Shown here: positions 1-64,000 of the stretch, piece by piece
How the letters are laid out: each line of letters opens with the position of its first letter
How positions within the stretch are numbered: position 1 is the first letter of the stretch
DNA from: Paenibacillus aceti
Lineage (GTDB): Bacteria > Bacillota > Bacilli > Paenibacillales > Paenibacillaceae
Direction: 5' to 3'
Assembly (NCBI RefSeq): GCF_003614185.1
Contig: NZ_KZ987724.1
Location: forward strand, 4,844,046-4,908,045
DNA length: 64,000 bases
Notes under the pieces: model-generated
Databases searched by the model: none
What the model was told of the DNA's origin: nothing
The model's input: only the letters and a program-made list of their open reading frames with translations
Translations under genes and position numbers: made by a program

Positions 1-1
1 G

Positions 2-217
2 TTCGGAAATTCCTTCTTCGAATTCGAGGTGTATGGCGCGGATCATATTCAGGAATATAAGCAGTTGATAGCGCGGATGGATAAGCTTCTACAGCAGGTC
101 GACAAGGACGGCAAGCTGCATGAGCTGTTGATTCAAGTATTGAACCGTTATCCGTATGACGTCAATCGCGACCTGCGTCCGATGCAAGATCTGATTAAGA
201 CGGCGCAGCCAAGCTAA
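2..217 (+). CDS. C-terminal fragment of an unrecognised protein
   Basis: The reading frame is open from the left edge of the window (FGNSFFEFEVYG...) to a TAA at 215-217, so this is the last 71 codons of a gene that begins outside. The tail is hydrophilic and helix-rich, with QEYKQLIARMDKLLQQVDKD looking like an amphipathic or coiled-coil helix. A GTG at 29 could be read as a start, but the frame continues without a stop upstream and no ribosome binding site precedes it. I do not recognise the family and propose no function. It ends just before a large inverted repeat that probably terminates transcription from both sides. Confidence 0.55.
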   Translation, partial: FGNSFFEFEVYGADHIQEYKQLIARMDKLLQQVDKDGKLHELLIQVLNRYPYDVNRDLRPMQDLIKTAQPS

Positions 218-221
218 AAGA

Positions 222-318
222 AATAGGGGCTGTCCCCAAGTCTGAACCGCCGCTGAAATTAGCTTTGTGCTAACTTCGGAACATACGGCGGGTTCGACGG
301 GGACAGCCCCATTTTCTA
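222..318. terminator. Long stem-loop, likely bidirectional terminator
   Basis: GGGGCTGTCCCC at 226-237 is repeated inverted as GGGGACAGCCCC at 299-310. A second inner pair (GAACCGCCG at 245-253 against CGGCGGGTTC at 287-296, one bulge) and A/T-rich flanks on both sides extend the fold. It lies between the convergent ends of the edge fragment and the minus-strand isomerase gene. The arms are longer than a minimal terminator, so it may belong to a dispersed repeat family. Confidence 0.6.
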
Positions 319-324
319 TTTTGA

Positions 325-1182
325 TTACAGCTCGTTCCAGATCCGCTTCACATTATCGAAGGCAATCTTCGCTCCGCGCTTGCAGTCTTCCATGCCTTCA
401 TATTCGATCGACAAGTAACCGTCATAGCCAGAGCTCTTGACGATACCTAGCAGGGCGGGTATATCGAGATCTCCTTGTCCGGCGATGGCACCGCGCAGGT
501 AACGGCCCGCTGCGCTCGGGAACCAGCCTTCTCCCGGATTACGGTCGGCTGGACGGATATAGAAGTCCTTCACATGCACCATGGAGGCGATGCTGATATT
601 ATTCTTGACCGCGCTGATCGGATCTTCATCGACGCAGACGAAGTTACCGATATCGAGCGTCGTCTTGTAGTTGTCCCGGCCAACGGACTGAACTAACGTC
701 TGAACCCGGTCGCTCGCTTGCACGTAATAGCCATGGTTCTCTACACTGGTCGTAATGCCAAAGCCTTTGGCATAATCGGCGATTTTGCGGCAGGCGGCAG
801 CGATTCGCTCCAGATCGGAGTTGAAATTCTTGATCGATGTATCGGGGCGAGAGGCGACATCATGGCGCATCAGCTTCACGCCGAGCCGATGAGCGACGTC
901 GACTTCCTTCATTACCCGCGCGATCTCAGCCTCGTAGGCCTCCTCGCTATCCGTAATGAAGTTGGCGCCGATCGCATAGTTGGAAATGTCGATTCCGGCC
1001 TTCGCGGCGCGCTCGACGATTTGGTCGGTCAATTGCGGATTATCGGCCAGGCTGAAGCCAAGCGGAACGATCTCGATATGCTCGGCTCCGATCTCCTTAA
1101 CCCAATCGATGACATCCAGAATATCCATAGACCCTGCTTCCATGGCCTGATATAAACTATAAGAGCTGATTCCCAGCTTCAT
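325..1182 (-). CDS. Sugar phosphate isomerase/epimerase family protein (TIM barrel)
   Basis: The 285-residue protein has the features of the AP_endonuc_2/xylose-isomerase-like TIM barrel: MKLGISSYSL at the N-terminus, IGAEHIEIVPLG near residue 31, SVENHGYY (residues ~146-153, metal-ligand Glu), TLDIGNF (~176-182, Asp ligand), MVHVKDFY (His/Lys, ~202-209) and YLSIEYEG near the C-terminus (last Glu ligand). Members use a divalent metal to interconvert ketoses, inosose or keto-sugars; the substrate cannot be read from the sequence. A GGAGATG ribosome binding site precedes the ATG at 1182. It lies downstream of a second protein of the same fold and a Gfo/Idh/MocA dehydrogenase on the same strand. 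The trio resembles pathways that oxidise a sugar to a keto-sugar and then isomerise it. Confidence 0.85.
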   Translation of the reverse strand: MKLGISSYSLYQAMEAGSMDILDVIDWVKEIGAEHIEIVPLGFSLADNPQLTDQIVERAAKAGIDISNYAIGANFITDSEEAYEAEIARVMKEVDVAHRLGVKLMRHDVASRPDTSIKNFNSDLERIAAACRKIADYAKGFGITTSVENHGYYVQASDRVQTLVQSVGRDNYKTTLDIGNFVCVDEDPISAVKNNISIASMVHVKDFYIRPADRNPGEGWFPSAAGRYLRGAIAGQGDLDIPALLGIVKSSGYDGYLSIEYEGMEDCKRGAKIAFDNVKRIWNEL

Positions 1183-1286
1183 GATGATACATCTCCTTGT
1201 CTCTGTAAGCTTTATAAGCTGAACGGGTCAGGCAGCCGGGTGAAATGTCCTTCCAACTCCCCTGTCCCTTCTTTAGTTCAACATTT

Positions 1287-2165
1287 CTAGTTACGGAAAG
1301 CCTGAATGAACTTAACGGCTTTTTCGATGTCCGCTGCTGGATTGTCGCCCACTTCTCTCTCGATGGTCAGATAGCCTTTATAGCCGATTTCCTGCAGAGC
1401 TGCGAAGTAAGCCGGGAAGTCGACCTTGCCCTCTCCAAGTGGAACCTCTTCGAAGGCGGCGCCAGAGCTGGCCATTTCGGCAATCTTCTGGTGGTCCATC
1501 GCATCGTAGCCGAGATATCCATAGACATCTCTAGGGTCAACAGTGCGTAGGCGAAGTCCGTCCTTCACATGTGTATGCACGATATAATCCTTGAGCGTCT
1601 TGACGCCTTCTACCGGGTCATCGCCAGTGACCATGACCATATTGGCCGGGTCGAAGTTGACGGAGACACCGCGGGTGCTAAGCGTATCGAGGAAGCTCTT
1701 CAGATGAGCGGCTGGCTCCGGGCCAGTCTCGATCGCAAAGAAGGCATTCATATTGTTCGCATAGACGCCCAGCTCTTCACAGGCTTCCTGCATAGCTGTA
1801 TAGATCCGTCCATTGCGATCCTCCGGGACGATCCCGATATGAGTGGTCACCACATTCGTGCCGAGATCCATCGCCAGGTCGAGAATTCTTTTGGATTTCT
1901 CGATTTTGGCCGGGTTGGCGGTGGCATCCTGGAAGCCATGGCCAGCCAAATCGCCGCATAATGCCGAGATTTCCAGCCCGAGGTCAGCGATGTATTGGCG
2001 CAGTTCCTTACGCTGGGTCGCGCTGAGCTGATCCGGGTCCATTTCACCCGATACGGCGTAGATTTGCACGCCTTCTGCACCGATCTCCTTCGCCTTCTTC
2101 AAGCCTTCACGTACGCCAATACCGAAGCTGTCTACAATGACACCGATTTTGTTCGTCAATTTCAC
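1287..2165 (-). CDS. Sugar phosphate isomerase/epimerase family protein (TIM barrel)
   Basis: This 292-residue TIM-barrel protein is a second member of the xylose-isomerase-like superfamily. Diagnostic stretches are GVQIYAVSGEMDP near residues 32-44, VVTTHIG (~105-111), FFAIETGPE (Glu metal ligand, ~142-150), VNFDPANMVM (Asp ligand, ~169-178), VHTHVKDG (~191-198) and YLTIEREVG at the C-terminus (Glu). All residues expected to hold the catalytic metal are present. A 104-bp gap separates it from the 285-residue homologue downstream and a ~230-bp gap holding a dispersed repeat separates it from the dehydrogenase gene upstream, so the three may not be a single transcript. Substrate is unknown; a keto-sugar or inosose made by the neighbouring dehydrogenase is the simplest inference. 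Confidence 0.85.
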   Translation of the reverse strand: MKLTNKIGVIVDSFGIGVREGLKKAKEIGAEGVQIYAVSGEMDPDQLSATQRKELRQYIADLGLEISALCGDLAGHGFQDATANPAKIEKSKRILDLAMDLGTNVVTTHIGIVPEDRNGRIYTAMQEACEELGVYANNMNAFFAIETGPEPAAHLKSFLDTLSTRGVSVNFDPANMVMVTGDDPVEGVKTLKDYIVHTHVKDGLRLRTVDPRDVYGYLGYDAMDHQKIAEMASSGAAFEEVPLGEGKVDFPAYFAALQEIGYKGYLTIEREVGDNPAADIEKAVKFIQAFRN

Positions 2166-2223
2166 CTTTGTTCACACTCCCTGATATTTTGTAAAATCTA
2201 TGTTCTATCCTGAATCAATGAAA

Positions 2224-2390
2224 GTTCAAAAAGTCCGGTTTTCAGCACCGAGAAGGTTGGATGAAGCCGGGACTGAGGAGCGCAGCGTACGTAGTGGGTA
2301 CGTGAGCACCGGAAGGCCCGGCTGAATTCAAGATTCGATGCCGAATTAGCCTCCTGATTTACTTCGTGATCAAAAGTGGACTTTTTGAAC
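2224..2390. repeat. Dispersed repeat element with 13-bp terminal inverted repeats
   Basis: GTTCAAAAAGTCC at 2224-2236 is exactly inverted at 2378-2390. The 167-bp interior has no plausible gene, contains the imperfect palindrome GCGTACGTAGTGGGTACGTG (~2284-2303) and a CCGGAAGGCCCGG block. It sits in the gap between the dehydrogenase and isomerase genes. The compact size, terminal inverted repeats and absence of coding capacity fit a non-autonomous MITE-like or REP-like element; I recall similar intergenic sequence in other Paenibacillus DNA but cannot check it here. Confidence 0.5.
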
Positions 2391-2398
2391 AACCTCTA

Positions 2399-3457
2399 TT
2401 AGAATTCGATTTCTCGGCCTTCTGCTGCCGATTGATAAATCGCATTCAGAATCTGAATCAGCTGAGTTCCGTCCTCTACCGGGCAGATCGTCTCCGTGTT
2501 CCCCAGACAGCATTCTACAAAATGATTGATTTCCCGGTTGAAGGCACCTTGGAAGTCGAATCCTGGATGCGTGATCTGCGGATCGATATTCATCATCGTA
2601 TTATGGCGTTCAGTCGTGATCTTCAGCTGCGGTTCGAGCTCGGCTCCGCCTTTATCACCGTAGATGTTGATCAATTGTGAATCCTGTGTAGCATGGAGAG
2701 TGAAGCTGACATCGACCATCAGGGAAGCTCCATTCTCGAAGCGGATCAAGGCATTGGCCATATCCTCTACTGTATTGTGGGCAGCATCATAATCCGCTGC
2801 TTTATAGAAATCATAGTTCAGTACATTCGAGCGGTTGCCCAGCTTGCGATACGTGTTGCCGGTGACCGATTTGACCTTCGGCTTGCCCATCAGATACCAG
2901 CACAGGTCGATGACATGCACGCCGATATCGATCAATGGACCGCCGCCGGACCGTTCAATATCAGAGAACCAGCCGCCGGGATTACCTATTCTGCGGATCA
3001 AGCTTGCCTTGGCAAAATAAACTTCACCCAGATCACCAGCATCAATGAAACGTTTTAATACTTCGATGTTGGAAGCGTGGCGGCGGACATATCCGACCTG
3101 CAGTGTTTTGCCAGTACGATGTACGGCTTCCTGTACGCGAAGAGCCTCATCTACCGTCTTACAGAGCGGCTTCTCGCACAGCACATTCTTGCCGGCCTCA
3201 AGGGCAGCGATACTGATCTCAGCATGGGAGTTGTTCCAGGTACAGATACTGATCGCATCTACTTCAGCATTGGCGAGCAGATCACGATAATCGGTATAGA
3301 CATGAGGCACATTATACTTCTCTGCCGCCTTCTTGGCTCTTTCCTCGTTCAGATCGCAGACTGCGAACAATTGTACCTGAGGATTGGCTTGATAGGCATT
3401 CAGATGAGACTCTGAGATGGATCCACAACCGATGAGACCGATTTTTACCTGTTTCAT
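2399..3457 (-). CDS. Gfo/Idh/MocA family NAD(P)-dependent oxidoreductase
   Basis: A 352-residue oxidoreductase with an N-terminal Rossmann fold (VKIGLIGCGSISESHLNAY, residues 4-22), the ADAISICTWN strand and the family signature CEKPLCKT around residue 95, whose Lys takes part in catalysis. The C-terminal substrate domain contains GGGPLIDIGVHVIDLCWYL (~170-188), with Asp and His in the usual catalytic positions. Members oxidise or reduce the hydroxyls of sugars and inositols with NAD(P). It is the first gene of a minus-strand group with two sugar isomerase-like proteins and is divergent from an AraC regulator that probably controls it. Substrate specificity cannot be assigned. Confidence 0.88.
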   Translation of the reverse strand: MKQVKIGLIGCGSISESHLNAYQANPQVQLFAVCDLNEERAKKAAEKYNVPHVYTDYRDLLANAEVDAISICTWNNSHAEISIAALEAGKNVLCEKPLCKTVDEALRVQEAVHRTGKTLQVGYVRRHASNIEVLKRFIDAGDLGEVYFAKASLIRRIGNPGGWFSDIERSGGGPLIDIGVHVIDLCWYLMGKPKVKSVTGNTYRKLGNRSNVLNYDFYKAADYDAAHNTVEDMANALIRFENGASLMVDVSFTLHATQDSQLINIYGDKGGAELEPQLKITTERHNTMMNIDPQITHPGFDFQGAFNREINHFVECCLGNTETICPVEDGTQLIQILNAIYQSAAEGREIEF

Positions 3458-3589
3458 TGTTTACGCTTACATCCTTTCATCCCCGCGGCGAATTTGCTAC
3501 AATATAGTCTACTAAATTCACGGCGGCATGGTTTATTTGTTCAATTACCTACAATCTATCACAAGATGTATAAAGGGAGAATGTTCAGA

Positions 3590-4453
3590 ATGACAAAATA
3601 TATGGACTATACGATCAGCCCTTATCCACTGCGCACCTTCGACCCGGCGGTGGAGCCGAGCAGGCTGAAGCTGAAGTCCCTGGCGATCATTGGAGCGGGG
3701 CATCTGCCGGGAAGAACCATGCAGCGGGTGAAGGGGAAATTCCTGAATTGGGCCTTTGTCATAATTACGAGTGGAGAGGGCTACTATCAGGTGAATAACG
3801 GAGAGATTCAGAAGGTACAGGCTGGTTCCTGGTTCTGTCTGTATCCCGATGCTGAATTCAACTATGGCCCTTATGAGGGCGGATATTGGGATGAATATTA
3901 TTTCAACGTGGAGGGGCAGCGGATTGAGGAATGGCTGCAGACCTGGCTGCCCAATCCCGAGCTGGTGAAGCGTAGTAATTCGGAGGAGTCGCTGCAGCAT
4001 CGCATGGAGATTATGTTCACGCTCATCGACAGCCGACAGCCGAGCAACCTAGATCGGGCGGCCCTGATGCTGGAGCTGTTCCTGTATGAATTGGTAGCCC
4101 AGGCTGAGCAATCCCTGGCGGGGAACAGAGGAACCTTCGCTCTGCAAGTGATAGAAGACATTACGCGTTCGCTCTATGTACAGCAGAGTCCTGAGGATAT
4201 AGCGGCTAGACATCATATTTCACTATCTACGCTGCGCAGGATTGTTCATGATTATAGCGGATACCCGCTCAATGAGTTCATCCACCGCCTGAAGATGACG
4301 GAAGCCAAAAATATTCTGCTAAACACGGACATGAGCGTCAAGGAGATTGGCGAAGAGCTCGGTTACAAGGATATGTTCTATTTCTCAAGGGTATTCAAGC
4401 GGATTACGGGAGTCTCACCGAGTGGATACCGGAAGCATGGCGGAAGCAGCTGA
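3590..4453 (+). CDS. AraC family transcriptional regulator
   Basis: The 287-residue protein has an N-terminal cupin-like effector domain (about residues 30-140; WAFVIITSGEGYYQVNNGE, then AGSWFCLYPDAEFNYGP) and a C-terminal double helix-turn-helix of AraC/XylS type. The second helix-turn-helix is typical: KEIGEELGYKDMFYFSRVFK, then GVSPSGYRK. I place the start at the ATG at 3590, about 10 nt after GGGAG. In-frame upstream candidates exist (TTG 3494, ATG 3566, ATG 3581) but have poorer ribosome binding sites. It is divergent from the Gfo/Idh/MocA and isomerase genes, the usual arrangement for a local activator sensing a sugar. Confidence 0.88.
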   Translation: MTKYMDYTISPYPLRTFDPAVEPSRLKLKSLAIIGAGHLPGRTMQRVKGKFLNWAFVIITSGEGYYQVNNGEIQKVQAGSWFCLYPDAEFNYGPYEGGYWDEYYFNVEGQRIEEWLQTWLPNPELVKRSNSEESLQHRMEIMFTLIDSRQPSNLDRAALMLELFLYELVAQAEQSLAGNRGTFALQVIEDITRSLYVQQSPEDIAARHHISLSTLRRIVHDYSGYPLNEFIHRLKMTEAKNILLNTDMSVKEIGEELGYKDMFYFSRVFKRITGVSPSGYRKHGGSS

Positions 4454-4577
4454 GCCAGCAGGGCTGTGACGTCCTAACTTCATATATGTCGAAATATGGG
4501 CTAACACACAGCATGGTTCTTTTGCATAAACTGTAGAGTATTGATTTTTCGGTTTAGAGAAAGGAGCAGGACTGAGT

Positions 4578-5660
4578 ATGGCAGAGCAGGATCTTCATTA
4601 TTTTGTACGGGGAAATACGGCGCAAGGATTGGCTAGCGTGGCGGATTCAGTATTTCAGGGACTGGGTACGATCTACGTACTGAAGGGGTATCCAGGGGGA
4701 ACTGAATTCTTAATAGGGAGAATTGCGGCAGCATTGGAGCAGCGTGGTCTTCCGCTACACAGAATACATCAGCCGCTTGAACATGAGTATCTGGAGGGGA
4801 TTATCGTTGATAGCCTCTCGATCGGAATCGTGGACGGGGATGTCTGGGCAGCGAATGAGGAATTAGTCGGAACGGATGTAAGGCATATTGATCTTTGTTC
4901 GGTACTCGATACGAGCAGGCTGGAGACAGCAGCGGTGGAGATTGAACGATTGCAGGAAGAGATGGAAGCAGCCTATGAAGAGGCATTCGCCACCTTCCTT
5001 AAGACGCTGCGTATTCATGACGAATGGGAGAAAATCTTCATCGACAACCTGGATCGTGGGGTAATGAACTCGCTAGCTGAGGAATGGGCGGAGCAATACC
5101 TACAGCCGGTCAGCACCGGCAAAAAGTCGCAGATCGTACGGCGTTTCCTTGGCGCAGCCACCTGGAGAGGGGCGGTTGACTTCGTTCCCAATTTGACCGA
5201 TCGCTTGCAGACTCGCGTATTCGTTAAAGGCCGTCCGGGATCCGGCAAATCGACTTTGTTCAAGAAGCTGGCCGCCTTCGCAGAGCAAAAAGGCATAGAT
5301 TTGGAAATATACCATTGCGGTTTTGATCCCGAGAGCCTCGATATGCTGGTATTTCCAGAGTTAGGCGTAGCGATATTCGATAGTACCGCTCCCCATGAGC
5401 ACTTCCCCGTTCGCCAGGGAGATCAGATTCTGGATGTGTACCAGCTGGCAATTGCCGAGGGCACGGATGAGAAGTATGCAGATGTTGTACAGACGATGAA
5501 GAGCCGCTACTCCGCTTCCATGAAGCAGTCGATTTCGTATTTGGCTAGAGTGAAGGAGCTCCGCGACCGACTTAAGGCAATTTACCGTGAGGCAGCAGAC
5601 GAAGAGAGCCTGTTCCCGCTGGAGAACACGATACTAAGCGGTATTGAGGCTCGGGTGTAG
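4578..5660 (+). CDS. PRK06851-type two-lobed P-loop ATPase
   Basis: A 360-residue protein with two related nucleotide-binding halves, as in the uncharacterised PRK06851 family of Firmicutes. The C-terminal half has an intact Walker A, FVKGRPGSGKSTLFKKLA, around residues 216-233. The N-terminal half has the matching strand and loop, YVLKGYPGGTEFLIGRIAAA (~34-53), but the essential GKS/T is replaced by GTE, so this lobe probably no longer binds ATP conventionally. A good GAGAAAGGAG site precedes the ATG at 4578. The gene stands alone on its strand. Its role is unknown; a NTP-dependent switch or kinase-like function is only an inference from the fold. Confidence 0.75.
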   Translation: MAEQDLHYFVRGNTAQGLASVADSVFQGLGTIYVLKGYPGGTEFLIGRIAAALEQRGLPLHRIHQPLEHEYLEGIIVDSLSIGIVDGDVWAANEELVGTDVRHIDLCSVLDTSRLETAAVEIERLQEEMEAAYEEAFATFLKTLRIHDEWEKIFIDNLDRGVMNSLAEEWAEQYLQPVSTGKKSQIVRRFLGAATWRGAVDFVPNLTDRLQTRVFVKGRPGSGKSTLFKKLAAFAEQKGIDLEIYHCGFDPESLDMLVFPELGVAIFDSTAPHEHFPVRQGDQILDVYQLAIAEGTDEKYADVVQTMKSRYSASMKQSISYLARVKELRDRLKAIYREAADEESLFPLENTILSGIEARV

Positions 5661-5686
5661 TTAAGGCGCTATTCAGTCCGCAGATA

Positions 5687-5870
5687 TCTAACGAAACTCC
5701 ATAACGCTATTTGCTCAAAAACATGACCAGCTTGAATCTAACGAAACTCCATAACGCTATTTTAATGAAATCCGGGGTTTAAGACAGAATTTCGCCCCAA
5801 TAGCGATACTCAGTTTCGTTAGATTTTTAATTCGTCTTTTTTGACACAAATAGCGTTACCCAGTTTCGTT
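5687..5870. repeat. Four-unit inverted repeat element, family 1, copy A (interrupted by intron)
   Basis: Two direct units (TCTAACGAAAC...ATAACGCTATT) start at 5687 and 5737 and two inverted units (TAGCG...GTTTCGTTAGA) have their TAGCG at 5801 and 5851. Spacing is 50, 64 and 50 bp, identical to the copies at 56233 and 63023. The fourth unit stops at GTTTCGTT (5870), where the group II intron begins; the missing last bases appear to lie beyond the intron near 7822. It starts 27 bp after the stop codon of the P-loop gene, and no other terminator follows that gene. Confidence 0.85.
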
Positions 5871-7823
5871 GCGCGCCTAGCCAAGCTAGGCATAACTAAC
5901 TGATGAAAGTTCAGTCGGGGTAAAGACCAAGCTGCCCCGTAGCTAGCAGGCAGTCTACGACGAAATTCGTGGACTGAAGCCCTGTAAAAAGCATGTAAAA
6001 AAAAACATGTGAAGCAAATCCACAGGCCGTAATGAAAATGAACCCTACCGCATCGTCAAGGTTAACCTACCTCAAAGGGAGGAAAAGAGAGTGCCGAGCC
6101 CCGAGCGAAAGGGTGAAGGCCATGGAACGCATGAAGAACTTGGATCGCAGTGCGGAAGAACTCTCCGGTGTATAGGGGTCGGCATGTGGAGAAAGTTATG
6201 TCTGGAACTAGGGAGACCCTCACCCACACGAAAAAAATACGTAAATGGTGAACCTATAAGCCTAAATAGGTGAAATGGGAATCCGTGGGAAGGGAGTCGG
6301 AGGGGGCCATAGTACTGATGAGGCAAAGGACAACATAACCTTGCGGAGGGAAGGGCGTCAAAAGACAATACCCCACTTCATTCATGGGAACTGAGGAGGT
6401 AAGAGCGAGTGAATGCCCGAAAGGCTAACTACGCCAAAGAAAAAGCTCGACAACTACAAAGAACTCTATACCTTGCGGCTAAGGAAAAACCGACACGTCG
6501 ATTTCATGCCCTCTATGACAAGATCTACCGGGAAGATATCATGACCTACGCGTGGAAACAGATCAAAGCAAACAAAGGTAGCGCGGGGATAGATCGAGTA
6601 ACGATCCAGCAGATTACCGAAGAATATGGAGAGAAACGCTTTATCCAGGAAACCTGTGGTCAACTCAGAAATGGAACGTACCGCCCCTCTCCCGTTCGGA
6701 GAGTCGAAATCCCTAAAGGGGATGGTCGAACAAGACCCTTGGGGATTCCAACCCTGCGAGATCGACTGGTACAGATGGCCACAAAAATCGTGCTAGAAGG
6801 GATCTTCGAGGCAGATTTCAAGGACTTCTCCTATGGATTCCGCCCGAAACGAGGTGCCCACGATGCGATCCAGAAAATCATGACGACGGTCAATGAAGGG
6901 AAAATATACTGGGTCGTCGATGTGGATATCAAAGGATACTTCGATCATATATCGCATGAGAAACTGATGATGCTGGTAGAGAGGCGAGTAAACGATCGTA
7001 GAGTATTGAAACTAATCCGCGGATGGTTAAAGGCAGGAATCATAAAAGATGATCAGTTTTATGAATCAGAGCTGGGAAGTCCGCAGGGCGGCGTGATATC
7101 TCCATTACTGGCCAATATCTACCTCAACTATCTGGATACGATATGGGAGCAACAATTCTCCCATATCGGTACGCTGGTCCGGTATGCTGACGATTTAGTC
7201 GTTTTATGCTACCGAAAAACGGAAGCGATGGAGGCGATTCGCATCTTAAGAACGGTGTTCACCCGCTTGGAACTGGAAATGAACCTAGAGAAGAGTAAGC
7301 TGGTGAACATATGGGACGATGATGTGGGTTTTGATTTCTTGGGACATCACTTTCGGAGATTAAAAGTGGCTCGCAAAGGGGGAAAGGAAGCTCATATTTT
7401 GAGAAGCTTTCCATCCAAGAAGGCGATGAAGAAAATGCGAGCGACGGTGAAAGAGATAACGGGCTCACGACATCTACTCCACAAGAAAATAAATGACTTG
7501 ATCGGGGAACTCAATCCAAAAAAGCCGAGGATGGAGGAACTACTACACCCAAGCGGATAAAGGGATAGCAAACCGTTTTCTGAGTAAGATCGATTGGTAT
7601 ATTCGAAGAAGATTGCTAATCTTCTGGAGGAAGAAACACCATAGACGCAGACCGAGCCAGGGGATCTTTGAGTTACTCCAACGAGAGGGTTTGAACTCGG
7701 TTACGACGTGGAAAAGGAAAAGTACGTACTGCCCAAGGTGAAGAATGTCGGAAAGCCGTATGCGGGAAAACCGCACGTACGGTTTGATGAGGAGGGGCTG
7801 GTAAACCCAGCCCTTTACTCTAC
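5871..7823 (+). mobile_element. Group II intron with degenerate maturase
   Basis: The element contains a structured 5' region (about 5871-6400), a reverse transcriptase/maturase gene in domain IV (6409-7741), and a clear domain V at about 7751-7786, where AGCCGTATGCGGG pairs with CCGCACGTACGGTT around an AAAA tetraloop. A domain VI hairpin follows, GGGCTGGTAAACCCAGCCC at about 7796-7814. The exact ends are uncertain: the 5' end near GCGCGCC at 5871 departs from the usual GUGYG, and the 3' end is near CTCTAC at 7823. The host site is the last unit of a family 1 repeat element. There is no HNH endonuclease domain. Confidence 0.85.
6409..7741 (+). pseudogene. ltrA-like: Group II intron reverse transcriptase/maturase, frameshifted
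   Basis: The frame runs from a GTG at 6409 (GAGGAGGT at 6393-6400) to 7560 and encodes a reverse transcriptase: PLGIPTLRDRLVQ, YGFRPKRGAHDAI, VDVDIKGYFDHI (RT-3), SPQGGVISPLLANIYL (RT-4) and the catalytic YADDLVVLC near residues 261-269. After IGELNPK the expected RGW-NYY of the maturase X domain is out of frame. A single-base change in the A6 run near 7519-7524 shifts translation, and the remaining maturase (RGWRNYYTQ, then NRFLSKIDWYIRRRL) continues in the next frame to a TGA at 7739-7741. Either the gene is inactive or the A-run is a sequencing error. The intron RNA itself still looks foldable and could splice in trans with a related maturase. Confidence 0.85.
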
Positions 7824-7974
7824 ATAATTTATCGGTCCTTTTGTTTTATGGGACAAGGTATATTTTACCACGGTCTCCTTGGCGTATGATACAATTATAC
7901 TCGTGAAAATACATAATTAAGAGAAGCCTAGTAAATCAATTTTACCCTACTAGTTGTTAAGGCGGTGCAAATAC

Positions 7975-8943
7975 ATGAACTTACAGGAAGCTGTTGAAAC
8001 CACCCGACGGATCTATGACAACATTGGAAAAGTGATCGTAGGCAAGCAGGAAGTGATCGAGCTGCTGCTGGCTTCACTATTTGGCAATGGTCATGTGCTG
8101 CTTGAGGATGTGCCTGGAACCGGAAAGACGCTGCTGGCCAAAGCTCTGGCCCGTTCCTTGGATGGGGAATTCAAGAGAATACAATTTACACCGGATTTGC
8201 TGCCCTCCGATCTGAGCGGGATTAACTTCTATAATCAAAAGACGGGGGAATTCGAATTCAGACCCGGTCCGGTATTTACTCATGTGTTGCTGGCTGACGA
8301 GATTAACCGTGCTACACCGCGCACCCAATCCAGTCTGCTTGAATGTATGGAAGAGCGTCAGGTGACGATCGACGGAGTTACGCATGAGCTGACCAGTCCG
8401 TTCTTCGTCATGGCCACTCAGAACCCGGTTGATAACCAGGGAACATTTCCGCTTCCCGAAGCGCAGCTAGACCGCTTCCTGATGCGAATTGAGGTCGGCT
8501 ATCCAACATTCGAGGAGGGCGTCGACATCCTGCAAAGATTCCAGCTCAACAATCCGCTGCATGAACTTGGCCCGGTTGCTGCGGGAGCCGAGGTCAGGGC
8601 AGTTCAGCGGTTTACGGCTGGCATTGCCGTGTCAACGGATTTGCTAGGCTACATCGTCCGGATCACCGAAGCGACGCGCAGGCATCCTGATGTCAGGCTG
8701 GGCGCCAGTCCACGGGCGAGCAGTGCTCTGCTGCGCGCTGCGCAAGGGATCGCTTTGATTCAGGGACGGGATTATGTGACTCCGGATGATATCAAGCGGG
8801 TGGCAGAGCCGGTGCTGGCCCATCGCTTGCTTGTTCGCCATGGACTTCGTCTTGATGATCAGCAAGGCTCGGCTATAGTCCGCCAATTGCTGGGCGAGGT
8901 GGAGGTTCCGGCTGAGAATATGCTGACCGGAAGAGGAAAGTAG
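7975..8943 (+). CDS. MoxR family AAA+ ATPase
   Basis: A 322-residue MoxR-type AAA+ ATPase. Walker A is EDVPGTGKTLLAKAL near residue 43, Walker B HVLLADEINRATPRTQ near 103, sensor 1 ATQNPVDNQGTFPLPEAQLD near 148, and an arginine-rich lid follows. I use the ATG at 7975 with AAGGCGGTG seven bases upstream; the TTG at 7954 has no such site. Ten bases downstream begins a DUF58 protein, the classic partner. MoxR/DUF58 pairs act as chaperone-like modules that mature or activate surface or metal-containing complexes; the specific client is unknown. The third usual member (DUF4129 protein) is 6 kb further on. Confidence 0.92.
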   Translation: MNLQEAVETTRRIYDNIGKVIVGKQEVIELLLASLFGNGHVLLEDVPGTGKTLLAKALARSLDGEFKRIQFTPDLLPSDLSGINFYNQKTGEFEFRPGPVFTHVLLADEINRATPRTQSSLLECMEERQVTIDGVTHELTSPFFVMATQNPVDNQGTFPLPEAQLDRFLMRIEVGYPTFEEGVDILQRFQLNNPLHELGPVAAGAEVRAVQRFTAGIAVSTDLLGYIVRITEATRRHPDVRLGASPRASSALLRAAQGIALIQGRDYVTPDDIKRVAEPVLAHRLLVRHGLRLDDQQGSAIVRQLLGEVEVPAENMLTGRGK

Positions 8944-8953
8944 GTGGACCCGC

Positions 8954-10075
8954 ATGCAATTAACCTGGTTAATTGTTAGCGCTTGCATCCTTATTGGATT
9001 GCTCTCGCTGGTGTATGGCCGTTGGGCGCTGAGTGGGCTGACCTACACCCGATATTTCTCCCGTAACTCGGCCTTTGAAGGCGATAGCGTAGAAATGGTC
9101 GAGGTCATTACCAATGCCAAATGGCTGCCGCTTCCCTGGCTGCGCCTGGAGTCTAGCATTCAGACCGGGCTTAGCTTCGGCAATCAGACGAATCTGGATA
9201 TTTCATCAGGTGATATCTATCAGAATCATATCAGTCTATTCTATCTTCGTCCTTATCGGCGGATCAAGCGGCATCATCAGGTCGTATGCTCGCGTCGGGG
9301 CTTGTTCCATCTGGAGTCCGCTACGCTGACGACTGGTGATCCGCTCGGGTTCAGCGCCGAGGCGAAGACATTCCCGCTCGATCTGGAGCTGCTCGTATAT
9401 CCGCAAATTCTCCCTTTACAGGAGCTGCCTCTACCCAATCATAGTTGGATCGGAGATCTGGCGGTACGGCGTTGGATAGTGGAGGACCCTTTCCTCACCT
9501 CGGGTATCCGGGAATATCGACCTGGGGACACGATGGGATCGATTAACTGGAAGGCTACGGCCCGTACGGGAGCGCTTCAGGTTCATAAGCGGGATTATAC
9601 GGCGGATCACCATTTGATGATCTGTCTCAATCTGGAGGATAGCGATACGATGTGGCGTAATATCAATGATCCTGAGCGGATTGAACTCGGAATCAGATAT
9701 GCGGCAACCGTCGCCGCCCAGGCACTGCGCAGTGGAGTCGAGACCGGCTTGATCTGCAACGGGCATTTACTTGACGGTCCGCGGGAATCGATCAGGATCG
9801 AACCGTCATCGGCGGCGGATCAACTCGAACTAATACTGACAACGCTGGCCAGACTGGTGTTGGATAGAACCGTCTCTATGTCTACATTGCTTGAGTCCGT
9901 TGTAAATGAGGCGTCGGTAGATACGGATTACCTGCTTATCTCCTGCCATCAGGGCGAGAAACTGAGGCTGGCGGCGGATCAACTGCGGCTGCAGGGCAAT
10001 GGTATTGAATGGATGGAGATCCCTGTGCTTGAGGATTCTCAGGTCGCAGCCTCAACCTCAGCCTCAGCGTCATGA
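8954..10075 (+). CDS. DUF58 domain-containing membrane-anchored protein
   Basis: The 373-residue protein starts with a hydrophobic anchor (LTWLIVSACILIGLLSLVYG) and carries the DUF58 signature FLTSGIREYRPGDTMGSINW followed by KATARTGALQVHKRDYT around residues 180-217. A von Willebrand A-like fold is expected downstream (LMICLNLEDSD...). It is translationally close to the MoxR ATPase (10 bp gap), and the pair probably works together at the membrane. The C-terminus is a low-complexity Ser/Ala tail. The client complex is unknown. Confidence 0.9.
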   Translation: MQLTWLIVSACILIGLLSLVYGRWALSGLTYTRYFSRNSAFEGDSVEMVEVITNAKWLPLPWLRLESSIQTGLSFGNQTNLDISSGDIYQNHISLFYLRPYRRIKRHHQVVCSRRGLFHLESATLTTGDPLGFSAEAKTFPLDLELLVYPQILPLQELPLPNHSWIGDLAVRRWIVEDPFLTSGIREYRPGDTMGSINWKATARTGALQVHKRDYTADHHLMICLNLEDSDTMWRNINDPERIELGIRYAATVAAQALRSGVETGLICNGHLLDGPRESIRIEPSSAADQLELILTTLARLVLDRTVSMSTLLESVVNEASVDTDYLLISCHQGEKLRLAADQLRLQGNGIEWMEIPVLEDSQVAASTSASAS

Positions 10076-10114
10076 TCCTATTTTATTAATTTTAAATTGC
10101 CAGGGGGAGTCCAC

Positions 10115-10984
10115 TTGATTCAATATTATCGAGGTACAGAGCAGGATATGGAAGTGTTGTTCTCTGCTTTTCAGGCTGGATTTATCGACTATATGATCAA
10201 ATTTGAGCTATCTCTGGAGCAGTTCGCCGCCCATTTCTTCGGGCCGGAAGGGAATGCGCGTGAGCATTCCTTTGTGGCTATGCGCGGTGAAGAGCCGGTG
10301 GGACTTATCCTTGGCGGGATGAAGCAGTACGAGGGAGTGCAGACGATGCGCTGCGGAACGCTTGCTGTGAAGCCCGATCTGCGCGGGCAGGGGGTAAGCC
10401 GGGAATTGTTCACATTGCATCAGGAAGAGGCCGTCCAGCAGGGCTGCCGCCAGCTATATCTGGAAGTGATCGTCGGGAATGACCGGGCGATTGCCTTCTA
10501 TAACAAGCTCGGGTATCAACGGAGGTATGATCTGAATTATTATACGTTGAATGCCGCCTCTGGCTTGGCAATACCACCGCTTCAAGATGCGATCCAGAAT
10601 AGCGCGTTAACCATCGGACAATTGGATAAGGAACAATTTATCGAAGCGCTGCAGGACCGGGGGGATTTCCATCTGAACTGGCAGAATGATCTGGACTATA
10701 TCACCTGGTCAGACCGGAATTTATTTTACGGGGTCAGGATGAATGGCAGATCTATCGCGGCTATGGCGATAACTCCTCAAGGACGAATCAGCCTGCTGAC
10801 CGTGAACGAGGACTATCGGAACAGAGGAATAGCTCGAAGGCTGCTTGCAACGGCCATCCGTGAGTTGGCATTAACTAGACTGCAAATTTCATTCTCCAGC
10901 AATGACGCATTGCAAGGATTTCTTCAGCGGCTGGGTTTTCAAAAGGACTCGATCCAACAGTACGAAATGTACAAATTTCTCTGA
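10115..10984 (+). CDS. Tandem GNAT N-acetyltransferase
   Basis: A 289-residue protein with two GNAT folds. The first has the acetyl-CoA loop LAVKPDLRGQGVSRELF (about residues 89-105) followed by GNDRAIAFYNKLGYQRRY; the second has LTVNEDYRNRGIARRLLATA near 229-248 and a second C-terminal FLQRLGFQ. The start is taken as the TTG at 10115, preceded by GGGGGAG at 10102-10108; the in-frame TTG at 10097 would place that site inside the gene. It follows the DUF58 gene by about 40 bp and may be co-transcribed. The acceptor amine is unknown. Confidence 0.85.
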   Translation: MIQYYRGTEQDMEVLFSAFQAGFIDYMIKFELSLEQFAAHFFGPEGNAREHSFVAMRGEEPVGLILGGMKQYEGVQTMRCGTLAVKPDLRGQGVSRELFTLHQEEAVQQGCRQLYLEVIVGNDRAIAFYNKLGYQRRYDLNYYTLNAASGLAIPPLQDAIQNSALTIGQLDKEQFIEALQDRGDFHLNWQNDLDYITWSDRNLFYGVRMNGRSIAAMAITPQGRISLLTVNEDYRNRGIARRLLATAIRELALTRLQISFSSNDALQGFLQRLGFQKDSIQQYEMYKFL

Positions 10985-11176
10985 AAAGTGACATAACATG
11001 GCCGTAGTAACGCCTCAAAACAGACAAATCGCGTTTTTTCTCAATAGTTAGGCCAAGCAGAAGGGCGGATGCCGATTGTTCCTCGAGGTCTCCCGTTATT
11101 AAATAAAATTAAAGATATATTCGCGGCTCGATTTGCACCAGTGCTCATGAATATGCAAAATCGGGAGGAGATCAGT

Positions 11177-12439
11177 ATGATCGACGTAAAAAAAGCGGGA
11201 GCGCGGGGAGATGGAAGGACGGATGATACGGCGGCCATCGAGAGAGCACTGCAGCAGGCGGAGCAGCTTAAGGAGACGGTTTATTTTCCCACAGGGGTGT
11301 ATATCGTAAATCCAGCCAGAACGCTGTCGATAGGTGAGAATACTTCAATTCTGGGTACTGGCAAATCATCCGTCATTAAGGCCGCATCTAACGGATTTGG
11401 TTGGGAAATGATCAGAATACTCGGTAGCAACCTCAGTATTAACAATATCTCATTGGATGGAAATAATCGCGTAAATCGGGTGCTCGTGATTGGCAACGGC
11501 TGCTCGAATATAACGATAGCCAATAGCTGGGTCGCCAACGCAACGCATAGTACTGATAGCAATAGTCCTTACTATACTGGGGTCGTATCCGGTATCGTTA
11601 TTTATGGGGATACAAGTGATATTTTGATTTCAAAGACGGAGGTCTCGAATGTTACTGCCATTAATATGTCAGACGGTACGCTGATCGCCAGGGGAATCTT
11701 CGTCACTATCACATGGGGCAGCCAGGAGCGCATAGGCAAGAATATTAAAATTTCAGGCTGCTATATCCATCACATCAGTCCAGCCGATGACGGGGATGGC
11801 ATCTACTATGAAGATCCAGCGATAGATGATAACCAGGGCGAGGATACGGGCAGCATCATATCTAACAATCGATTCGCTTATTGCTGTAAGCGCGCGATCA
11901 AAATCTACGCCCATGGGATCAAAATCCAAGGCAATCAGATCGACAATCCCTTCTTGAACAATAATTATTATCAAGCCACGAAGAAGGGGACGCTGGCCCC
12001 GGATATGTTCTCCGCCATCAGCATCTTCGGCAACAATACCGTGATCACCAATAATATCATCAGCGGAATCGGCAGCTTCTACGCCGCCATCGAGGTAGGG
12101 ATCAGCGAAGTGATCGAGAATCTGGTCATTCAGGGCAACAATATTAGTATGGGGGATCGGAGCAATATAGCGGGAACTACGGCAATCCGTTTGGGAGATG
12201 TCAGAGGTTTTCAGCTATTGCACAATAATATCTCCAATGGCGAGAGAGGGGTCTGGACGTGGTTGGACGCGGATGAGGGGCTGATTCAGAATAACTCCAT
12301 CGTGGTGAGAAAGGGAACGGGTATAGACCTGACCACGTATTTAAGCGGACATGTGGTGAAGAATATTACCTGCATCGGCAACAACATTACAGCGGGTAAA
12401 GAGAAAATTTTGATCCCGATCAATATTTCCATCCAATAA
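11177..12439 (+). CDS. Right-handed beta-helix protein, pectate lyase/GH28-like
   Basis: The 420-residue protein starts MIDVKKAGARGDGRTDDTAA, the N-terminal signature of Pectate_lyase_3 (GH28-related) beta-helix proteins. Repeated short Asn-rich turns follow, such as NNISLDGNNR, ISNNRFAY, QGNQIDN, TNNIISG and IQGNNIS. I place the start at the ATG at 11177 with GGGAGGAG at 11163-11170; an upstream in-frame ATG at 11069 lacks a site. No signal peptide is visible, so the protein may be cytosolic, secreted by another route, or phage-tailspike-like. It is a clear paralogue of the convergent gene at 12647-13954 (both share SAISxxxxxVTxxxNIIxGxGSxYAAIE). Substrate is probably a polysaccharide, but catalytic residues were not identified. 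Confidence 0.8.
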   Translation: MIDVKKAGARGDGRTDDTAAIERALQQAEQLKETVYFPTGVYIVNPARTLSIGENTSILGTGKSSVIKAASNGFGWEMIRILGSNLSINNISLDGNNRVNRVLVIGNGCSNITIANSWVANATHSTDSNSPYYTGVVSGIVIYGDTSDILISKTEVSNVTAINMSDGTLIARGIFVTITWGSQERIGKNIKISGCYIHHISPADDGDGIYYEDPAIDDNQGEDTGSIISNNRFAYCCKRAIKIYAHGIKIQGNQIDNPFLNNNYYQATKKGTLAPDMFSAISIFGNNTVITNNIISGIGSFYAAIEVGISEVIENLVIQGNNISMGDRSNIAGTTAIRLGDVRGFQLLHNNISNGERGVWTWLDADEGLIQNNSIVVRKGTGIDLTTYLSGHVVKNITCIGNNITAGKEKILIPINISIQ

Positions 12440-12467
12440 AATCATCCATTCACATCGACAACTCACA

Positions 12468-12496
12468 TCCTATTCTACCCCGTTTCGTTGCAATTT
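12468..12496 (-). repeat. Isolated degenerate family 1 repeat unit
   Basis: CTACCCCGTTTCGTTGCAA near 12473-12491 resembles the inverted unit of the family 1 elements (for example GATACCCCGTTTCGTTAGAA at 56351). No partner was seen 50 bp away. It lies in the gap between the two convergent beta-helix genes. Confidence 0.35.
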
Positions 12497-12599
12497 TAGG
12501 GTAGCCTTTATGCCGAAATCGGCAGGTTGATTTGCTGGTAAACGTGAGGAGGGCGATCCATCACCAATCATTCAAACCTCCCGAATATGCAACGACTCT

Positions 12600-12645
12600 C
12601 AAAAGCCGGCATCTGCCTTCCCTGGATTGGGAAGGCAGATGCTGT
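12600..12645 (-). terminator. Rho-independent terminator of the minus-strand beta-helix gene
   Basis: GCATCTGCCTTCCC at 12609-12622 is exactly inverted at 12629-12642 around a 6-base loop. Read on the minus strand, the hairpin follows the stop codon at 12647 and is trailed by GGCTTTTGA, a short T-run. Confidence 0.8.
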
Positions 12646-12646
12646 G

Positions 12647-13954
12647 CTATTCCATAAGCTCGCTCACATGATTCTCGGACAAGATCCCCTTGAGCGCCTG
12701 GGCATCCTCAGCACGGATGCCTGTATTGACATCCCGAATCCAATTGTCACGGATCCTGGAATGACGGACTGCGCCAAGCCGTATTCCTGTCGTCATTTTC
12801 TGCGCTTCAACGTCATTCCCTCCAGTAATTTTATTATTCTCAATCACGAGATGCTGCAGCGCTTCAAAATCTGCTTCGATGGCGGCATAGTAGCTTCCTG
12901 TACCATCAATGATATTGCCGATTAACGTGACATGACTTGCATAGACCGAGATCGCGGAGTACATATCCTGGGGCAAAGGCTCGCTGATGTCCGTCTGGTA
13001 ACGATTATCGCCTGAATAAGGGTTGGTAATATGGTTGTTGCGGACTATCACCCCGGGCGCAGAAATTTTGATGCCTCTTTTGGCGCTATGATGGATTCTA
13101 TTGTTCTCTATGATGGAGTCGGACAGCTCCGCAGGAGCAGAGGAAATATCGAAGAAGATTCCGTCCGCGTCCTCTCGTGGAGAGATATATGAGATTTCAT
13201 TGTCGGAGATCATTACGCGCTTGGCAGGCGAAGCACCAGAGGCATTCCAGACCATAATGCCCCGGGCGACGGGCTGCTGGTTCATCGCGTGAATACGGGT
13301 GATCAGGGACGAGGTGATCCTGATGTCTGCGGTATCTCCATAGATCATAATGCCGGAGACGACGGCGGAATAGAGAGGACTGTCCGGATCGGTGCCTTGT
13401 CTCATATTTTGGATTACTGAATTTGTAATCGCCACATTCGCAGACCCCGGGTGAATGCCAATGCCGCGAATGAAGCGATCTTCGCCGTCAATGATCACTC
13501 CATCAATAAGAACATGACGCCCCGAGATCATCATCGTTTCATACCCGGAGGATTTAGGCGGTTCGACCGTAAATTTCAATACGGGCTTGTCCCTTCCAAT
13601 GAGGCGGACGTTGCTGTGCAGCTGCAGCGGATGCTTCACCAATAGCCGATAGGTTCCGGATGGGATGATAATTCGTGTTAACCCTTTGCGCTCAGCTGCT
13701 TGATGTAGAACCTGCGTGAATATGGCACTATCATCAGTCAGACCATCTCCCTGTGCACCTGCCTCTTTAATATCGATCGTCATTGAAGGAGAAGGCTGCT
13801 TGATGGTCAGAGCCATCATGACCAAGAAGACCCAGAATAACAGGCGGAGGAAGAACCGGGACTGCGGTGGGGTCCGACGTACTGGATGAACCGGACGTAT
13901 CGAGGGTTTCGAGCGCACCGGGGGAGCTATTTGCTTCGTTCGATGGTCTGTCAC
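12647..13954 (-). CDS. Membrane-anchored right-handed beta-helix protein, pectate lyase/GH28-like
   Basis: A 435-residue paralogue of the convergent gene at 11177. A Pro/Arg-rich cytoplasmic stretch is followed by one transmembrane or uncleaved signal segment (FFLRLLFWVFLVMMALTI, about residues 33-50), then the same DIKEAGAQGDGLTDDSA opening and Asn-rich beta-helix coils (NSVIQNM, IIENNRIHH, VRNNHITN). The GTG at 13954 is preferred because AAAGGAG lies 8 bases upstream; the in-frame ATG at 13972 overlaps that site. Location outside the membrane is expected. Enzymatic activity is plausible but no catalytic set was identified. It is divergent from the nucleotide-sugar epimerase gene, suggesting a shared role in envelope polysaccharide, as an inference only. 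Confidence 0.78.
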   Translation of the reverse strand: MTDHRTKQIAPPVRSKPSIRPVHPVRRTPPQSRFFLRLLFWVFLVMMALTIKQPSPSMTIDIKEAGAQGDGLTDDSAIFTQVLHQAAERKGLTRIIIPSGTYRLLVKHPLQLHSNVRLIGRDKPVLKFTVEPPKSSGYETMMISGRHVLIDGVIIDGEDRFIRGIGIHPGSANVAITNSVIQNMRQGTDPDSPLYSAVVSGIMIYGDTADIRITSSLITRIHAMNQQPVARGIMVWNASGASPAKRVMISDNEISYISPREDADGIFFDISSAPAELSDSIIENNRIHHSAKRGIKISAPGVIVRNNHITNPYSGDNRYQTDISEPLPQDMYSAISVYASHVTLIGNIIDGTGSYYAAIEADFEALQHLVIENNKITGGNDVEAQKMTTGIRLGAVRHSRIRDNWIRDVNTGIRAEDAQALKGILSENHVSELME

Positions 13955-14061
13955 GAGGGAAACTCCTTTCATATCTATGAATATGTGCTAAGCGCATAAT
14001 TTACATCTCTCATTCATAAATTGTCTAAACAGATAAATTGGAGAATGGAGAGTAGACAAAG

Positions 14062-15039
14062 ATGAAGGTGTTAGTTACCGGAGGTGCCGGTTTTATTGGC
14101 CGTTGCACAGTTAACCAGTTGCTTGAAAGAGGTTGCCAGGTGGTCGTTGTTGATCAGCGGCGTGAACAGGATGAACCGGTCTGGGACAAGTCAGTTACAT
14201 GCTATAAGACCGATATTAGAGCAGAGGAGCTGGAGCGAATCTTCGCTGAGGAGAGGCCGGACTATTGCCTCCACCTCGCGGCCCAGGTCAGTGTCGCACA
14301 ATCCTTCGAGAATCCTGATCGGGATGCGGAGACCAATATTCTCGGGACGATTAATGTATTGCGTATGTGTGTTCGATACCATGTCAAAAAGATCATATTT
14401 GCCTCCTCGGCGGCGGTCTACGGGAATCCAGTTAGTTACCCTATAGTGGAGAAAAGCGAGCTTGATCCCCAGTCCTTCTACGGGATGTCTAAATGGGTGG
14501 CGGAGAGCTATATTCAATCCTTCTCAGATCAATATAATCTTGATTATACAATCCTTCGCTATGCGAATGTATACGGAATACGCGAGCGGAGAACCGGCGA
14601 AGACGGTGTGCTGACGGCCTTCATTGAACGGATGGCAGGTGGACTGCCGATGGTGATCTATGGCGACGGCTGTCAGACGAGAGATTTCGTCTATGTAAGA
14701 GATGTAGCGGCAGCGAACGTGTTGGCGCTTGAGGCCGGATCGCGGCAGATCATTAATATAAGCAGTGGTTCTGGTATTTCGCTGCTAGAGATCGGGAATA
14801 TTTTGCAGGATATATGTGGTCACAGCATTTCTCTTCAGTTCATGCCGCAGAGGCCGGGAGATATTGATCGAAGCGTACTGAGCAATGATAGAGCCCGGGA
14901 ACTGCTGGGATGGTCGCCTTCCTATTCGCTTGCTGAAGGGCTGCGGGCGATGATTGGATATGAATACATGATGAGGAAGACGAGAGGGCTAGTACATATA
15001 CCGGATCGTCTCGATTATAGCAGAATTACAGCGATTTGA
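14062..15039 (+). CDS. NAD-dependent epimerase/dehydratase (nucleotide-sugar, GalE-like)
   Basis: A 325-residue extended short-chain dehydrogenase. The dinucleotide motif is MKVLVTGGAGFIGRCTVNQL (residues 1-20). The catalytic Ser/Tyr/Lys are in FASSAAVYG (~114-122) and SFYGMSKWVAE (YxxxK, ~139-149). RYANVYGIRE and RDFVYVRDVA are typical of UDP-glucose 4-epimerase and UDP-glucuronate epimerase relatives. Substrate is a nucleotide-activated sugar, probably UDP-linked. GGAGAG precedes the ATG. It lies between a divergent beta-helix protein and the DUF4129 membrane protein, so a role in exopolysaccharide or wall sugar supply is possible. Confidence 0.88.
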   Translation: MKVLVTGGAGFIGRCTVNQLLERGCQVVVVDQRREQDEPVWDKSVTCYKTDIRAEELERIFAEERPDYCLHLAAQVSVAQSFENPDRDAETNILGTINVLRMCVRYHVKKIIFASSAAVYGNPVSYPIVEKSELDPQSFYGMSKWVAESYIQSFSDQYNLDYTILRYANVYGIRERRTGEDGVLTAFIERMAGGLPMVIYGDGCQTRDFVYVRDVAAANVLALEAGSRQIINISSGSGISLLEIGNILQDICGHSISLQFMPQRPGDIDRSVLSNDRARELLGWSPSYSLAEGLRAMIGYEYMMRKTRGLVHIPDRLDYSRITAI

Positions 15040-15167
15040 GGATGCGGGATCCTTCCCTGAGATTGGGGGCAGGGTCCTTTGTCATGTTTTCGCAGACTGT
15101 GCTATGATTTAAGTTGAAGCATGAATCTGGATGCCGACCTGATAGCATCTGCGATGGAGGGTATTTA

Positions 15168-16517
15168 TTGAAAAATACTGGTTCCGCTTACATAACGAAA
15201 ACTATGAAAATATGCCTATCCTGCTTAGGTGAGCTGGTGATCCTGATGCCGCTATATGTGGCTGGCGCTGTGTTTGTGGTGCCGCAATATTTATCTTTCG
15301 CCTGGATCGCGCTGCTGCCGCTCGTTTCTTTTCTCGGGGTGGCGGTTCGACATTATGTTCCGGTATTGTGGAAAAAACTTGCCGCTGCGATTCTGATCGG
15401 AGCAGGCTGCACCGCTATTGTCATAGCAAGCGGGCTTACGGGGTGGCTGCAGCTGGTGGGGGTGGTCGCTGTCCTCTTCGCCTTGCAGGGAATGACTGCT
15501 GCTGAACGGGCGGGGGAGGCCAAGCTGTATTGGTATGGCGTCGCACTTTATTTTGTGGCGGGGATCGTCTTTTCTCGAGTAGATATATTACGTGCGCAGC
15601 TTCCTTTGATTACTTGGCTTGGTATCGGCTGCCTGGCACTGGCCTTGTTCATCACTAATTATGATTATCTGCGTTACAGTACCTTGTCAGATGCCTCTTC
15701 TCCTCTGCCTAAGGGAATGCGGCGGCATAATACCATCTTCATCGTGATTATACTAGGCCTGGTGATCCTGCTTGCCGCCGGGGCTGGACGGTGGATCGGC
15801 AGCAGGCTGCTGAGCATCGTGAAATATATCTTCGCCTGGTTCATGCGCCCCTCGGAAGAGCCGGTGGCCCCACAGCCTGAAGAGGCCGCGCCGCTGCCGA
15901 TGCTCTTTCCCGGAGAAGTTCAGGAGCCCGGACTGCTAGCTCATATATTGAATGTGATTTTCTATATTATTGGCGGAGCTTTGGTAGCGGTATTGCTTGG
16001 TCTGGTCCTCTACTGGCTATACAAGAACGCAGGGGGAGTCTGGAGGCGTGGAATCGAGCGCTTGCTCGCGCTGCTGCGCAGGCGGGATCATGGCGAAGGG
16101 AATGTGGCTTACCATGACGAAGAGACCTCTATCTTCTCCTGGGAGGAGACGAGGCAGAAATGGAGTCACTGGCGGAAGGCATTTAACCGCTTGAGCCGCC
16201 GACAGGAGCGCTACGAAGACATGACCAGCAATCAGGAGCGGGTGCGATATCTATATCGCCGCCTGATCTCGGCCGGTCGGGAAGAAGGCTATCCATTTAA
16301 ACCCGGACTGACGCCGCGGGAGACCGTTCACAATATGCAGCAGTATGACGAAGAGCAAGACAAACAGGCACGGGGCAGGAAGTCAGTGAATTCAGGGCGG
16401 ATAACCCGAAGGACGGCTATGGAGCCGTTCATCGCTATTTATTACCGAGTTAGATACGGGGAGCAGGAGCCGGAGGATGAAGAGGTAGCTGAGATAAAAC
16501 GGAAGTTGAATTTATAA
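15168..16517 (+). CDS. DUF4129-type membrane protein
   Basis: The 449-residue protein has about six transmembrane segments in its first half (for example LVILMPLYVAGAVFVVPQYL, LAAAILIGAGCTAIVIASGL, IFIVIILGLVILLAAGAG) and another near residues 270-290. A basic cytoplasmic C-terminus ends in a DUF4129-like domain (RVRYLYRRLISAGREEGY, LTPRETV, then IAIYYRVRYGE). I take the TTG at 15168, 8 bases after GGAGG; the TTG at 15114 has no site. DUF4129 proteins usually accompany MoxR and DUF58, often with a transglutaminase domain, which is absent here. The partners are 5-7 kb upstream. Confidence 0.75.
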   Translation: MKNTGSAYITKTMKICLSCLGELVILMPLYVAGAVFVVPQYLSFAWIALLPLVSFLGVAVRHYVPVLWKKLAAAILIGAGCTAIVIASGLTGWLQLVGVVAVLFALQGMTAAERAGEAKLYWYGVALYFVAGIVFSRVDILRAQLPLITWLGIGCLALALFITNYDYLRYSTLSDASSPLPKGMRRHNTIFIVIILGLVILLAAGAGRWIGSRLLSIVKYIFAWFMRPSEEPVAPQPEEAAPLPMLFPGEVQEPGLLAHILNVIFYIIGGALVAVLLGLVLYWLYKNAGGVWRRGIERLLALLRRRDHGEGNVAYHDEETSIFSWEETRQKWSHWRKAFNRLSRRQERYEDMTSNQERVRYLYRRLISAGREEGYPFKPGLTPRETVHNMQQYDEEQDKQARGRKSVNSGRITRRTAMEPFIAIYYRVRYGEQEPEDEEVAEIKRKLNL

Positions 16518-16580
16518 TGATAAAACCTGTGAAGCGGCCGGCGGGCTCCAGGAAATAGGCGATTTTTTCGTTATCTTATT

Positions 16581-17681
16581 CTAAAATACTCTCCGTGCGG
16601 TGACAAATCGTTTCTTCCAAGAGTCGGAGAAATCCTCTAAACGAACACCGTATTTGACAGAGTAGGTGTGGAGCAGCTGACCGTTACCCGCATAGAAGGC
16701 TACATGGCCGATTTCCAAGCCTCGTGATTCAAAGAACAGCAGATCCCCTTTGCGGAGCTCATTCAGGCTGACTTCTTTGCCTTCCTTGGCTTGGTCGTAA
16801 GAGACCCGAGGCAGATCGACCGATAGGATATCAGCGAACACACGCTTGACGAACGACGAGCAGTCGAACGTTTGTGTCTGCTCCGACGAGGCGCCAAATT
16901 CATAAGGTGTGCCCAGATACTTCATACCGTAGGCGAGCAGCTCGTTCGCCTGTTTCTCCCGCAGGGCAGGACTTGAGTAGTCGGTATATTTGGGTTTGGC
17001 CGAGATATAACCGGACCGGTTATCGGTTGTGCGTACCTCGAGCCAGAATGGAGAGACTTCACGAACGACGTGGACCTTGTCCCCGGCAGGAAGCGAGTCC
17101 CCGGAAGTCTGGCTCTCCGCATTCGGTGCGGTGCGCAGATTGACGCCCCATAGAATGCTGGTCTCGTACTTGATCGGCGAAGTGGAAGTGATTATAACGG
17201 TTTTGGTATCCGCCTCCCATTTCACTGAGTTACCGAGGGCTTCGCTGACAAAGCGTAAGGGGACTAGCGAATATCCTTGCTCGATCCGCCCCGGGACCGT
17301 CAAATTTATGACTTGTCCGTTCAACTGTGCAACCGAATCTCCGATGCGGTAAATCAACTTGGTCTCGCCTTTGGTGGCCGTGACTGTTTTGCTGCTTCCC
17401 TCCCAGGCCAGCTTAGCGCCTTGGGCTTCAAACAATCCGCGCATCGGAACGAGTACGGTTCCGTGTACCAAGATAGGTTCGGTCTCGAGCTGTAGTTGTT
17501 GTCCGTCTAGGTGAACCGATACTGGACTGGAAAACGAACCGGTTGCAGGCTTGGCCGATGTATCGCTCACAGGGCTGGTCACAACCGTTGAGGCCGCGCT
17601 TGCAGATTCCGCATGCACGGGAGTCGAATAGAGCAGGGTCGCGGCCAGCAGAAGAAAGAGTGCACTTTTTTGTGTTGTCAT
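16581..17681 (-). CDS. Secreted NlpC/P60 peptidase with copper-amine-oxidase-N and SH3 domains
   Basis: A 366-residue exported protein: signal peptide (ALFLLLAATLLYSTPVHAES), two copper-amine-oxidase N-terminal stalk-like repeats (VPMRGLFEAQGAKLAWEGSS; VPLRFVSEALGNSVKWEAD, about residues 75-165), a bacterial SH3 domain (LRTAPNAESQTSGDSLPAGD, ~182-240), and a C-terminal NlpC/P60 domain. Its catalytic Cys is in TFDCSSFVKRVF and its His in IGHVAFYAGNG. Such enzymes cleave the D-Glu-diaminopimelate bond of wall peptides. I use the ATG at 17681 with AAGGTGAT just upstream; the GTG at 17693 and ATG at 17690 overlap that site. It is a single-gene unit on the minus strand. Confidence 0.9.
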   Translation of the reverse strand: MTTQKSALFLLLAATLLYSTPVHAESASAASTVVTSPVSDTSAKPATGSFSSPVSVHLDGQQLQLETEPILVHGTVLVPMRGLFEAQGAKLAWEGSSKTVTATKGETKLIYRIGDSVAQLNGQVINLTVPGRIEQGYSLVPLRFVSEALGNSVKWEADTKTVIITSTSPIKYETSILWGVNLRTAPNAESQTSGDSLPAGDKVHVVREVSPFWLEVRTTDNRSGYISAKPKYTDYSSPALREKQANELLAYGMKYLGTPYEFGASSEQTQTFDCSSFVKRVFADILSVDLPRVSYDQAKEGKEVSLNELRKGDLLFFESRGLEIGHVAFYAGNGQLLHTYSVKYGVRLEDFSDSWKKRFVTARRVF

Positions 17682-17847
17682 GTTATTCATCACCTTGTCG
17701 TTATTTGCTACTTAATTGGACGAAAGTGGATGGGGATAGTTGTGGTTCTCAATGATGGTAATTATAAGCAGTAATGCAGACCGTACGGTAAAAGGGTGGG
17801 CGTATGACGGGGGATTAGAGTCTTTGGAGGGGGCCATAATTTTACGA

Positions 17848-17890
17848 CAAAGGCCGTCCCCCTGTTTAGGAGACAGGGGGACGGCCCAAA
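17848..17890 (-). terminator. Strong stem-loop terminator after the CNNM/CorC gene
   Basis: GGCCGTCCCCCTGT at 17852-17865 is inverted at 17873-17886. On the minus strand it lies 30 bp beyond the stop codon at 17920. The T-run is weak, so it could also be a member of the GGGGACAGCCCC-like hairpin group seen at 226-310. Confidence 0.65.
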
Positions 17891-17919
17891 TAGATAGTGA
17901 ATTTCTTAGTATATTTAGG

Positions 17920-19239
17920 TCAGACTCTCGATTGTTCGGGCACCAGCTTGATGATCTCCAGCTTGCGGAAGCGGTTAGGTTCCTTCTCCAGCAGCTTGAA
18001 GGTGAGCTCCTCATGCTCCAATATCTCTCCGATTTGCATTTCGGGATTCGTTCCGAATAGCCATCCGCCGATGGTATCTACATCCTCTGTACTCAGATCA
18101 GACATGAATAAGTCATTGATTTGATTAATCGTAACCTTGCCGTCCGCAATGACGTGATGATCATTGAGCTTAACGAGCGGTTGTTCCTCTTCCCTGTCAA
18201 ATTCGTCGCGGATTTCCCCTACGATCTCTTCCAGAATATCTTCAATCGTGACCAATCCGGCCGTTCCGCCGTATTCATCGATCAGAATAGCCATATGGGT
18301 GCCTTCGCGCTGCATCTTTTGCAGCAGCTCATTGACCGGCATGACCTCTGATACTGCCATCGCGGGCTGGAGGATCGAGGCCAAATCCAGCTCGGGATTA
18401 TCCTCGGAGGCCAGGAAGAACTGCTTCGTATTGATGAAGCCGATGATGTTATCCTTATTCTCTCTAACCACCGGGAAGCGGGTATACTGCTGTTCCTTGA
18501 TGATATCCAGGTTCTCCCGGCGGGATTTCTCTGTATATAAACATACCATGTCGGTGCGAGGTACCATGATTTCCTTAGCTAATAAATTGTCAAAAGCGAA
18601 TATCCGGTTCACATAACCGTACTCATTCTGATTGATCTTGCCACTCTCGAAGCTCTCATTAATAATGATCTGCAATTCTTCCTCCGAGTGGGCTTCCTCA
18701 TGCTCTGAGGCAGGCTTAATGCCGACCAGGCGTACGAGCTGATTGGCCGACCCATTCAACGCCCAGATAAAAGGCCGCATGATCTTGTTGAACCAGATTA
18801 ATGGTTTGGCTGTAAGCATAGCCACGCTCTCCGCCTTGCGGATCGCTATCGTCTTGGGAGCCAGTTCCCCGACAACAACATGCAAATAAGTGACGACGAC
18901 AAATGCGATAGCGAATGAAAGTACCTTGCTGATTGCTTCAGGTATTTGGAGGCTATGGAAAAGAGGGCGCAAAATTCTTTCCACCGTCGGTTCCCCTAAC
19001 CAACCGAGTCCGAGAGCTGTAATAGTGATCCCTAACTGGCAGGCTGACAGATAGTCATCCAGATGGGTAATGATCTGTTTGACGCCGAGTGCCTTCTTGT
19101 TGCCTTCCAGAATCATTTGATCCACTCTGCTCTCTCTTACACGGACGATCGCAAATTCTACCGCTACGAAAAACGCCGTCAAAGCGATTAGAATTGCCAC
19201 CATAACCAAATTTAAACCCAATAGCCTGTCACTGTCCAT
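17920..19239 (-). CDS. CNNM/CorC (HlyC) family membrane protein with CBS pair
   Basis: A 439-residue protein with the order DUF21/CNNM membrane domain (about residues 1-190, with segments such as LVMVAILIALTAFFVAVEFA and VLSFAIAFVVVTYLHVVVGE), a CBS pair (~205-335; FDNLLAKEIMVPRTDMVCLY and AILIDEYGGTAGLVTIEDIL) and a C-terminal CorC/HlyC domain (~350-430). Relatives are linked to Mg2+ or Co2+ efflux and were once called hemolysins. AGGAG precedes the ATG at 19239. It is monocistronic with its own terminator. Confidence 0.9.
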   Translation of the reverse strand: MDSDRLLGLNLVMVAILIALTAFFVAVEFAIVRVRESRVDQMILEGNKKALGVKQIITHLDDYLSACQLGITITALGLGWLGEPTVERILRPLFHSLQIPEAISKVLSFAIAFVVVTYLHVVVGELAPKTIAIRKAESVAMLTAKPLIWFNKIMRPFIWALNGSANQLVRLVGIKPASEHEEAHSEEELQIIINESFESGKINQNEYGYVNRIFAFDNLLAKEIMVPRTDMVCLYTEKSRRENLDIIKEQQYTRFPVVRENKDNIIGFINTKQFFLASEDNPELDLASILQPAMAVSEVMPVNELLQKMQREGTHMAILIDEYGGTAGLVTIEDILEEIVGEIRDEFDREEEQPLVKLNDHHVIADGKVTINQINDLFMSDLSTEDVDTIGGWLFGTNPEMQIGEILEHEELTFKLLEKEPNRFRKLEIIKLVPEQSRV

Positions 19240-19507
19240 TCTCTACATCTACTCCTCTTGTCTATAAAATAATTAAAATGAATGCATAGCAATATTATAT
19301 AATACGCTATGATATAAAGCGAATTAACATGATGAATTATTAGTGGAATGAGATAAAATATTCGCGTTCAGACGTAATTATTAAGATTTATAATCGATAT
19401 TCAATGAATTATTCGGTTAAAGTCGAATATTATATTGAAAGTTCTATTGAATTATTCGTATGGTTTGTTAAACTGGAATTGTCGATAAAATCTGAATGTT
19501 TTGCACA
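19240..19507. other. A+T-rich divergent intergenic region
   Basis: This region separates the CNNM gene from the riboswitch. It is strongly A+T-rich, and TGAATTATTCG is repeated directly at 19405-19415 and 19448-19458, with several near copies of AATTATT. It probably holds the promoter for the riboswitch transcript, but no convincing -35/-10 pair with normal spacing was found. Confidence 0.4.
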
Positions 19508-19577
19508 TTAATTCGTATAACCTCAGAGATATGGTTTGAGGGTCTCTACAAGGAACCGTAAAATCCTGGCTACGATA
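19508..19577 (+). ncRNA. Variant purine (guanine-type) riboswitch aptamer
   Basis: The conserved core of the purine aptamer is present. J1/2 is TATAA (19516-19520). P2 is CCTCAGA/TTTGAGG with loop GATATGG. J2/3 is GTCTCTAC (19542-19549). L3 contains CCGTAAA. J3/1 is GCTA (19569-19572), followed by P1 3' bases CGA. The specificity position equivalent to xpt nucleotide 74 is C, as in guanine-type and not adenine-type aptamers. Two positions deviate: the base equivalent to 54 is A (usually C, paired with G72) and the base equivalent to 73 is G (usually A, part of the triple under the ligand). P1 is short. The aptamer precedes a COG2509 FAD-dehydrogenase gene by about 70 nt. Confidence 0.85.
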
Positions 19578-19618
19578 GGCATGTTTTGCATACCTATTCA
19601 TAGGCTCGGGATTTTTTT
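19560..19618 (+). terminator. Riboswitch expression platform: intrinsic terminator sharing the aptamer 3' strand
   Basis: Bases 19560-19569 (AAAATCCTGG) can pair with 19606-19615 (TCGGGATTTT, two G-T wobbles), enclosing a second hairpin ATAGGCATG/CATACCTAT. A T-run at 19612-19618 follows. The 5' strand overlaps L3, the 3' half of P3 and J3/1 of the aptamer, so aptamer and terminator exclude each other directly and no separate antiterminator is needed. That predicts transcription in the presence of ligand. Confidence 0.72.
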
Positions 19619-19646
19619 GCTATTTTCAACTTCAGGAGGGACATAC

Positions 19647-21083
19647 ATGAGTAAATATGATGTGATCGTAGTCGGAGCAGGACCCGCTGGTATTTTTGCT
19701 TGTTATGAGCTAACGAGGAAGGTGCCGGATTGGAAGGTGCTGTTGGTTGATAAAGGAAATGATATCTATCGTCGCCGTTGTCCGATTCTGGAAGAGAAGA
19801 TTAAGCTCTGTCCGCCGGCGGCTGGACGCAAGGAATTCGCGGGCTGTCTGCCCGCATGCTCCATTACAGCCGGGTTTGGCGGGGCGGGTGCATATAGTGA
19901 TGGGAAGTTCAACATTACGACGGAGTTCGGCGGCTGGTTAACCGACTATCTGCCTCCGTCCAAGGTGCTTGAGCTTATTAAATACGTAGATCAGATTAAT
20001 CTGGAGCATGGAGCGACAACAGAGATCACCGATCCGACGACAGAGGCGATTAAGAGAATTGAGCAGCGCGGCTATGCGGCTGGCTTGAAATTACTCCGCG
20101 CCCAGGTACGTCATTTGGGTACCGAGCAGAACCTGGAGATTATGAAGTCCATTTATGAGTATTTGCAGCCGCGGGTTGATATGCTATTCAAAGCCGAAGT
20201 AGAGGATATTATTACCGAGCAACGGGATGGACAGCAGCAGGTACAAGGCATTGTGATGAAGAGTGGCGAGATTCATGAGGCGGAGTTCGTTATGCTGGCT
20301 CCGGGCCGGGATGGCTCGGTGTGGCTGTCGGATATATTGAAGAAGCGCAGGTTGAAAATGACCAACAATCAAGTAGATATCGGTGTGCGTGTTGAGACTT
20401 CTGACATTGTGATGCGGGAAATTAACGAAAATCTTTACGAAGGCAAATTCATCTTCAATACCTCCGTGGGAACTCGGGTCCGCACGTTCTGCAGCAATCC
20501 CTCCGGCCATGTCGTCGTGGAGAATCATACCGGTGTCATGGCAGCGAATGGTCACGCCTATAAGGATCCGGTGCTGGGCTCGGCGAATACGAACTTCGCC
20601 TTGCTGGTCTCCCATAAATTCACGGAGCCCTTCGACAAGCCGAATGAATATGCCCGGGAAATTTGCCAAAGAGCGAATGACCTATCCAATGGCGGAGTGA
20701 TTGTACAGAAGTACGGTGACATTCTGCGGGGGAGAAGATCGACGGCAGTCCGAATCTCCGAGGGCTTCCTGGAGCCCACGCTGAAGGAGGCTGTACCGGG
20801 AGATTTGGGTCTCGTTCTGCCGTATATTACGATGAAGAGTCTGATCGAAATGATCGAGTCTCTGGATAAGGTGACGCCGGGAATCGCTTCAGAACATACC
20901 TTATTCTATGGAGTAGAAGCGAAATTCTATTCTGCGCGCCCGAAGCTAAGTGCTTCACTTGAGAGCGAAATTAGCGGTCTGTTCTGCGGCGGAGACGGTG
21001 CAGGGATTACTCGGGGTCTGGCGCAGGCAGGAGCAGCAGGGGTATGGATCGCTCGCGGTATGATGGAGAAGAAGGCAGATTAG
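19647..21083 (+). CDS. FAD-dependent dehydrogenase, COG2509 type
   Basis: A 478-residue flavoprotein with the N-terminal FAD-binding motif YDVIVVGAGPAGIFACYELT (residues 4-23), a second conserved block MLAPGRDGSVWLSDIL (~218-233), and the C-terminal GLFCGGDGAGITRGLAQAGA (~445-464) that completes the FAD site. A Cys-rich segment, CPILEEKIKLCPPAAGRKEF followed by AGCLPACSITAGFGG, is typical of this uncharacterised family. CAGGAGGG lies 7 bases upstream of the ATG at 19647. The substrate is unknown. Control by a purine-type riboswitch suggests a role linked to purine or modified-purine metabolism or salvage, which is an inference. Confidence 0.85.
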   Translation: MSKYDVIVVGAGPAGIFACYELTRKVPDWKVLLVDKGNDIYRRRCPILEEKIKLCPPAAGRKEFAGCLPACSITAGFGGAGAYSDGKFNITTEFGGWLTDYLPPSKVLELIKYVDQINLEHGATTEITDPTTEAIKRIEQRGYAAGLKLLRAQVRHLGTEQNLEIMKSIYEYLQPRVDMLFKAEVEDIITEQRDGQQQVQGIVMKSGEIHEAEFVMLAPGRDGSVWLSDILKKRRLKMTNNQVDIGVRVETSDIVMREINENLYEGKFIFNTSVGTRVRTFCSNPSGHVVVENHTGVMAANGHAYKDPVLGSANTNFALLVSHKFTEPFDKPNEYAREICQRANDLSNGGVIVQKYGDILRGRRSTAVRISEGFLEPTLKEAVPGDLGLVLPYITMKSLIEMIESLDKVTPGIASEHTLFYGVEAKFYSARPKLSASLESEISGLFCGGDGAGITRGLAQAGAAGVWIARGMMEKKAD

Positions 21084-21333
21084 CAACACATATGTGCAAA
21101 CGATTGCTCAAAGTGAGAAACGATGCTAGAATGCATGGTATACAGTGTTTTGGATAACCTGTCTGGTAACTTTGTTCGCGGATTATGATCATCATATTAC
21201 TACTAACTACTAGACAGGCAGTGGGGTGGCGGAACGTTTTGGGGAATGGTTGCCATATGATACATTGGCATCTGATATGACCTTTCTCGATTTGCTCACA
21301 CTTTCACATTTTCATGAGATAGGAGTGAAGCCA

Positions 21334-23310
21334 GTGTCGGTACAGAAGGAAATAGATGTGGTTACGGATTATGGGGATCTTAGCGTGACTGATGGCGTTT
21401 CCGTGTTTGATGCGGAGTTTGACGAGATGTTCTATTACGATGGCGATGACTTGGGGGTCACTTACACGCCGGAGCGGACGGTATTTAGACTATGGGCTCC
21501 GACAGCCTCCGAAGCTAGCGTTCTGATTTATAATAGCTGGGACGATGAGCTTGTAGAGCGCCGGCCGATGATTCGTGATATTCAAGGTACTTGGGTGCTT
21601 ACTGTAAATGAAGACTGCAATCATTGGTACTACACCTATGGAGTGAAGATTGGCAGTCAATGGAATGAAGCGGTCGATCCTTATGCCCGAGCTGTGGGCG
21701 TGAATGGCGACCGTGGAGTTGTGCTTGATCTGCGCAGCACGGAGCCACAGCAGTGGACCGAAGACAGACCTGCGTTGGCTGCTCCGGTGGATGCAGTGAT
21801 CTATGAGCTTCATGTTAAGGATCTTTCGATCCATCCCCAGAGCGGAAGCAGGTATCCGGGGAAATTCCTCGGGTTAGCGGAGAACGGTACGACTGGGCCG
21901 GACGGAATTCCGACAGGACTTGACCATATTTCCGGGCTCGGTGTGACCCATGTCCAGCTGCTCCCGGTATACGATTATGCGACGGAGAGCGTAGACGAGA
22001 CCAAGCCAGAGCTTCCGCAGTATAACTGGGGCTATGATCCGAAGAACTATAATGTTCCGGAGGGCTCCTATGCTACTGATCCATATGCGCCTGGGCTGAG
22101 AATCAAGGAATTGAAGCAGACGATCCAGGCGCTGCATGACCGCGGCATAAGAGTCATTATGGACGTCGTGTACAATCATGTGTATGACGGGTATCAGGTC
22201 AATTTCACCAAGCTTGTTCCTGGCTACTATCTGCGTTATAAAGCGGACGGAACATTCTCTAACGGTAGCTTCTGCGGTAATGAATGCGCCTCCGAACGGG
22301 CGATGATGTCCAAGTTTATCGTCGATTCCATCGTCTATTGGGCCAAGGAATATCATATGGATGGCTTCCGCTTTGACCTGATGGGATTGATGGATATCGT
22401 GACGATGAATGAGATCAGACGTCGCCTGGATGAGATTGACCCTTCGATTATGATGATTGGCGAAGGCTGGATTATGGATACGGTACTGCCAGAGGCGCAG
22501 CGTGCCAATCAGAGCAATGCCGCCATACTGCCGCGTATCGCACATTTTAACGATGGTTTCCGCGATGCGGTGAAGGGGAATATTTTCATCTATGATCGAA
22601 AAGGCTTCATCAGCCACGGCGACGGCTTCGAGGAAAGCGTGAAGCGGGGAATCGTCGGTGGAATTCAGTATGGCGACTCCATTGCGCAGCATGCTACTGA
22701 GCCGGATCAAACGGTTAATTATATAGAATGCCATGATAATCATACTTTATGGGATAAGCTGCTGCTCTCAACGGAGGGCGAGACGGATGAACAGCGGCGT
22801 AGAATGCATCGACTCGCCTCGGCGATGGTGTTGACGAGCCAGGGCATCCCGTTCATTCATGCCGGGCAGGAATTTATGCGCACGAAGCAGGGCGTAGAGA
22901 ACAGCTATAAATCTCCGATAGAGATCAATCAGATGGACTGGCAGCGCTGTGCCGATCACCAGAGCGATGTACTGTATATGTGCAGCCTCATCAAGCTGCG
23001 TCAGGCCCACCCGGCCTTCCGCCTGAGAACGGCTCAGGAGATTCGGGAGCATCTTCATTTTGAACAGGCACCGGATCATGCGATTGCCTACACGCTGCGC
23101 AATCACGCTGGCGGGGACCCGGATCTTCACCTCTATGTGCTCTATAATGCTAACCCGGGACTTATTACCCTTGAGCTTCCACAGCTCGGAGAGTGGAAAG
23201 TCCGCTTTGGCAGCGAGAATATAGTCTCCCTGGAGCAGCAGCAGCTTGAGGTGCAAGGAATAGGCATGGTTATGCTTGCCGTTGTTCACCCGGCGACCAA
23301 ATCCAAATAA
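21334..23310 (+). CDS. pulA: Type I pullulanase (GH13)
   Basis: A 658-residue alpha-amylase superfamily enzyme that hydrolyses alpha-1,6 branch links in pullulan and limit dextrins. It has an N-terminal CBM48-like domain (FRLWAPTASEASVLIYNSWD), the type I pullulanase signature QYNWGYDPKNYNVPEGSYA (~228-246), and the GH13 conserved regions DVVYNHVY (I), DGFRFDLMGLMD (II, nucleophile Asp), IGEGW (III, acid Glu) and IECHDNHT (IV). The GTG at 21334 is chosen because AGGAGTGA ends 5 bases upstream; an in-frame GTG at 21226 has no site. No signal peptide, so cytoplasmic debranching of imported maltodextrins or glycogen is likely. Confidence 0.93.
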   Translation: MSVQKEIDVVTDYGDLSVTDGVSVFDAEFDEMFYYDGDDLGVTYTPERTVFRLWAPTASEASVLIYNSWDDELVERRPMIRDIQGTWVLTVNEDCNHWYYTYGVKIGSQWNEAVDPYARAVGVNGDRGVVLDLRSTEPQQWTEDRPALAAPVDAVIYELHVKDLSIHPQSGSRYPGKFLGLAENGTTGPDGIPTGLDHISGLGVTHVQLLPVYDYATESVDETKPELPQYNWGYDPKNYNVPEGSYATDPYAPGLRIKELKQTIQALHDRGIRVIMDVVYNHVYDGYQVNFTKLVPGYYLRYKADGTFSNGSFCGNECASERAMMSKFIVDSIVYWAKEYHMDGFRFDLMGLMDIVTMNEIRRRLDEIDPSIMMIGEGWIMDTVLPEAQRANQSNAAILPRIAHFNDGFRDAVKGNIFIYDRKGFISHGDGFEESVKRGIVGGIQYGDSIAQHATEPDQTVNYIECHDNHTLWDKLLLSTEGETDEQRRRMHRLASAMVLTSQGIPFIHAGQEFMRTKQGVENSYKSPIEINQMDWQRCADHQSDVLYMCSLIKLRQAHPAFRLRTAQEIREHLHFEQAPDHAIAYTLRNHAGGDPDLHLYVLYNANPGLITLELPQLGEWKVRFGSENIVSLEQQQLEVQGIGMVMLAVVHPATKSK

Positions 23311-23326
23311 TATTAGATCAACAATG

Positions 23327-23374
23327 GACCGAGTTCAGGATTACATTAGTTTGTATCCGAGCTCGGTCTTTTTT
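23327..23374 (+). terminator. Rho-independent terminator of pulA
   Basis: GACCGAG at 23327-23333 is inverted as CTCGGTC at 23362-23368, followed by a run of T. It lies 16 bp after the pullulanase stop codon. Confidence 0.75.
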
Positions 23375-23387
23375 CAATGCGCCAGAG

Positions 23388-23452
23388 TCTAACGAAACAG
23401 GGTATCGCTATTTGCGCCCAAAAGCGCTGATCGGAATTGTAACGAGTTTCCT
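23388..23452 (+). repeat. Half element of repeat family 1 (two direct units)
   Basis: TCTAACGAAAC...TATCGCTATT starts at 23388, and a degenerate second unit, TGTAACGAGTTTCC, starts at 23438, again exactly 50 bp on. The inverted half expected near 23502 is absent; the minus-strand terminator of the GH65 gene occupies that position. Confidence 0.6.
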
Positions 23453-23482
23453 TAGAGAAAAGAAGTGGGCTAGCTGCATGAA

Positions 23483-23527
23483 AAAAGGCACCCAACCCAA
23501 GCCACACGTGACTTAAGGGGCGCCCCT
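23483..23527 (-). terminator. Rho-independent terminator of the GH65 operon
   Basis: On the minus strand GGGCGCCCC (about 23519-23527) is followed by a loop and GGGTGCC with a run of six T (AAAAAAGGCACCC at 23481-23493 on the plus strand). It lies 10 bp beyond the stop codon at 23537. Confidence 0.7.
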
Positions 23528-23536
23528 AGAAGTAGA

Positions 23537-25837
23537 TTACTGATGCTTGATCTCGCTATTGCCGTCTACCGTATAGCTAGCGTCGTACACTCGGATCGCT
23601 GCCGGGGTATCCGTCTCATTGAGCACTTGGATAGCGTCCTTGGTCACATTCACCTTTAGGCGCGAGCCACGGAACATGACCTTGAACGAGAAATTATCCC
23701 AGTGGGATGGCACGAATGGACGCAGCACCAATTCGCCGTCTACGACGCGCAATCCGCCGAAGCCTTGCACGATGGACATCCATGTGCCCGCCATACTTGT
23801 CGTATGACAGCCATCCTCTGTATCATTGTTGTAATTGTCCAGATCCAGTCTGGCAGTCCGCAGATACATTTCATAAGCCTTCTCCTGATAACCGAGCTCA
23901 CAGGCGATAATGGAGTGTACGCAAGGGGACAGGGAGGACTCATGCACCGTCATCGGCTCATAGAAATCGAAATTCCGTTTCTTCGTGTCGAGATCATAGC
24001 GGTCACCTAGGAAATACAAGCCTTGCAATACGTCAGCCTGCTTGATGAAGCAGGAACGCAGAATGCGGTCCCAGGACCAGTTCTGATTGATCGGCAGATT
24101 ACCAGCTGGCAGATCCTTCACAGCGATCAGTTCTTTGTCCAGGAAGCCATCCTGCTGCAGGAATACGCCGCGCTCCTCATCGTACGGATAATACATATTG
24201 TCGATGATATGCTGCCATTGCTTCGTCTCCTCCTCCTGCAGACCAAGCTTGGCGATCAGAGCCTGATATCTGTCCGGCTCATTCGCCTTCAGGTATTCCA
24301 GTACCTCCAGCGTATATTCGAGCGTCCAGACAGCAATCCGGTTCGTATACCAGTTGTTGTTGACGTTGTTCTCATATTCGTTAGGTCCGGTTACGCCGAG
24401 CATAACGTATTTATTCTTGGCCTTGGAGAAGTTCACACGCTGCTCCCAGAAGCGGGAAATCTCCGCCAGCACCTCGAGCCCGTATTGTCCCAGATAGGCA
24501 AAATCGCCAGTATAATTTACATAGTTATAGATGGCATAAGCGATCGCACCGTTCCGGTGGATTTCCTCAAACGTAATTTCCCATTCATTATGGCATTCCT
24601 CACCATTCATCGTCACCATCGGATAGAGCGCGCCCTTCGTGAAGCCGAGCTTCTTCGCGTTCTCTTTCGCCTTCTCCAGATGCTTATAGCGATAGATCAA
24701 GAGATTGCGAGCAATATGGGCATCCGCGGTACTAAGGTAGAAAGGAATACAATAAGCTTCGGTATCCCAGTAGGTACTTCCGCCGTATTTTTCACCAGTG
24801 AAGCCCTTCGGTCCGATATTGAGGCGGTCATCCTCACCGTTATAGGTCTGATTCAATTGGAAAATATTAAAGCGGATCGCCTGCTGCGCCGATACATCGC
24901 CTTCGATGATGATGTCGCTATCTCTCCATTTATCCGCCCATCCGGCAGCTTGCTCACTGAGCAGCGTGTCGAATCCGGCTTGCTTCGCTTCCGCGAGCAG
25001 CCCCTTGCCGGCTTCCACCAAATCCCCAAGTCCATGGTCTCGGGAAGTCACGTTGGCCACGTATTTGAACAAGGCAACTGGCTCATTCGCCTGCGCTTCC
25101 ACGCTGACTTCGCCGCCTACGTATTTTTCCTTCTCACTTACGGTAGGTTGGAGATCCAGCTTGACGCCATTCTTGAACACATCGAAAGACATCACCGAGG
25201 TTACATGGAAGTCCAGCTTCTTCGTCTTCACGGTCAGATAATAAAGCTCAGGCGCAGCCGATTTCTCCACTTCCAGCCAGAATTTCTCCTCATAGTTGGA
25301 GTCTTTGTTCTGTACATCTCCATCCAGATAAGGGTTCAGGGTGATATTGCCTGTGAAGTTGAGCGGCGTGACCGTATAGCGGATCGCTCCGATCTGATGG
25401 CGCTTCACGCTGACGAAGCGAAGGGACTCAACGGCTAATTCCTTGCCATCCTTCAGCACTGCCACAAAACGGCGGGACAGATAGCCTTCCTTCATATTCA
25501 GCTCGCGCACGAAGTCCTTGACTTCACACTCAGCCAGATCGAGCGCTGTTCCATCGATCGTGACGTTTATGCCGATCCAGTTCGTACTGTTGAGCACCTT
25601 GGCAAAATACTCCGGATATCCGTTCTTCCACCAGCCTACACGGGTTTTGTCAGGATAGTATACGCCCGCCATATAGCTGCCTTGCAGGCTTGCACCGCTG
25701 TACTGCTCTTCGAAATTCGCGCGCTGTCCCATATATCCATTGCCGATACTGAAGATACTCTCGGAAATTTCATGGTTTTGCGGATCGAAGGATTCTTCGA
25801 TGATGGACCATTCGTTCAATTTCAAATATTGCTTCAC
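23537..25837 (-). CDS. GH65 family glycoside phosphorylase, probably maltose phosphorylase
   Basis: A 766-residue GH65 enzyme, the normal size for the family. The N-terminal beta-sandwich begins MKQYLKLNEWSIIEESFDPQ and contains FSIGNGYMGQRANFEE; the (alpha/alpha)6 barrel includes ECHNEWEITFEEIHRNGA (~353-370) and the acid motif GVTGPNEYENNVNNNWYTN. The Glu of PNEY falls at residue 487, the position of the general acid reported for Lactobacillus maltose phosphorylase. Such enzymes convert maltose and phosphate into glucose and beta-glucose-1-phosphate. The adjacent beta-phosphoglucomutase, 60 bp upstream, fits this product. Kojibiose or trehalose phosphorylase are alternatives that sequence alone does not exclude. 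The start is a GTG at 25837 behind AAGGAG. Confidence 0.9.
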   Translation of the reverse strand: MKQYLKLNEWSIIEESFDPQNHEISESIFSIGNGYMGQRANFEEQYSGASLQGSYMAGVYYPDKTRVGWWKNGYPEYFAKVLNSTNWIGINVTIDGTALDLAECEVKDFVRELNMKEGYLSRRFVAVLKDGKELAVESLRFVSVKRHQIGAIRYTVTPLNFTGNITLNPYLDGDVQNKDSNYEEKFWLEVEKSAAPELYYLTVKTKKLDFHVTSVMSFDVFKNGVKLDLQPTVSEKEKYVGGEVSVEAQANEPVALFKYVANVTSRDHGLGDLVEAGKGLLAEAKQAGFDTLLSEQAAGWADKWRDSDIIIEGDVSAQQAIRFNIFQLNQTYNGEDDRLNIGPKGFTGEKYGGSTYWDTEAYCIPFYLSTADAHIARNLLIYRYKHLEKAKENAKKLGFTKGALYPMVTMNGEECHNEWEITFEEIHRNGAIAYAIYNYVNYTGDFAYLGQYGLEVLAEISRFWEQRVNFSKAKNKYVMLGVTGPNEYENNVNNNWYTNRIAVWTLEYTLEVLEYLKANEPDRYQALIAKLGLQEEETKQWQHIIDNMYYPYDEERGVFLQQDGFLDKELIAVKDLPAGNLPINQNWSWDRILRSCFIKQADVLQGLYFLGDRYDLDTKKRNFDFYEPMTVHESSLSPCVHSIIACELGYQEKAYEMYLRTARLDLDNYNNDTEDGCHTTSMAGTWMSIVQGFGGLRVVDGELVLRPFVPSHWDNFSFKVMFRGSRLKVNVTKDAIQVLNETDTPAAIRVYDASYTVDGNSEIKHQ

Positions 25838-25897
25838 AGTAATCTTCTCCTTTTCATCTACAGTGATTTAATTCAAACTTTGATAAAACTCTTATGA

Positions 25898-26554
25898 TTA
25901 AGCTTCAAGCTCACTCAGGCGCTCTACAGTCATATCAGCCAGGGAAGCGATCACGAAGTCAGCTTGGCCCAGCGTGGCTGCTGAGCCGATTCCGATGCAG
26001 CTCATACCCGCCCGGCGCGCGGCTTCAACGCCAGCTTCCGCATCCTCGAACACCACGCAATGCTCTGCAGGTACACCCAGCTCCTGGGCGCCTAGCGTGA
26101 ACACTTCAGGGTCCGGCTTGGCACTGGAAGTGCGAGTTCCATCGATGATCGCGTCAAAATAAGGGGTGAGTCCTGTATTATTAAGGATCGTCATTGCATT
26201 TTTGCTGGCAGAGCCCAGAGCCGTCTTAAGCCCGTTATCCCGGCAGGCCTGCAGAAACTCAAGCGCCCCCGGCAATATTTCGGTATGATCCATATTGGAT
26301 ATCGATTCAACATACCAATCGTTTTTACGTGCGGCCAGTTCTTGCTTCTTAGCATCCTCCAATGTGAGCTTCCCAATACTTAACAGGATGTCCAGCGAAG
26401 CCATGCGGCTGACGCCTTTTAGTCTCTCATTATCCTGCTCGGTGAAATCGAAGCCCAGCTCCTGGGACAGACGCTTCCAGGCTAAATAGTGATATTTGGC
26501 GGTATCTACGAGGACACCATCGAGATCGAACAGACAGGCGCGAATATGGCTCAT
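25898..26554 (-). CDS. pgmB: Beta-phosphoglucomutase
   Basis: A 218-residue haloacid dehalogenase-fold enzyme that interconverts beta-glucose-1-phosphate and glucose-6-phosphate. The nucleophile motif is LFDLDGVLVDTAKYHYLAW (Asp at about residues 9 and 11). Other blocks are the cap-domain RLKGVSRMASLDILL, LGSASKN (motif II) and VFEDAEAGVEAARRAGM (motif IV). It is in an operon with the GH65 phosphorylase, whose product it would consume. AAGGAGGAG precedes the ATG at 26554, and a palindromic CAAACGTTTG operator lies about 45 bp upstream of the start. Confidence 0.94.
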   Translation of the reverse strand: MSHIRACLFDLDGVLVDTAKYHYLAWKRLSQELGFDFTEQDNERLKGVSRMASLDILLSIGKLTLEDAKKQELAARKNDWYVESISNMDHTEILPGALEFLQACRDNGLKTALGSASKNAMTILNNTGLTPYFDAIIDGTRTSSAKPDPEVFTLGAQELGVPAEHCVVFEDAEAGVEAARRAGMSCIGIGSAATLGQADFVIASLADMTVERLSELEA

Positions 26555-26593
26555 AAATTCTCCTCCTTAAGTGTGCAGAAAGTGTGTAGTAAA

Positions 26594-26613
26594 TTGCGCA
26601 AACGTTTGAACAA
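26594..26613. promoter_or_regulatory. LacI-family operator upstream of pgmB
   Basis: CAAACGTTTG at 26599-26608 is a perfect 10-bp palindrome inside TTGCGCAAACGTTTGAACAA. The central CG with flanking A/T is typical of LacI/GalR-family sites. It lies between the LacI regulator gene and pgmB, so that regulator (or CcpA) probably controls the phosphorylase operon. A near-identical core occurs at 28011 and 46182. Confidence 0.7.
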
Positions 26614-26745
26614 ATGATAAAAAATAAAAGAAGCGGGTATGCTTCCATTATTTTATGCAGAATGTGGTTGATTTGAACGTTAATGAGGCAAAGATCAAAT
26701 CAATATTGCTTCAAATAAGGTTTTCAGACGTAATTATACAGCAGA

Positions 26746-27786
26746 TCATGAGCCTTTTGGAACTGAAAATATTGAGGATTCGCGAACAACCAGACGATGG
26801 GGGATAATGAATCTCCCTAGTTCAGTCTTTGCTTCGCGCGTATTCTGAATCGCTTGGATCAGCAATTGGGAAGCGGTATATCCCATATTGTAAATCCCGA
26901 TATCAACGCTGCTCAGCGGCGGCGTGGACATCTCCGATAGCGGAATATTGTTGAAGCTGACTAGACATAGATCCTCAGGCACCTTGTAATTAAGCTCATG
27001 CAAGCCACGCAGGACACCAAAAGAGACAACGTCGTCAATCAGGACGATCGCTGTAGGGCGGTCGGGGAGATTCATGAAGAAGGAGATAGCCCGATAGCCA
27101 CTTTCCTGCAGAAACTCACCCTCGACAATCCATTCCGGCTTCGATTCCAGACCTGAATCAATGAGGGCCTGCATATATCCCTTCAAGCGATCCTTGGAGA
27201 CGACCAGCTCAGGCGGCCCGCTGACGAAGCCGATCCGCTCATGACCGAGCGAAATCAAATGCTTCGTGGCATCATAGGAAGCTTGTACATTATCGGTATC
27301 GACCGACAGAATGTCGGGGTAGTGCTCGCTGCGTCCGATCAGGACGAATTTGTGATTATTCTTATGCAAAAAGTCGACGACCGGGTCGTCAATTCGTGAA
27401 TATAGCAGGATTACTCCATCTACCCGATGGCCATTCAACAGCCTTGACACGCCTTCCACTTCATCTTTCTCATTAGCACCGGAACTGATCAATACGTCGA
27501 AGCCTTGCCGGTTTGCCTGGGTGACGATTCCGCGGATTAACTCCATGAAGAAAAAGTTGGAAAATAGTTCTTCCGCTGATTTCGGCAGCAGAATGCAAAT
27601 ACTATTCGTCGTCCTGGACACCAGGTTTTTGGCCATAATATTCGGATGGTATCCAAGCTCCTCCATAATTTCCCTGACTTTTCTTGAAGTTTCAGCGCTT
27701 ATCCTAGGATGGTTGGATAGCACCCGGGACACGGTGGAGGGAGAAACTCCTGCTTTTTTGGCTACGTCTTTGATAGTAACAGCCAT
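26746..27786 (-). CDS. LacI family transcriptional regulator
   Basis: A 346-residue repressor with an N-terminal LacI helix-turn-helix (TIKDVAKKAGVSPSTVSRVL) and hinge (GYHPNIMAKNL), followed by a periplasmic-binding-protein-like effector domain (CILLPKSAEELFSNFFFMEL ... ERIGFVSGPPEL ... DLCLVSFNNIPLSEMSTPPL). Its position upstream of pgmB and the GH65 phosphorylase on the same strand indicates a maltose/maltodextrin-responsive repressor of MalR type, as an inference from context. AGGAGGG precedes the ATG. Operator-like sites lie in its own promoter (27806-27821) and further upstream (28008-28023), suggesting autoregulation. Confidence 0.92.
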   Translation of the reverse strand: MAVTIKDVAKKAGVSPSTVSRVLSNHPRISAETSRKVREIMEELGYHPNIMAKNLVSRTTNSICILLPKSAEELFSNFFFMELIRGIVTQANRQGFDVLISSGANEKDEVEGVSRLLNGHRVDGVILLYSRIDDPVVDFLHKNNHKFVLIGRSEHYPDILSVDTDNVQASYDATKHLISLGHERIGFVSGPPELVVSKDRLKGYMQALIDSGLESKPEWIVEGEFLQESGYRAISFFMNLPDRPTAIVLIDDVVSFGVLRGLHELNYKVPEDLCLVSFNNIPLSEMSTPPLSSVDIGIYNMGYTASQLLIQAIQNTREAKTELGRFIIPHRLVVRESSIFSVPKGS

Positions 27787-27805
27787 TCAAAACCCTCCTG
27801 TTTGT

Positions 27806-27821
27806 GGAACCGTTTGCTTTC
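27806..27821. promoter_or_regulatory. Operator-like site in the lacI promoter
   Basis: GGAACCGTTTGCTTTC is an imperfect palindrome centred on a CG-containing core (GAAAGCAAACGGTTCC on the minus strand), 20 bp upstream of the regulator start codon. It fits autoregulation or CcpA control. Confidence 0.5.
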
Positions 27822-28007
27822 ACAGTAATCTTAATCGAAACCACATCGAAAGTAAATAGATAGCCAGAAATGCGGTCGGAAAGGAGAGCGGTGTTACCCT
27901 ATTGAGCAAACCGGAGTCTAATTTTCCAAAAAAATATAAATCGGCGATATTCAGCGATAATAAAAGATAAACTCAGATATATAGCCTAAAATCATTACAA
28001 ATCACGA

Positions 28008-28023
28008 GTGCAAACGTTTCAAC
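28008..28023. promoter_or_regulatory. LacI-family operator with no intact gene downstream
   Basis: GTGCAAACGTTTCAAC contains the CAAACGTTT core shared with the pgmB operator. It lies 220 bp upstream of the LacI gene, facing plus-strand DNA that is now a group II intron scar. It may once have controlled a divergent gene that has been lost. Confidence 0.55.
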
Positions 28024-28167
28024 TTTTGAAGAATGTTTCGGTGTTTCGTTCTCAGAATTTTTTTGGAGGACGAACCCTTGGAGTCTAGAAACGAATTGAT
28101 CGGTCTCTAAAAAAGAAACCTTGTATGCTTAAGGAGTCGCGAAAGTTGCGTTTTCTTGCATTATACA

Positions 28168-28205
28168 ACAAACCCAGTACCGACACGGTACTGGGTTTCA
28201 TTTTA
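28168..28205 (+). terminator. Terminator hairpin at the 5' edge of intron A
   Basis: AAACCCAGTACC at 28170-28181 is exactly inverted at 28187-28198, followed by CATTTT. The intron begins immediately after, at GTACGCCC (28206). Insertion directly 3' of an intrinsic terminator is the known preference of group IIC introns. Confidence 0.75.
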
Positions 28206-29604
28206 GTACGCCCAGTATGGGCGTCATCTCTAGGGTGAAAGTTCCGAACGGGGGCCGGCGAGCGCCTACCGTTAGCCAAGGGCAAGGGTGTCCATCGCGA
28301 GGTGGAATCTGAAGGAAGCCGGAGGCAAAAGCACGGCCTGAGGTACACGAATCTGATTTGAGGCGGTTGTAGCCGGATGAGTCACCTAAACATGACGAAA
28401 TCCAAAGCTGCCAAGGGCTGCAGCCGTAGACTTTGGCAGGCCCGGGCGGAAAGATGACGTTCTTATCTGGGGAGGCCTGCCGGATACGCAAGGAAAAAAA
28501 CCTGTAACCGAAGTCGAGAGGCTACGCTGAACTGGCAGGAGTCAGCAGAGGCCATATTGGAAATGGCTTGGGAGTCGGTGAGAGCAAACGGAGGCAGTGG
28601 TGGAGTTGACAAGGTCGCCATCCCGGCATTTCAAGCAGTAGCCCACGAGGAATTGAAACGACTCCATGAAGAACTGAAGCAGGGTACGTACCGGCCGATG
28701 CCGGTCAGACGGATTCTCATTCCCAAGAAAGGGAAGCCAAACGAGAAACGTCCACTCGGCATTCCGGCGATACGGGATAGGGTATGTCAACAAGCACTGA
28801 AAAACAGACTGGAACCTATCTTTGAACCCCTGTTCAGCGAATGCAGTTTCGGATACCGACCGGGTCGGTCTACGCATCAAGCTATGCGAAAAATTTACCG
28901 CGAGATGATGGATGGGTGCGAATGGATCGTGGATGCGGACCTACGAGATTTCTTCGGGACAGTCCACCACGGGCCATTGATCGACATGATGGCGGAACAA
29001 GTGAGCGATGGAAGAATCCTGAAACTCGTCAGGCAAATGCTCGAAGCCGGGTACATGGAGAGCGGAAAGAAACACGCCACTCCAAGCGGAACGCCGCAGG
29101 GAAGCGTCGTTAGTCCACTGTTCAGCAATATCTACCTGAATCGGTTCGATCACGAAATGACGGGAAGAGGGTACCGGCTTACGCGTTTAGCCGATGATTG
29201 GGTTGTCCTCTGCAAGACACAAGCAGAGGCTGCACGGGCGCTTCGGGATGCAAGAACCATTCTGGAATCGCTCGGGCTGACACTTCACCCAGATAAAACA
29301 AGGATCACCCACATCAAATGGGGATTCGAGTTTCTGGGCTACAAGCTCAAACGAGGGAAAGGCCTGTCGTTGCCGCGGGGAAAGGTAAAGAAGCAACCGA
29401 AAATGAACATCTACGCCTTTCCCAAAGCGGAGTCCGTTCAATCGTTCATGGACACCATTCGAGCCCGAACGCACAGACGCGTTCCGTTGACCGTCTTCCA
29501 GCTCATCGATTCCATTAATCCTGTCATACGAGGATGGGGCAATTATTTCCGTAAAGCCCACGTAAGAAAGCTTTTCAACCGACTTCAACGCTGGATTATT
29601 TGTT
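28206..29604 (+). mobile_element. Truncated group II intron A (5' part and most of its reverse transcriptase)
   Basis: The 5' end GTACGCCCAGTATGGGCG resembles the GUGCGCCCA...GGGCG start of group IIC introns, and GGTGAAAGTTCC follows as in that class. The structured leader runs to about 28540, then the reverse transcriptase gene to about 29604. Domains V and VI are missing because the sequence changes there into a different intron. A deletion or recombination therefore removed the 3' end. Confidence 0.75.
28557..29604 (+). pseudogene. Group II intron A reverse transcriptase/maturase, C-terminally truncated
   Basis: From the TTG at 28557 the frame encodes a reverse transcriptase: ANGGSGGVDKV, RPLGIPAIRDRVCQQAL, SFGYRPGRSTHQAM, VDADLRDFFGTV (RT-3), TPSGTPQGSVVSPLFSNIYL (RT-4) and LADDWVVLC in place of YADD. 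The maturase X domain follows, PVIRGWGNYFRKAHVRKLFN. At LQRWII, about 29600, it breaks off into sequence of another intron, and the remaining ~10 codons to 29633 are not native. The Tyr-to-Leu change at the catalytic box is common in the group IIC type. No good ribosome binding site precedes the TTG, so the true start may be upstream. Confidence 0.82.
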
Positions 29605-30255
29605 CATGCACTACACGTTTGACGTCTGGATGACAAAGGAGTACCCTCAAAACCCGTGGGCTAGACATGCGGATGATGCGGTGATACATTGTCGAACGAA
29701 AGAAGAGGCTGAACAACTGCTGAAGGGACTTAAAGAGCGGTTTAGGGACTGCGAACTCGAGCTGCATCCGGACAAAACCCGGATAGTCTATTGCAAAGAT
29801 GATGACTGTAAAGGAGACCATCCCGAAATCAAGTTCGACTTTCTGGGATACACCTTTCGTCCAAGGCGGTCAAAGAACCGATGGGGAAGTATTTCATTAA
29901 CTTCACGCCAGCAGTCAGTAATAAAGCGTGTAAGGCAATGAGGCAGACGATAAGAGGATGGCGGATGCATCTGAAACCGGACCTGGAGATTAATGACCTG
30001 TCAAGAATGTTCAATGCTTCCATCAGAGGTTGGATTAACTACTATGGCCACTTTTACAAGTCACAATTGTACAATGTTCTAGGTCATATGAATGATGCAC
30101 TCGTCAAGTGGGCCCGGCGGAAATACAAGAAACTGGAGAGACACAAGATACGGGCTATTCGGTGGCTAGGGCGACTAGCGAAGAACGTTCCCGAACTATT
30201 TGCTCACTGGCGATTAGGCATATTGCCTGCGGCTGGGATAATGGGAGCCGGATGA
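29600..30255 (+). pseudogene. Group II intron B reverse transcriptase/maturase, N-terminally truncated and frameshifted
   Basis: The first frame gives LFMHYTFDVWMTKEYPQNP, then WARHADDAVIHCRTKEEAEQ, with HADD at the catalytic YADD position, and FDFLGYTFRPRRSKNR. A frameshift near 29875-29890 moves translation to GKYFINFTPAVSNKACKAMR, MFNASIRGWINYYGHFYKS (maturase X) and a basic C-terminus. The part upstream of the catalytic box, roughly 250 codons, is missing. It is of a different subfamily from introns A and C. Confidence 0.82.
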
Positions 30256-30317
30256 GCCGAGAGGTTCACGTCCTGTTCTGAGAGGGCCTGAGGGTGCAAT
30301 TCCCTCGGGCTACTTAC
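29600..30317 (+). mobile_element. 3' fragment of group II intron B with domains V and VI
   Basis: This fragment starts inside a reverse transcriptase (LFMHYTFDVWM...) and runs to the intron end. Domain V is at 30245-30278 (GAGCCGGATGAGCCGAGAGG...TTCACGTCC). A domain VI hairpin follows with GAGGGTGCAATTCCCTC and a bulged A. The intron ends near CTACTTAC at 30317. The 5' half of the intron is absent. Domain V has at least one probable pairing change (CCTGTTCT where CCGGTTCT is usual), so it is likely dead. Confidence 0.78.
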
Positions 30318-30790
30318 CGTAATATCTTTGTGGTGAGTAGGCGAGCAGGCGAACGCGTCATGAGATCGGTAAGCCAGTTTGTAGAAGAAAAGCTAAAACT
30401 GTAAGTGAACCGGGAGAAAAGTGCGGTGGTCAGACCCTGGCACCGGAGGATCTTAGGATTTAGTTTCCTGAGCCAGAAACAAGCGACGATTCGAATAGCA
30501 GCGAAGAGCCTCAAAGTGTGTAAAGAGAGGATTCGAGAGCTAACAAACCGAACATGTGCATTTCAATGGAAGAACGGATTAGCCGATTGAACCGTTACCT
30601 GATGGGGTGGGTCGGTTATTTTCGCCTAGCCTCGGCGAAGACGCACCTCCAAAAACTAGACCAGTGGATTCGGAGGAGACTCCGAATGTGCCTATGGAAG
30701 CAGTGGAAACGAGTGCGGACACGAATCCGCGAACTCCGGGCACTTGCCGCCCCCTCCTACTCGATCAGATATTGTATTCGTTTTGTCATC
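30318..30790 (+). pseudogene. Group II intron C reverse transcriptase fragment
   Basis: Immediately after the intron B 3' end the frame reads NIFVVSRRAGERVMRSVSQF, which normally follows YADDC in a third reverse transcriptase subfamily. Intron B thus looks inserted just after the catalytic box of intron C. An in-frame TAA interrupts EEKLKL/VNREKSAVV. Maturase sequence continues as RILGFSFLSQKQ, then LNRYLMGWVGYFRLASAKTH and WIRRRLRMCLWKQWKRVRTR. The match fades near 30755 and no domain V of intron C was found. Confidence 0.8.
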
Positions 30791-30855
30791 ATCAAATTAT
30801 AAGGTTTGGGTTGGATCAAGGGTTATTATTCTCGAAAATGTCGGGGGTTTGTGAC

Positions 30856-31645
30856 TTAAGGCCACTGTACTCCTTTAATCGATAATGACCAATCAAATGC
30901 AAAAACTTTACTTGTTGCTTGATTCCAGTAAGTAGAATGTAAATTAAGACCCATTTCAGTAGCCAAACCACCATCAAGAACCTCTACCCATTTAGAAGGA
31001 GCTAGGCCCATATATGTAGTACCAAAATAATGATCTCCTCCAATTGGCGAGACATCTTTACTCTGATTCTGAGCCTTACTATTAATGCCAGGTCCTATTT
31101 GAACCATTTTAGCAGAATTTATACCATTAGGAAGTATATCAGAAGTCCAATTGCTACCCTTGTCCCAGCGCCAATATACTTTATCTAATCCAATATAATT
31201 ATAACTATTTTGTGAAACACTATGATAATATAATGTGATAGTCACTTTAACTGTTTTATCAGAACTTTGTGTGGACCCTGAATACGAATAAGGGTCAGAT
31301 GCGACAACCATCACTGTTTGGTACTGTGGGATAACATCACCCGTTTCAATGTTCTGTAATTCTCGATAAATATGCGTTTCATTTTCTAAAATTTCATACG
31401 TTGCATCCTCATACTCAATATTATTTGATAGAATAGAACTGCGAATATTTTCTGCTTCGGATTTAAGGCTTTTTCCCTCTACCAGAGCGCCGTCTACTTT
31501 CGTACTCACATCTGTAGTATCATATTCCTTAACAACCCGATATCCTTCTGGAACTGAAGAATCCAGTGGTATTGACGAGTCTGTACCAGGTGCGGCCGCA
31601 GCTACCGAACTAAAGGCCAATAAAGATGTTAATACGACACCGACA
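30856..31645 (-). pseudogene. Secreted protein of unknown function, 5' truncated
   Basis: The frame encodes about 260 residues and opens inside a signal peptide (KIVGVVLTSLLAFSSVAAAA), but no start codon or ribosome binding site is present because unrelated S-layer sequence begins at about 31640-31650. The mature part begins APGTDSSIPLDSSVPEGYRV and has a Tyr/Ser-rich region (VTITLYYHSVSQNSYNYIGL) and a repeated Trp-rich C-terminus. I do not recognise the family. An internal TTG at 31620 could in principle start translation, which would lose the positively charged signal region. The base composition is more A+T-rich than the neighbours, suggesting recent acquisition. Confidence 0.6.
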
Positions 31646-31924
31646 ATCTTTGATGGCAGCGCTGAGGTGACACGTGAAGAAATGGCAGTGATGCTGATCC
31701 GTGCTTATTCCCTGTTCATCGGAGAAGAGTTGAACCCGGCAGCAGCCACACCGTTCAAGGATGCTGGGGAGATCGCTCCATATGCAAGAAGCTTCGTGGA
31801 TCAAGCGGTTGATCTGGGCTTGCTGAAGGGAAGAGGAGCGGTAGAGTTCGCTCCGAAATCAGCGCTCACACGGGCCGAATCTGCGCAAGTGATTGTGAAC
31901 TTATTGGGTGGCCTGACCCATTAA
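31640..31924 (+). pseudogene. C-terminal S-layer homology (SLH) domain remnant
   Basis: The plus-strand frame encodes TIFDGSAEVTREEMAVMLIR, AYSLFIGEELNPAAATPFKD and ARSFVDQAVDLGLLKGRGAV followed by LTRAESAQVIVNLL. It covers the end of one SLH repeat and one more or less complete repeat, ending at a TAA at 31922-31924. SLH repeats bind pyruvylated wall polymer and usually end secreted enzymes or S-layer proteins. Everything upstream has been lost at the junction near 31645. Its place between maltodextrin genes suggests, without proof, the tail of a wall-anchored polysaccharide-degrading enzyme. Confidence 0.75.
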
Positions 31925-31935
31925 TGATTGATGAA

Positions 31936-31978
31936 GAAGGGCCTCATCCCCACATAATGTGGAGGATGAGGCCCTTTA
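31936..31978. terminator. Bidirectional terminator
   Basis: AGGGCCTCATCC at 31938-31949 is inverted as GGATGAGGCCCT near 31963-31974, flanked by A-rich and T-rich sequence. It lies between the SLH remnant and the convergent neopullulanase gene. Confidence 0.75.
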
Positions 31979-31987
31979 AATTGCAGC

Positions 31988-33733
31988 TTATCGTTCAGGT
32001 GTCAAAATAGCGTATCCGTAAGCAGGAAGTCTTACCATCAGCTTGCCATCTGCAGTGGTATAGCTTGTCCCGTTGATCCGATCGAGCCAGGACTTGTCCA
32101 GGGTATCGATCTCGAAGGTTTGCGCGGCGTCATAATTGTTCAGCAGCACGATGACAGATTCTCCGCCGAGCTTGCGTTCATAAGCGAGCTTCGAACCAGC
32201 TTTCTCAGCTTCAAGGAACTTGATTGTTCCGTTACGTAGTGGGGCTAGCTCTTTACGCAGGGCAATCAGCTTGCGATAGAAGCCGAACAAGTCTTGATCC
32301 TGATGCTCAGGCCGCCATTCCATGCATTTGCGGCAATCCGGGTCCGCCCCGCCGTCCAGTCCGACTTCATCACCATAATAGATACAAGGTGTACCCATGT
32401 AAGTGAATTGGAACAGTGCGGCCAGCTTCATTTTGTCCTTGTTATCATCGCAGAGTGTCAGCAGGCGCGGCGTATCATGGCTGTCCAGCAGATTGAAGGC
32501 TACCTCGCTCGCTTGCTGCGGATAGCGGGAAATTTGCTGACCGATAATATTCGCGAAGCCTTGTGCATCCATTTTCTGTCCGATAACGAAATCCAGCACC
32601 GCATTGGTGAAGGGATAGTTCATGACGGCGTCGAACTGATCGCCTTGCAGCCAAGGAGAGGATTCATGCCAGATTTCACCGAGGATGTAAGCCTCAGGAT
32701 TGGCTTTTTTAACGACTTTGCGGAATTCACGCCAGAACTGGTGATCCACCTCGTTAGCTACGTCCAGGCGCCAGCCGTCAATGCCCACTTCCTTGATCCA
32801 GAATTCGGCGACTTTGAGCAAGTATTGCTTCGTCTCCGGATTGCCAGTGTTCAGCTTCGGCATGATTGGCTCGAACGAGAAGGTGTCATAGGTCGGCAGC
32901 CCCTTGGTCGGATCGAGCGGGAACTGGTGGATATGGAACCAATCCTTGTAGCGGGACTTCTCGCCCTTCTCCAGTACATCAAGGAACGGAGCGAAGGCTT
33001 GGCCGGAGTGATTGAACACCGCATCCAGCACGACGCGGATTCCCCGTTCATGACAAGCCTTGACCAGCTTCTTCATCGTATCCACATCGCCAAAATGCGG
33101 GTCGATCTTCATATAATCGGTAGTATCATACTTATGGTTCGTCGTCGCTTCGAACACAGGAGTGAAGTAAATGGCATTCACGCCAAGCTCGCTCAGATGG
33201 TCGAGATGATCGATGACACCTTGCAGGTCGCCTCCGAAGAAGTTGTGGCGTTCCGGCTTGCCGCCCCAAGGCAGCACATCCTCCGGATCATTGTCCGGGT
33301 TTCCGTTAGCGAACCGTTCCGGGAAGATTTGATAGAACACAGCGTCCTTCACCCAATCCGGCACGGTGAATACGTCATCAGGATTCAGAAATGGATACTC
33401 GAATAGGCGATCCGGATTTTCCGGACGCTCTGGAGTGAACTCATTCTCTGTCATCCACATTTCAGTATCTACGCCTTTGAGCAGGAAGCCATATTTCAGT
33501 CTGCGGTAGGTCGGCTTGACAGCACATTCCCAGTAGTCGAACAGCTCGTCGCTAATGAGCTTCCGCATAGGAAGCAGTTCCTTGCTCTGATCCCACATAT
33601 ATTTATCGCCGGCAAAGGCGTAGACCTGCAGCAGGTCGCCCTTCTTGGCGCGCAAGCGCAGGTGAATTGTCTCGTAATCATAGGCATAGGACCAGTTGAG
33701 TTTAGGACGGTGATACACAGCTTCTAGTAGCAT
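31988..33733 (-). CDS. Neopullulanase/cyclomaltodextrinase/maltogenic amylase (GH13_20)
   Basis: A 581-residue cytoplasmic-type amylase. Its N-terminal ~120 residues match the CBM34 domain of this subfamily (MLLEAVYHRPKLNWSYAYDY). The catalytic barrel has DAVFNHSG (region I), DGWRLDVANEVD (II, nucleophile Asp), LGEIWHE (III, acid Glu) and LLDSHDTPR (IV). The start is the ATG at 33733 behind AGGAGG; the open frame extends to 33958 but without a site. Such enzymes hydrolyse cyclodextrins, pullulan and maltodextrins to panose, maltose and glucose, the substrate for the GH65 phosphorylase. The LacI gene at 34127 is divergent and is the likely regulator. Confidence 0.93.
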   Translation of the reverse strand: MLLEAVYHRPKLNWSYAYDYETIHLRLRAKKGDLLQVYAFAGDKYMWDQSKELLPMRKLISDELFDYWECAVKPTYRRLKYGFLLKGVDTEMWMTENEFTPERPENPDRLFEYPFLNPDDVFTVPDWVKDAVFYQIFPERFANGNPDNDPEDVLPWGGKPERHNFFGGDLQGVIDHLDHLSELGVNAIYFTPVFEATTNHKYDTTDYMKIDPHFGDVDTMKKLVKACHERGIRVVLDAVFNHSGQAFAPFLDVLEKGEKSRYKDWFHIHQFPLDPTKGLPTYDTFSFEPIMPKLNTGNPETKQYLLKVAEFWIKEVGIDGWRLDVANEVDHQFWREFRKVVKKANPEAYILGEIWHESSPWLQGDQFDAVMNYPFTNAVLDFVIGQKMDAQGFANIIGQQISRYPQQASEVAFNLLDSHDTPRLLTLCDDNKDKMKLAALFQFTYMGTPCIYYGDEVGLDGGADPDCRKCMEWRPEHQDQDLFGFYRKLIALRKELAPLRNGTIKFLEAEKAGSKLAYERKLGGESVIVLLNNYDAAQTFEIDTLDKSWLDRINGTSYTTADGKLMVRLPAYGYAILTPER

Positions 33734-33854
33734 GGATAATCCTCCTGATTCTGTTATGATATAGTGCGGTAAAAAACAAAAAAAGATACTCCTAAGCCAA
33801 AAAATATGGGCCGAGGATGTACCTTTCGATAACAGTGCCTTCAAATTGTTAATG

Positions 33855-33872
33855 CAGCCCTCGGTAGGGCTG
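33855..33872. other. Short perfect hairpin in the divergent promoter region
   Basis: CAGCCCT and AGGGCTG form a 7-bp stem around CGGT in the 393-bp gap between neopullulanase and the second LacI gene. It is 122 bp upstream of the neopullulanase start, so it may lie in the leader or act as a regulator site. Nothing else recognisable was seen in this gap except a single family 1 repeat unit at 33957. Confidence 0.35.
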
Positions 33873-33956
33873 TTATGATAATGATAAACGCCCGTGAGAA
33901 TTGGAAAATTCATTAGCGTTATCGACTGGATTATAGCATGGTTCAAACCTTTGCAC

Positions 33957-33984
33957 AATAGCTATACTAGGTTTCGTTAGAGGG
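33957..33984 (-). repeat. Single family 1 repeat unit
   Basis: AATAGCTATACTAGGTTTCG followed by TTAGAG matches the inverted unit of the family 1 elements. A weakly similar CATTAGCGTTATCGACTGG lies 45 bp upstream, not 50. It may be a decayed element. Confidence 0.45.
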
Positions 33985-34126
33985 AGGGCCGATAGCTTTA
34001 TTGGAGTATTTTCTAAGTGCTAGCTTTGAATAAATATTTCAGCTCGTTATAATGAGAGGAAGCAAGGGACCGGGAACGCTCCTTGAATCTTAAGTATCTG
34101 AGCCTCGTAATGGACGGGAGGTAAAC

Positions 34127-35167
34127 ATGGCTACACTGAAGGAAATTGCAGAGCGGGTGGGTGTCTCCATCTCGACTGTCTCGCGTGTTATTAATCAGAA
34201 TGACAGCCGCAGAATTAGTGAGGACACGAAGCAGAAGATCTGGAAGGCTGCGAAGGAATTGAATTATAGTTCGACCGGAAGAACCAGGTCTTCCAGGGCG
34301 AAGCAAGCCAAGGACTCATCATCGTTAACCAAATCTGCGGTCGGATGCATTCTGGCGTTGCAGGATAATAAGTATAATCATCCTTATTTCTCGCCGATCA
34401 TTCAGGGGATCGAAGCGAAGCTGCTGGAGAAGGGGATTTCACTGGCTTTTCTCCATACGCAGACGGAGCTGCATAATGAGGATGTGTTCAATTCCATGCT
34501 GGAGGTGCCGAATCTCCAGGGCGTTATTTGTATTGAAGGTTTAAGCAACGATATGTTCAAGCGGCTAAAAGAGCGGATTCCGTTCATTGTCGCTATTGAT
34601 GTGAATGACGTGGATATTCCCGTCGTGACCTATGATCGTGTTGCCGCCGCTCGAATGGCGGTCGGATATTTGATCGAGAAGGGGCATACGCGCATCGGCT
34701 TCATCGGCGGAGTGGGTTTGTCGGGCAGTCTGCAGCGGGAGAAGCGCTACTCAGGTTTTCGCCGGGCGCTGGACGAGCATGGCCTGGAGCTTCAGGAGCA
34801 GTGGGTGATTAACGCGAATTGGGATGCGGATGAGAGCTACAGGAAGATGAAGGGACTTCTGGATCTTCCAGAGCGTCCTACAGCGATGTTCAGCGCCAGT
34901 GATATGCTGGCTATTGCCGCGATGAGAGCCGTCACCGAAGCGGGCTATAGCATCCCGGCTGATATGTCTTTTATCGGCATCGATGATATTGAATTCTCGA
35001 AATATACGACACCACCCCTGACGACGGTGCATGTACCTAAATACGAAATGGGCTATGCGGCAGCCAAGATCCTGCTGGACAGCCTGGAGGACGCCTACCC
35101 ATTCGCCTTCCGGATGCAAATCCCATACCAGCTTAAGCAGCGGGACTCGGTTTCACGGATGCAATAG
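34127..35167 (+). CDS. LacI family transcriptional regulator
   Basis: A 346-residue repressor: helix-turn-helix TLKEIAERVGVSISTVSRVI, hinge region, and effector domain with GCILALQDNKYNHPYFSPII, GHTRIGFIGGVGLSGSLQRE and FIGIDDIEFSKYTTPPLTTV. A serine- and lysine-rich linker (RTRSSRAKQAKDSSSLTKSA, residues ~52-71) is longer than usual between the DNA-binding and effector domains. GGGAGG precedes the ATG. It is divergent from the neopullulanase and probably represses it; the ligand is not predictable. A strong terminator follows. Confidence 0.9.
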   Translation: MATLKEIAERVGVSISTVSRVINQNDSRRISEDTKQKIWKAAKELNYSSTGRTRSSRAKQAKDSSSLTKSAVGCILALQDNKYNHPYFSPIIQGIEAKLLEKGISLAFLHTQTELHNEDVFNSMLEVPNLQGVICIEGLSNDMFKRLKERIPFIVAIDVNDVDIPVVTYDRVAAARMAVGYLIEKGHTRIGFIGGVGLSGSLQREKRYSGFRRALDEHGLELQEQWVINANWDADESYRKMKGLLDLPERPTAMFSASDMLAIAAMRAVTEAGYSIPADMSFIGIDDIEFSKYTTPPLTTVHVPKYEMGYAAAKILLDSLEDAYPFAFRMQIPYQLKQRDSVSRMQ

Positions 35168-35170
35168 AGA

Positions 35171-35224
35171 GAGCTAAGGAGCTTGGCAGACAGATTATCC
35201 GTCGGCAAGTTCTTAGCTTTTTTT
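35171..35224 (+). terminator. Rho-independent terminator of the second LacI gene
   Basis: AGCTAAGGAGCTTGGCAGAC pairs with GTCGGCAAGTTCTTAGCT and is followed by a T-run, four bases after the stop codon. Confidence 0.85.
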
Positions 35225-35264
35225 GTGTGGGGAGAGGGGATGGCCGCAGTTACCGTGCGAGCTT

Positions 35265-35348
35265 ACGAAAACTGCAAAAATGCAGGTATTTTCGCTCGAA
35301 GTCACCTGTTCTGCTGAAATTCCTGCAAATATGCAGGCTTTTGCGCTG
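35265..35348 (+). repeat. Pair of family 2 repeat units (CTGCAAA-ATGCAGG)
   Basis: Two direct units, AACTGCAAAAATGCAGGTAT and TTCCTGCAAATATGCAGGCT, have their CTGC at 35272 and 35323, 51 bp apart. Each is followed by a T-rich stretch and a GC dinucleotide (TTTTCGC, TTTTGCGC). The same unit appears at 56015 and 56066 with the same 51-bp spacing. No inverted half follows here. Confidence 0.6.
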
Positions 35349-35540
35349 TGCGCTGTGCAAGTGCGGGGGCCAGGTGCCCGCTGGTAAGCGAAGATAGGAG
35401 CTCATGTGCGAAGATATAATATACTCGTGTGCGAAAACATGTGCTGGTATTCGAAGATATGCACTTGTATGTGAAATTCGGAACATTGTGATAATCGCGT
35501 GCTTTTGGGTTCCTTATTTGCCCCAAATTATCCTGCTGTT

Positions 35541-35736
35541 TTTGCACTTTATTTTGCACAAATGTATTGACGCATTTTCCAGGCAGTTGTATGATGGAGT
35601 CGTTACAGATCAATGGGATGTAAGTTGAATTGAATATTGTGTTCGTAAGTTGTAATTCAAGAGTTCGTAGGTTGGGGTAGTAGTGAGCTGTGCTATATAT
35701 CTGTAATTTGCGCATTGTTTGCACTGAATTTGCGCA
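35541..35736 (+). promoter_or_regulatory. Helically phased TTTGCRC direct repeats around a promoter
   Basis: Five copies of TTTGC(A/G)C(A/T) occur in two blocks. One block is at 35541 and 35553, just upstream of the -35 box. The other is at 35707, 35718 and 35729, about 110 bp downstream. Within blocks the spacing is 12, 11 and 11 bp, close to one DNA turn, as expected for a regulator contacting one face of the helix. The likely target is the Gfo/Idh/MocA and sugar ABC transporter cluster. Confidence 0.55.
35567..35595 (+). promoter_or_regulatory. Sigma-A-type promoter
   Basis: TTGACG at 35567-35572 and TATGAT at 35590-35595 are separated by exactly 17 bp. It would produce a leader of more than 200 nt before the dehydrogenase start at 35826. 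The leader contains three of the TTTGCRC repeats but no recognised riboswitch. Confidence 0.7.
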
Positions 35737-35825
35737 AATACATCGGATTTGGGCAACAGCATCACGGTCGGTCAATTGCTATTCATTTTCCATTATATCG
35801 ATTTCGTATGGGAGGCAGCGTGCAG

Positions 35826-36998
35826 ATGAAGCAAGTAAGGCTAGGTATCATTGGTGCTAGGGGCAGAGGGACCATCGCGAGATATTGGCATAACCCGGAG
35901 GGGCGTTCGGTTGTTGTTGGAGCAGCGGATGTAAATCCGGATTTCCTGGAGGAGTTCAAGGCGGATATTAATCCGGATGCATTCGTTACTACGGATTACC
36001 GCGAGCTCATCGCCCGCGATGATATTGATGCGATTGCTGTCATGTCGCCGGATTATTGTCATGAGGAGCAGGCGATTGCAGCCTTGAAGGCGGGCAAGCA
36101 TGTCTTCTGTGAGAAGCCGCTCGCGATTACGGTGGATGGCTGTGACAATATATTGAGAACCTGGAAAGAGTCGGGCAAGCATCTGATGGTCGGCTTCAAT
36201 ATGCGTTATATGAATATGTTCCGCACGATGAAGGAGATCGTGGATTCCGGTGTGATCGGCGAGATCAAGGCCGTCTGGGTTCGTCACTTCGTTGGCTTTG
36301 GCGGCTATTACTACTATCATGACTGGCATGCGAATTCCAAGAATACGACAGGACTGCTGCTGCAGAAGGGCTCGCATGACCTGGATGTCATCCATTGGAT
36401 CACGGGTCGTTATGCGACGAAGGTCAGCGCGTTCGGCAGCTTGGACTTCTATGGCGGAGATAAACCTAACGATCTGACTTGTCCAACCTGTGATGAGCGT
36501 GAGACTTGTACGGAAGCGAGTATGAAACGACTCATTCAATGTGCGTTCCGCGAAGAGGTAAATGTCGAGGATAATAATGTGGTCATTATGGAGCTAGAGG
36601 GTGGAATTAAGGCCTCTTATCTGCAATGTCATTTTACGCCGGATTATCATCGCAACTATGTATTCATCGGTACGGAAGGCCGGATGGAGAATAGCGAGCC
36701 TGAGAATAAAGTCTATGTGAAGACGAGACGCTCGAATAATACTAGAGAATTAGCCGACCGCGTCTATCATATTAAAGAGGCTGATGGCTCCCATGGTGGC
36801 GCGGACCCGAATATTTGCAGGGACTTCATCGATATGATACTGGATGGCAAGGAACCGGTAGCCACACCAATTGCAGGCCGGATGAGCGTAGCTGTGGGCT
36901 GCGCGGCGACGGAATCGATCCGGGCCGGCGGGAAAGTCGTGCGAGTATCACCAGCTCCGGCATTTATGGAAGAAACGGCGGGTAGTGTGCAGGAATAA
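35826..36998 (+). CDS. Gfo/Idh/MocA family oxidoreductase with Cys-rich insertion
   Basis: A 390-residue dehydrogenase: Rossmann motif RLGIIGARGRGTIARYW, catalytic-site signature CEKPLAIT (~100), and LLLQKGSHDLDVIHWITGRY (~175-194) with the usual Asp/His. A Cys-rich insertion, LTCPTCDERETCTEAS with a further Cys in RLIQCAFRE, lies near residues 215-240 and is shared with the related gene at 44368. The ATG at 35826 is preferred (GGAGG, 10 bases upstream); a GTG at 35820 is too close. It starts a plus-strand cluster with a sugar ABC importer and two-component system. The substrate is probably a sugar delivered by that importer. Confidence 0.87.
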   Translation: MKQVRLGIIGARGRGTIARYWHNPEGRSVVVGAADVNPDFLEEFKADINPDAFVTTDYRELIARDDIDAIAVMSPDYCHEEQAIAALKAGKHVFCEKPLAITVDGCDNILRTWKESGKHLMVGFNMRYMNMFRTMKEIVDSGVIGEIKAVWVRHFVGFGGYYYYHDWHANSKNTTGLLLQKGSHDLDVIHWITGRYATKVSAFGSLDFYGGDKPNDLTCPTCDERETCTEASMKRLIQCAFREEVNVEDNNVVIMELEGGIKASYLQCHFTPDYHRNYVFIGTEGRMENSEPENKVYVKTRRSNNTRELADRVYHIKEADGSHGGADPNICRDFIDMILDGKEPVATPIAGRMSVAVGCAATESIRAGGKVVRVSPAPAFMEETAGSVQE

Positions 36999-37020
36999 TA
37001 GATACCCCTATAAAATATAT

Positions 37021-37066
37021 AAAGCTGTCCTCATCGTGATGGGTACGATGTGGGGCAGCTTTTTTT
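37021..37066 (+). terminator. Rho-independent terminator after the dehydrogenase gene
   Basis: AAAGCTGTCC pairs with GGGGCAGCTTT and is followed by a run of seven T. It separates the dehydrogenase transcript from the ABC transporter operon. Between 37067 and 37273 I see no gene, only the likely promoter and GGAGGGG site for the next gene. Confidence 0.75.
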
Positions 37067-37273
37067 GTGCCATGAAGAGAGGCTACTTCACCTCGAACGC
37101 CCAGCCTGTCCCTCCACGTGATCAACGTCCTCCCTACGCCATACCTCCCCGCTCCGGGGTCAAGATCTGTATATCGATGTCAACACAAGTATATAGAATG
37201 CATGCGGTTACATTTCTATACTTGAATTAAGCAAGCCGTAATGAATTCTAAAGAAACATAATGGAGGGGTAAT

Positions 37274-38920
37274 ATGAACAGAAAGGCTAAGATGCTTCTA
37301 GTCTTCACACTAATACTCAGCTTAGTCCTCACAGCATGTGGCAAGACCGAGGATAAGGCCAATCAGTCGAAGCAGCCGGATACTCCGGCAGCGCAGGAAG
37401 AGCAGAATACCGTGATTGAAGTATCCACCGTCGTGCCGAGTGATCCTTATTTGAAGTTTGATGAAGGCGAGACCTACGATGACAACTCGATCTATGATGC
37501 GTACGAGAAAGATATCGGGGTAAGGATTGTGAATAAATGGGTCACGGACGGTAGTCAGTTCAAAGAAAAGCTTAAAATGACGATTGCCTCCAATGATCTG
37601 CCTGATTTCTTCCCGGTCAATGCGACCCAGCTGAAGGAATTAACCGAAGCAGATATGATTATGGATTTGACAGAAGTGTATGAGAAATATGCTACGGATG
37701 AGACGAAGGAATTCTTCATGAAGGATGGCGGAATGCAGATGAAATCCGCTATGTTCGACGGCAAAATGATGGGGATTCCGAGATCGTCCAATCCATATTA
37801 TCTTCAGTTCCTGTACGTCCGTACCGACTGGCTGAAGGAGCTAAATCTCCCTGAACCGAAGACGATGGATGATCTGGTGACGATTGCCGAAGCATTCGTG
37901 AAGAGAGATCCGAGCGGTAAATCCTTCGGTCTGGCGGTGAGCAAGCTGCCCTTTACGGTCGACACTGGCGTCACGGGCCTGAGAGGCTTCATGAACGGCT
38001 ACCATGCCTATGAGAATATGTGGATTGAAGATGGGAACGGAAATCTGGTGAATAGTGACATCCAGCCGGAGATGAAGAACGCACTTGCTGCGCTGCAGGA
38101 AATGTTCAAAAAAGGCCTGATCGATCCGGAATTTGCCGTCAAGGATGTCGAGAAGGAATCCGAGCTGATTTATAACGACCAAATCGGTATCGTATATGGA
38201 GCTTCCTGGACGCCAGCACAGCTGGTTAAAGGGGCGGTTAAGAATGATGAGGTTGTTCAGGAATGGGGCGTATTCCCGATCCCTTCAGCAGACGGCAGCC
38301 CAGCTTTGAACCAGATTGGTCTTGGGGCGGATGAATATTATGTCGTAGCTAAGAATGCCAAGCATCCAGAAGGCGTGATCAAGCTGCTCAACCAATGGAT
38401 CGCCGTTGACAACCATCCGACCGAGGAGCAGAAGGTATACGAATACGGCAAGGATCTCAAGGAGAAAGGGAATAACTATTGGCTGCTCAATCCCGTTCGC
38501 GTAGGCAACCAGACAGACAATAACGGGGTCATCCTGCCGAAGGCTATTGAGAACAGGGATGAGAGCATTCTGGAGACGAAGGATCAGCGGACTCGTTATG
38601 CCAGAGCCGTCCAATATCTCGATGGGGATAAGAGCATGTGGTGGGAATATTTGATCTCTGGTCCGAATGGCGCTTCTTCAATCATTCCGAAGGTACAGGA
38701 AGAGAAGCATTATTTGCAAAATAAATTCTACGGCGCGCCTACACCTACGATGGTGGACAGACAGGAGATTCTGCTGAAGAAACGCGATGAAATCTTCTTC
38801 AAGATCATTATGAACCAGATCTCCATCGATGAGTTCGACAAGTTCGTCGAGGAATGGAAAAAGCTTGGCGGAGATCAGATTACGAAGGAAGTTAATGAAT
38901 GGTACGCCGATCATAAATAA
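37274..38920 (+). CDS. Sugar ABC transporter substrate-binding lipoprotein
   Basis: A 548-residue extracellular solute-binding protein of the large (about 500-580 residues) LplA-like type. The lipoprotein signal is LLVFTLILSLVLTACGKTED, with the lipobox LTAC near residues 19-22. Mature sequence begins with a Glu/Gln/Pro-rich linker and contains MGIPRSSNPYYLQFLYVRTD, RTDWLKELNLPEPKTMDDLV (~176-195) and YDFxxxE-like sugar-binding features. GGAGGGG precedes the ATG. It is followed by two permeases without an ATP-binding protein, so a shared MsmX-type ATPase elsewhere is required. The ligand is probably an oligosaccharide. Confidence 0.92.
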   Translation: MNRKAKMLLVFTLILSLVLTACGKTEDKANQSKQPDTPAAQEEQNTVIEVSTVVPSDPYLKFDEGETYDDNSIYDAYEKDIGVRIVNKWVTDGSQFKEKLKMTIASNDLPDFFPVNATQLKELTEADMIMDLTEVYEKYATDETKEFFMKDGGMQMKSAMFDGKMMGIPRSSNPYYLQFLYVRTDWLKELNLPEPKTMDDLVTIAEAFVKRDPSGKSFGLAVSKLPFTVDTGVTGLRGFMNGYHAYENMWIEDGNGNLVNSDIQPEMKNALAALQEMFKKGLIDPEFAVKDVEKESELIYNDQIGIVYGASWTPAQLVKGAVKNDEVVQEWGVFPIPSADGSPALNQIGLGADEYYVVAKNAKHPEGVIKLLNQWIAVDNHPTEEQKVYEYGKDLKEKGNNYWLLNPVRVGNQTDNNGVILPKAIENRDESILETKDQRTRYARAVQYLDGDKSMWWEYLISGPNGASSIIPKVQEEKHYLQNKFYGAPTPTMVDRQEILLKKRDEIFFKIIMNQISIDEFDKFVEEWKKLGGDQITKEVNEWYADHK

Positions 38921-38985
38921 AGGACATTCAGTATAGAGGGGTTGGGTGACTCAATCCCTCTTTCTATTCCAACGAGGTGATACGA

Positions 38986-39891
38986 GTGAAGACTTTAACG
39001 CGGACCTGGAGAAAAGAGTGGCCGCTACATACGATGCTGATCCCTGGACTGGCGATGCTCATCATATTCAGCTATATACCGATGGCCGGAATCATCATGG
39101 CCTTTCAGAAATATATTCCGAATCGCGGCTTGTTCGGATCGCCCTTCATCGGCTGGGCCAACTTCGAGCTGCTGATCGAATACCCGGATATTGGCCGCAT
39201 CTTCTTCAACACGATCTTCATTGCCTTTATGAAGATTGTAGCCGGTCTGCTAGTACCGATTACGATGGCGATCCTGCTGAACGAGATCGGGCGGGAATGG
39301 GTAAAAAGAACTTTTCAAACCTTGGTTTACTTGCCCCACTTCCTATCCTGGGTGCTGCTTAGCGGTATTCTGATCGATGTATTGTCACCTTCCTCAGGGA
39401 TCGTGAATCAGGTGCTGGGACTATTCAGTGTCAAACCGATCTTCTTCCTGGGGGATAATGCCTGGTTCCCGTATGTCATGGTGATCTCCGATGTGTGGAA
39501 GGAATTCGGGTTCGGCACGATAGTCTACCTGGCCGCACTGACCGGGATTAACCCTTCTCTCTATGAGGCGGCGGAGATCGATGGCGCAGGCCGGTTCAAG
39601 CAGACGCTGCATATCACTCTGCCGGGGATGATGCCGATTATCGTCCTGATGGTGACGCTGAATATCGGTAATGTCCTGAATGCAGGCTTCGATCAAATAT
39701 TCAACCTGTACAGTCCTCAAGTATATGAAAGTGCAGACATTATCGATACTTTCGTATATCGTATGGGGATTCAGCAAGCCCAGTTTGGCTTTGCCACAGC
39801 TGTAGGATTGTTGAAGTCCGTGGTCTCCTTCATTTTTATGTCATTGTCTTACATTCTGGCTTATCGAATTGCCAACTATCGAATTTTCTAG
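38986..39891 (+). CDS. Sugar ABC transporter permease (LplB type)
   Basis: A 301-residue inner permease with six predicted membrane helices (MLIPGLAMLIIFSYIPMAGI, VLIPITMAILL-like helix, and others) and the EAA loop for ATPase docking, LYEAAEIDGAGRFKQTLHIT LPGM (EAAEIDGAG at about residues 193-201). The GTG at 38986 is used, 5 bases after GAGGTGA; an in-frame GTG at 38977 overlaps that site. It pairs with the second permease 33 bp downstream to form the membrane pore. Confidence 0.92.
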   Translation: MKTLTRTWRKEWPLHTMLIPGLAMLIIFSYIPMAGIIMAFQKYIPNRGLFGSPFIGWANFELLIEYPDIGRIFFNTIFIAFMKIVAGLLVPITMAILLNEIGREWVKRTFQTLVYLPHFLSWVLLSGILIDVLSPSSGIVNQVLGLFSVKPIFFLGDNAWFPYVMVISDVWKEFGFGTIVYLAALTGINPSLYEAAEIDGAGRFKQTLHITLPGMMPIIVLMVTLNIGNVLNAGFDQIFNLYSPQVYESADIIDTFVYRMGIQQAQFGFATAVGLLKSVVSFIFMSLSYILAYRIANYRIF

Positions 39892-39924
39892 TTCATTAGC
39901 GAATGCTTGGAAGGGAGCAGCATC

Positions 39925-40809
39925 ATGACACACAATAAATCATGGGGCAGACGGGTGTTTCTATTCAGCAATTATTGTTTTCTCGGCTTTGTCTCCTTGC
40001 TGTGCTTAATGCCGATCATCCATATCCTGTCGATGTCATTAAGCTCCGGGGCTGCTGCGTCGGCCGGGAAGGTCATCCTGTGGCCGGTTGAATTTACGAC
40101 CGCCGCTTACGAGAATGTATTCGGCAAGCCGGAGTATCTGCGTGCCTTTGCCGTATCGATCCAGAGGGTGTTGCTGGGAACTACGCTCAGTATGCTCTTG
40201 ACCATTATGACCGCCTATCCGTTATCCAAGGATACGCAGCATTTTCGGTTCCGGACGGGGTATGCCTGGATCTTCGTATTCACGATTCTGTTCAACGGCG
40301 GACTGATTCCGATGTACTTGACGGTGAAATCGCTCGGTCTGATCGATTCGATCTGGGCGCTGGTACTGCCGGGTGCGGTTCAAGTATTTAACATCATTCT
40401 GCTGCTTAATTTCTATCGTAATCTGCCGAAGGAGCTGGAGGAATCCTCGCGGATTGACGGAGCAGGTCATTTCAAGACACTATGGAAAATATATGTCCCC
40501 TTGTCTCTGCCAGCGCTTGCGACTACCGGCCTATTTACGATCGTAGGTCATTGGAACAGCTGGTTTGACGGCATGCTCTATATGAACCATTCTGATAATT
40601 ATCCGCTCCAAACTTTTCTGCAAACGATTATAATTAATATGGACTTCCGTTTCATCAAGGCGGAGAATGCAGAATTGATGCTGAAGCTGTCCGACCGGAC
40701 CAGCCGTGCCGCGCAGATCTTCGTGGCGGCGTTCCCGATCTTGATCATTTATCCGTTTTTGCAGCGCTTTTTCATAAAAGGTATAGTGATGGGAAGTGTC
40801 AAAGAATAG
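39925..40809 (+). CDS. Sugar ABC transporter permease (LplC/YtcP type)
   Basis: A 294-residue MalG-type permease with six membrane helices. The EAA-loop equivalent is LPKELEESSRIDGAGHFKTL near residues 170-189, and the C-terminus ends FIKGIVMGSVKE as in the LplC/YtcP group. AAGGGAG lies 7 bases upstream of the ATG at 39925. It is followed by a sensor kinase 30 bp downstream, so transporter and sensor are probably one transcript. Confidence 0.92.
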   Translation: MTHNKSWGRRVFLFSNYCFLGFVSLLCLMPIIHILSMSLSSGAAASAGKVILWPVEFTTAAYENVFGKPEYLRAFAVSIQRVLLGTTLSMLLTIMTAYPLSKDTQHFRFRTGYAWIFVFTILFNGGLIPMYLTVKSLGLIDSIWALVLPGAVQVFNIILLLNFYRNLPKELEESSRIDGAGHFKTLWKIYVPLSLPALATTGLFTIVGHWNSWFDGMLYMNHSDNYPLQTFLQTIIINMDFRFIKAENAELMLKLSDRTSRAAQIFVAAFPILIIYPFLQRFFIKGIVMGSVKE

Positions 40810-40839
40810 CCGTGGATCCGTCGATTAGGAGAGCTAGCC

Positions 40840-42573
40840 ATGAGAAAATTACTTCATTTCCGTGACTTTTCCATATTCAAAAAAATTATGGCTGCCTTTC
40901 TGGCTGCCTTGCTGCCGTTAATGCTGATTACATGGATTATTAACGAGCAGGGCACCGCGAGTATCCGCAAGGAAATCTCTGAATCGATGATGAACACAAC
41001 CCGCTTCTATATCGATTCACTGGATCAGGAGGTTGATCGAATCTGTCGGTATTTGCCGAACTACGTGATGGATACAGACCTGATGGAGGTGGCGACCACC
41101 GGAGATGTGATGAGCGCCTATGAACGGTCAAACATGATATTAGAGATTCAGCAGCGCTTGCATCTGATGAAGGATTCCAGTCCATTCATTCAGGAAGCCA
41201 GGGCGTATGTGCCTCTCATTGAGCGAACGATATTAAGCTCGGGCTTTGAGACGAATGTCGATGATCAAGAGTATGTGGCGATGCAGCAGAGCGCTAATAT
41301 GTATGATCAGCCTTTTATTTATTGGCAGAATCGTTTGTTCATCAGTATGCAATACCCTGTGAGTACGGCCAGAGCGCCGCTTTTTATCGTTAGTATAGAG
41401 CTGTCAACGAATAAAATTGTTGAGAAGCTGGCGCAGATCACTAGCTCCCGCGAGGGACAGACCGCGATGCTGCGCATGGATGAGCCGTGGTCCTTAGTAA
41501 GTGGCTCCAACACAGGACTGCTGGAAGCGATGAAGCAGCTAGCGACGGAGAAGCAGGAGCTGCAGGTGCAAGAGGGCTATGAGACGATTAATTTTGATGG
41601 GCAGCGGTATTTGACGATCTACCACTATTCCGAGCTCTGGAATTCGTACTTGGTATCGAGTGTTCCAGAGTCGACGATCCTGGGCCCGATTCAGAAGTAC
41701 CGGATCTGGTTCTGGTGTGCGGCGGTGCTCGCGGTCTGTATCGTTCTTTTCTTCTCTTATTCATTAAGGCGGTTAATCTATCGTCCGTTGATGCGGCTCA
41801 TTCATTCGTTCCGGCGGGTACAGCAGAATAAGCTGGAATTCATTGCGATTGATCGTGGAGAGGATGAGTTCGGCTATCTGTATCATGCCTTTAATAATAC
41901 GGTCCGCTCCTTGAAGACGCTGATTGAGGAGAATTATGAGCAGCAGATTCGTAGTCAGCGGTCTGAGCTTAAGCGTCTGCAGTCGCAGATTAACCCGCAT
42001 TTTTTATATAACTGCTTCTTTGTGCTCTGTCGGTTAATTAAATCCGATCACCAGAAGGAGAAGGCTTATCAGTTCTGCCTTTATATCGGGCAGTATTTTC
42101 AATTTATAACCCGCAATACCGAGGATGATATTTCGCTTAGTGTGGAGATGGAACATTCACGGACTTATGTGGAAATGCAGCGGATATGCTATGGGGATCG
42201 GATCGAAGTGGAGTTCGATGCTCGTGTTCCTGATATGACGGTGCCGCGTCTTATTTTACAGCCGATTATTGAGAATGCTTATGTGCACGCTCTGGGGAAC
42301 CTGAGGAGTCAGGGGATGCTTCGGGTCTATGGGGAACAGTTGGATGATTCATTCGTTCTGTATGTGGAGGATAATGGTGACGGTCTGAGTGATGCTGAGA
42401 TCCAGCAGCTTGCTGGGCGCTTGGCGAAGCCGCATTATACGTTCGAGGAGACGACAGGATTGATCAATGTTCATCGCAGATTACAGCTGCGATACGGCGA
42501 GGAGTATGGAATCAAGGTTTCACGTTCCGAATTAGGTGGCCTACAGGTGACGATTCAATTAAGAATGAGCTAG
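40840..42573 (+). CDS. YesM-type sensor histidine kinase
   Basis: A 577-residue membrane kinase: an N-terminal helix (IMAAFLAALLPLMLITWII), a ~250-residue extracellular sensor, a second helix (IWFWCAAVLAVCIVLFFSYS, ~290-309), HAMP, then a His_kinase domain with the phospho-acceptor motif QINPHFLYNCFF (~388-399). The ATPase lobe has PIIENAYVHAL and EDNGDGLSD. These kinases sense sugars or their binding proteins and act on AraC-type response regulators. The partner gene starts 13 bp downstream. Confidence 0.93.
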   Translation: MRKLLHFRDFSIFKKIMAAFLAALLPLMLITWIINEQGTASIRKEISESMMNTTRFYIDSLDQEVDRICRYLPNYVMDTDLMEVATTGDVMSAYERSNMILEIQQRLHLMKDSSPFIQEARAYVPLIERTILSSGFETNVDDQEYVAMQQSANMYDQPFIYWQNRLFISMQYPVSTARAPLFIVSIELSTNKIVEKLAQITSSREGQTAMLRMDEPWSLVSGSNTGLLEAMKQLATEKQELQVQEGYETINFDGQRYLTIYHYSELWNSYLVSSVPESTILGPIQKYRIWFWCAAVLAVCIVLFFSYSLRRLIYRPLMRLIHSFRRVQQNKLEFIAIDRGEDEFGYLYHAFNNTVRSLKTLIEENYEQQIRSQRSELKRLQSQINPHFLYNCFFVLCRLIKSDHQKEKAYQFCLYIGQYFQFITRNTEDDISLSVEMEHSRTYVEMQRICYGDRIEVEFDARVPDMTVPRLILQPIIENAYVHALGNLRSQGMLRVYGEQLDDSFVLYVEDNGDGLSDAEIQQLAGRLAKPHYTFEETTGLINVHRRLQLRYGEEYGIKVSRSELGGLQVTIQLRMS

Positions 42574-42586
42574 AGGGGGAAATGGC

Positions 42587-44275
42587 ATGTACCGGTTGTT
42601 AATCGTCGATGATCTTCCCATCATAGTGGATGGCCTTCTCGAATTATTCGAGCAGACCAAGCATTTGGAGCTTGAGCTGTATAGAGCGTATTCCGGGGAG
42701 GAGGCTCTGGATGTTTTGAAAGCGCATTCGATCGATATCGTGATCTCGGATATCAAGATGCCTGGTCTTGAAGGGATCGAGCTGCTGCGTGAGATCAAGG
42801 CCTATTGGCCGTCCTGCAAGGTTATTTTCCTGTCGGCCTATAATGATTTCCAGTATGCCAGGAGCGCGATTACCTATGGCGGATTTGAATATATCTTGAA
42901 GATCGAAAGTGATGATAAAATCATTCATTCGGTGGAAAGGGCTATCGCCAAGCTGGAGGAAGAGGCCAAGGAGAGGGCGATTGTAGCGAAGGCTCACAGG
43001 AATATGAGGATAGCTATGCCATCTCTGCAGAAGGAGGTTGTGCTTGAACTGCTGAAGGGCAGACAGCTTAACCCGGCCCAACTCCAGCGTATGCTGGATG
43101 ATGTGCGCATTCCACTTGAAGCGGAGCAGCCGGTATATATGCTGCTTGGCAGGATTGAGGAATGGAAGGAAGGCTTGACGGTTCAGGATAAGGCCCTATA
43201 TATCTATGCATTCAAAAATATCAGCGATGAATATTTGACATCCCGGGTACGAGGCTATTCCTGCTGCTACGATCATAATAGAATCATCTGGCTGATTCAG
43301 CCGGTGCGTGAGGTTGTCGATGCATCCAATGAGCCCTGCATGGACTGGATGAGAGCGCATCGCGAGACGAAGCAACTGATCTCGGTCATTCAGCAGAGCT
43401 GCCAGAGAATCCTGGGCTTGAGCGCTTCCTTTGTGCTCAGTCCGAAGAGTACGGGCTGGAATGAATTATCCCAGTGCTTCCATACGCTAAAATATGATTT
43501 TGCTTACCACCGGGACGGAATAAAGGAGAATGAATCAACGGCGGCGGATTTGACAGATATGAACATGAACGGTGCCAGATCCCAGATGCAGAGTCATGAT
43601 TCTTTCTATCATGCTCGTGTCCAACTGCTTATGTCTTGCCTGGAGAATAATCATCAGGAGCAATTCAGTGAGCTCTATATTGAACTGGTCTCGGTCTGGA
43701 GGGATGACTCGGCGATCTATGAGCGCAAGATCGAGTTATATCACTCTTTGTCTGCGGTCTACCTGTTCTATTTCAGTAAGTATCCGGAGGTGCGAGATTA
43801 TCTGAATACGCTGCTCGATCTGGATCAGCTGTTCCAGCCGCCGCATCATATATCCTGGGCAGAGCTTGATCATTATTTCTGGCAGATGGCGGAGTATATC
43901 TTTGAATGGAATGCTACGAAGGGCGATGATTCACCTGCGGAGGTTGTGGCGATGATTCATCATTATATTGAGAGGAATATTGCTGCGGATACGTCCCTGA
44001 ACGCTCTGGCCGATTATGTGGGGCTGAACCCTTCTTATTTATCAAGACTGTATAAACAGATTACCGGAGTGGGATTGTCCAAATATATTAATGATTATCG
44101 TACAGTGGCCGCCAAGTCCATGCTCTTGAACTCATCGAAAAAGGTCGGCGAGGTGGCCACTGCCTTAGGCTATAACTCTGCCTTGGCTTTCATTCGCTTC
44201 TTCAAACGGCAAAGTGGAATGACGCCGCTGGAATATCGAATGCTTGGATCAGAGGCGCAGCAGCAAAGTCAATAA
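42587..44275 (+). CDS. AraC-type response regulator (YesN type)
   Basis: A 562-residue regulator. The receiver domain (residues 1-120) has the phospho-acceptor Asp in DIVISDIKMPGLEGIELL (~54) and acidic pocket VDDL near the start. A long middle region (~130-450) follows. The C-terminal AraC helix-turn-helix pair has LNALADYVGLNPSYLSRLYK, then VGEVATALGYNSALAFIRFF and GMTPLEYR. GAGGGGG precedes the ATG. It pairs with the YesM-type kinase and probably activates the upstream transporter, as in other such clusters. Confidence 0.93.
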   Translation: MYRLLIVDDLPIIVDGLLELFEQTKHLELELYRAYSGEEALDVLKAHSIDIVISDIKMPGLEGIELLREIKAYWPSCKVIFLSAYNDFQYARSAITYGGFEYILKIESDDKIIHSVERAIAKLEEEAKERAIVAKAHRNMRIAMPSLQKEVVLELLKGRQLNPAQLQRMLDDVRIPLEAEQPVYMLLGRIEEWKEGLTVQDKALYIYAFKNISDEYLTSRVRGYSCCYDHNRIIWLIQPVREVVDASNEPCMDWMRAHRETKQLISVIQQSCQRILGLSASFVLSPKSTGWNELSQCFHTLKYDFAYHRDGIKENESTAADLTDMNMNGARSQMQSHDSFYHARVQLLMSCLENNHQEQFSELYIELVSVWRDDSAIYERKIELYHSLSAVYLFYFSKYPEVRDYLNTLLDLDQLFQPPHHISWAELDHYFWQMAEYIFEWNATKGDDSPAEVVAMIHHYIERNIAADTSLNALADYVGLNPSYLSRLYKQITGVGLSKYINDYRTVAAKSMLLNSSKKVGEVATALGYNSALAFIRFFKRQSGMTPLEYRMLGSEAQQQSQ

Positions 44276-44367
44276 GTGTATATGAATATATAATCTTATC
44301 TATTTATCCTCGGTCAGGTCCGTTACTACAATATGAGTGAGCGGTGAACTATCGAGGAGGAATAGAC

Positions 44368-45609
44368 GTGAAGACAATTACAGCTGTCTTACTGGGGGCT
44401 GGAAGCCGGGGGCGCTTCATCTATGGACCCTATGCCGAGAAATTTCCGAATGAGCTTCAATTTGTGGCGGTCGCTGAACCGAATGCCGAGCGGCGGGAGC
44501 AATTTGCCAGCATTCACAAGATCGCCGATCCATATGTATTCGACACCTGGGAGAAGGTATTCGAGCATGGCAAGCTGGCTGATGTGATGATCATCAGTAC
44601 GCTCGATCGCGAGCATTATGAACCAGCCATGAGGGCGATGGCACTGGGTTATCATATTCTGCTGGAGAAACCGATGTCGCCTTCGCAGGAGGAGTGCATT
44701 CAGTTGGAGCGAGCCTCACATGATTACCAGAGATTACTTATCGTGAGCCATGTGCTGCGCTATGCGCCATTCTGGTCAGGAATCAAACGCTGCATCGATG
44801 ACAGGGAATTGGGGACGGTAGCTACGATTCAACTGACGGAGAATGTGGGCTATCTTCATATGGCTCACAGCTATGTGCGGGGCAACTGGAGAAATTCGGA
44901 GGAGTCCAGCCCGATGATCCTGGCCAAGTCCTGCCATGATCTGGATCTGATCTCCTGGCTGATGGACGAGAAATGCACCAGTGTCAGCTCCTATGGCTCG
45001 TTGCTGCATTTCCGGAGGGAGAACGCTCCTGCTGGCTCAACGGATCGCTGCATCGATCTGTGTGCGGTGGAGAAGGAATGCCCGTTCTCAGCGATGAAGA
45101 TGTATATTCAGCCACCGGAGCATCCATGGGCACGCTATATGACTGATGATTTATCCCAGGAGGGCATCCTGAAGGCGATCAAGGAAGGGCCGTTCGGGCG
45201 CTGTGTATACCGCTGCGATAACAATGTCGTAGATCATCAGATCGTGAATATGGAATTTGCCAACGGTGCGAATGCTTCCTTCATCATGTCCGGGTTGACG
45301 AAGAGCGGCACGAGACGGGTACAGCTTATGGGAACCCGCGGGGAGATTATCGGGGATATGGATGAAGGTAAATTTACTTTGTATCGTTACGCGACCGGGG
45401 AGAAGGTTGAAATCGAATGCAGTGTCGCTGGCGATGGTCATGGAGGCGGAGATGAGCGCATGATCAGCTCCTTCCTCAAGCATGTTCACGCCTTCGAGCA
45501 TGAGCCGGATTTTGGCCTGACCTCAGCGACGGCCTCTCTGCAGAGCCATCTGATAGCCTTTGCCGCAGAGCAGTCGCGGCTAAATGGCGGGCAGCCGGTG
45601 CTGATCTAG
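44368..45609 (+). CDS. Gfo/Idh/MocA family oxidoreductase with Cys-rich insertion
   Basis: A 413-residue relative of the gene at 35826. The Rossmann motif is AVLLGAGSRGRFIYGPYAEK, the signature LLEKPMSPSQEE (~97-108), and the catalytic region LAKSCHDLDLISWLM (~190-204). The Cys-rich insertion reads RCIDLCAVEKECPFSAMKMY (~230-249). The GTG at 44368 is used because GAGGAGG lies 6 bases upstream; a GTG at 44344 lies upstream of that site. It ends the first sugar-transport cluster and is followed by a strong terminator. Two such dehydrogenases flanking one importer suggest successive or alternative oxidation of the imported sugar. Confidence 0.87.
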   Translation: MKTITAVLLGAGSRGRFIYGPYAEKFPNELQFVAVAEPNAERREQFASIHKIADPYVFDTWEKVFEHGKLADVMIISTLDREHYEPAMRAMALGYHILLEKPMSPSQEECIQLERASHDYQRLLIVSHVLRYAPFWSGIKRCIDDRELGTVATIQLTENVGYLHMAHSYVRGNWRNSEESSPMILAKSCHDLDLISWLMDEKCTSVSSYGSLLHFRRENAPAGSTDRCIDLCAVEKECPFSAMKMYIQPPEHPWARYMTDDLSQEGILKAIKEGPFGRCVYRCDNNVVDHQIVNMEFANGANASFIMSGLTKSGTRRVQLMGTRGEIIGDMDEGKFTLYRYATGEKVEIECSVAGDGHGGGDERMISSFLKHVHAFEHEPDFGLTSATASLQSHLIAFAAEQSRLNGGQPVLI

Positions 45610-45621
45610 CTTTGATAGCCG

Positions 45622-45660
45622 AGCCGAGCTTCAGGTGATCACCTGAAGCTCGGCTTTTTC
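45622..45660 (+). terminator. Rho-independent terminator of the first sugar-transport cluster
   Basis: AGCCGAGCTTCAGGTGA at 45622-45638 is exactly repeated inverted to 45655, giving a 17-bp perfect stem, followed by a run of five T. Confidence 0.9.
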
Positions 45661-45693
45661 GTGCTGCGCCCAACCTCACGAAGCACACATAAG

Positions 45694-45876
45694 TGCATAT
45701 ATGCAACTAAATTGCTCCATTATCCTCACTACCTGGCAAATAGATGCTATTGTGCAACTATTCGAACGGATTTCCTCCTAATCGAGGCTAAAACCAGTAA
45801 ATAGTTGTATATTTGCAGGTATTTCCAAATTTCCAGATGGTTTTCCGAGTATAGTTGTATTTTTGCAGTTATTCAA
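45694..45876. repeat. Four-unit inverted repeat element, family 3
   Basis: Two units of one orientation (TGCATATATGCAACTA; ATTGTGCAACTATTC) have GCAACTA at 45703 and 45754, 51 bp apart. Two inverted units (ATAGTTGTATATTTGCAGGT; ATAGTTGTATTTTTGCAGTT) have TAGTTG at 45802 and 45852, 50 bp apart. The two-plus-two arrangement and ~50-bp period match family 1 although the sequence is different. The TTTGCAGGTATTTCC part resembles family 2 units. It follows the terminator of the first transport cluster. Confidence 0.7.
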
Positions 45877-46098
45877 CTGGTTTCAGCACCACGCTAGCCA
45901 AAGCACCTCATTCAGCACCAAGTACCACTTAGCGCGAGGCAGATCGCATCCTTACCCCGTTCTCACTGCAAGGTGGATTACCCGAATAGAGTGAGAAATT
46001 TAACGATATGAAGTAAGTGGAAGTTGGATCGATGCAATATTTGCAGGAAAACGGAGCAAGTCCGTGAAATCATACTATTTTCTGGCGGAAATAATAAA

Positions 46099-46112
46099 TG
46101 AAAACGTTTTTG
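46099..46112. promoter_or_regulatory. LacI/CcpA-like operator
   Basis: TGAAAACGTTTTTG keeps the central AAACGTTT palindrome and 12 of 14 positions of the catabolite responsive element consensus. It lies in the long gap upstream of the second transport cluster, far (about 480 bp) from its first gene. Confidence 0.4.
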
Positions 46113-46179
46113 AACGCTAAGGAATATGTTGTATGATAAATAGTAAGTTGAGATGTTAGCGGAAAGTTGTCGAGTGAAT

Positions 46180-46194
46180 TACAAACGTTTGCAC
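46180..46194. promoter_or_regulatory. LacI-family operator CAAACGTTTG
   Basis: A perfect CAAACGTTTG palindrome at 46182-46191, the same core as in front of pgmB at 26599. It lies just upstream of the tandem repeat array and 390 bp before the second sensor kinase gene. Confidence 0.5.
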
Positions 46195-46198
46195 AAGC

Positions 46199-46410
46199 TG
46201 CTACGCACAAGTTACTGAAGATAAGTGTACTGAGCTTCCTAAGTGGAGAGTGCTGGAGCTTACTGAGCGGAGGTAGGTCTACTGGGTTTCCTAAGTGAGG
46301 ATAGGTCTACTGAGCTCCTCAAGTGAAGATAGGCGTACCGGAACTTCCCAAGTGGAGATAGGTCTGCCAGAGCTTACTAAGTGAAAGTTAATTGTGCCGA
46401 AGCTTTGCAG
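46199..46410 (+). repeat. Imperfect 28-bp tandem repeat array
   Basis: About six to seven head-to-tail copies of a 25-29-bp unit, best read as TCTACTGAGCTCCTCAAGTG followed by AAGATAGG. Unit starts are near 46226, 46251, 46278, 46306, 46334, 46363 and a partial one at 46392; a weak copy lies at 46199. The two central units are both 28 bp. No open frame on either strand uses the array convincingly. It lies in the leader or promoter region of the second sensor kinase. Apart from this and the operator-like sites, the 975-bp gap 45610-46584 holds only the family 3 repeat. Confidence 0.7.
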
Positions 46411-46522
46411 TCTTTGTGCGTAGTGCGTTGCGCCGTGGCAGTATGTTCAAGTTATAAGGAGCCACCAAGGCAAAAGGTGATAGAGAGGGGGAGGGCGCTT
46501 GCGAACAGAATTCCAGGCCAGA

Positions 46523-46540
46523 TATGAAAGCGCTTCAAAT
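46523..46540. promoter_or_regulatory. Palindromic operator-like site near the second sensor kinase
   Basis: TATGAAAGCGCTTCAAA contains AAAGCGCTT, a LacI/CcpA-like palindrome with central GCGC, 45 bp upstream of the kinase start. Two of the last three consensus cre positions do not match, so a local LacI-type protein is as likely as CcpA. Confidence 0.4.
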
Positions 46541-46584
46541 CGGAACGGAGTGGCAGAGCTTCAGCATATAGAGAGGATCATGGA

Positions 46585-48377
46585 ATGAGGCGGCTTCGTC
46601 TTGGGTTTTATTTCAAGGATTTGTTCAAGGTCCGAGCGTTGAAGCAAAGGCTGATATTCGTCGTCGTCATTGAGACGATTGTAATCCTGCTAATTCTGGC
46701 GGTGGTGTCTTATGAGGCGATCCATTCGATCGAGAAGAATAAATTGAAGACCTCTATGGTGATCGATCTGCAGCAGCTGACGGACAAGATGGAGGAGAGC
46801 TATAAAAATATGGCGCAGGTCTCCCAGCAAATGTCGCCGGATGGAACGGTAGGCTCTTTGTTGGGCGATTATTTTCAAGAGAACTCGAATTTTGAGAAGT
46901 ATCAATTGGGGCGCAGATCGCGGATAATCTCGTTAAAATTACTTTTTCGAACAGCAATCTCATTTGCAGAACCTACTTCGATCCGAAGACGGGGAAGAGC
47001 TACTTCTATGATTTTCTGCCCTATGAGAACTTCTCACCCGATGATTTCAAGGTCCTCGGCAGAAACGGGACCTTCGCCTTCCATAGCCTGCATCCGTCCA
47101 GCATTAAGCGGCTGGGGAAGCATCAGGTATTGTCTGTATCACGCAGTATTATGCTGGAGGATGAGCGGGAGCTGATCATCTATATCGAATCCCGCCTGGA
47201 GGCGGAGGCAGTCATTCATAATTTATCCAATTCACAGAATATGAATTATGTCCTGCTGCAGCTTGATGCGGATCACCGTATCCAGTATTCCAGCAGTGAG
47301 GATTTTGCCGTAGGGCAGAAATTCCAGCTGCGGGATGAGGAGCAGATCAGCGCCGGATATTTCGGCAAAGCGGATAAATACTTGGGCGTCCGACTGAATA
47401 CAGAGCTGGGATTCAACAATATTCTGCTGCTGCCGTCAGTGGACTATAATCGCGAGCTCTACGCCTGGATTCGGAATGTGGCCGGCGTATTACTGCTGGC
47501 TTTGCTCGTATTCGTGGCTTCCTTTGTCCTGTTATCCCGGTTGATCTATACGCCACTGGCTATCTTCTCGAAGGAGATGAAGAAGCTGGGGCGGGGCGAT
47601 CTGAATGAAGTGTCCGTACAGAGCGGAGTCATGGAATTCGATGCGCTGTTCAAGCAATTCAACAATATGAAGAAGCAAATTCAGGGGCTGCTGCTGGATA
47701 CGGAAAAGATCTCTCAGGAGAAGCATAAGCTGGAAATTGAGAAAATCTATTATCAGATTAATCCCCACTTCCTGATGAACTCACTCCATTCCATTCACTG
47801 GATGGCGAAGATGCACGGGCAGGATGATATCGAGACTTTCATCACAGAACTGAATTATATTCTTGCCTACAGCCTCGATAAGATCGATAAGCAGGCTACT
47901 TTACGGACGGAAATCCGAATGCTGCAGGCTTACTTGAAATTGCAGAAGATGCGCTATGACTTCGAAGTGGAGGTCAACATTGAGGAAGGGGATTATCTGG
48001 ATACGCCTACGGCGCGGATGATTCTGCAGCCGATCGCCGAGAATGCACTCCATCATGGGCTAGGGGAGGAGGGCTGCCTGAAGATAGGCATGTACCCTTC
48101 CGTCAACCATAATGCGATATGCATTACCTTTGAGGATAACGGCAAAGGGCTGAGCCGAGAGGAGCTCGATCGTATCCGCCAAGTCTTGCAGCATAGCCCC
48201 TCTGGGGATCACAAAATCGATGGCATCGGCCTACGCTATGTGCGTTATATGCTGGAGTCATTTTATGGGGATAATGCCGTAATTACAATTGAGAGCGAGC
48301 TTGACCGGGGAACGAGAGTGAAGTTGATCTTGCCGATAGATCGTGAGAAATTGATGCTTAGCTTTCAGCAGAAATAA
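46585..48377 (+). pseudogene. YesM-type sensor histidine kinase with a single-base frameshift
   Basis: The gene begins with MRRLRLGFYFKDLFKVRALK and a first membrane helix (LIFVVVIETIVILLILAVVS). After EKYQLG the reading frame is lost at the GGGG run 46908-46911. Adding one G restores AQIADNLVKITFSNSNLICR and a continuous frame through to 48377. The downstream part has a second membrane helix (VAGVLLLALLVFVASFVLL), HAMP, the phospho-acceptor motif QINPHFLMNSLHSIHWMA, AENALHHGL and EDNGKGLS. The intact gene would be about 598 codons. Either a real homopolymer mutation inactivates sensing, or this is a sequencing error. The response regulator begins 55 bp downstream. Confidence 0.85.
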
Positions 48378-48432
48378 TGAGGTAGATCCGTATAGAAGGA
48401 GAACATTATAGCCGAAAAGGGGAGAAGATCGG

Positions 48433-49557
48433 ATGTATCGTGTGTTGATCGTAGATGATGACCGTCTGGCCCGCAAGGGGATTATCTCGATGCTACCATG
48501 GGAGAAATATGGCATGGTTGTGGCTGGCGAGGCTCAGAACGGAGCGAAGGCGCTGGAATTTCTGCAGAATCATCCCGTGGATTTACTATTTGTTGACATA
48601 GATATGCCGGTAATGGGCGGAATTTCCTTGATGGAGAAATGTCATCTTCTCTATCCTCATCTGTTGTTCATTGTGTTGACTTTTCATGAGGAATTCCATT
48701 ATGCCCAATCTGCGCTGCGCATCGGAGCGATCGATTATATATCGAAGCTGGAGATGGAGAGCACGGACTGTGATGAACTTTTGCACAGAATCAGCCAGAA
48801 GGTGGAGAGCATATTGAAGCTTCCGACTGCTGGGGCTCATACAGCTGAGGAAGGCCATCCAAGCGGCGACGCAGACAATCGGGACAATTCAGATCATCCG
48901 GACAATCAGCAGGCACCGGAGCAGTTTAATATGAAGGAATGGGAGTATCTTGTCGGGAAGTGGAATCAGATGTATTGGCTCTACGATGATACCACCTTCA
49001 GAGAGCTGTGCAAAGGAACGCGGGCGCTGAATATTTCCGTATGGAGAGCAGCGCAGGTTCTGCTCCATCTGACAAGCGTGGCTGAGGAGAGCATCGGTAC
49101 TGTGCAGAAAAGTGTCCAAGAGTACAGTGATCTGGATGAATTTATCGACTGGATCGTTTCCTTCCGGGAGGCGCTCTATAGACAGGCGGCTGCGGAGAGT
49201 AGCCTGGACAATATCCAGCTCTGCATTTTGAAGGCGGTGATATACATTAAGCAGAATCTGGGGGGCAAGCTGCATGGCGAGGAGGTAGCGAGGATCGTCA
49301 AGCTAAGTCGGAGTTATTTTTCCATCAGTTTCAAGAAGTATACCGGAATGTCCTTCAATGAATTCGTGCGTGAGGAACGGATCAGAAGGGCGCAAATCCT
49401 GCTGGTCAAGCGGGATGATCTGGTGGCTGATATCGCTCAGGAGATCGGTTATGAGGATGTCAATTATTTCATCCGGGTATTCTGCGAGATCACCGGTATG
49501 ACGCCGGGAGAATACAGGAAGCATCATGGCGGGAGGCAGAAGCTGATGAGGGCCTAG
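48433..49557 (+). CDS. AraC-type response regulator (YesN type)
   Basis: A 374-residue regulator, shorter than its paralogue at 42587 because the middle region is reduced. The receiver domain has VDDDRLARKGIISMLPWEKY and the phospho-acceptor Asp in DLLFVDIDMPVMGGISLMEK (~55). A Ser/Asp/Asn-rich linker follows (GHPSGDADNRDNSDHPDNQQ). The C-terminal AraC domain has GEEVARIVKLSRSYFSISFK, IAQEIGYEDVNYFIRVFCEI and GMTPGEYRKHHGG. It is the partner of the frameshifted kinase upstream and probably regulates the transporter genes that follow. Confidence 0.92.
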   Translation: MYRVLIVDDDRLARKGIISMLPWEKYGMVVAGEAQNGAKALEFLQNHPVDLLFVDIDMPVMGGISLMEKCHLLYPHLLFIVLTFHEEFHYAQSALRIGAIDYISKLEMESTDCDELLHRISQKVESILKLPTAGAHTAEEGHPSGDADNRDNSDHPDNQQAPEQFNMKEWEYLVGKWNQMYWLYDDTTFRELCKGTRALNISVWRAAQVLLHLTSVAEESIGTVQKSVQEYSDLDEFIDWIVSFREALYRQAAAESSLDNIQLCILKAVIYIKQNLGGKLHGEEVARIVKLSRSYFSISFKKYTGMSFNEFVREERIRRAQILLVKRDDLVADIAQEIGYEDVNYFIRVFCEITGMTPGEYRKHHGGRQKLMRA

Positions 49558-49590
49558 CTGCCTTTTACGGACTATAAATGACTGGAGATT

Positions 49591-49639
49591 GGACTGCTGC
49601 GGAAGCTAACGAAGGTTAGTTTGGCGGTGGTCCTTTTTT
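49591..49639 (+). terminator. Rho-independent terminator after the response regulator
   Basis: GGACTGCTGCGGAAGCTAAC pairs imperfectly with GTTAGTTTGGCGGTGGTCC and is followed by a run of T. It separates the sensor pair from the transporter genes, so these are probably separate transcripts. Confidence 0.75.
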
Positions 49640-49842
49640 GGCTTGTTCGGGTCTGAATCTGGAGAGATGTTCGCTATGAAAAAAGAGGATCTGGACTATT
49701 GTTCTGTCATTCGAGGATAGGAATGCTACTTAGCGGCCGAGGCATGAATGTGCCAGCTGCGAATCAGACGATTCGTTGATTTGTAGCCAACAGCTCTCTA
49801 TACGGGGGAGCGAAACTTGAATGGTATAGTTGTTTTGTAATA

Positions 49843-49856
49843 AGAAAACGCTGTCA
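49843..49856 (+). promoter_or_regulatory. Catabolite responsive element (cre)-like site
   Basis: AGAAAACGCTGTCA matches 13 of 14 positions of the cre consensus TGWAANCGNTNWCA. It lies about 80 bp upstream of the permease start at 49937, consistent with CcpA repression of the second transporter. The rest of the 378-bp gap holds the preceding terminator and no gene. Confidence 0.6.
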
Positions 49857-49936
49857 TAGATTCGATGCAACTTTGAAGTTGGGAGCGATTTTCTTGAAAG
49901 CGCCATTAATCTATGTGAAGGGAAGAACAGAATGAT

Positions 49937-50827
49937 ATGTACAGTAAAAAGAATATAAAGCACTATTGGCTCATGATGGCACCAGGATATATTTGGCTTA
50001 CTCTATTCAGCATAGTTCCCATGTTTGGAATCGTGATGGCATTTCAAGATTTCAATCCGGCTTTAGGGATATTCAAATCGCCTTGGATCGGACTTGAGAA
50101 CTTCCGCTACATGTTCAGTATGGATGATATCACCCAAGTGTTCATCAATACGATCGTCATCGCCGTCGGAAAATTGATCGGGAATTTGATCATTCCGCTG
50201 ATCTTCGCGCTGATGCTGCATGAATTGACGATCAAGAAGCTCGTCAGACCGATTCAAACTCTGGTGTACCTGCCATATTTCCTGTCCTGGGTTATTCTCG
50301 GCAGCATCGTGCTGAATATCTTCGGGGTGGATGGTCCTGTCAATAGTCTTCTCAGCGTGTTCGGTGTAGAGCCTATCGTCTTCTTCGGCCGTGAGGATCT
50401 ATTCAGACCTCTAGTCATCGGCTCGGATATATGGAAAGGGTTCGGCTATAATGCCGTTATTTACTTGGCTGCGCTGACCTCCATCGATCCGTCTCTGCAT
50501 GAAGCGGCAGCTATCGATGGTGCAGGCCGATTCAAAAGGTTGATTCATATTACGCTTCCAGGTATTAAGACAACCGTGATCCTATTGGCAATTCTTTCTC
50601 TCGGGAATGTGCTTAATGCAGGCTTTGACCAAATCTATAACCTGTACAATCCGCTGGTCTATTCCACCGGGGATATTATCGATACCTGGGTGTACCGGGC
50701 CGGTCTGGTAGAACTTCAGTTTAGTCTCGCTACTGCGGTAGGGCTGCTGAAATCCGTCGTCAGCTTTATTCTGATCGTGACCAGCTACGCCTTGGCGGAC
50801 AAATTTACAGGCTACAAAATCTTTTAA
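49937..50827 (+). CDS. Sugar ABC transporter permease (LplB type)
   Basis: A 296-residue permease with six membrane helices (HYWLMMAPGYIWLTLFSIVP, LIGNLIIPLIFALMLHEL, and others) and EAA loop LHEAAAIDGAGRFKRLIHIT near residues 189-208. It closely parallels the permease at 38986 (shared TLVYLPxFLSWVxLGSI and NVLNAGFDQIxNLYxPxVY). The ATG at 49937 has only a distant GAAGGGAAG, so translation may be weak or start elsewhere. It is the first gene of the second transporter operon. Confidence 0.92.
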   Translation: MYSKKNIKHYWLMMAPGYIWLTLFSIVPMFGIVMAFQDFNPALGIFKSPWIGLENFRYMFSMDDITQVFINTIVIAVGKLIGNLIIPLIFALMLHELTIKKLVRPIQTLVYLPYFLSWVILGSIVLNIFGVDGPVNSLLSVFGVEPIVFFGREDLFRPLVIGSDIWKGFGYNAVIYLAALTSIDPSLHEAAAIDGAGRFKRLIHITLPGIKTTVILLAILSLGNVLNAGFDQIYNLYNPLVYSTGDIIDTWVYRAGLVELQFSLATAVGLLKSVVSFILIVTSYALADKFTGYKIF

Positions 50828-50872
50828 GTGGTTAAATACTCATTCTAAGACATCTAGTGGGGGGAGAAAACC

Positions 50873-51757
50873 TTGGTTGAGCATAAATCCTTTGGAGCCA
50901 GGTTGTTTAATGGAGTAAACGCGACCTTGCTTATCTTGATTACATTGTTATGTCTAACACCTCTATGGTATATTCTGATGATTTCCGTCAGTGATAAAGC
51001 GGCGGTAAATGCCGGGGCGGTCACCTTCTGGCCGATTGGCTTCAACTTATTGTCCTATCAGAAAATAGTGTCGGAGGTAGCGTTCTTCACCTCTTTCTGG
51101 GTATCTGTAAAAAGGGTGGTGCTCGGTACCGCAGTCAGTCTGGCCGCGATTCTGATGATGGCCTACCCTCTGTCGAAGACATCGAAGCAGCTGCCGCACC
51201 GCAACGCTTATATGTGGGTACTCGTATTCTGTATGCTGTTCAACGGCGGGACGATTCCATGGTATCTCGTCATCCGCGGCTATGGGCTGATCGACTCGAT
51301 CTGGGGGCTCGTATTGGCAGGCAGTCTGCCGATCTTCAACGTCATCCTTGTCGTTAACTTTTTCAGGAATATCCCGGGGGCGCTGGAAGAGGCGGCTTAT
51401 GTGGATGGTGCAGGACCTTGGCGGACCTTCATTCAGATTTTCATTCCGATCTCGGCACCGGTAGTGGCCACCATATCCTTGTTTACAATCGTCGGCTACT
51501 GGAACGAGTTCTTCCAGGGCCTGGTACTAAGCACGAAGCAGTCCAATTACCCGCTGCAGACCTATATTCAACAGCTGGTCGTGAACCTGAACCTGTCGAC
51601 ATTGGATACAGAGCAGATCAAGCAAATTTCACAGCTGAATAACCGTTCTCTGAACGCTGCGAAGATCTTCATCGCCATGATTCCGGTTCTCGTGATATAT
51701 CCGTTCCTGCAGAAGTATTTCATTACCGGGATTACGCTCGGATCGGTGAAAGAGTGA
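50873..51757 (+). CDS. Sugar ABC transporter permease (LplC/YtcP type)
   Basis: A 294-residue MalG-type permease: helices such as LLILITLLCLTPLWYILMIS and a docking loop IPGALEEAAYVDGAGPWRTF near residues 167-186, ending FITGITLGSVKE as does its paralogue at 39925. The TTG start at 50873 is supported by GGGGGGAG six bases upstream. Together with the preceding permease it forms the second importer; the ATPase is not encoded here. Confidence 0.91.
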   Translation: MVEHKSFGARLFNGVNATLLILITLLCLTPLWYILMISVSDKAAVNAGAVTFWPIGFNLLSYQKIVSEVAFFTSFWVSVKRVVLGTAVSLAAILMMAYPLSKTSKQLPHRNAYMWVLVFCMLFNGGTIPWYLVIRGYGLIDSIWGLVLAGSLPIFNVILVVNFFRNIPGALEEAAYVDGAGPWRTFIQIFIPISAPVVATISLFTIVGYWNEFFQGLVLSTKQSNYPLQTYIQQLVVNLNLSTLDTEQIKQISQLNNRSLNAAKIFIAMIPVLVIYPFLQKYFITGITLGSVKE

Positions 51758-51821
51758 TTTTAATTGTACCCCAGGGTGCAGTTGAAATATATTTATTTAA
51801 AATCATTTAGGGGGAAAATCA

Positions 51822-53573
51822 ATGAAAAAGCGCAAATGGCTACTATCAGGATTGATTACGGTCATGCTTATGGCTACTTTGACAGCCTGCGGCGGTGACA
51901 AGGCAGACTCTGGCTCGAATGGCGCATCCAACAATACAGCTGGTAACACCGCTGCGAATACGGCGGATTCCAAGGATACGAATTCCTCAGCGGCACTGGA
52001 TCCGTTCGGCAGATATGAAGAGCCGGTCACTCTCCATCTTGTCCGTTCCCTTGATCCGAATTTGAAATTTGATGAAGGTAAGTCTGTGGAAGATAACGAG
52101 TTTCTTGATGAGATCAAGAAGCAATTGAATATTGAGATCGTATATGACTGGATCAGTGCTCCGGCGGACTGGGATCAGAAGATCAGCTTGGCGATTTCGT
52201 CCAATAATATCCCCGATGCTGCGATTGTTAACTTGACTCAGTTCAAATCGATGCAGAAGTTTAATCAATTGGCGGATTCGACGGATGCGTTCAATTCCAC
52301 CGCCAGCGATATGCTGAAGAGCTTCTATGAAAGCGGCGGAGACGCTCTGAAGCAATTGGTGGAGACGGACGGCAAAATTATGGCGATTCCTGCAACGGTA
52401 CCGAAGGCTTCCGGGATGAGCCAAATGTGGATTCGTCAGGACTGGCTCGATAAGCTCGGTCTGGAAGCTCCGAAGAATCTCGAAGAGCTGAAGAAGGTCG
52501 CTCGTGCTTTTATCGAGCAAGACCCGGATGGTAACGGCAAGAATGATACGATGGGAATCGTCGGTCCGTCGAAGTCCGGTGGGCTGAGTGGCACAGACGG
52601 CAACCTGTACGGACTTGATCCGCTCTTTGCGGCTCATAAATCCTTCCCTCTATACTGGTTGGAGAATGAGCAGGGTGAGGTAGTATATGGCTCGACCCAG
52701 CCGGAGACGAAGCAAGCGCTGCAGACGATGGCTGAAATGTATAAAGAAGGCCTGATCGACAAGGAACTGCTTGTCCGTGATGACAGCTTGCAGCCGATTC
52801 TGGATGGCAAGGCCGGTATTTTCTTCGGACCATGGTGGACGGGGTACACGATTGCGGATGCCTACAAGAAGGACCCGACTCCAGACTGGCAGGCATATGC
52901 TTACCCACAAGCGGATGACGGCAATTACTATGCGCATATGGCGGCTCCGGCCAATACCTTCGTGGTCGTGAACAAGGATTGCAAAAATCCTGAAGCCGTC
53001 TTGAAATTAATCAACCTGCTCCTGCGGGATGAAGCAAAATGGGTAGAAACAGGCCTGGGTAAAAATCCGGGGACATCAGGCGGTTACCCACTCTTCACCG
53101 TATTCGATAATGTGGATGAGATCGAAGTATCCTACGACATTCTCAACAAGTATTTGAAAGGTGAAGTTGAGATCGATAGCGTCGACTTCAGCACGCATAA
53201 GCTGCTCAAGGATGATATGAATGCGATTAAGAAGCTGAAGAAGGAGCCATTGGATGACTTTTCGATCACGAATTGGGATTTGAAGGACAGTGGTGATCTG
53301 ATCACAACTAATCTGCCGCGTCTCGTCTCGATTATGGTCGGCGACAGACCTCTGGCTACAGATCAGAATATCAAAGAGGTATACAGTCTGTACTACGGTC
53401 AGACCGATACGATGTCCTCCAGATGGGCGAACCTGCAGAAGCTGGAGAAAGAGACCTTCGCCAAGATCATCATGGGCTCAGCTCCGATCGATTCCTTCGA
53501 TGAATTCGTGACTAAGTGGAATAAGCAGGGCGGAGAGAAAATCCTCGGTGAAGTTGCCGAGATGAGCAAATAA
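51822..53573 (+). CDS. Sugar ABC transporter substrate-binding lipoprotein
   Basis: A 583-residue solute-binding lipoprotein. The signal is WLLSGLITVMLMATLTACGG with lipobox LTAC (Cys ~24), followed by a Ser/Asn/Ala-rich linker. It shares VTLHLVRSLDPNLKFDEGKS (compare DPYLKFDEGET in the protein at 37274), LAISSNNIPDAAIVNLTQFK, and a C-terminal MGSAPIDSFDEFVTKWNKQG. GGGGG precedes the ATG. Being the last gene of its operon, it is in the reverse position from the first cluster, where the binding protein comes first. Confidence 0.92.
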   Translation: MKKRKWLLSGLITVMLMATLTACGGDKADSGSNGASNNTAGNTAANTADSKDTNSSAALDPFGRYEEPVTLHLVRSLDPNLKFDEGKSVEDNEFLDEIKKQLNIEIVYDWISAPADWDQKISLAISSNNIPDAAIVNLTQFKSMQKFNQLADSTDAFNSTASDMLKSFYESGGDALKQLVETDGKIMAIPATVPKASGMSQMWIRQDWLDKLGLEAPKNLEELKKVARAFIEQDPDGNGKNDTMGIVGPSKSGGLSGTDGNLYGLDPLFAAHKSFPLYWLENEQGEVVYGSTQPETKQALQTMAEMYKEGLIDKELLVRDDSLQPILDGKAGIFFGPWWTGYTIADAYKKDPTPDWQAYAYPQADDGNYYAHMAAPANTFVVVNKDCKNPEAVLKLINLLLRDEAKWVETGLGKNPGTSGGYPLFTVFDNVDEIEVSYDILNKYLKGEVEIDSVDFSTHKLLKDDMNAIKKLKKEPLDDFSITNWDLKDSGDLITTNLPRLVSIMVGDRPLATDQNIKEVYSLYYGQTDTMSSRWANLQKLEKETFAKIIMGSAPIDSFDEFVTKWNKQGGEKILGEVAEMSK

Positions 53574-53588
53574 TAAGGTTATAGACTT

Positions 53589-53626
53589 ATAGCCGGGAAG
53601 CGGTAGATGCTTTCCGGCTATTTTTG
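53589..53626 (+). terminator. Rho-independent terminator of the second transporter operon
   Basis: ATAGCCGGGAAGC at 53589-53601 pairs exactly with GCTTTCCGGCTAT at 53609-53621 except one G-T, followed by TTTTTG. Confidence 0.85.
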
Positions 53627-53648
53627 CTGCTGATATTCATGGATAGCA

Positions 53649-54344
53649 TTAACTGACGCTCATAAACCGTTCATACAGTTCATTGAAATCGATAATTTCT
53701 GCCTGGATGGGGAAATCTGTACTTTGGGCGCATACGGCCATTTTGTGCAGGGGATCAGGGGAGTATTGCCTGAAAAAGCAGTGCTTGAAGCTGTTCTCGG
53801 TGTCGAGTTGAATCTGTTCGCCCTGCTTGCGAACTGTAAAAGAAGACAGAGGCAGGGACAGCCCGCTCCCCTCCGCCTTGATATAGCTCTCCTTCAAGGT
53901 CCATAGCTCGAAGAAATAATCGGTTCTGGCTTGAGGCGACAGCGCGTTCAAATCGCTATTCTCCTGATTGGAGAAGAAGCGTTCAGCAATTCGGAGGTCG
54001 ATGTCAGAGATTCTCTCTACGTCGATTCCGATCGGGGCGTCGGAAATGGCGCTGACGATCCATTGGCCAGAGTGGGAATGGTTGAAATGCAATTCACTGA
54101 CGCCTTGTACCATCGGCTTGCCATAAGCAGCCTGTTCAATCTGCAGCGACCTGTTCTTAATATGGAGGTGACTGCATACTAGCCATCTGGAGAGAATATC
54201 AGCCATAAGCGAGCGGTAGGCATCCTCTTGCCGGGTGAATCTACCGATTCTATCCCGTTTAGGTGCAGGCAACTGTTGAAGCAGATTTTCAATATAAATA
54301 GGATTCATATTTGTTCGTAAAGGGGTCATATAGATTTGTATCAT
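53649..54344 (-). CDS. 4'-phosphopantetheinyl transferase (Sfp type)
   Basis: A 231-residue Sfp-superfamily enzyme that transfers 4'-phosphopantetheine from CoA to carrier-protein serines. The motifs are RSLMADILSRWLV, AAYGKPMV, LHFNHSHSGQWIVSAISDAP, IGIDVERISDIDLRIAERFF (Mg-binding Asp) and FFELWTLKESYIKAEGSGLS (Glu/Lys catalytic). The ATG at 54344 is used because GGAGAAG precedes it closely; in-frame ATGs at 54359 and 54356 overlap or precede that site. It is a single gene with no biosynthetic cluster beside it, so it may serve non-ribosomal peptide or polyketide synthases elsewhere. Confidence 0.92.
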   Translation of the reverse strand: MIQIYMTPLRTNMNPIYIENLLQQLPAPKRDRIGRFTRQEDAYRSLMADILSRWLVCSHLHIKNRSLQIEQAAYGKPMVQGVSELHFNHSHSGQWIVSAISDAPIGIDVERISDIDLRIAERFFSNQENSDLNALSPQARTDYFFELWTLKESYIKAEGSGLSLPLSSFTVRKQGEQIQLDTENSFKHCFFRQYSPDPLHKMAVCAQSTDFPIQAEIIDFNELYERFMSVS

Positions 54345-54495
54345 AAGCTTCTCCATCATATTGAAAAAATATTGAGAAAGATTTCTTCCCGGTTCATTTT
54401 CATTTTAGCACAGTATGGATATAATGAGATTTGTAGACTCTATCGTAAATATAGTTACTACCAAAAAATAATCTTAAATTAATCCTATCCATTTA

Positions 54496-54521
54496 GTCGA
54501 GATTATGATATTATAATCGAC
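54496..54521. promoter_or_regulatory. A+T-rich palindrome upstream of the cystine symporter
   Basis: The 26-bp GTCGAGATTATGATAT...TATAATCGAC is a near-perfect inverted repeat (GTCGA arms with one extra G) 53 bp before the start of the symporter gene. It may be an operator for a sulfur regulator or part of the promoter (TATTATAAT). The assignment to a particular regulator is open. Confidence 0.45.
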
Positions 54522-54573
54522 AGTAATTAACCAACAGGGTCATACGATATGACAGTTGAGGGGAGAGACAGAA

Positions 54574-55965
54574 GTGGAAATTATTCAAGTAATTCTCAAT
54601 GTTGTCGTTATGCTTGCATTGATTGGGCTGTTGCTCTGGATGCAGAAGAAGCATATTTCTTTTACAAAACGGGTATTCACAGGTCTTGGACTAGGACTTG
54701 TATTCGGAGTTGCGCTGCAGGCAATCTATACATCCAGCTCTGATGTGTTAGCCAAATCGACGGATTGGTTCAATCTGATCGGTCGCGGCTATGTCGGCTT
54801 GCTGCAAATGGTCGTCATACCACTGATTATGGTATCGATTATTTCGGCGATTATGAAGCTGAAGGGTAAGCAGAATCTGGGCAAGATGACGGCGCTGATC
54901 ATCGGTACGCTGTTGATTACGACGGCGATTGCCGCAACGGTTAGTATCGTCACCAGCCTCAGCTTCGACCTGAAGGCGATTCAGATTGAAGCGGGTCAGA
55001 AGGAACAGGAGCGCGGAGCGAAGCTTGAAGAGCGTGTCGGCGATGTAGCCGATAAGACGATTCCGCAGTATGTCCTGGACTTCATTCCAACCAATCCATT
55101 TGCGGATATGGCAGGTTCACGCAGCACTTCTACGATGGCGGTTGTCATTTTCTCGGCATTTATCGGTGTGGCTGTGCTTGGAATTGATAGGAAGAAACCG
55201 GAGCAAGCGGAAACCTTCCGTAAAATGGTGGATGCTGTATATGCGGTCGTTATGCGGATCGTTACCTTGGTACTGCGGCTTACGCCTTTCGGGATTCTGG
55301 CACTAATTACGAATGTGGTCGCGACGACGAATCCGGAGGAGATTCTGAAGCTGCTCAAGTTCGTGGTCGCTTCCTATGTGGCGCTGATCGCCATGTTCAT
55401 CATTCATTTAATTATACTGGCACTCTTCGGATACAATCCAATTCAGTATGTGAGAAAAGTATTCCCAACGCTGATCTTCGCGTTCACCTCCCGTTCCAGC
55501 GTAGCTACCATTCCGCTGAATGTGGAGACACAGACAAAACGGCTTGGCGTGCCAGAGGGCATTGCTAACCTGTCCGCTTCGTTCGGTTCGATGATCGGGC
55601 AGAACGGTTGCGCCGGGATTTATCCGGCCATGCTGGCTGTTATGATCGCACCAACGGTGGGGATCAATCCGATGAGCTGGGATTTCATTATTACCTTGAT
55701 CCTCGTGGTCGTCATCAGTTCGTTCGGTGTTGCCGGCGTTGGCGGCGGGGCAACCTTCGCGTCGCTGATCGTGCTGTCGACGATGAACCTGCCCGTCGGC
55801 CTGGCGGGTCTGCTGATCTCGGTTGAACCACTGATCGACATGGGCCGTACTGCCCTGAACGTCAACGACTCTATCGTAGCCGGTGTTGTGACTGGCAAGG
55901 TGCTCGGCGATAACGATAAAGACGTGTTCAAGCAAGATGTCGAGCTCGACGTTGTGCAAGCTTAA
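54574..55965 (+). CDS. tcyP: L-cystine/dicarboxylate-type cation symporter (TcyP family)
   Basis: A 463-residue symporter of the SLC1/DAACS superfamily with eight helices and two re-entrant loops. Diagnostic blocks are VGLLQMVVIPLIMVSIISAI (~78-97), FAFTSRSSVATIPLNVETQT (HP1 region, ~306-325), SFGSMIGQNGCAGIYPAML (TM7, ~342-360) and GVAGVGGGATFASLIVLSTM (HP2). The SSVATIPLNV and NGCAG features match the TcyP cystine group better than glutamate carriers. The GTG at 54574 has GAGGGGAGA seven bases upstream and is preferred over the TTG at 54556. It probably imports cystine with protons or sodium. Confidence 0.88.
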   Translation: MEIIQVILNVVVMLALIGLLLWMQKKHISFTKRVFTGLGLGLVFGVALQAIYTSSSDVLAKSTDWFNLIGRGYVGLLQMVVIPLIMVSIISAIMKLKGKQNLGKMTALIIGTLLITTAIAATVSIVTSLSFDLKAIQIEAGQKEQERGAKLEERVGDVADKTIPQYVLDFIPTNPFADMAGSRSTSTMAVVIFSAFIGVAVLGIDRKKPEQAETFRKMVDAVYAVVMRIVTLVLRLTPFGILALITNVVATTNPEEILKLLKFVVASYVALIAMFIIHLIILALFGYNPIQYVRKVFPTLIFAFTSRSSVATIPLNVETQTKRLGVPEGIANLSASFGSMIGQNGCAGIYPAMLAVMIAPTVGINPMSWDFIITLILVVVISSFGVAGVGGGATFASLIVLSTMNLPVGLAGLLISVEPLIDMGRTALNVNDSIVAGVVTGKVLGDNDKDVFKQDVELDVVQA

Positions 55966-56007
55966 GCAGGACGGCGCGAGTCTAATAAACTTTACCTGTC
56001 CCAGCAT

Positions 56008-56152
56008 GTCAAAACTGCAAAAAAGCAGGCTTTTATCGCCTAGCCTCCCGGTTATGTGGAAATTCCTGCGATAATGCATCCTTTTTGCAAAAAATCATCC
56101 AATTTCGCTTAGATAGTCTGAAAAGCCTGCAGATTTGCAGGCTTTTTCCAAA
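56008..56152. repeat. Family 2 repeat units downstream of the cystine symporter
   Basis: AACTGCAAAAAAGCAGGCTT has its CTGC at 56015, a degenerate second unit TTCCTGCGATAATGCATCCT has it at 56066 (51 bp on), and a third, AGCCTGCAGATTTGCAGGCT, at 56127, probably in inverted orientation. The first two repeat the 51-bp spacing seen at 35272/35323. The units are themselves partly palindromic (CTGCA...TGCAG). Confidence 0.6.
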
Positions 56153-56232
56153 TAACCCAGCTAGGAGCGATCAGCCTCACGCAATTTCCTCAATCTGACC
56201 AAGCTGTCCCGCCGTTCCCCTTCAGTCGGATC

Positions 56233-56419
56233 TCTAACGAAACACCATAACGTTATTACTGCCGAAACCGAAACATTTCAAATCTAACGAAACACCCTAT
56301 CGTTATTCTGAGGGAATCGCGGCTTTAGACCCCAAATTGCTACCAATAGCGATACCCCGTTTCGTTAGAATTGGGGAAGACTCTTTTTGACGCGAATAGC
56401 GATACATAGTTTCGTTACA
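56233..56419. repeat. Four-unit inverted repeat element, family 1, copy D
   Basis: Direct units TCTAACGAAACACCATAACG and TCTAACGAAACACCCTATCG start at 56233 and 56283. Inverted units have TAGCG at 56347 and 56397 (TAGCGATACCCCGTTTCG; TAGCGATACATAGTTTCG). Spacing is 50/64/50, total 187 bp. CTCTTTTTGACGCGAATAGC precedes the fourth unit and has counterparts at the same place in the other two copies. It lies between the convergent cystine symporter and minor-pilin genes. Confidence 0.85.
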
Positions 56420-56436
56420 GCTGCTAGTACCAATGA

Positions 56437-57708
56437 TCACCAGTTACCTTCCTTAAACACAATATCGCCGGGTTGATCAGGCGGCTTTGGCTTCCAATCC
56501 AGGCCCTCGATGACCAGCCCGTTATTTCCGACAATGTGAACCGCGCCATTCGAGTAAATATAGCCGCGCAAAGAGGAGGGGGTGGAGCCTCCATTGATCT
56601 TGGTGGAGCCTGCGGTATAGAGCTTGAATTGATTTTTGCCATATAGAGTTGATTCTAATTTGTCATTCACATAAATTCGCCCAGCGGTTAGCGTACCCTC
56701 TAAATCGATAGAACTCGTATACAGATCCCCGATAATGATTACCTTAGGCGGCGGATTACTCTCCGGACTGGGGGCTTTTATATCCATTGCTCCGTTCACC
56801 CGTATAATATTCCCCGAATGAATCTCTCCATTCCCATGAAGCTTCAGGCTTCCGTTAATATAAATACTTCCGGTGGCGGAGAGGGCCGACCCGGCTTCCA
56901 TCGTCACATCTCCTTGAATCAAAAGATCACCATCAACCTGAACGCGTATTCCAGGCATTAGGTTCAAGTCTCTCAGGGCAACCGATTCGGTAAAGTGCTG
57001 GTTCTGTGATACAGCTCCGGAGTAAGTGGGGATCATGTTGAACAGGTCGGATAAGGAGTCAGTTAATTCTTTGTTGAGATCAGTAATTATTTGGGCTACA
57101 TCAACCTGACCGGGCTTCTCCAGTCCATTCGAGGGATTTGAGATCAGTGTCACCTTTTGCCCATTAATCGTTGAATCGGTAATCATAAAACCACTAGTAG
57201 AATAGATATTTCCTTCAACAAGGGTACTGTTAATATCTATGGGGCCTTGGCTAACAATCGTATAACCGTTGTCTGTTCCATCAGGGGGGCCAGTTGGGCT
57301 GTAGTTGAGAATGATCTCGACTTTTCTCTGCAGGGTCTGTGTAATCTTGCCCGATTTGCCTATTGCAGAGACGACGGCGGTGTAACGCGAGCTCTCTTCG
57401 TCCATCGTCACGCTGCCCGCATCCACAAAAGACGCAGCGATGTCCTGGACGTCCTCAAGGGTAGCTGGCTCCTCTTCATTCTGTAGATTCATGATTTGCG
57501 CGCGGAGATCGGATAGCTTCAGCATCAGCCGCGTCTCTCCATCCGCCTGAGCGGACACGATATCCCCGGAGATGTTCACCATACTCCTTGAGTCGGAGAC
57601 GCTCCTCATCACAAGCGTGCCCAGGATAAAGAGAAGGACGGTGAGCAGCAGTACGGAGAGCAGGGCGTATCCGCGTTCGTGTTCATGGGAGCGGGGGAAG
57701 ATATGCAT
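56437..57708 (-). CDS. Type IV pilus-associated surface protein (PilX-like N-terminus, polar-repeat body)
   Basis: A 423-residue protein with one N-terminal membrane helix directly after a short basic stretch (GYALLSVLLLTVLLFILGTL), as in PilX-type minor components, but without a standard prepilin peptidase Gly-Phe-Thr-Leu site. The second half has repetitive short strands resembling a bactofilin-like or beta-helical array (DGDLLIQGDVTMEAGSALSA, GSIYINGSLKLHGNGEIHSG, VIIIGDLYTSSIDLEGTLTA). The ATG at 57708 is favoured over 57714, which touches the GAGGTGA site. It is the last gene of a minus-strand operon with two prepilin-like proteins and probably belongs to the pilus tip or base. Confidence 0.7.
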   Translation of the reverse strand: MHIFPRSHEHERGYALLSVLLLTVLLFILGTLVMRSVSDSRSMVNISGDIVSAQADGETRLMLKLSDLRAQIMNLQNEEEPATLEDVQDIAASFVDAGSVTMDEESSRYTAVVSAIGKSGKITQTLQRKVEIILNYSPTGPPDGTDNGYTIVSQGPIDINSTLVEGNIYSTSGFMITDSTINGQKVTLISNPSNGLEKPGQVDVAQIITDLNKELTDSLSDLFNMIPTYSGAVSQNQHFTESVALRDLNLMPGIRVQVDGDLLIQGDVTMEAGSALSATGSIYINGSLKLHGNGEIHSGNIIRVNGAMDIKAPSPESNPPPKVIIIGDLYTSSIDLEGTLTAGRIYVNDKLESTLYGKNQFKLYTAGSTKINGGSTPSSLRGYIYSNGAVHIVGNNGLVIEGLDWKPKPPDQPGDIVFKEGNW

Positions 57709-57719
57709 GCTCATTCACC

Positions 57720-58202
57720 TCATGATATAAATTTGATCGATACGAATAAATACAGAGGCTCAACCTTCGGCTCATCAGCCAAGCGGAATTGCAAGTGAAG
57801 CTGCAGCCCCTTGGAGTCTTGGGTAAAATAGGAGTCAGCCAACGATAGATCCTCATCATGCATCATGGAATCATTCATATACAGATTTCCTTCCTTCAAC
57901 TGGAGCGTAACCGGCTCGGTCACTCCGCTAAGCACATCCGTCAGCACCTCAGCCCTGATTTGGTCGAGTGGCCCGTCGGCGATCCTGACCGTATTTTTTA
58001 GCTTGGCTTGCAGAGTAGCGCTGAGGGTGACTGCCTTATTCCGCAGTTCGGTCTCATGGTTAATGCGTCCAAAGGCAAATAGCGAGGTGGTAAGAATGGT
58101 TGAGACCAATAGAAGGATGAGTCCAGATAAAGCGATCGCGGCGAGCAGCTCTACCAGAGTTAAGCCGTCCTCTTTTCTTATCTGCTGGGCCAGATTTCTC
58201 AT
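57720..58202 (-). CDS. Prepilin-like protein (PilW/GspJ type)
   Basis: A 160-residue minor pilin with a short basic leader and the class III cleavage/methylation motif EDGLTLVELLAAIALSGLIL (Gly-Leu/Thr with Glu at +5), forming the hydrophobic pilin helix. It continues with a globular domain of unknown detail. It overlaps the upstream pilin gene by four bases (ATGA), showing translational coupling, and is 5 bp from the next gene. It would be processed by a prepilin peptidase, of which a candidate starts at 63703. Confidence 0.85.
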   Translation of the reverse strand: MRNLAQQIRKEDGLTLVELLAAIALSGLILLLVSTILTTSLFAFGRINHETELRNKAVTLSATLQAKLKNTVRIADGPLDQIRAEVLTDVLSGVTEPVTLQLKEGNLYMNDSMMHDEDLSLADSYFTQDSKGLQLHLQFRLADEPKVEPLYLFVSIKFIS

Positions 58203-58684
58203 GTGTGCTCACCCCCGGCTGGTGCAAAATCCCGTCTGGCGGCCCCGACTAACGAGACTTGATGCTTGTATTCCCCCGCGAGGTCTGGATCTTTAGACCA
58301 ATTTACAGTGACTATGATATACAGGAAATCGGAATGGGAGGGATAATCGGGATAGGTCGTGCTGATCTTGGCGTGAATGGAATAGATATCGCGATTCTCA
58401 TTAGGCAGTGAACGGCCGGAAGTTGCATACTTCTGGAGCTGGTCGAAGGGCATTGCCTGGATTTCATGCAGCCTTGCATTGGCCAGGTGAGTGGCTGACA
58501 AATGTTGATTGCTAAGCTTGCTCTGCGCAGCGCTGTTCGTGAAATAAGACAGGAAGTAAAGGCTGATCAGCGAGAGGATAACCAGGGCGGCCGCCACTTC
58601 GATCAGAGTCAGTCCCTCCTCGCGCGCAAGCGCGGAGCGACGTGAGGTCCAGTGGTGATCATGGGCAACACTCATCATCATCAT
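58199..58684 (-). CDS. Prepilin-like protein (PilV/GspI type)
   Basis: A 161-residue minor pilin with leader REEGLTLIEVAAALVILSLI (cleavage after Gly, Glu at +5) and a hydrophobic helix. The mature domain has HEIQAMPFDQLQKYATSGRS and ends AARRDFAPAGGEHT. Four ATGs occur in a row at 58684-58673, so the exact start is uncertain; AAAGGGAG precedes the first. It is the first gene of the minus-strand minor-pilin operon, divergent from pilB. Confidence 0.85.
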   Translation of the reverse strand: MMMMSVAHDHHWTSRRSALAREEGLTLIEVAAALVILSLISLYFLSYFTNSAAQSKLSNQHLSATHLANARLHEIQAMPFDQLQKYATSGRSLPNENRDIYSIHAKISTTYPDYPSHSDFLYIIVTVNWSKDPDLAGEYKHQVSLVGAARRDFAPAGGEHT

Positions 58685-59079
58685 GCTCCCTTTCCTGGGA
58701 ATAGTTGATCTGCTATACGAGCAGGTTATATGCGGTTAGTAGGAGGGGTGTAGGAGTTAATAGGGACAATCTACCAATTATCATAGCATCTTTTCAAAAA
58801 AAGGTATATAATGTGTAACATAACTTCCATAATATCCCCGAAATTTTGTTTTCTTACCCATCATAGTATTTTTGACCTACCAGTTTATTTTCCATTTACA
58901 CGAACTATATAAGTTGCATCTTGGCTCTACAGTCGACACAGTCAGAGAGAATTGTCCTAAGAAAGGGTGACTTTTTTTATATTGGACCCCTCTGTTTGTT
59001 TATTGCTATTTTTATAGTCCGAATTTATCAACTTATATAGTGACTATTGTCTTTTCGAATTCAGAGGAGAATGATGCAG
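58685..59079. other. Divergent intergenic region of the pilus locus
   Basis: This 395-bp A+T-rich gap between the minor-pilin operon and pilB should contain both promoters. A TATAAT occurs at 58807-58812 on the plus strand without a good -35 box. A weak AGTCA...TGACT stem (58940-58972) followed by seven T could be a leader attenuator. I looked for c-di-GMP riboswitch features, common before pilus genes, and did not find them. Confidence 0.35.
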
Positions 59080-60759
59080 ATGTTCAAAAAGAAGCTCGGC
59101 GAGCTCCTTCTGGAATCAGGAATCATTACGGAAGCGGAATTGCAGGCAGCGCTGGAGGAACAACGGCATTCCCGAAGAAAGCTCGGTGATATTCTGTTGT
59201 CGCAGGGCGCCATGACCGAGCATCAATTGATCGAGGTGCTTGAATTCCAGCTTGGAATTCCCCATGTAACTCTGTCGCGATTCCAAATCGATCCCAAGCT
59301 GGCCCAGATTGTACCTGAGACGCTAGCCAGGCGATATCAGGCATTGCCAATCCGCGCGGATGGCCGCAAGCTGATGGTCGCCATGACAGACCCGCTGGAT
59401 TTGCTGGTTATTGATGACCTGCGGATGAGCACTGGCTTTACGATTGAACCGGCGATTATCTCACAGGGAGAGCTACAGCTCGGCATTGCTAGACTGTACG
59501 GCCTGCAGAACTCGATGAATGAAATGATCAACGACCTGAACGGGGAGGGTCATATCGAGGTCGAGGAGTCGGCGATCACCGATGAGGATTCTCCGGTCGT
59601 GCGGCTGGTGCAGCAGATGATAGAGCAGGCTGTCCGGCTTGGAGCGAGCGATATTCATGTCGATCCGATGGATACCCAAGTAGTGATACGTTACCGGATC
59701 GACGGCATGCTGCGCAATGAGCGTTCTATTCCGAAGACGATGCAGGGAGTGGTTACGGCCCGGCTCAAAATTATGGGCAACCTGAATATCGCCGAACGCA
59801 GACTCCCTCAGGATGGACGGATCAAGCTGTCCGTTGACGGCAAAGGGATTGATATTCGCCTATCCTCGCTTCCTACAGTGCATGGAGAGAAGATTGTTAT
59901 GCGACTGCTTGATACGACCTCAGGGATCAAAGGAATTGAGAAGCTGGGCATGACGCAGCACAATCTTATGCTATTCAAGCGCATGATCGAGAAGCAGCAT
60001 GGCATCGTGCTGCTGACAGGACCGACAGGCAGCGGCAAGACGACGACGCTCTATTCTGCTCTGCAGCACTTGAATCAGGAGCAGTCCAACATCATTACCG
60101 TTGAAGATCCTGTCGAGTACATGCTCGAGGGTGTGAACCAGATGCAGGTGCATACGGCGGCGGGGCTCACTTTCGCCAAGGGGCTGCGCTCCATATTGCG
60201 GCAAGACCCGAATATCATCATGGTCGGGGAAATCCGTGATTACGAGACAGCCGAGATCGCCATCCGCGCTTCATTAACCGGGCATTTGGTCTTCTCGACC
60301 TTACATACCAATGATGCGGCAAGTACGGTCGTACGGCTTAGAGATATGGGGATAGAGCCGTATTTAATATCTTCGTCATTAATTGGTGTGGTTGCCCAGA
60401 GGCTGGTCAGGCGCATCTGTCCCGATTGCCGGACGGCTTATACGCCGGATCTGCAGGAGAGGATCTATCTTGAGCGCATCGGTGTGCAGGCGGATACGCT
60501 GTACCGTGGAACAGGCTGCGGAACCTGCGGCAAGAGCGGGTACCGGGGGAGAATGGCGATACATGAAGTGCTGTATCTGGATGATGAACTGCGCGCCGCG
60601 ATCGTGAAAGGCGTACCGATTCAAGAACTGCGCCGTTACACCGGAGAGCAAGGGATGAGGTCGCTGTTCGAGGATGGCCTTCTCAAAATGCAGGAGGGCA
60701 AGACGACGCTGCAGGAAATACTCCGTGAAACCGGAGAGGAAGAGGAGGTATGCGGATGA
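59080..60759 (+). CDS. pilB: Type IV pilus assembly ATPase PilB
   Basis: A 559-residue GspE/PilB-family ATPase that powers pilus extension from the cytoplasm. An N-terminal GspE_N/MshEN domain (LGELLLESGIITEAELQAAL, ~5-140) precedes the ATPase domain: Walker A LLTGPTGSGKTTTLYSAL (~310-327), Asp box TVEDPVEY, Walker B RQDPNIIMVGEIRDYETAE and His box FSTLHTNDAASTVVRL. A zinc-binding tetracysteine motif (CPDC ... CGTCGKSG, ~447-485) is intact. The ATG at 59080 follows GAGGAG by 10 bases; ATGs at 59071 and 59074 are very close to that site. It is the first gene of the plus-strand pilus operon. Confidence 0.94.
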   Translation: MFKKKLGELLLESGIITEAELQAALEEQRHSRRKLGDILLSQGAMTEHQLIEVLEFQLGIPHVTLSRFQIDPKLAQIVPETLARRYQALPIRADGRKLMVAMTDPLDLLVIDDLRMSTGFTIEPAIISQGELQLGIARLYGLQNSMNEMINDLNGEGHIEVEESAITDEDSPVVRLVQQMIEQAVRLGASDIHVDPMDTQVVIRYRIDGMLRNERSIPKTMQGVVTARLKIMGNLNIAERRLPQDGRIKLSVDGKGIDIRLSSLPTVHGEKIVMRLLDTTSGIKGIEKLGMTQHNLMLFKRMIEKQHGIVLLTGPTGSGKTTTLYSALQHLNQEQSNIITVEDPVEYMLEGVNQMQVHTAAGLTFAKGLRSILRQDPNIIMVGEIRDYETAEIAIRASLTGHLVFSTLHTNDAASTVVRLRDMGIEPYLISSSLIGVVAQRLVRRICPDCRTAYTPDLQERIYLERIGVQADTLYRGTGCGTCGKSGYRGRMAIHEVLYLDDELRAAIVKGVPIQELRRYTGEQGMRSLFEDGLLKMQEGKTTLQEILRETGEEEEVCG

Positions 60760-61808
60760 TGAAGCCGGCTGCGGTCTATTTCTCCGATTTATTGAGACAA
60801 GCATTCGATCAAGGGGCGTCTGACCTTCATTTGACGGTCAATTCCCCGCCTGTGCTGCGCATTGACGGGCAGCTTCATCGGCTTGAGGCTGGAGCGCTGG
60901 CTCCCGCGCAATTGGAAGAGTTCACCGAGTCCATGCTTAATCAAGCGCAATATGAGAAATTCACAGCGCGGGGCGAACTGGATTTCTCTTATGGAATTCC
61001 CGGGCTATCCAGGTTCCGGATCAATGTCTATCGCCAGCGCGGTTCAATTGGCATCGCCGCGAGGGTGATCTCGCCGACGATACCTTCATTTGAATCTTTG
61101 AAGCTGCCGTCGGTGCTGCTTAAGCTGGCCCAGAGGCCTCAGGGCTTATTCCTTGTTACTGGGCCGACAGGCAGTGGCAAGTCTACGACGTTAGCCTCGC
61201 TCATCGACCATGTGAACAAATCCAAGAGGAAGCATATCGTCACCCTGGAGGACCCGATCGAGTACCTGCACCGTCATGAGCAGTCGATTATTAATCAGCG
61301 TGAGGTGGGCCTCGACACCTCTTCTTTCGGCGAAGGTCTGAGAGCCGCACTTCGTCAGGACCCGGACATTATTATGGTCGGGGAGATGCGCGATCCTGAG
61401 ACGATCCGCACTGCAATCACCGCTGCCGAGACCGGTCACCTTGTCTTTGCCACTCTTCATACCTCTGACGCTCCACAGACGATCGACCGGATTATCGATA
61501 CATTCCCGCCAGAGCAGCAAGGTCAGATTCGCATTCAATTAGCTGCCACCTTGTTGATCGTTCTATCGCAGCGACTGCTGCCAGCCCGCAGCGGGAAGGG
61601 GAGAGTATGCGGGACAGAACTGCTGCTGAATACACCGGCTGTAAGCAATCTGATCCGTTCGGGGAAGGTGCATCAGATCAAGAGCGTGATGCAGACGAGC
61701 CATCACCTGGGCATGCACACCCTTGAGATGAGCCTCAAGGAGCTGCTCCGGCAGGGAACGATTGACGAGGCTTCTGCTAAGCCGTACTTCTTAGAAGGGC
61801 CGCTCTAA
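60756..61808 (+). CDS. pilT: Type IV pilus retraction ATPase PilT
   Basis: A 350-residue PilT: N-terminal domain with ASDLHLTVNSPPVLRIDGQL, Walker A LVTGPTGSGKSTTLASLIDH (~131-150), Asp box TLEDPIEYLH, Walker B RQDPDIIMVGEMRDPETIR and His box FATLHTSDAPQTIDRIID. The C-terminal AIRNLIRE motif of classical PilT is represented by AVSNLIRSGK. The ATG at 60756 overlaps the pilB stop (ATGATGA) and has GAGGAGG seven bases upstream. Presence of PilT predicts retractile pili and therefore twitching or adhesion. Confidence 0.94.
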   Translation: MMKPAAVYFSDLLRQAFDQGASDLHLTVNSPPVLRIDGQLHRLEAGALAPAQLEEFTESMLNQAQYEKFTARGELDFSYGIPGLSRFRINVYRQRGSIGIAARVISPTIPSFESLKLPSVLLKLAQRPQGLFLVTGPTGSGKSTTLASLIDHVNKSKRKHIVTLEDPIEYLHRHEQSIINQREVGLDTSSFGEGLRAALRQDPDIIMVGEMRDPETIRTAITAAETGHLVFATLHTSDAPQTIDRIIDTFPPEQQGQIRIQLAATLLIVLSQRLLPARSGKGRVCGTELLLNTPAVSNLIRSGKVHQIKSVMQTSHHLGMHTLEMSLKELLRQGTIDEASAKPYFLEGPL

Positions 61809-61809
61809 T

Positions 61810-63018
61810 ATGCCGCAATTTGCATATCGGGGAAAGGATCTCGTCTCAGGTAAAATCCGCCGTGGTGTCATCCAGGCAGTAGACCGGAATCATGCTCTGA
61901 CTGAGCTAAGGCAGCAGTATATTGTAACGGAGATCCATGAGCAGCGCGAGACGGTCTGGAACAAGGATTTCTACATCGGCAATCCGGTCAAGAATGAGCA
62001 GTTTGTCGTCTTCTGCCGTCAATTCGCCACGATGATCCGCGCCGGGATATCGATCGTGGATGCGACCGAGGTGCTGGCTGCGCAATCCGAGAGCAAGCCG
62101 CTAGCGAAGGCGCTGCATGAGGTGAATGCAGAACTGCGTAAGGGCAACACCTTCTCGGGGGCGATTTCGGCTTATCCGCGTATTTTTCCGCCTATTTTCG
62201 TACATATGATTCAGGCAGGGGAAGAGTCGGGCAGCATGGAGGATACGCTGGAGCGGCTAGCCGTATATTTCGAACGGGCCCATTACACCCGCGAGAAGGT
62301 CAAGTCGGCGATGACCTATCCGGCAATTGTCAGTGTGATGGCGGTTTTTGTAGTGGTTTTCCTGTTAAAATTCATCATTCCACGGTTTCAGACGATGTTC
62401 CTGCAGCTTGGCGGCGAACTGCCGGCCATTACCCGATTTACGCTGTCACTCAGCCGGAGTATAGAGAACCATTGGTATATTTGGCTGTTGGCTATCATCT
62501 GGCTTATCGCCATCATTTATTTGCTGCTGCGCTGGGAGCGCGGGGCCTACGCCTGGGACTATATCAAGCTGAAGCTGCCGGTGTTCGGCCTATTGCAGCG
62601 GAAGAGCGCTATCGCCCAGTTAACCCGCACATTGTCCTCGCTCTATGCCAGCGCGGTGCCCGTATTGCAATCGCTCGCCATCGTCGAGAAGATCGTCGGC
62701 AATAAAGTGATCGGGGCAACGATCCGCGAATGTCAGACCTCACTGAGGCAGGGGCGACCGCTCTCAGAGCCGTTCCGGCAATCATGGATTTTCCCTCCGC
62801 TCGTTACCCAGATGATCGTGGTAGGGGAGGAGACGGGCTCGCTCGATGAGATGCTGGGCAAAATCGCCGATTTCTACGAAGTCGATGTAGAGAATAGCGT
62901 GGACAAGCTCAAGCAATTGATCGAGCCGATTATGATCGTCCTTCTGGCCGGTGTCGTCGGCTTCATTATGGCATCCATCATGATCCCGATGCTGAGCCTT
63001 TATGGAAATATCAATTGA
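61810..63018 (+). CDS. pilC: Type IV pilus inner-membrane platform protein PilC
   Basis: A 402-residue GspF/PilC protein. Two T2SF domains (about residues 60-185 and 265-390) are seen as FCRQFATMIRAGISIVDATE and LTRTLSSLYASAVPVLQSLA, each followed by the conserved GEESGSMEDTL/GEETGSLDEML motif. Three membrane helices include VSVMAVFVVVFLLKFIIPRF and IMIVLLAGVVGFIMASIMIP. It begins one base after pilT and couples the ATPases to pilin assembly. A 219-bp repeat-containing gap separates it from the major pilin gene. Confidence 0.94.
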   Translation: MPQFAYRGKDLVSGKIRRGVIQAVDRNHALTELRQQYIVTEIHEQRETVWNKDFYIGNPVKNEQFVVFCRQFATMIRAGISIVDATEVLAAQSESKPLAKALHEVNAELRKGNTFSGAISAYPRIFPPIFVHMIQAGEESGSMEDTLERLAVYFERAHYTREKVKSAMTYPAIVSVMAVFVVVFLLKFIIPRFQTMFLQLGGELPAITRFTLSLSRSIENHWYIWLLAIIWLIAIIYLLLRWERGAYAWDYIKLKLPVFGLLQRKSAIAQLTRTLSSLYASAVPVLQSLAIVEKIVGNKVIGATIRECQTSLRQGRPLSEPFRQSWIFPPLVTQMIVVGEETGSLDEMLGKIADFYEVDVENSVDKLKQLIEPIMIVLLAGVVGFIMASIMIPMLSLYGNIN

Positions 63019-63022
63019 TACC

Positions 63023-63209
63023 TCTAACGAAACTACAGATCGCTATTTCCGCAGAAACAGCCCTCATTTCAATCTAACGAAACACCATAACGCTATTCAG
63101 GACAAAAACAGGCTCAAAGCTACTATTTTGCCTCAATAACGATACCCAGTTTCGTTACAAATCTCAGCGGCTCTTTTTGGCGCAAATAACGCTACCACGT
63201 TTCGTTAGA
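63023..63209. repeat. Four-unit inverted repeat element, family 1, copy E, inside the pilus operon
   Basis: Direct units start at 63023 and 63073 (TCTAACGAAAC...), and inverted units have TAACG at 63137 and 63187 (TAACGATACCCAGTTTCG; TAACGCTACCACGTTTCG). Spacing is 50/64/50 and length 187 bp, as in copy D. CTCTTTTTGGCGCAAATAAC precedes the fourth unit. It lies 5 bp after the pilC stop and 28 bp before the prepilin start, so it would be transcribed in the operon and could fold into a long hairpin. Confidence 0.85.
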
Positions 63210-63237
63210 ACTAAAAAAATTAGGAGGTTTCATTACT

Positions 63238-63675
63238 ATGACTGCACTTATTCAAAGGTTTAGAAAAGAAGAGAAGGGTTTGACATTAATCGAGTTACTC
63301 GCGGTAATCGTCATTATCGGAATTATCGCCGCGATTGCGGTGCCGTTGATTACGGGAATGCTCGACAAAACGAAGGAAAATGCGCGTGTGGCGACGGCAA
63401 ATCAACTGTTCGAGGCGGCGAAGCTGCGGTCGATTGCGATTAATAATGGGGATTTGAAGGAAACACATGCTTTGCAGGATTTAATTGATGATGGATATAT
63501 TCAGGGGGGACTTACCGATCCGGAGACGGGCAAGTCTTTCGAAGCAGGCACCTTAGTAAATCTGGATAATATTAAATCTGGGGATGTAGTTACTCTTGTT
63601 GTTGAAGGAGTGTCTAAATCCTACACAGTGGCGGAATTGACCAAGAATAGCGAAACCGCAAAGGCCACTCCCTAA
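63238..63675 (+). CDS. Type IV major prepilin (PilA/PilE-like)
   Basis: A 145-residue prepilin. The leader KEEKGLTLIELLAVIVIIGI has the peptidase site (Gly/Leu), Glu at +5 and the long hydrophobic helix, followed by IAVPLITGMLDKTKENARVA. The globular domain resembles Gram-positive type IV pilins (GYIQGGLTDPETGKSFEAGT). TAGGAGG precedes the ATG. High expression is likely, and the repeat element upstream may set its level relative to pilB-pilT-pilC. Confidence 0.9.
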   Translation: MTALIQRFRKEEKGLTLIELLAVIVIIGIIAAIAVPLITGMLDKTKENARVATANQLFEAAKLRSIAINNGDLKETHALQDLIDDGYIQGGLTDPETGKSFEAGTLVNLDNIKSGDVVTLVVEGVSKSYTVAELTKNSETAKATP

Positions 63676-63702
63676 AGGAGGAAAGTAAGCTAAAACAAAA
63701 CG

Positions 63703-64000
63703 ATGAGCCCAACTATTATAATCGCTAACTTTATCATCGGATTGGGGGCCGGCTGGGCGCTGGGCGAGGCCGGCCGCTGGCTACTCGCCCGGCGCGGCCT
63801 TACGCCGCCGGGCACTTCCCCCGCGGCTGGCGCAGCCGCCGCGGAGCCGGGCACCCCCGGCCGTGCCAAGCACCGGCCGGGGCGCCTTGCGGCGAACAGC
63901 GCCGCCGCCTTCGGCACGGCGGTGCTGTTCGCCTGGACGGCCATGCGCTTTGGCTTCGCCGGCGCATGGGGGATCGGACTGCTGCTATCCGCGCTGTCCG
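63703..64000 (+). CDS. Membrane protein cut by window end, possible prepilin peptidase
   Basis: The frame from the ATG at 63703 is open to the window end (99 residues seen): a hydrophobic N-terminus (PTIIIANFIIGLGAGWALGE), a basic and Pro/Ala-rich loop, and another hydrophobic segment (SAAAFGTAVLFAWTAMRFGF). Position after the prepilin gene suggests a prepilin peptidase, but the CxxC motifs usual in its N-terminal loop are not present in what is visible, and the catalytic Asp residues would lie outside. The AAAGGAGG at 63674-63681 is 21 bases upstream of the ATG, too far. G+C is far higher than in neighbouring genes (mostly GCC, GGC, CGG codons). Confidence 0.45.
   Translation, partial: MSPTIIIANFIIGLGAGWALGEAGRWLLARRGLTPPGTSPAAGAAAAEPGTPGRAKHRPGRLAANSAAAFGTAVLFAWTAMRFGFAGAWGIGLLLSALS

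Follow-up and report, generated by a model that had tools for sequence, protein, structure and literature searches.

The element at 56233..56419 belongs to a family of 187-bp, mostly intergenic elements in which two direct and two inverted units stand at near-constant distances, while the letters of the units vary by species. The reading that explains the results best, to which we give a probability of roughly 55%, is that each element is a four-site array bound as double-stranded DNA by a putative, dialect-specific protein, held at each of its sites, turning over between lineages and at times expanded in tandem.

Geometry in the window and in the genome

The window, i.e. the whole stretch of 64,000 nucleotides that was analysed, contains the following elements and fragments:

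56233..56419, plus strand: four-unit element of 187 bp, flanked by the gene of an SDF-type symporter (54556-55965) and by an ORF on the minus strand with a weak DUF7305 match (56437-57714)
56233..56257, plus strand: unit 1 of this element, 25-bp core part
56283..56307, plus strand: unit 2
56345..56369, minus strand: unit 3, inverted
56395..56419, minus strand: unit 4, inverted, its 11-mer with one mismatch
5687..5873, plus strand: four-unit element, its unit 4 (5863-5873) more degenerate
63023..63209, plus strand: four-unit element, with a T2SSF gene (61810-63018) on the left and an N_methyl pilin-like gene (63238-63675) on the right
23388..23456, plus strand: deletion derivative in which unit 1, the spacer and the start of unit 2 are fused to the end of unit 4
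33957..33981, minus strand: solitary poor, degenerate unit with an exact 11-mer (33971-33981), which scored below the score for listing single units in the spacing-free unit scan described below

The order of two direct and then two inverted units, which the first-pass annotation had described, was seen in the elements at 5687, 56233 and 63023, and the total length of 187 bp holds for each of them. The 11-mer lies at 5687, 5737 and 5813 (minus strand) in the first element, at 56233, 56283, 56359 (minus) and 56409 (minus, one mismatch) in the second, and at 63023, 63073, 63149 (minus, one mismatch) and 63199 (minus) in the third. When one mismatch was allowed, the window contained 15 matches, compared with 0.80 expected from shuffles. 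Spacing had been given as 50/64/50 bp. The outer distances of 50 bp and the constancy of the middle distance across the three copies were confirmed, but the value of 64 was not reproduced, as the middle distance is 76 bp from left edge to left edge and 65 bp between the 11-mers. The half copy reported at 23388/23438 is real, the start of its unit 2 being joined to the end of unit 4. At 5897, 24 bp past the first element, a match to a group II intron (RF02003, RT ORF 6409-7560) starts.

Quantification across the whole Paenibacillus aceti genome yielded 353 perfect 11-mers, compared with one for the reversed pattern, and 105 four-unit elements in which the four exactly spaced 9-mers deviated at no more than 3 of their 36 letters. 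The direct 9-mer pairs numbered 181; with distances of 35-65 bp allowed, 98 of the 100 pairs listed were spaced 50 bp apart and two 49 bp. A spacing-free scan for single 35-bp units, with a profile built from exact-geometry copies, revealed 60 clusters of the order '++--' in 1.72 Mb, part of which had been picked around known copies. Their outer-edge distances were (50,86,50) in 54 cases, (50,85,50) in four and (49,86,50) in two. The same scan returned 33 further items (fragments, single matches and larger clusters), among which there may be chance matches. The distances between the units were almost fixed.

The consensus of the unit, obtained from 248 units of 62 exact-geometry copies, consists of TCTAACGAAAC, three to four loose bases, T-A-(T/A)-CG-(C/T)-TATT, and an AAA at positions 32-34 that is kept in 83-92% of the units per position. 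The earlier statement that only CTNTTTTTGRCRC is also kept was therefore too narrow. A unit is about 35 bp long and is separated from its neighbour by about 15 bp. By eye, each unit amounts to no more than a loose palindrome (TAACGA / TCGYTA), and the element as a whole has terminal inverted repeats. Between copies the units were 85.5% alike, compared with 53.9% for the remaining sequence. The best match per copy had a median of 0.816 and a maximum of 0.893, so that none of the 62 copies had a partner above 90% identity, and this divergence rules out recent segmental duplication as the source of most copies. One duplicated flank was noticed by eye; it belongs to the pair of copies around 80.3 kb and 91.0 kb.

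Dialects and distribution

The letters that follow TAACG differ between genomes (AAAC, GAAC, GACA, GTTG, CTTG, AACT and others), and they are usually identical in the four units of one element. In 50 non-AAAC elements, few of which were sampled per genome, the agreement at positions 8-11 was 0.765-0.835 for all six pairs of units within an element, versus 0.455 between elements. Dialect letters that are shared by all four units fit a co-change with a reader protein, and because the letters vary by species while the distances stay, a protein very probably reads the element. Among the options that the first-pass annotation had raised, a protein reading the units is the best supported one; the protein itself we infer. 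Two dialects coexist in each of the genomes G013, G019 and G022. The P. aceti genome may likewise hold a second dialect, as TAACGGACA-type units lie near a TAACGAAAC element in one of the stretches (L187, from about 4100). In the AAAC dialect, positions 12-15 read CCA in the left units and TGG/GGG in the right units (own strand); units of the same side agreed at 0.58-0.61 and partners at 0.38-0.42, a pattern that is absent from the other dialects. All four AAAC-dialect units therefore have CC on one strand, which gives the element a polarity.

A pattern of TAACG/CGTTA plus geometry, with one mismatch allowed, was found in 149 of 395 family genomes and in 15 of 19 genera, with up to 168 copies and zero matches of the reversed control. 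The first-pass annotation had seen a single dialect and missed this spread. Its claim that the length is constrained gains from it, since the same geometry in so many genomes and the lack of any copy pair above 90% identity show that the length is no accident of recent duplication. The TAACGAAAC form itself was present in 5 of 41 genus genomes (in G020 as a single pair only) and in 17 of the 395 family genomes. In a sample of the class, 15 of 398 genomes matched, namely 13 within the family, G399 elsewhere in the order, and G558 as the only one of 360 outside the order. In the variable-gap search, the third-unit spans were 131-134 among the places listed, with 118-148 allowed. The variable-gap pattern matched 14 of 14 chosen GG-core genomes. 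G286, with one match, did not exceed its control (also one), and in three others the control matched 1-3 times; the GG-core spans were mostly 131-134 among the places listed for three genomes, with 101-161 allowed.

Four viral contigs carry the four-site layout, and nothing was found in phage and plasmid records when one element each was queried. The lone copies of G293, G294 and G393 were considered as a founder locus and rejected: their neighbours were ordinary by eye, and G293 and G294 hold further copies with other cores. The literature search, which included PMC2267715, PMC3733652 and PMC1525189, found no description of this element among the matches listed; for the bare 9-mer, these were 15 of 79 papers.

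Folding and strand-specific roles

The inverted layout could mean that the element is selected for folding, as RNA or as a single-strand structure (nested hairpin, cruciform, terminator or mRNA stabiliser), and a nested hairpin or cruciform had been among the first proposals. The folding energy of one copy is -47.5 kcal/mol (z -4.17 versus shuffles), although any inverted repeat would fold well; the elements are mostly intergenic and seldom sit at divergent promoters (39 tandem, 14 convergent and 3 divergent among 56 resolved gene contexts). However, complementarity was not maintained. In 62 copies, 45 of 93 paired positions varied on both sides, and in these 45 pairs 984 of 1700 possible Watson-Crick cells were observed, where independent columns would give 1002.4, so that covariation was absent despite ample power. 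Pairing in the natural register equalled the independence expectation in all four regions, and departures to G-U and to A-C were both as expected. For one pair, 85-103, pairing was above expectation (38 versus 26.4). Position 35 changes jointly in three units, and we therefore read this excess as a subfamily signal. The spacers of the two arms had a likeness of 0.305, below the chance value of 0.380.

Base pairing would also make the partner units (1-4 and 2-3) most alike. At the dialect positions of the 50 non-AAAC elements, hairpin partners agreed at 0.815 and 0.795, not above the non-partner pairs, which argues against pairing. In 16 of 39 tandem contexts the elements pointed the same way as the genes, and in 36 of 65 cases the same way as the replichore (origin assumed at about 4.1 Mb), so that neither comparison showed a strand bias. 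No Rfam family matched the element; the three matches next to it or partly overlapping it were sub-threshold and at chance level. The folding idea thus fails on the chance-level pairing, the partner units that are no more alike than others and the missing orientation bias, and these results rule out folding, cruciform and strand-specific RNA roles to an extent that leaves them only a small probability. The reader of the units is presumably a protein and not an RNA.

Integron attC sites also have paired inverted boxes around variable filler and resemble the element in this respect. They differ from it in that we know of no 50-bp direct repeat of their boxes, and the pairing of the element is unmaintained.

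Maintenance, turnover and a putative reader

The placement of the elements was analyzed in 61 stretches, evenly placed or given (1.264 Mb, 51,884 masked). By crude ORF calling, intergenic sequence made up about 14% of the bases. Among 42 multi-unit elements, 37 were intergenic, four lay at stretch edges and one overlapped a predicted ORF. In the orientation sample, 4 of 65 elements lay over a predicted ORF.

Conservation in place was most evident for the genomes G011 and G032, in which all four clusters per 200 kb were found at matching sites (detected with a profile that includes the core, at a low threshold), two of them having grown into tandem arrays in G032. At the four shared sites, 143 of 144 positions of the 9-mer cores were identical, compared with 227 of 256 in the rest of the units and 271 of 348 in the spacers (Fisher p 7e-12), with the limit that two of the four comparisons used the best-matching array copy, which could flatter the identity. 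The 60-bp flanks of the two single-copy sites were identical at 134 of 201 aligned bases. The nearly invariant cores beside the drifted spacers indicate that the sites are kept in place by selection, and this favours a function of the site over a purely selfish element. In a wider set of orthologues, partly chosen by exact cores, core identity was 0.94-1.00, with one value of 0.75. Sites in common with G000 were L054/L069 (in D2_2), L072 (in GM2) and L086 (in G011 and G032). Tandem arrays or added 50-bp modules also occur in GM2 and G163, and extra right-hand units occur in G032 and G163, so that single 50-bp modules can be gained or lost.

Copies also come and go between species. At the 63023 site, seven relatives have a short intergenic stretch without the element and two have unrelated sequence. 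The element L087:8355 is missing from G031, G011 and G032, and L087:313 is missing from G011 and G032. Conversely, one site that is 7 bp long in G000 contains, in both G011 and G032, a TAACGGAAA-type element of another dialect. Only these named sites were used, as the tabulated 'empty' (31) and 'filled' (23) sites contain tandem-copy artefacts, and the intergenic flanks were too diverged to fix exact insertion junctions at the compared sites. The unrelated sequence at the 63023 site in G011 and G032 (L261 and L262) has AGTTCA/TGAACTTT-like ends, and since similar ends adjoin the GM2 tandem array in L280, it is likely another repeat family.

Filled and empty sites are also what a mobile element would leave, and the elements could be non-autonomous and MITE-like, with units 1-2 and 3-4 as two transposase or recombinase sites per end, served by an enzyme in trans that makes no target-site duplication. 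About a hundred dispersed copies per genome, the empty sites in relatives (window 63023, L087:313 and L087:8355), the coexistence of dialects in three genomes and the other-dialect element of G011 and G032 speak for this explanation. The patchy presence among the 395 genomes, the species-specific gain and the four viral-contig matches would fit it too. However, target-site duplications were absent from 42 own copies and from 214 copies at lengths of 2-40 (largest z 2.7). The 1.72 Mb of own sequence contained no autonomous relative with the same ends and no gene-bearing copy apart from IS insertions. Y1 transposases are missing from G011, G031 and G032 (there are 14 in G000), IS110 is missing from G013, G022 and G003, and cores that remain intact at fixed sites are unexpected for dead copies. 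The MITE-like explanation is therefore rather unlikely, though it retains an appreciable share of the probability. A 13-bp duplication suggested by k-mer hints (z up to 3.9) was dismissed, as the direct test gave z 1.8. Flank matches above shuffles were seen at the mirror positions -3/+11 and -11/+3 (74 versus 52.0 and 79 versus 54.5), without a surrounding duplication. Bacterial MITEs named in PMC3733652 include bcr1, RUP, NEMIS and ERIC. Like MITEs, the elements are short, non-coding and dispersed between genes, with terminal inverted repeats and filled and empty sites; they differ in the missing target-site duplication, in the two sites per end at a fixed distance and in spacers that diverged while the cores were kept in place.

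Movement by a REP-associated tyrosine transposase, as for REP/BIME repeats, or by an IS110-type element would account for the intergenic position, the high copy number, the units in opposite orientations and an insertion sequence found within an inner unit. Yet Y1_Tnp counts are zero in G011, G031, G032, G012, G018 and G022, and PF01548 counts are zero in G013, G022, G003 and G037, all of which carry elements; the IS110 DEDD transposase count is also zero in G001. These counts rule out either transposase as a requirement and make this the least probable of the explanations. According to passages in PMC1525189 and PMC2817692, REP/BIME repeats are high-copy, intergenic, protein-binding insertion-sequence targets with inverted units and species-specific sequence. 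The present elements share these properties, protein binding being putative here, but their units do not look like separately paired hairpins under selection (pairing between units is not maintained), their geometry is that of a fixed array with four sites, and several heavy carriers lack Y1 transposases.

The DNA uptake sequences of Neisseriaceae likewise combine a constant part with species-specific dialects (PMC3630211). By analogy, a putative receptor could prefer DNA of its own dialect, and recombination of the taken-up DNA could keep the cores; the species dialects with a constant part and the in-place conservation of the cores resemble this case. The strict four-site geometry and the low density (353 perfect 11-mers in 5.6 Mb) would remain unexplained and tandem arrays would be unexpected. 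Unlike uptake sequences, the elements are arrays of 187 bp at fixed spacing, about a hundred in number. Such a self-favouring signal is very improbable.

In the preferred reading of a protein-bound array, a putative sequence-specific DNA-binding protein would read each unit as double-stranded DNA, with one site of about 25 bp and contacts reaching about 35 bp. With outer edges 50, 86 and 50 bp apart, the two direct sites and the two inverted sites after them would assemble four protein molecules or dimers into one nucleoprotein complex of fixed shape, and this shape would fix the inter-site distances. TAACG and the (C/T)TATT end are common to nearly all dialects, and the four to six bases after TAACG would be the specificity part; their joint change across the four sites is what a reader protein that changes with them would lead one to expect. 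Copies would be functional in place, with cores kept at their chromosomal sites as the spacers drift; between lineages they come and go, and in some genomes they have multiplied as head-to-tail tandem arrays. The putative protein would bridge or loop DNA through the four-site complex, and its gene would lie on the host chromosome and not on a mobile element. The complex may serve to organise the chromosome, to control genes or to allow movement. The analysis found no reader protein.

Dispersed repeats of bacteria are usually explained as hairpins or dead transposons. Neither fits here, with spacing conserved over 15 genera, dialect changes in four sites at once and cores preserved at fixed sites. 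Tentatively, and with somewhat less than even confidence, we regard the elements as a new class that is nearly confined to one order, i.e. a four-site scaffold of invariant geometry with lineage dialects, a fast-changing predicted reader (a new recombinase/transposase group or a genome-organising system) and copies kept functional site by site. The specificity of the reader must follow the dialect, which offers a direct handle on the putative protein, so that the question whether high-copy repeats of bacteria serve their chromosome can be put to the test.

The 40 most recurrent clusters of 1962 neighbour ORFs were inspected by eye; no general mobilisation gene recurred among them, and one cluster, at four loci in two genomes, resembles an IS3 transposase. 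At two loci of the own genome, near 912.4 kb and 1106.9 kb (L174 and L179), an IS3-family insertion sequence (97.8% alike) sits inside an inner unit, after about unit position 14, and units of L076 and L187 are broken at nearly the same point. In L179, a repeated ACC flanks the break, an IS66-type element is nested beside it, and type III CRISPR-like ORFs with a translated CRISPR-like repeat array (L179:56-3642, by eye) lie just before the interrupted element.
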